7,598 nucleotides of DNA from NCBI GenBank assembly GCA_946482345.1, contig CAMLRJ010000159.1, positions 1 through 7,598 on the forward strand, written 5' to 3'. Position 1 is the first letter of the stretch, and each line of letters starts with the position of its first letter. Shown here piece by piece: positions 1 through 7,598 of the stretch. Source of the stretch: an uncultured Cellvibrio sp. (lineage in GTDB: Bacteria; Pseudomonadota; Gammaproteobacteria; Pseudomonadales; Cellvibrionaceae). The translations under genes and the position numbers were made by a program. The notes beneath the pieces are model-generated. The model was not told the origin of the DNA and searched no databases. It saw nothing but the letters and a program-made list of their open reading frames with translations.

Positions 1-2463
1 ACGACCTTCGATACTGGCCAATGCACGGTTATTTTTAAAATTTAAATTCAGTATGCGTTTGAAACTGGAACCATAAAGCATTCCTTTTTCCAGGAAGGAG
101 TCATAACATTGTTTCTGACTCATAAACTCTGGCAATTCTTTCCTTAATGCATCTATATCAATTTTTTCTGATCCGCTCAAATCCAACGCGTGATAACTCA
201 ATCGACCCGTGCAGTGAATAGTGCCTTTTACGCTGTTATTCAATGTTGAAAAAATCTGGAAATCAACCTGATCATCAACGGGATGTAAACTGATTTTTAC
301 TGTCTGAGGGCCGTCCGATACTTCTATTGGATTACGCCAGACAACATTTTCAATTCTGGTTACTTTATGCGGTATGTTACAAAGATTACCGGAAGATCTT
401 GCCATTTCCAGATAAGCAACACCCGGCAATATTTTGCGCAGGTTGATCATGTGATCTTTTAAATAAAATTCATCGCCGGTAAAGGTTTTTTTGTAGCATT
501 GAACTTCCAGTGTCGATTCATTGACATCTACTAAAGAGAAAGCGGATTCACTATTTTGTGATGTTGAACTGACTGAATCGGACTTTGCTTTTATCCAATA
601 CTTTTCCTTTGCAAAAGGATAAGTCGGCAAACTGATACTTCTGGCACCGGATGCCGATAATATTTTTTTCCAATCTGCGTCTTGGCCAGCAACATACAGT
701 GTCAATAAATTCTGCAAATTTTCCTGATATTCAGCAGGCATTTTACTGGTTGTTGCAATTATTTTTTCCAGCAGCTCATTAACAACCACTCCCTTAATCT
801 CAGATTTTATTTTCGACGGAACCCAGGATTTAAGTTGGTTGACAAGATCCTGATGGCTATTAACCACAAATCCTGTTCGGTATTTAAAATGACAGCGACC
901 ACGCATCAACGTCAAGGATATATCTTTAAGTTTTGCTTCCGGATTGTGCTCGACCCAGGAACATAAATCATAAATTTTTTGACCCAATGCTGTTTCTGTC
1001 TTTGCCGATAATGGAATTAAATAGCATGACGGTTCTACTACATCCTGGTTTATGGAAATTAAGGGCGCCTCTTCCATTACCAAATGCGCATTGGTTCCAC
1101 TGAAACCATAAGAACTGACTGCACTACGGCGCGGTACCGCAGAAGGCTGTTGCCAATCAATCAGCTGGTTATTGATGTAAAAGGGACTGTTTTCATAATC
1201 CAGATGTTCATTAACTGTTTGAAAATTTAAATTGGCAGGAATTTTTTTATGTTTCATTGCCAGCATAGCTTTCAACACACCAGTTACACCTGCTGCTGAA
1301 AGTGTGTGACCAAAATTGGTTTTGGATGATCCCAATGCACAAAAGTGCGCTTGCTCTGTGTAATGGCGAAATGATTTGCTGAGCGCTTCGAATTCTATTG
1401 GGTCACCCAGTTTGGTGCCTGTACCATGCGCTTCCATGTAGCCAATACTGGCAGGTGAAATATTTAATTTTTGATAGGCTTCCAACTGCAATTGCGTTTG
1501 CGCCAATGAACTTGGTGCAGTAATACCATTGGTTTTTCCATCCTGATTGGAAACACCTCCCAAAATCACGCCGTAAATTTGGTCACCATCGGCAATGGCT
1601 TTATCCAATCGTTTCAACAAAATTACCGACATGCCTTCACCGGGAACAAAGCCATTGGCACTGTTATCAAATGCTTTGCTATTGCCATCTTCGCTGAGCA
1701 TTTGCGCCTTGCTCATCATGATGTACAAATTGGGTGTGATGTAGAGATGTACTCCACCGGCCAATGCCAATTCAATATCACCCGCTTGTATCGCTTTAAC
1801 GGCAAGTTCTACAGCGATTAGCGAAGAGGAACAGGCAGTATCAATCGTAATACTCGGCCCTTTCAGATTTAACAGATAGGAAATTCGTGCAGATAAAATT
1901 GATGCTTGTGTTCCCATCAACTCAAACAAATCCAGATCGTGCGGTGTTGCATTGAGAACATTAGTGTAATCACAATTCAGTGAGCCAACATAAACACCGC
2001 ACTTAACTCCAGTTAACCTGGCATCGTTGTAACCGCCGTCTTCAAATGCTTCCCAACAACCTTGCAAAAAGAGCCGTTGTTGCGGATCCATGCGTTCAGC
2101 TTCTTTGCTGGAAATATTGAAAAAATGCGGGTCAAACTCATCAATCGATTCAAAAAAACTACCGTACTGACAGTAAGTCTTGTTAGGCTCATCACGATTT
2201 TCACTAAAGATTTCTGCAAGATCCCAACGCTTGGCGGGTATAGTGCCTATCGAACTCTCACCCTTTGCAAGCTTGTTCCATAAATCAGAAATATTATTTA
2301 CACCACCAGGATAGCGGCAGGCTGCACCTATGACAGCAACAGGGATTTGATTGGAATCCAACGATTGCGCTTTGGATTCTGTATGGTCTTTCAGCTTTTC
2401 TTCGAGTTTTAATATTTTTTTATAAGCAAGCTCAAGACGTTTCTGATCAGAAATTTGTGACAT
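1..2463 (-). CDS. Modular trans-AT type polyketide synthase, N-terminal part (docking helix, KS, linker, start of DH); runs off the left edge
   Basis: Reading the minus strand from ATG 2461-2463 gives 821 codons without a stop up to the window edge, so the gene is 3'-truncated here. Residues 5-30 form a charged, probably helical leader (LELAYKKILKLEEKLK) like PKS docking segments. Residues 40-465 are a ketosynthase: the DTACSSS motif gives nucleophile C211, EAHGTGT gives H345 and KTNFGH gives K381/H386, so it should condense. The NEHLDYENSPFYIN stretch near 418-431 is typical of trans-AT ketosynthases. Residues 480-625 are a post-KS linker ending in LPTYPFAKEKYW. No acyltransferase (no GHSxG) lies between KS and the next domain, so malonyl units must come from a separate AT. 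From about residue 655 a dehydratase hot-dog fold begins, with catalytic H671 in HMINLRKILPG and the YGSSF element at 797-801. The canonical DH glycine is leucine at 675. The second DH catalytic residue and all later domains lie outside the window. The enzyme is expected to be cytoplasmic. The product is unknown. Confidence 0.95.
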   Translation of the reverse strand, partial: MSQISDQKRLELAYKKILKLEEKLKDHTESKAQSLDSNQIPVAVIGAACRYPGGVNNISDLWNKLAKGESSIGTIPAKRWDLAEIFSENRDEPNKTYCQYGSFFESIDEFDPHFFNISSKEAERMDPQQRLFLQGCWEAFEDGGYNDARLTGVKCGVYVGSLNCDYTNVLNATPHDLDLFELMGTQASILSARISYLLNLKGPSITIDTACSSSLIAVELAVKAIQAGDIELALAGGVHLYITPNLYIMMSKAQMLSEDGNSKAFDNSANGFVPGEGMSVILLKRLDKAIADGDQIYGVILGGVSNQDGKTNGITAPSSLAQTQLQLEAYQKLNISPASIGYMEAHGTGTKLGDPIEFEALSKSFRHYTEQAHFCALGSSKTNFGHTLSAAGVTGVLKAMLAMKHKKIPANLNFQTVNEHLDYENSPFYINNQLIDWQQPSAVPRRSAVSSYGFSGTNAHLVMEEAPLISINQDVVEPSCYLIPLSAKTETALGQKIYDLCSWVEHNPEAKLKDISLTLMRGRCHFKYRTGFVVNSHQDLVNQLKSWVPSKIKSEIKGVVVNELLEKIIATTSKMPAEYQENLQNLLTLYVAGQDADWKKILSASGARSISLPTYPFAKEKYWIKAKSDSVSSTSQNSESAFSLVDVNESTLEVQCYKKTFTGDEFYLKDHMINLRKILPGVAYLEMARSSGNLCNIPHKVTRIENVVWRNPIEVSDGPQTVKISLHPVDDQVDFQIFSTLNNSVKGTIHCTGRLSYHALDLSGSEKIDIDALRKELPEFMSQKQCYDSFLEKGMLYGSSFKRILNLNFKNNRALASIEGR

Positions 2464-2471
2464 AACATTAA

Positions 2472-2477
2472 TCCTTT
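2472..2477 (-). promoter_or_regulatory. Ribosome binding site of the PKS gene
   Basis: On the minus strand AAAGGA lies 8 bases before ATG 2461-2463, a good Shine-Dalgarno match at normal spacing. It supports this ATG as the true start. The start also fits the protein, because the docking-like helix begins a few residues downstream and the ketosynthase follows at about residue 40. Confidence 0.75.
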
Positions 2478-2568
2478 GAAGCAAAAATTTAAAAATCCCG
2501 TTTATTTAAAAACGAATTAAAACCGGATAAGCACCGTATGCTGGACTTGACGAGAAGAAGATGCAGGA

Positions 2569-2581
2569 CGTATTAAATACG
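2569..2581. repeat. Short perfect palindrome CGTATT-A-AATACG in the PKS leader
   Basis: Two perfect 6-base arms surround a single central A, about 106 bases upstream of the PKS start codon. The symmetry would suit a dimeric regulator, but 12 matched bases in AT-rich DNA can arise by chance. Its role as an operator is inference only. Confidence 0.3.
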
Positions 2582-2740
2582 ATAGAAATGACAAAATTAT
2601 TTCATTTCCTTTGTGTTCCGATATCCTTGAAAACCGGAATTCACCCACACCTCCCTGCTTGTTGAGCATCAAGATGTCACCAAAAATTCTATGGGCACCT
2701 CAATTAATCAAATCCTTAACAACAAATAAATTCACCGTTT

Positions 2741-2758
2741 TTTGATACTAAAATCAAA
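2741..2758. repeat. Inverted repeat TTTGAT-N6-ATCAAA upstream of the PKS
   Basis: Six-base arms match perfectly around a 6-base spacer. It lies about 280 bases upstream of the PKS start, in the most AT-rich part of the gap, where regulator binding would be plausible. On the plus strand the right arm runs into T-rich sequence, but the stem is all A/T except one pair and would be too weak for a terminator. Confidence 0.25.
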
Positions 2759-2788
2759 TTTTTAATTTTGCAACTATTTTTTTATTAC

Positions 2789-2810
2789 CAAAATTAAGGC
2801 GCCAATTTTG
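2789..2810. repeat. Inverted repeat CAAAATT-N8-AATTTTG enclosing GGCGCC
   Basis: Seven-base arms match perfectly. The 8-base spacer contains the GC-only palindrome GGCGCC at 2798-2803, a GC-rich island in otherwise AT-rich DNA, about 330 bases upstream of the PKS start. The arrangement could be an operator for the PKS gene. No regulator gene is visible in the window to pair with it. Confidence 0.3.
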
Positions 2811-2920
2811 TCGTTATTTTCATTAACTATAAAAAAAATGCTCTTGGATGATGTGAATATTTCACTGAATGCATAATAGAAAATAGATAGCCACTGAAAA
2901 ATTTCAATGAAATCAAAAAC

Positions 2921-2950
2921 TGGATCCCTGCCTTCGCAGGAATGACGGAG
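2921..2950. repeat. REP-like extragenic hairpin element
   Basis: The unit reads TGGATCCCTGCCTTCGCAGG followed by AATGACGGAG. It has a 5-base stem CCTGC/GCAGG with a CTTC loop (2927-2940) and flanks that resemble the widespread proteobacterial intergenic repeat with core TGGATTCCCGCCTTCGCGGG and AATGACG tail. Compared with that core, both arms differ by a C/G to T/A change that preserves pairing, which suggests the hairpin is maintained. Such elements are commonly dispersed in many copies between genes. Copy number in this genome cannot be judged from one window. Confidence 0.6.
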
Positions 2951-3086
2951 TGAAAATAAACATAAATGGATTCATGCAAAAGTCTATAAGAAAATACACC
3001 ATAGCAATTTTTTAAAGTTTTTTGACTAATCTAATTTATCTAATTTTCTTTATTGAAAAAGTCTTAACTGATGTGGCGAATAACAT

Positions 3087-3120
3087 AAAAAAGGCCATTT
3101 TATTTTAATAAAATGGCCTT
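3087..3120 (-). terminator. Intrinsic terminator of the GH53 galactanase gene
   Basis: A perfect 14-base stem (3091-3104 with 3107-3120; arms begin with AAGGCCATTT) closes over a very short loop. On the minus strand it is followed by a run of six T at 3087-3092, two of them within the stem. It begins 33 bases past the galactanase stop codon. The plus strand lacks a U-tract after the stem, so termination is expected only for leftward transcription. It should insulate the PKS gene from galactanase transcription. Confidence 0.9.
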
Positions 3121-3153
3121 CAAGCAAGGAGTTGTTGTCAAACTATAAAAACA

Positions 3154-4158
3154 CTATTTAAATGCATCCCATACAGCTGTTGCTTTACCATTGTTATCCA
3201 TTGCACCCAATGTATAACCTTTCCAACCCGGTCTGGCTTGTGGTTCCCAATAAAAAATACCTGTACCTTTTCCACCTGAAACTGATTTCAGTTTAGTGAT
3301 CATGTCAGCCACAATTGTTTTAGCGGATGCGTGATCCCAAGGCACGCCTATCTCGGTAATCATCACCTCTTTACCGTAACGACTTACCATATCGTTTAAA
3401 TTCCACAAGCATTGTGAATTCACAGTTTGCCAGGATGAACCTGAAACATGCGTTGGATAATTTGAAAAACCCAACACATCAAATTTGGCACCATTGGCAA
3501 CCAAACCATCAAACAACCAACGAGCATCGGCATTTCTATAACAGTTAGCCACATGCACAATCACTTTTGCACTGGAGAAAACACTTTTGGTCGCGTTGTA
3601 GCCAGTGTTAGTCAACCATGCATAATTTTTCATGTTGACCGATGCCATACCATCATTCCACAACATACCATTACTGGTTTCATTACCTACCTGAACCCAT
3701 TTAGGTGTAACACCTGCATCTTTCAAAGCTTGTAATGTATAAACAGTTGAGTTCCAGACAGCGTCCATCAATTGGTTGAAACTGTAATTTCTCCAGGCTG
3801 CAGGTTTGGTTTGTTGTCCTGGATCAGCCCAGGAATCGCTGTAATGGAAATCCACCATTACACTCAACCCGGCAGCTTTCGCACGTTTCGCTTTGGCGAC
3901 AACATCCTGGGTACTGTTGTACCAACCATCCGCAGGATTCACCCAAACACGCAAGCGTACAGCTGACATACCCTGTTCTTTCATGATGGCAAATATGTCT
4001 TTTTTGACGCCGCTGCGGTTGTAATAAGCCAAACCATTAGCCTCAATTTCAGACGTCCAACTGACATCCGCACCTTTCACCTGGGCAAAGGTGCCCGAGG
4101 AGGAAAGTAACAAACCTCCGAGGGCAAGAAGTGGTAATACGATTTTCGAAAGTTTCAT
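3154..4158 (-). CDS. Secreted arabinogalactan endo-beta-1,4-galactanase, glycoside hydrolase family 53
   Basis: This 334-residue enzyme is predicted to hydrolyse internal beta-1,4-galactosidic bonds of galactan side chains in pectin, using a retaining mechanism on a (beta/alpha)8 barrel. Residues 1-25 are a Sec signal peptide (MKLSK, hydrophobic core, likely cleavage after GTFA), so it is exported to periplasm or medium. The mature protein is a single catalytic domain without a carbohydrate-binding module or lipobox. GH53 landmarks are VRLRVWVNP (67-75), DFHYSDSWADPG (103-114), VQVGNE with acid/base E160, FDVLGFSNYP (226-235), and ITEIG with nucleophile E269. These glutamates sit one residue from E161 and E270 reported for galactanase A of Pseudomonas fluorescens subsp. 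cellulosa (Cellvibrio japonicus). The chosen start is ATG 4156-4158. A GTG three codons upstream (4165-4167) lies inside the Shine-Dalgarno sequence and is unlikely to be used. The gene has its own promoter and terminator. It could be named gal53A by analogy, which is not proven. Confidence 0.95.
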   Translation of the reverse strand: MKLSKIVLPLLALGGLLLSSSGTFAQVKGADVSWTSEIEANGLAYYNRSGVKKDIFAIMKEQGMSAVRLRVWVNPADGWYNSTQDVVAKAKRAKAAGLSVMVDFHYSDSWADPGQQTKPAAWRNYSFNQLMDAVWNSTVYTLQALKDAGVTPKWVQVGNETSNGMLWNDGMASVNMKNYAWLTNTGYNATKSVFSSAKVIVHVANCYRNADARWLFDGLVANGAKFDVLGFSNYPTHVSGSSWQTVNSQCLWNLNDMVSRYGKEVMITEIGVPWDHASAKTIVADMITKLKSVSGGKGTGIFYWEPQARPGWKGYTLGAMDNNGKATAVWDAFK

Positions 4159-4164
4159 GTTTAT

Positions 4165-4170
4165 CACCTT
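4165..4170 (-). promoter_or_regulatory. Ribosome binding site that fixes the galactanase start
   Basis: AAGGTG on the minus strand stands 6 bases before ATG 4156-4158. The in-frame GTG that would lengthen the protein by three residues is the last three bases of this same motif, so it cannot serve as a start with its own upstream site. The ATG start also gives a standard signal peptide beginning MKLSK. Confidence 0.8.
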
Positions 4171-4259
4171 ATTGTTATCATCTAACTGTCTGTTAATTAA
4201 AGCTTTTTTAAAAATAATGTAAGCTTTTATCGAATCAATTAACCCCCATTCAGGTTAGC

Positions 4260-4271
4260 GGCATCAATGCC
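4260..4271. promoter_or_regulatory. Palindrome GGCAT-CA-ATGCC just downstream of the galactanase promoter
   Basis: A perfect 5-base inverted repeat with a 2-base spacer lies at roughly +11 to +22 relative to the transcription start inferred from the promoter at 4289-4317. A repressor bound here would block transcription of the galactanase gene. No known consensus was recognised, so the operator role is inference. Confidence 0.35.
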
Positions 4272-4288
4272 CGACAGCTCCAGTTTTA

Positions 4289-4317
4289 TTTATATGACAT
4301 AACTTTCGGCATCGCAA
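4289..4317 (-). promoter_or_regulatory. Sigma70-type promoter of the galactanase gene
   Basis: On the minus strand a -35 box TTGCGA (4312-4317) is separated by exactly 17 bases from a -10 box TATAAA (4289-4294). Transcription would start near 4282, giving a leader of about 124 bases before ATG 4156-4158. The site lies after the cobQ stop and before the galactanase, and the only gene it can drive is the galactanase. It implies that the gene is transcribed apart from cobQ. Confidence 0.65.
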
Positions 4318-4324
4318 GACAAAA

Positions 4325-4340
4325 AGGTAAACGTTTAACT
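4325..4340. promoter_or_regulatory. CG-centred palindrome AGnTAAACGTTTAnCT, candidate LacI/GalR-family operator
   Basis: Fourteen of 16 positions are symmetric about a central CG, and the inner 10 bases are a perfect palindrome. LacI/GalR-family regulators of sugar-utilisation genes typically bind CG-centred palindromes of this kind. The centre is about 50 bases upstream of the inferred start of galactanase transcription, immediately behind the -35 box. The regulator gene is not in the window, so the family assignment is inference. Confidence 0.45.
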
Positions 4341-4442
4341 AAAAGAAATGGAAATGCGCCAAGAGTGTAAAAACGACACAATTCATCAAGAAAAAAGTGT
4401 TACCGCAAATCTGTCAGCAAGGTAGGAAAATAAAGATCGGCA

Positions 4443-5900
4443 CTAATCAGTAGCCAGTTGTTCCAGGAAGTCTGCCAGGAAAGCTGATTGGGTTGCATCG
4501 GCCAAACGCACCAGTGAATCTTCCCGTTGAGCCGCTATATCGAACGAGTGACTGTCAGACAATCCAGCCCATTTCAGCAAAGTGTTTAACCCATCAGGAT
4601 GATCAAAAATTCCATGAAGATAAGTCCCCAGAATCAAGTCATCTTCGCTTATGGCGCCCTCGGGAATGAGTTGATCATCAATCGTTACATAAGTTGCTGG
4701 ACGTTTGAGTGCGTCACCATGACTGATACCCGTATGAATTTCATAAGCCTGAATAGCACTTTGTTTATCCCATAAAAATCCACAACGTTGTTGCAATATT
4801 TTTTCGGGTAGAAGCGTTGTTTGCAATGAAAAATATCCCAGCCCGGCAGAAGAGCCCGGCGAAGATTCCAGCCCTGATTCATCATGAATAAACTTACCCA
4901 ACATTTGAAATCCACCACAAATCCCTATTAATTTTCCGCCATAACGCAGATGTTTTTGTATTCCACTGTCCCAGAATTGAGCGCGCAAAAATGCCAAATC
5001 TTCACGCGTATTTTTACTACCGGGAATAATTAATAAATCACAGGCAGGAATTGGTTGATTGGGGCCTACCCATTGAAAATGAATTTGTGGATGCAAACGC
5101 AACGAATCAAAATCGGTGTGATTGGAAATACGCGGCAAAGCTAAAACGGCAACGCGAAAAGTTGCTGTTGTTTTTTGATTATTGGTTGTTAATGCATCTT
5201 CCGCGTCAAGATACAAACCTTGCAAATAAGGAATTACAGCTAACACCGGCTTACCGGTTTTATGTTCCAGCCAATCCAATCCTGACTGCAACAAACTCAT
5301 ATCGCCACGAAAACGATTAATCACAAATCCCACTATGCGATTGCGTTCGGATTCACTCAATAATTCCAAAGTGCCTACCAGATGTGCAAACACACCACCA
5401 CGATCAATATCAGCAATTAATATCACAGGACAATCGACGGTTTCTGCAAACCCCATATTGGCAATATCGCGATCCCGCAAATTAATTTCCGCAGGGCTGC
5501 CAGCACCTTCAACCAAAATGACATCGAATTGTGTTTGCAATCGATGATATGAATCCAGAACGTAACTCATCGCTTGCGTTTTGTAATCGTGATAAACCGC
5601 CGCATCCATGTCGGTAATTGCACGGCCCTGAACAATAATTTGCGCGCGCGTGTCGCTGGTTGGTTTAATTAAAATGGGATTCATATCCGTGTGTGGCAAT
5701 AAACCCGCCGCATAAGCTTGCAATGCTTGCGCTCGACCTATCTCGCCACCATCCACTGTCACCGCCGAATTTAATGCCATATTTTGTGGTTTAAACGGCA
5801 CTACCGATACGCCACGATTTTTTAAAATCCTGCATAAAGCGGCAACCAATGTTGATTTGCCTGCATCAGATGTGGTGCCCTGAATCATAAGAATTTTCAT
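4443..5900 (-). CDS. cobQ: Cobyric acid synthase, glutamine-hydrolysing
   Basis: CobQ/CbiP amidates the b, d, e and g side chains of adenosylcobyrinic acid a,c-diamide to give adenosylcobyric acid, using glutamine and ATP, in the cytoplasmic late pathway to adenosylcobalamin. From ATG 5898-5900 the protein has 485 residues, the usual family length. Residues 1-235 are the ATP-dependent synthetase domain, opening with [17 protein letters not shown] (P-loop at 8-16) and containing PQNMALNS (38-45) and [12 protein letters not shown] (130-141). Residues 250-485 are a class I triad glutamine amidotransferase domain: CGGFQMLG carries nucleophile C328, YEIHTG is at 386-391, and GTYLHGIFD carries H429. 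All key residues are present. An in-frame GTG at 5928-5930 would add ten residues, but the family normally begins a few residues before QGTTSD, so the ATG is preferred. It lacks a clear Shine-Dalgarno sequence, which suggests coupling to the permease gene 39 bases upstream. No other cobalamin gene is visible. Confidence 0.96.
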
Positions 5901-5939
5901 GAAAACGCTAAACCCTGGATAAACTTTCACGGCTGCGCA

Positions 5940-7598
5940 TCATACACCTCTTAATAGTTCGCTTACATGTCGCTGAACAATTACCTGTGTGGACCAATAA
6001 ATCGGAAAGGCTGCAATTATCAGAATCAATATAAAAGGCAATAACCAAGCTGTAGCACTCAAGTGAAAATAAATACCATTGGTTTGCAACCACCACCAAA
6101 AACCAATCAATAAAAAACCAGCAACGGCCAACCCTGATATCAAGGGAATAAGCTGATCTTTAAATACCTGCGCAAAAATTGTTACAGGCTTGGCACCTAT
6201 TGCCATACGCACCGCTAATTCAAACCGCCGTGATTGCACGCCGTAATTGACTATGCCGTAAATACCAATAGCTGCCAGTAGCAATACAAGAATCGATAAA
6301 CCAGCAGTTAAACCTGTAATAGTTTTTTGTGCATTTGTGCATTTTGATATCGCTTCCTCTGTAGTTTCAAAATAAAAGGCTTTCATTTCCGGATTTACTT
6401 TTGCTGCGTGTCGATTAACATCGACCGCAGTTAGTGACTGCCCTGGTTTTACGCGAATTAACACTTCGATATCATCTTGTATATTGGATCGAAACGCGCG
6501 AGCGGGCTCTATTGCCATTTTTTGCCCCGCAGGAATTTGCAGGTCACGCACTACTCCCACTATTTCATAAGCACGCGAATCACCATCAAGGTAAATAATT
6601 TTTCCTATCACTTCCTTTTTTACATCAATCAATTTCGCAAAGGTTTCGTTGATTACCAGCTTGTTACCACCTGCCCGCTCTTCAGCATCCGTAAAATAAC
6701 GACCAGCAAGAAGAGGGATTTCCAACATGTTTAAATAGCTACCGTTAGACCAGGTATCACCAGCGAGTATTTTATTATCGGCACCCGGTTGCAAAACCCA
6801 ATTTCGACATGCGTTTCGATAAGGCAATGGAGAACCTGCAGAAAGCCCAACCATTTCTATTTTTGGATCCTGACGCAATTCTTCTGCAATGGCTTCAAAA
6901 TAGGCTCGACGTTGTTCAAGAGTGGTCTTTGACCAAAAGGTGGCGATACTTAACCGGGTTTGGTAATGATCGTGTGTGCGATAACCCAGATCCTGAGTTA
7001 ATTGTTGTGCACCCTGTATAAATAAATGCAGGCTGGCGGTTAATAAAATTCCGGTTAAGGCAATTTGAATAAATATCAACAAATGCCTTACTGATGTAGA
7101 AATTTGCAAACCCACGCCTTTACCACTGGTTTGTAATAAACCATTTAATCGTCTCATATCAATTTGCCGACTCACCAACCATGCAAATATTACGGCGAGA
7201 ATCAATGAAACCAGCGCAGCAAATAAAACTGTTAGTAAATTGATTTGCAACTCATGCAAACGCGGAAACAAACCATCAGCTGTAACAACAATTACTTTCA
7301 ATAAAATTGTGGCAACTACTAGTGATAACAGGGTCGCGCCTGACATCAACCAAATTAATTCTGCCAATACTGAATTAAATAAATGTTGTTTTTGGGCGCC
7401 CAATGCTAACTGTATTGCCATGGTACGCTGTTGTTGGCTGGCTCGTGCAAGTACAAGATTGATAATGTTAGCTGCGGATATCAATAATAAAACCAATACA
7501 CCAGCTAACATCATTAAGCTTTGTTTTGATGAATCGCCTTTGATGGCCTCTGCAAAAGGCACCAGTGAAACTGATAATTCCAAATCAGGATTGTCATT
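5940..7598 (-). CDS. MacB/FtsX-type permease of the duplicated orphan (ADOP-like) family, 5' end outside the window
   Basis: The frame is open to the right edge, giving the last 552 residues; no start codon is supported inside the window. Numbering from the edge, transmembrane segments are seen near 27-52, 82-106 and 118-142 (first FtsX-type block, with NLVLARASQQQRTMAIQLALGA), 170-195 (start of the second half), and 427-451, 483-503 and 515-536 (second FtsX block, with YGVQSRRFELAVRMAIGA). Between 196 and 426 lies a periplasmic MacB_PCD-like domain. Two FtsX blocks around a second periplasmic domain indicate an internally duplicated permease of about 800 residues, like the family named ADOP (acidobacterial duplicated orphan permease). 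Members generally lack an attached ATPase, and their substrates are unknown. MacB relatives act in export or envelope mechanotransmission. The gene ends at TGA 5940-5942, close to cobQ, and the two are probably cotranscribed. A conventional macB partner upstream cannot be excluded. Confidence 0.88.
   Translation of the reverse strand, partial: NDNPDLELSVSLVPFAEAIKGDSSKQSLMMLAGVLVLLLISAANIINLVLARASQQQRTMAIQLALGAQKQHLFNSVLAELIWLMSGATLLSLVVATILLKVIVVTADGLFPRLHELQINLLTVLFAALVSLILAVIFAWLVSRQIDMRRLNGLLQTSGKGVGLQISTSVRHLLIFIQIALTGILLTASLHLFIQGAQQLTQDLGYRTHDHYQTRLSIATFWSKTTLEQRRAYFEAIAEELRQDPKIEMVGLSAGSPLPYRNACRNWVLQPGADNKILAGDTWSNGSYLNMLEIPLLAGRYFTDAEERAGGNKLVINETFAKLIDVKKEVIGKIIYLDGDSRAYEIVGVVRDLQIPAGQKMAIEPARAFRSNIQDDIEVLIRVKPGQSLTAVDVNRHAAKVNPEMKAFYFETTEEAISKCTNAQKTITGLTAGLSILVLLLAAIGIYGIVNYGVQSRRFELAVRMAIGAKPVTIFAQVFKDQLIPLISGLAVAGFLLIGFWWWLQTNGIYFHLSATAWLLPFILILIIAAFPIYWSTQVIVQRHVSELLRGV

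Follow-up and report, generated by a model that had tools for sequence, protein, structure and literature searches.

A polyketide synthase gene fragment that very probably encodes the first module of a three-module trans-AT subunit

Trans-AT polyketide synthase (PKS) pathways are well known to yield antibiotics and cytotoxins. In the Cellvibrionaceae, two studies describe them from shipworm symbionts and, in the case of bryostatin, from a bryozoan symbiont (PMC6235255, PMC7329324). One of them mentions a trans-AT PKS with beta-branching genes in Teredinibacter and in un-binned shipworm gill bacteria, and a higher content of clusters in Cellvibrionaceae that live with a host than in free-living ones (PMC6235255); according to the other, shipworm Cellvibrionales hold several families of trans-AT PKS (PMC7329324). 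Soil Cellvibrio figures among the genomes richest in secondary-metabolite clusters in a further study, which links this bacterium to competitive exclusion via antibiotics, in that case a bacteriocin (PMC8545098). The main text of a survey of 1,782 trans-AT clusters by Helfrich et al. does not contain the word Cellvibrio (PMC7930024). At the protein level, trans-AT PKSs are proposed to recombine naturally at the motif LPTYPFx5W, which in cis-AT PKSs is said to come after the AT (PMC11260071); docking classes are treated in PMC9113145. In the portion of the literature on trans-AT PKSs and Cellvibrio that was available, we met no description of the PKS family reported below, although it may still have been published.

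The stretch of DNA analysed here, called the window throughout, is 7,598 nt long. All four of its genes lie on the minus strand, in the reading order permease, CobQ, GH53 and PKS (Table 1). An initial annotation of the sequence had placed the PKS gene at 1-2463, which proved exact, and had called it the first PKS gene at this border, which is true within the window. It had also suggested that the product may be new, and that the source looks like a plant-polysaccharide degrader, the latter view now being backed by two of the neighbouring genes. Two proteins match CobQ at 99% and 90% identity; the nearest relatives with a genus name belong to Cellvibrio and reach at most 79%. The GH53 protein has an N-terminus that resembles a signal peptide (judged by eye), and all ten solved relatives among the matches listed are galactanases or GH53 enzymes. 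Since the nearest genus-named relatives of CobQ are Cellvibrio and the GH53 protein matches solved galactanases, the PKS gene is likely to come from a Cellvibrio-like plant-polysaccharide degrader, with CobQ as the sole marker compared.

Table 1. Position of the features in the window, with residue numbers of the PKS frame where they apply.
Feature	Position	Strand	Residues	Basis or remark
ADOP/MacB-type permease, 3' part	5940..7598	-		TIGR03434, 3.2e-85; 5' end beyond window
Cobyric acid synthase CobQ, taxonomic marker	4443..5930	-		NF001989, 638 bits, cut-off 273
GH53 endo-beta-1,4-galactanase	3154..4167	-		PF07745, 1.7e-89, and PDB relatives
Terminator-like hairpin 3' of GH53	3090..3121	-		14-bp perfect stem; T run
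Likely ribosome-binding site AAAGGA	2472..2477	-		8 nt 5' of ATG 2463; read in sequence
PKS gene, 5' part	1..2463	-	821 aa	ATG at 2463; stop-free to window edge; Pfam
N-terminal helix, presumed docking helix	2383..2448	-	6-27	Model helix, pLDDT blocks 50-67
Ketosynthase KS1	1210..2340	-	42-418	PF00109, 2.6e-86; PF02801, 1.1e-37; profile limits, fold
KS1 active-site Cys211 (DTACSSS)	1831..1833	-	211	Invariant
KS1 catalytic His346 (EAHGTGT)	1426..1428	-	346	
KS1 catalytic His386 (NFGH)	1306..1308	-	386	
NEHLDYENSPFYIN	1171..1212	-	418-431	Motif named in the initial annotation
KS flanking subdomain / KS-AT linker relic	832..1023	-	481-544	PF22621 (Pfam)
LPTYPFAKEKYW (LPTYPFx5W)	595..630	-	612-623	193 aa past KS end
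DH1, first half	247..528	-	646-739	PF21089, 3.3e-19 (Pfam)
DH1 motif HMINLRKILPG	421..453	-	671-681	Catalytic His671, Leu675 for usual Gly, Pro680
DH1, second half, start	10..153	-	771-818	PF14765, E 0.00033, below its cut-off; edge-cut

The permease, a partial protein, scores 286.8 bits against TIGR03434 (cut-off 622.3), and its gene ends 9 bases before the start of CobQ on the same strand. GH53 and the PKS gene are separated by 690 bases of low G+C; three 500-base segments covering 2251 to 3250 have values of 0.30-0.37. The 14-bp hairpin and the T run lie just past GH53, and thus the GH53 transcript probably terminates there, apart from the PKS gene. The intergenic region also holds a small palindrome, ATTCCTGCGAAGGCAGGGAT, at 2924-2943, which in our view resembles the neisserial dRS3-type repeats; the 28-base stretch around it had no exact match in viral contigs. 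An Rfam search at gathering thresholds gave no match.

The PKS frame could be extended by 7 residues from an alternative start, TTG at 2484, but seven full-length relatives and the protein P0001 (both described below) start at the residue of ATG 2463. The frame encodes, in order, a docking helix, a ketosynthase (KS), a flanking subdomain ending in LPTYPFAKEKYW and a dehydratase (DH). The docking helix is conserved in the seven relatives, with D6, K8, R9, L10, L12, A13, Y14, I17 and L20 invariant; it appears to be a single coiled-coil helix, and many AT-less proteins in the set start instead with a two-helix pattern (by eye). Pfam matches in the linker and flanking subdomain are PF22621, PF22336 and PF16197, and the Pfam search of the 821-residue frame returned no AT model. 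A structure model built from 58 sequences (pLDDT 89) has a Brevibacillus brevis bimodule as its best fold match, and agrees with the reading as an AT-less module.

The initial annotation had described a KS, a linker ending in LPTYPFAKEKYW and then a DH with no AT, and both Pfam and motif spacing confirm this order. LPTYPFx5W is said to follow the AT in cis-AT PKSs, and we used this difference in spacing to tell AT-less modules apart. Among KS followed by at least 560 residues, 21 of them from relatives of the window's PKS family, an LPTYPFx5W-like motif was detected in 293 of the 408 without a detected AT and in 14 of the 18 with one. It lies 175-224 residues past the KS in 238 of the 293 AT-less cases, and 450-524 residues past it in all 14 AT-bearing ones; the offset in the window is 193. 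The DH motif DHMINLRKILPG begins 251 residues past the KS, and 44 of 54 AT-less KS-DH pairs, the window included, have this motif at 240-279 residues. For an AT to be called, a GHSxG motif had to lie at a fixed distance, and some of the AT-less rows may therefore be cis-AT proteins that are cut before the AT or carry another motif.

A second sign comes from the KS itself. The motif NEHLDYENSPFYIN, which the initial annotation had considered typical of trans-AT KS, is present as claimed, and we compared its site across 590 KS rows, minus 7 that were too short. [ST]PF occurs there in 2 of 19 AT-followed KS (the odd rows P0278_44 and L009, discussed below) versus 439 of 542 others outside the window's family, and the stricter [STG]PF[YF] in 2 of 19 versus 317 of 542. 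All eight KS1 sequences (the window and seven relatives) have an SPFY-type motif, which is a fair sign of a trans-AT KS.

What lies beyond residue 821 can be approached through seven full-length metagenomic relatives, P0241-P0247, which are 63-92% identical to the window part and 4,123-4,294 residues long; three of them sit on long contigs (P0244 on 116,804 bp, P0243 on 79,440 bp and P0242 on 46,347 bp). All seven share one plan, KS-DH-KR-ACP / KS-DH-KR-ACP / KS-DH-ACP(-ACP), followed by a C-terminal tail. No AT was found in any of them, by Pfam listing (seven), hmmscan (four of the seven) or GHSxG search (seven). Their domains keep the catalytic residues: Cys and HGTGT in 21/21 KS and NxGH in 20/21; His...Pro in 21/21 DH and DxxxQ in 20/21, including DH1 of all seven; Ser-Tyr-Asn in 14/14 KR, together with an Asp motif (14/14) that we take to indicate the B type. 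The terminal ACP is single in P0241 and P0242, the two nearest to the window, and a doublet in P0243-P0247, which suggests that members of the family have lost or gained one terminal ACP. With 62 mismatches and 2 gaps over 821 columns, P0241 is not identical with the frame of the window.

Since the same three-module plan recurs in all seven relatives, the window very probably holds module 1 of a three-module trans-AT subunit, and we infer that modules 1-3 of the window gene match the plan of the relatives. We are confident that the gene encodes a trimodular trans-AT PKS subunit, of which the window contains the docking helix, KS1 and most of DH1; for the part past residue 821 we rely on relatives that are 63-92% identical. 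The window thus very probably covers about the first fifth of a giant PKS that uses a separate loading enzyme.

A shorter product would also be of trans-AT type. KS-DH proteins of 960-999 residues with the KS near the N-terminus do exist (P0050, P0051, P0062, P0069, P0070, P0094 and P0105, about 40-42% identical), so that the window gene might encode a single-module KS-DH protein of about 960-1,000 residues belonging to a split module. We consider this unlikely, because the nearest seven full-length relatives, at 63-92% identity, are all 4,123-4,294 residues long and start with the same docking helix.

P0001, from a JGI contig of 6,404 bp, has the same gene start and differs from window 1159-2463 by 3 substitutions in its first 435 residues. 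Past residue 435 it continues with about 50 other residues, and residues 441-481 align with the C-terminal part of the IS110 transposase model. This is an insertion carried by another strain, or else a chimera made during assembly. Such an entry into an IS110-like stretch is what one might see in a decayed or inactivated PKS gene. That the window gene is such a case is nonetheless very improbable, given that its frame is open to the edge with the tested catalytic residues present, that P0241-P0247 are full-length, and that the junction in P0001 is perhaps chimeric.

The phylogeny of the KS points in the same direction as the trans-AT subunit reading. In a FastTree of 195 out of 205 KS (those dropped were near-copies or short), the window KS falls within a 93-row set, FastTree support 98, that holds none of the 17 AT-followed KS. 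For IQ-TREE, 53 rows were picked by hand from 590, which are the 629 long-enough KS among 667 hits minus near-copies. Here the 19 AT-followed KS lie on one side of a branch with support 84, and KS1 of the window's family forms its own clade with support 100. Three odd rows, P0278 (twice) and L009, have a KS followed by an AT-like motif, yet branch near trans-AT KS. An SPF-type motif is present in two of these rows, and the three are possibly mixed systems. They also mean that KS type alone is no proof of AT absence. Without them, the remaining 16 AT-followed KS stand apart with support 100. A tree in which the family of the window KS is forced among the AT-followed rows is 26.8-27.6 log units worse, with an AU p of 0.043 without the three odd rows and 0.091 with them; taken alone, this test against an AT-type KS1 is marginal. 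KS1 does not group with AT-followed KS in the trees, and the trans-AT label of the initial annotation stands, on a window module without AT, on seven relatives in which none was found and on a KS set apart from AT-followed ones, the AU result being marginal. A cis-AT PKS whose AT sits at another place in its module, or has disappeared from the window's copy, is extremely improbable, for although the AU rejection is slim and the single N-terminal helix is closer (by eye) to P0034 and P0107, whose KS group with AT-followed rows in the 195-KS FastTree, than to two-helix AT-less proteins, no AT was found in seven of seven relatives, the LPTYPF and DH spacings are those of AT-less modules, the top-ranked solved structure matches are AT-less, and the window has no AT between KS and DH.

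Within the trans-AT KS, the position of KS1 is weakly supported, the smallest sets that reach past its own family having values of 88, 72 and 59. KS2 and KS3 cluster, as expected, with KS that mostly follow DH-KR-ACP modules. KS1 belongs to a 242-row clade (support 100) in which the preceding module is without KR in 98 of 123 rows, versus 89 of 224 outside, a count drawn from related rows and hence not independent evidence; placing KS1 beside KS2, KS3 and the six nearest KS from named records was not rejected (AU p 0.0565). Since KS1 sits among KS that mostly follow KR-less modules, one may suggest, though weakly, that the chain reaching KS1 differs from what a DH-KR module usually makes. The signal for beta-branching on an ACP is, as we understand it, a Trp six residues past the Ser. 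This signal is absent from the ACP segments of the nearest rows, the support was weak, and a beta-branched chain as substrate of KS1 was dropped. Against TIGR02813, the model of PfaA-type polyunsaturated fatty acid synthases, the partial protein scores 273.6 bits (cut-off 1010.1); the trees were built without PfaA.

DH1 has one peculiarity. In the window and in all seven relatives (8/8), Leu replaces the Gly of HxxxGxxxxP. Among the other 208 parsed DH domains, 127 have Gly at this site, 81 another residue and none Leu; 64 of 280 domains with an unparsed motif are left out of the count, and the 208 include DH2 and DH3 of the family (14 if all were parsed). The Gly site is thus variable, and Leu is confined to the window's family among the parsed DH domains. 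Of the residues expected in a functional dehydratase, the window has His671 and Pro680, and DxxxQ, beyond its edge, is kept in DH1 of the seven relatives. Double-bond-shifting DH domains are recognized, according to PMC9600693, by two motifs of which one has lost its Pro and the other its Gln/His. A double-bond-shifting DH1 was rejected, with Pro680 present in the window and the Gln present in DH1 of the relatives.

These features allow a course of events to be proposed for the subunit. The N-terminal helix would dock an upstream ACP, from which the acyl chain would pass to Cys211 of KS1, and a free-standing AT, encoded elsewhere, would load malonyl onto the ACPs of the subunit. KS1 would then condense, KR1 would reduce, and DH1 would remove water to give a double bond. 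Module 2 would repeat this chemistry, leading to two successive double bonds, and a third unit would be added by module 3, which is predicted to carry no KR.

In one genome each of 84,980 species, a scan with six 8-residue patterns gave 8 loci that are only 41-43% identical. Of the patterns, DEFDPHFF occurs in 2/7 relatives, IMMSKAQM in 4/7, EFMSQKQC in 3/7 and the other three in 0/7; five of the seven relatives have at least one, and P0246 and P0247 have none, so that the scan could have missed members. Viral contigs searched with P0244 gave no relative, and no plasmid record was at least 60% identical to the window PKS protein. A family conserved at 63-92% in several metagenomes with no close match in the species scan suggests that its pathway is not yet sampled in genomes. 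It is tempting to speculate that the window and the seven relatives belong to a single conserved trans-AT pathway, so far undescribed, with which free-living and uncultured Cellvibrio-like degraders of plant polysaccharides make a polyene-type compound, though we hold this composite picture only tentatively and think it rather doubtful as a whole. If it were true, the compound could keep competitors off the sugars that the Cellvibrio-like bacteria release.

The enzyme type itself is textbook, and the window gene is an added member of a well-known kind of enzyme. The nearest solved counterpart is the trans-AT bimodule of BGC11 from Brevibacillus brevis (PDB 7zsk, 7zma; K3DAK4), which like the window has KS, flanking subdomain and DH on one chain with no AT. 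It comes from another organism, aligns to window residues 41-816 at 35-37% identity in fold alignments, and belongs to a cluster termed orphan in the PDB titles; the bimodule is reportedly the subject of a 2022 paper by Tittes and colleagues. The module 6 KS of the bacillaene synthase PksL (PDB 5e5n, 5erf, 5eny) is 43-48% identical, with KS1 in its own clade. The plasmid pTML1 (L011), whose product we take to be thiomarinol, and a Bacillus velezensis cluster (L012), presumably that of macrolactin, have AT-less KS on the same side of the tree as KS1; over 94% of its length, the window protein is 37.5% identical to the former and 37.4% to the latter. By description only, the clusters of shipworm Cellvibrionaceae are likewise of trans-AT type, come from cellulose degraders and differ in being host-associated (PMC6235255, PMC7329324).
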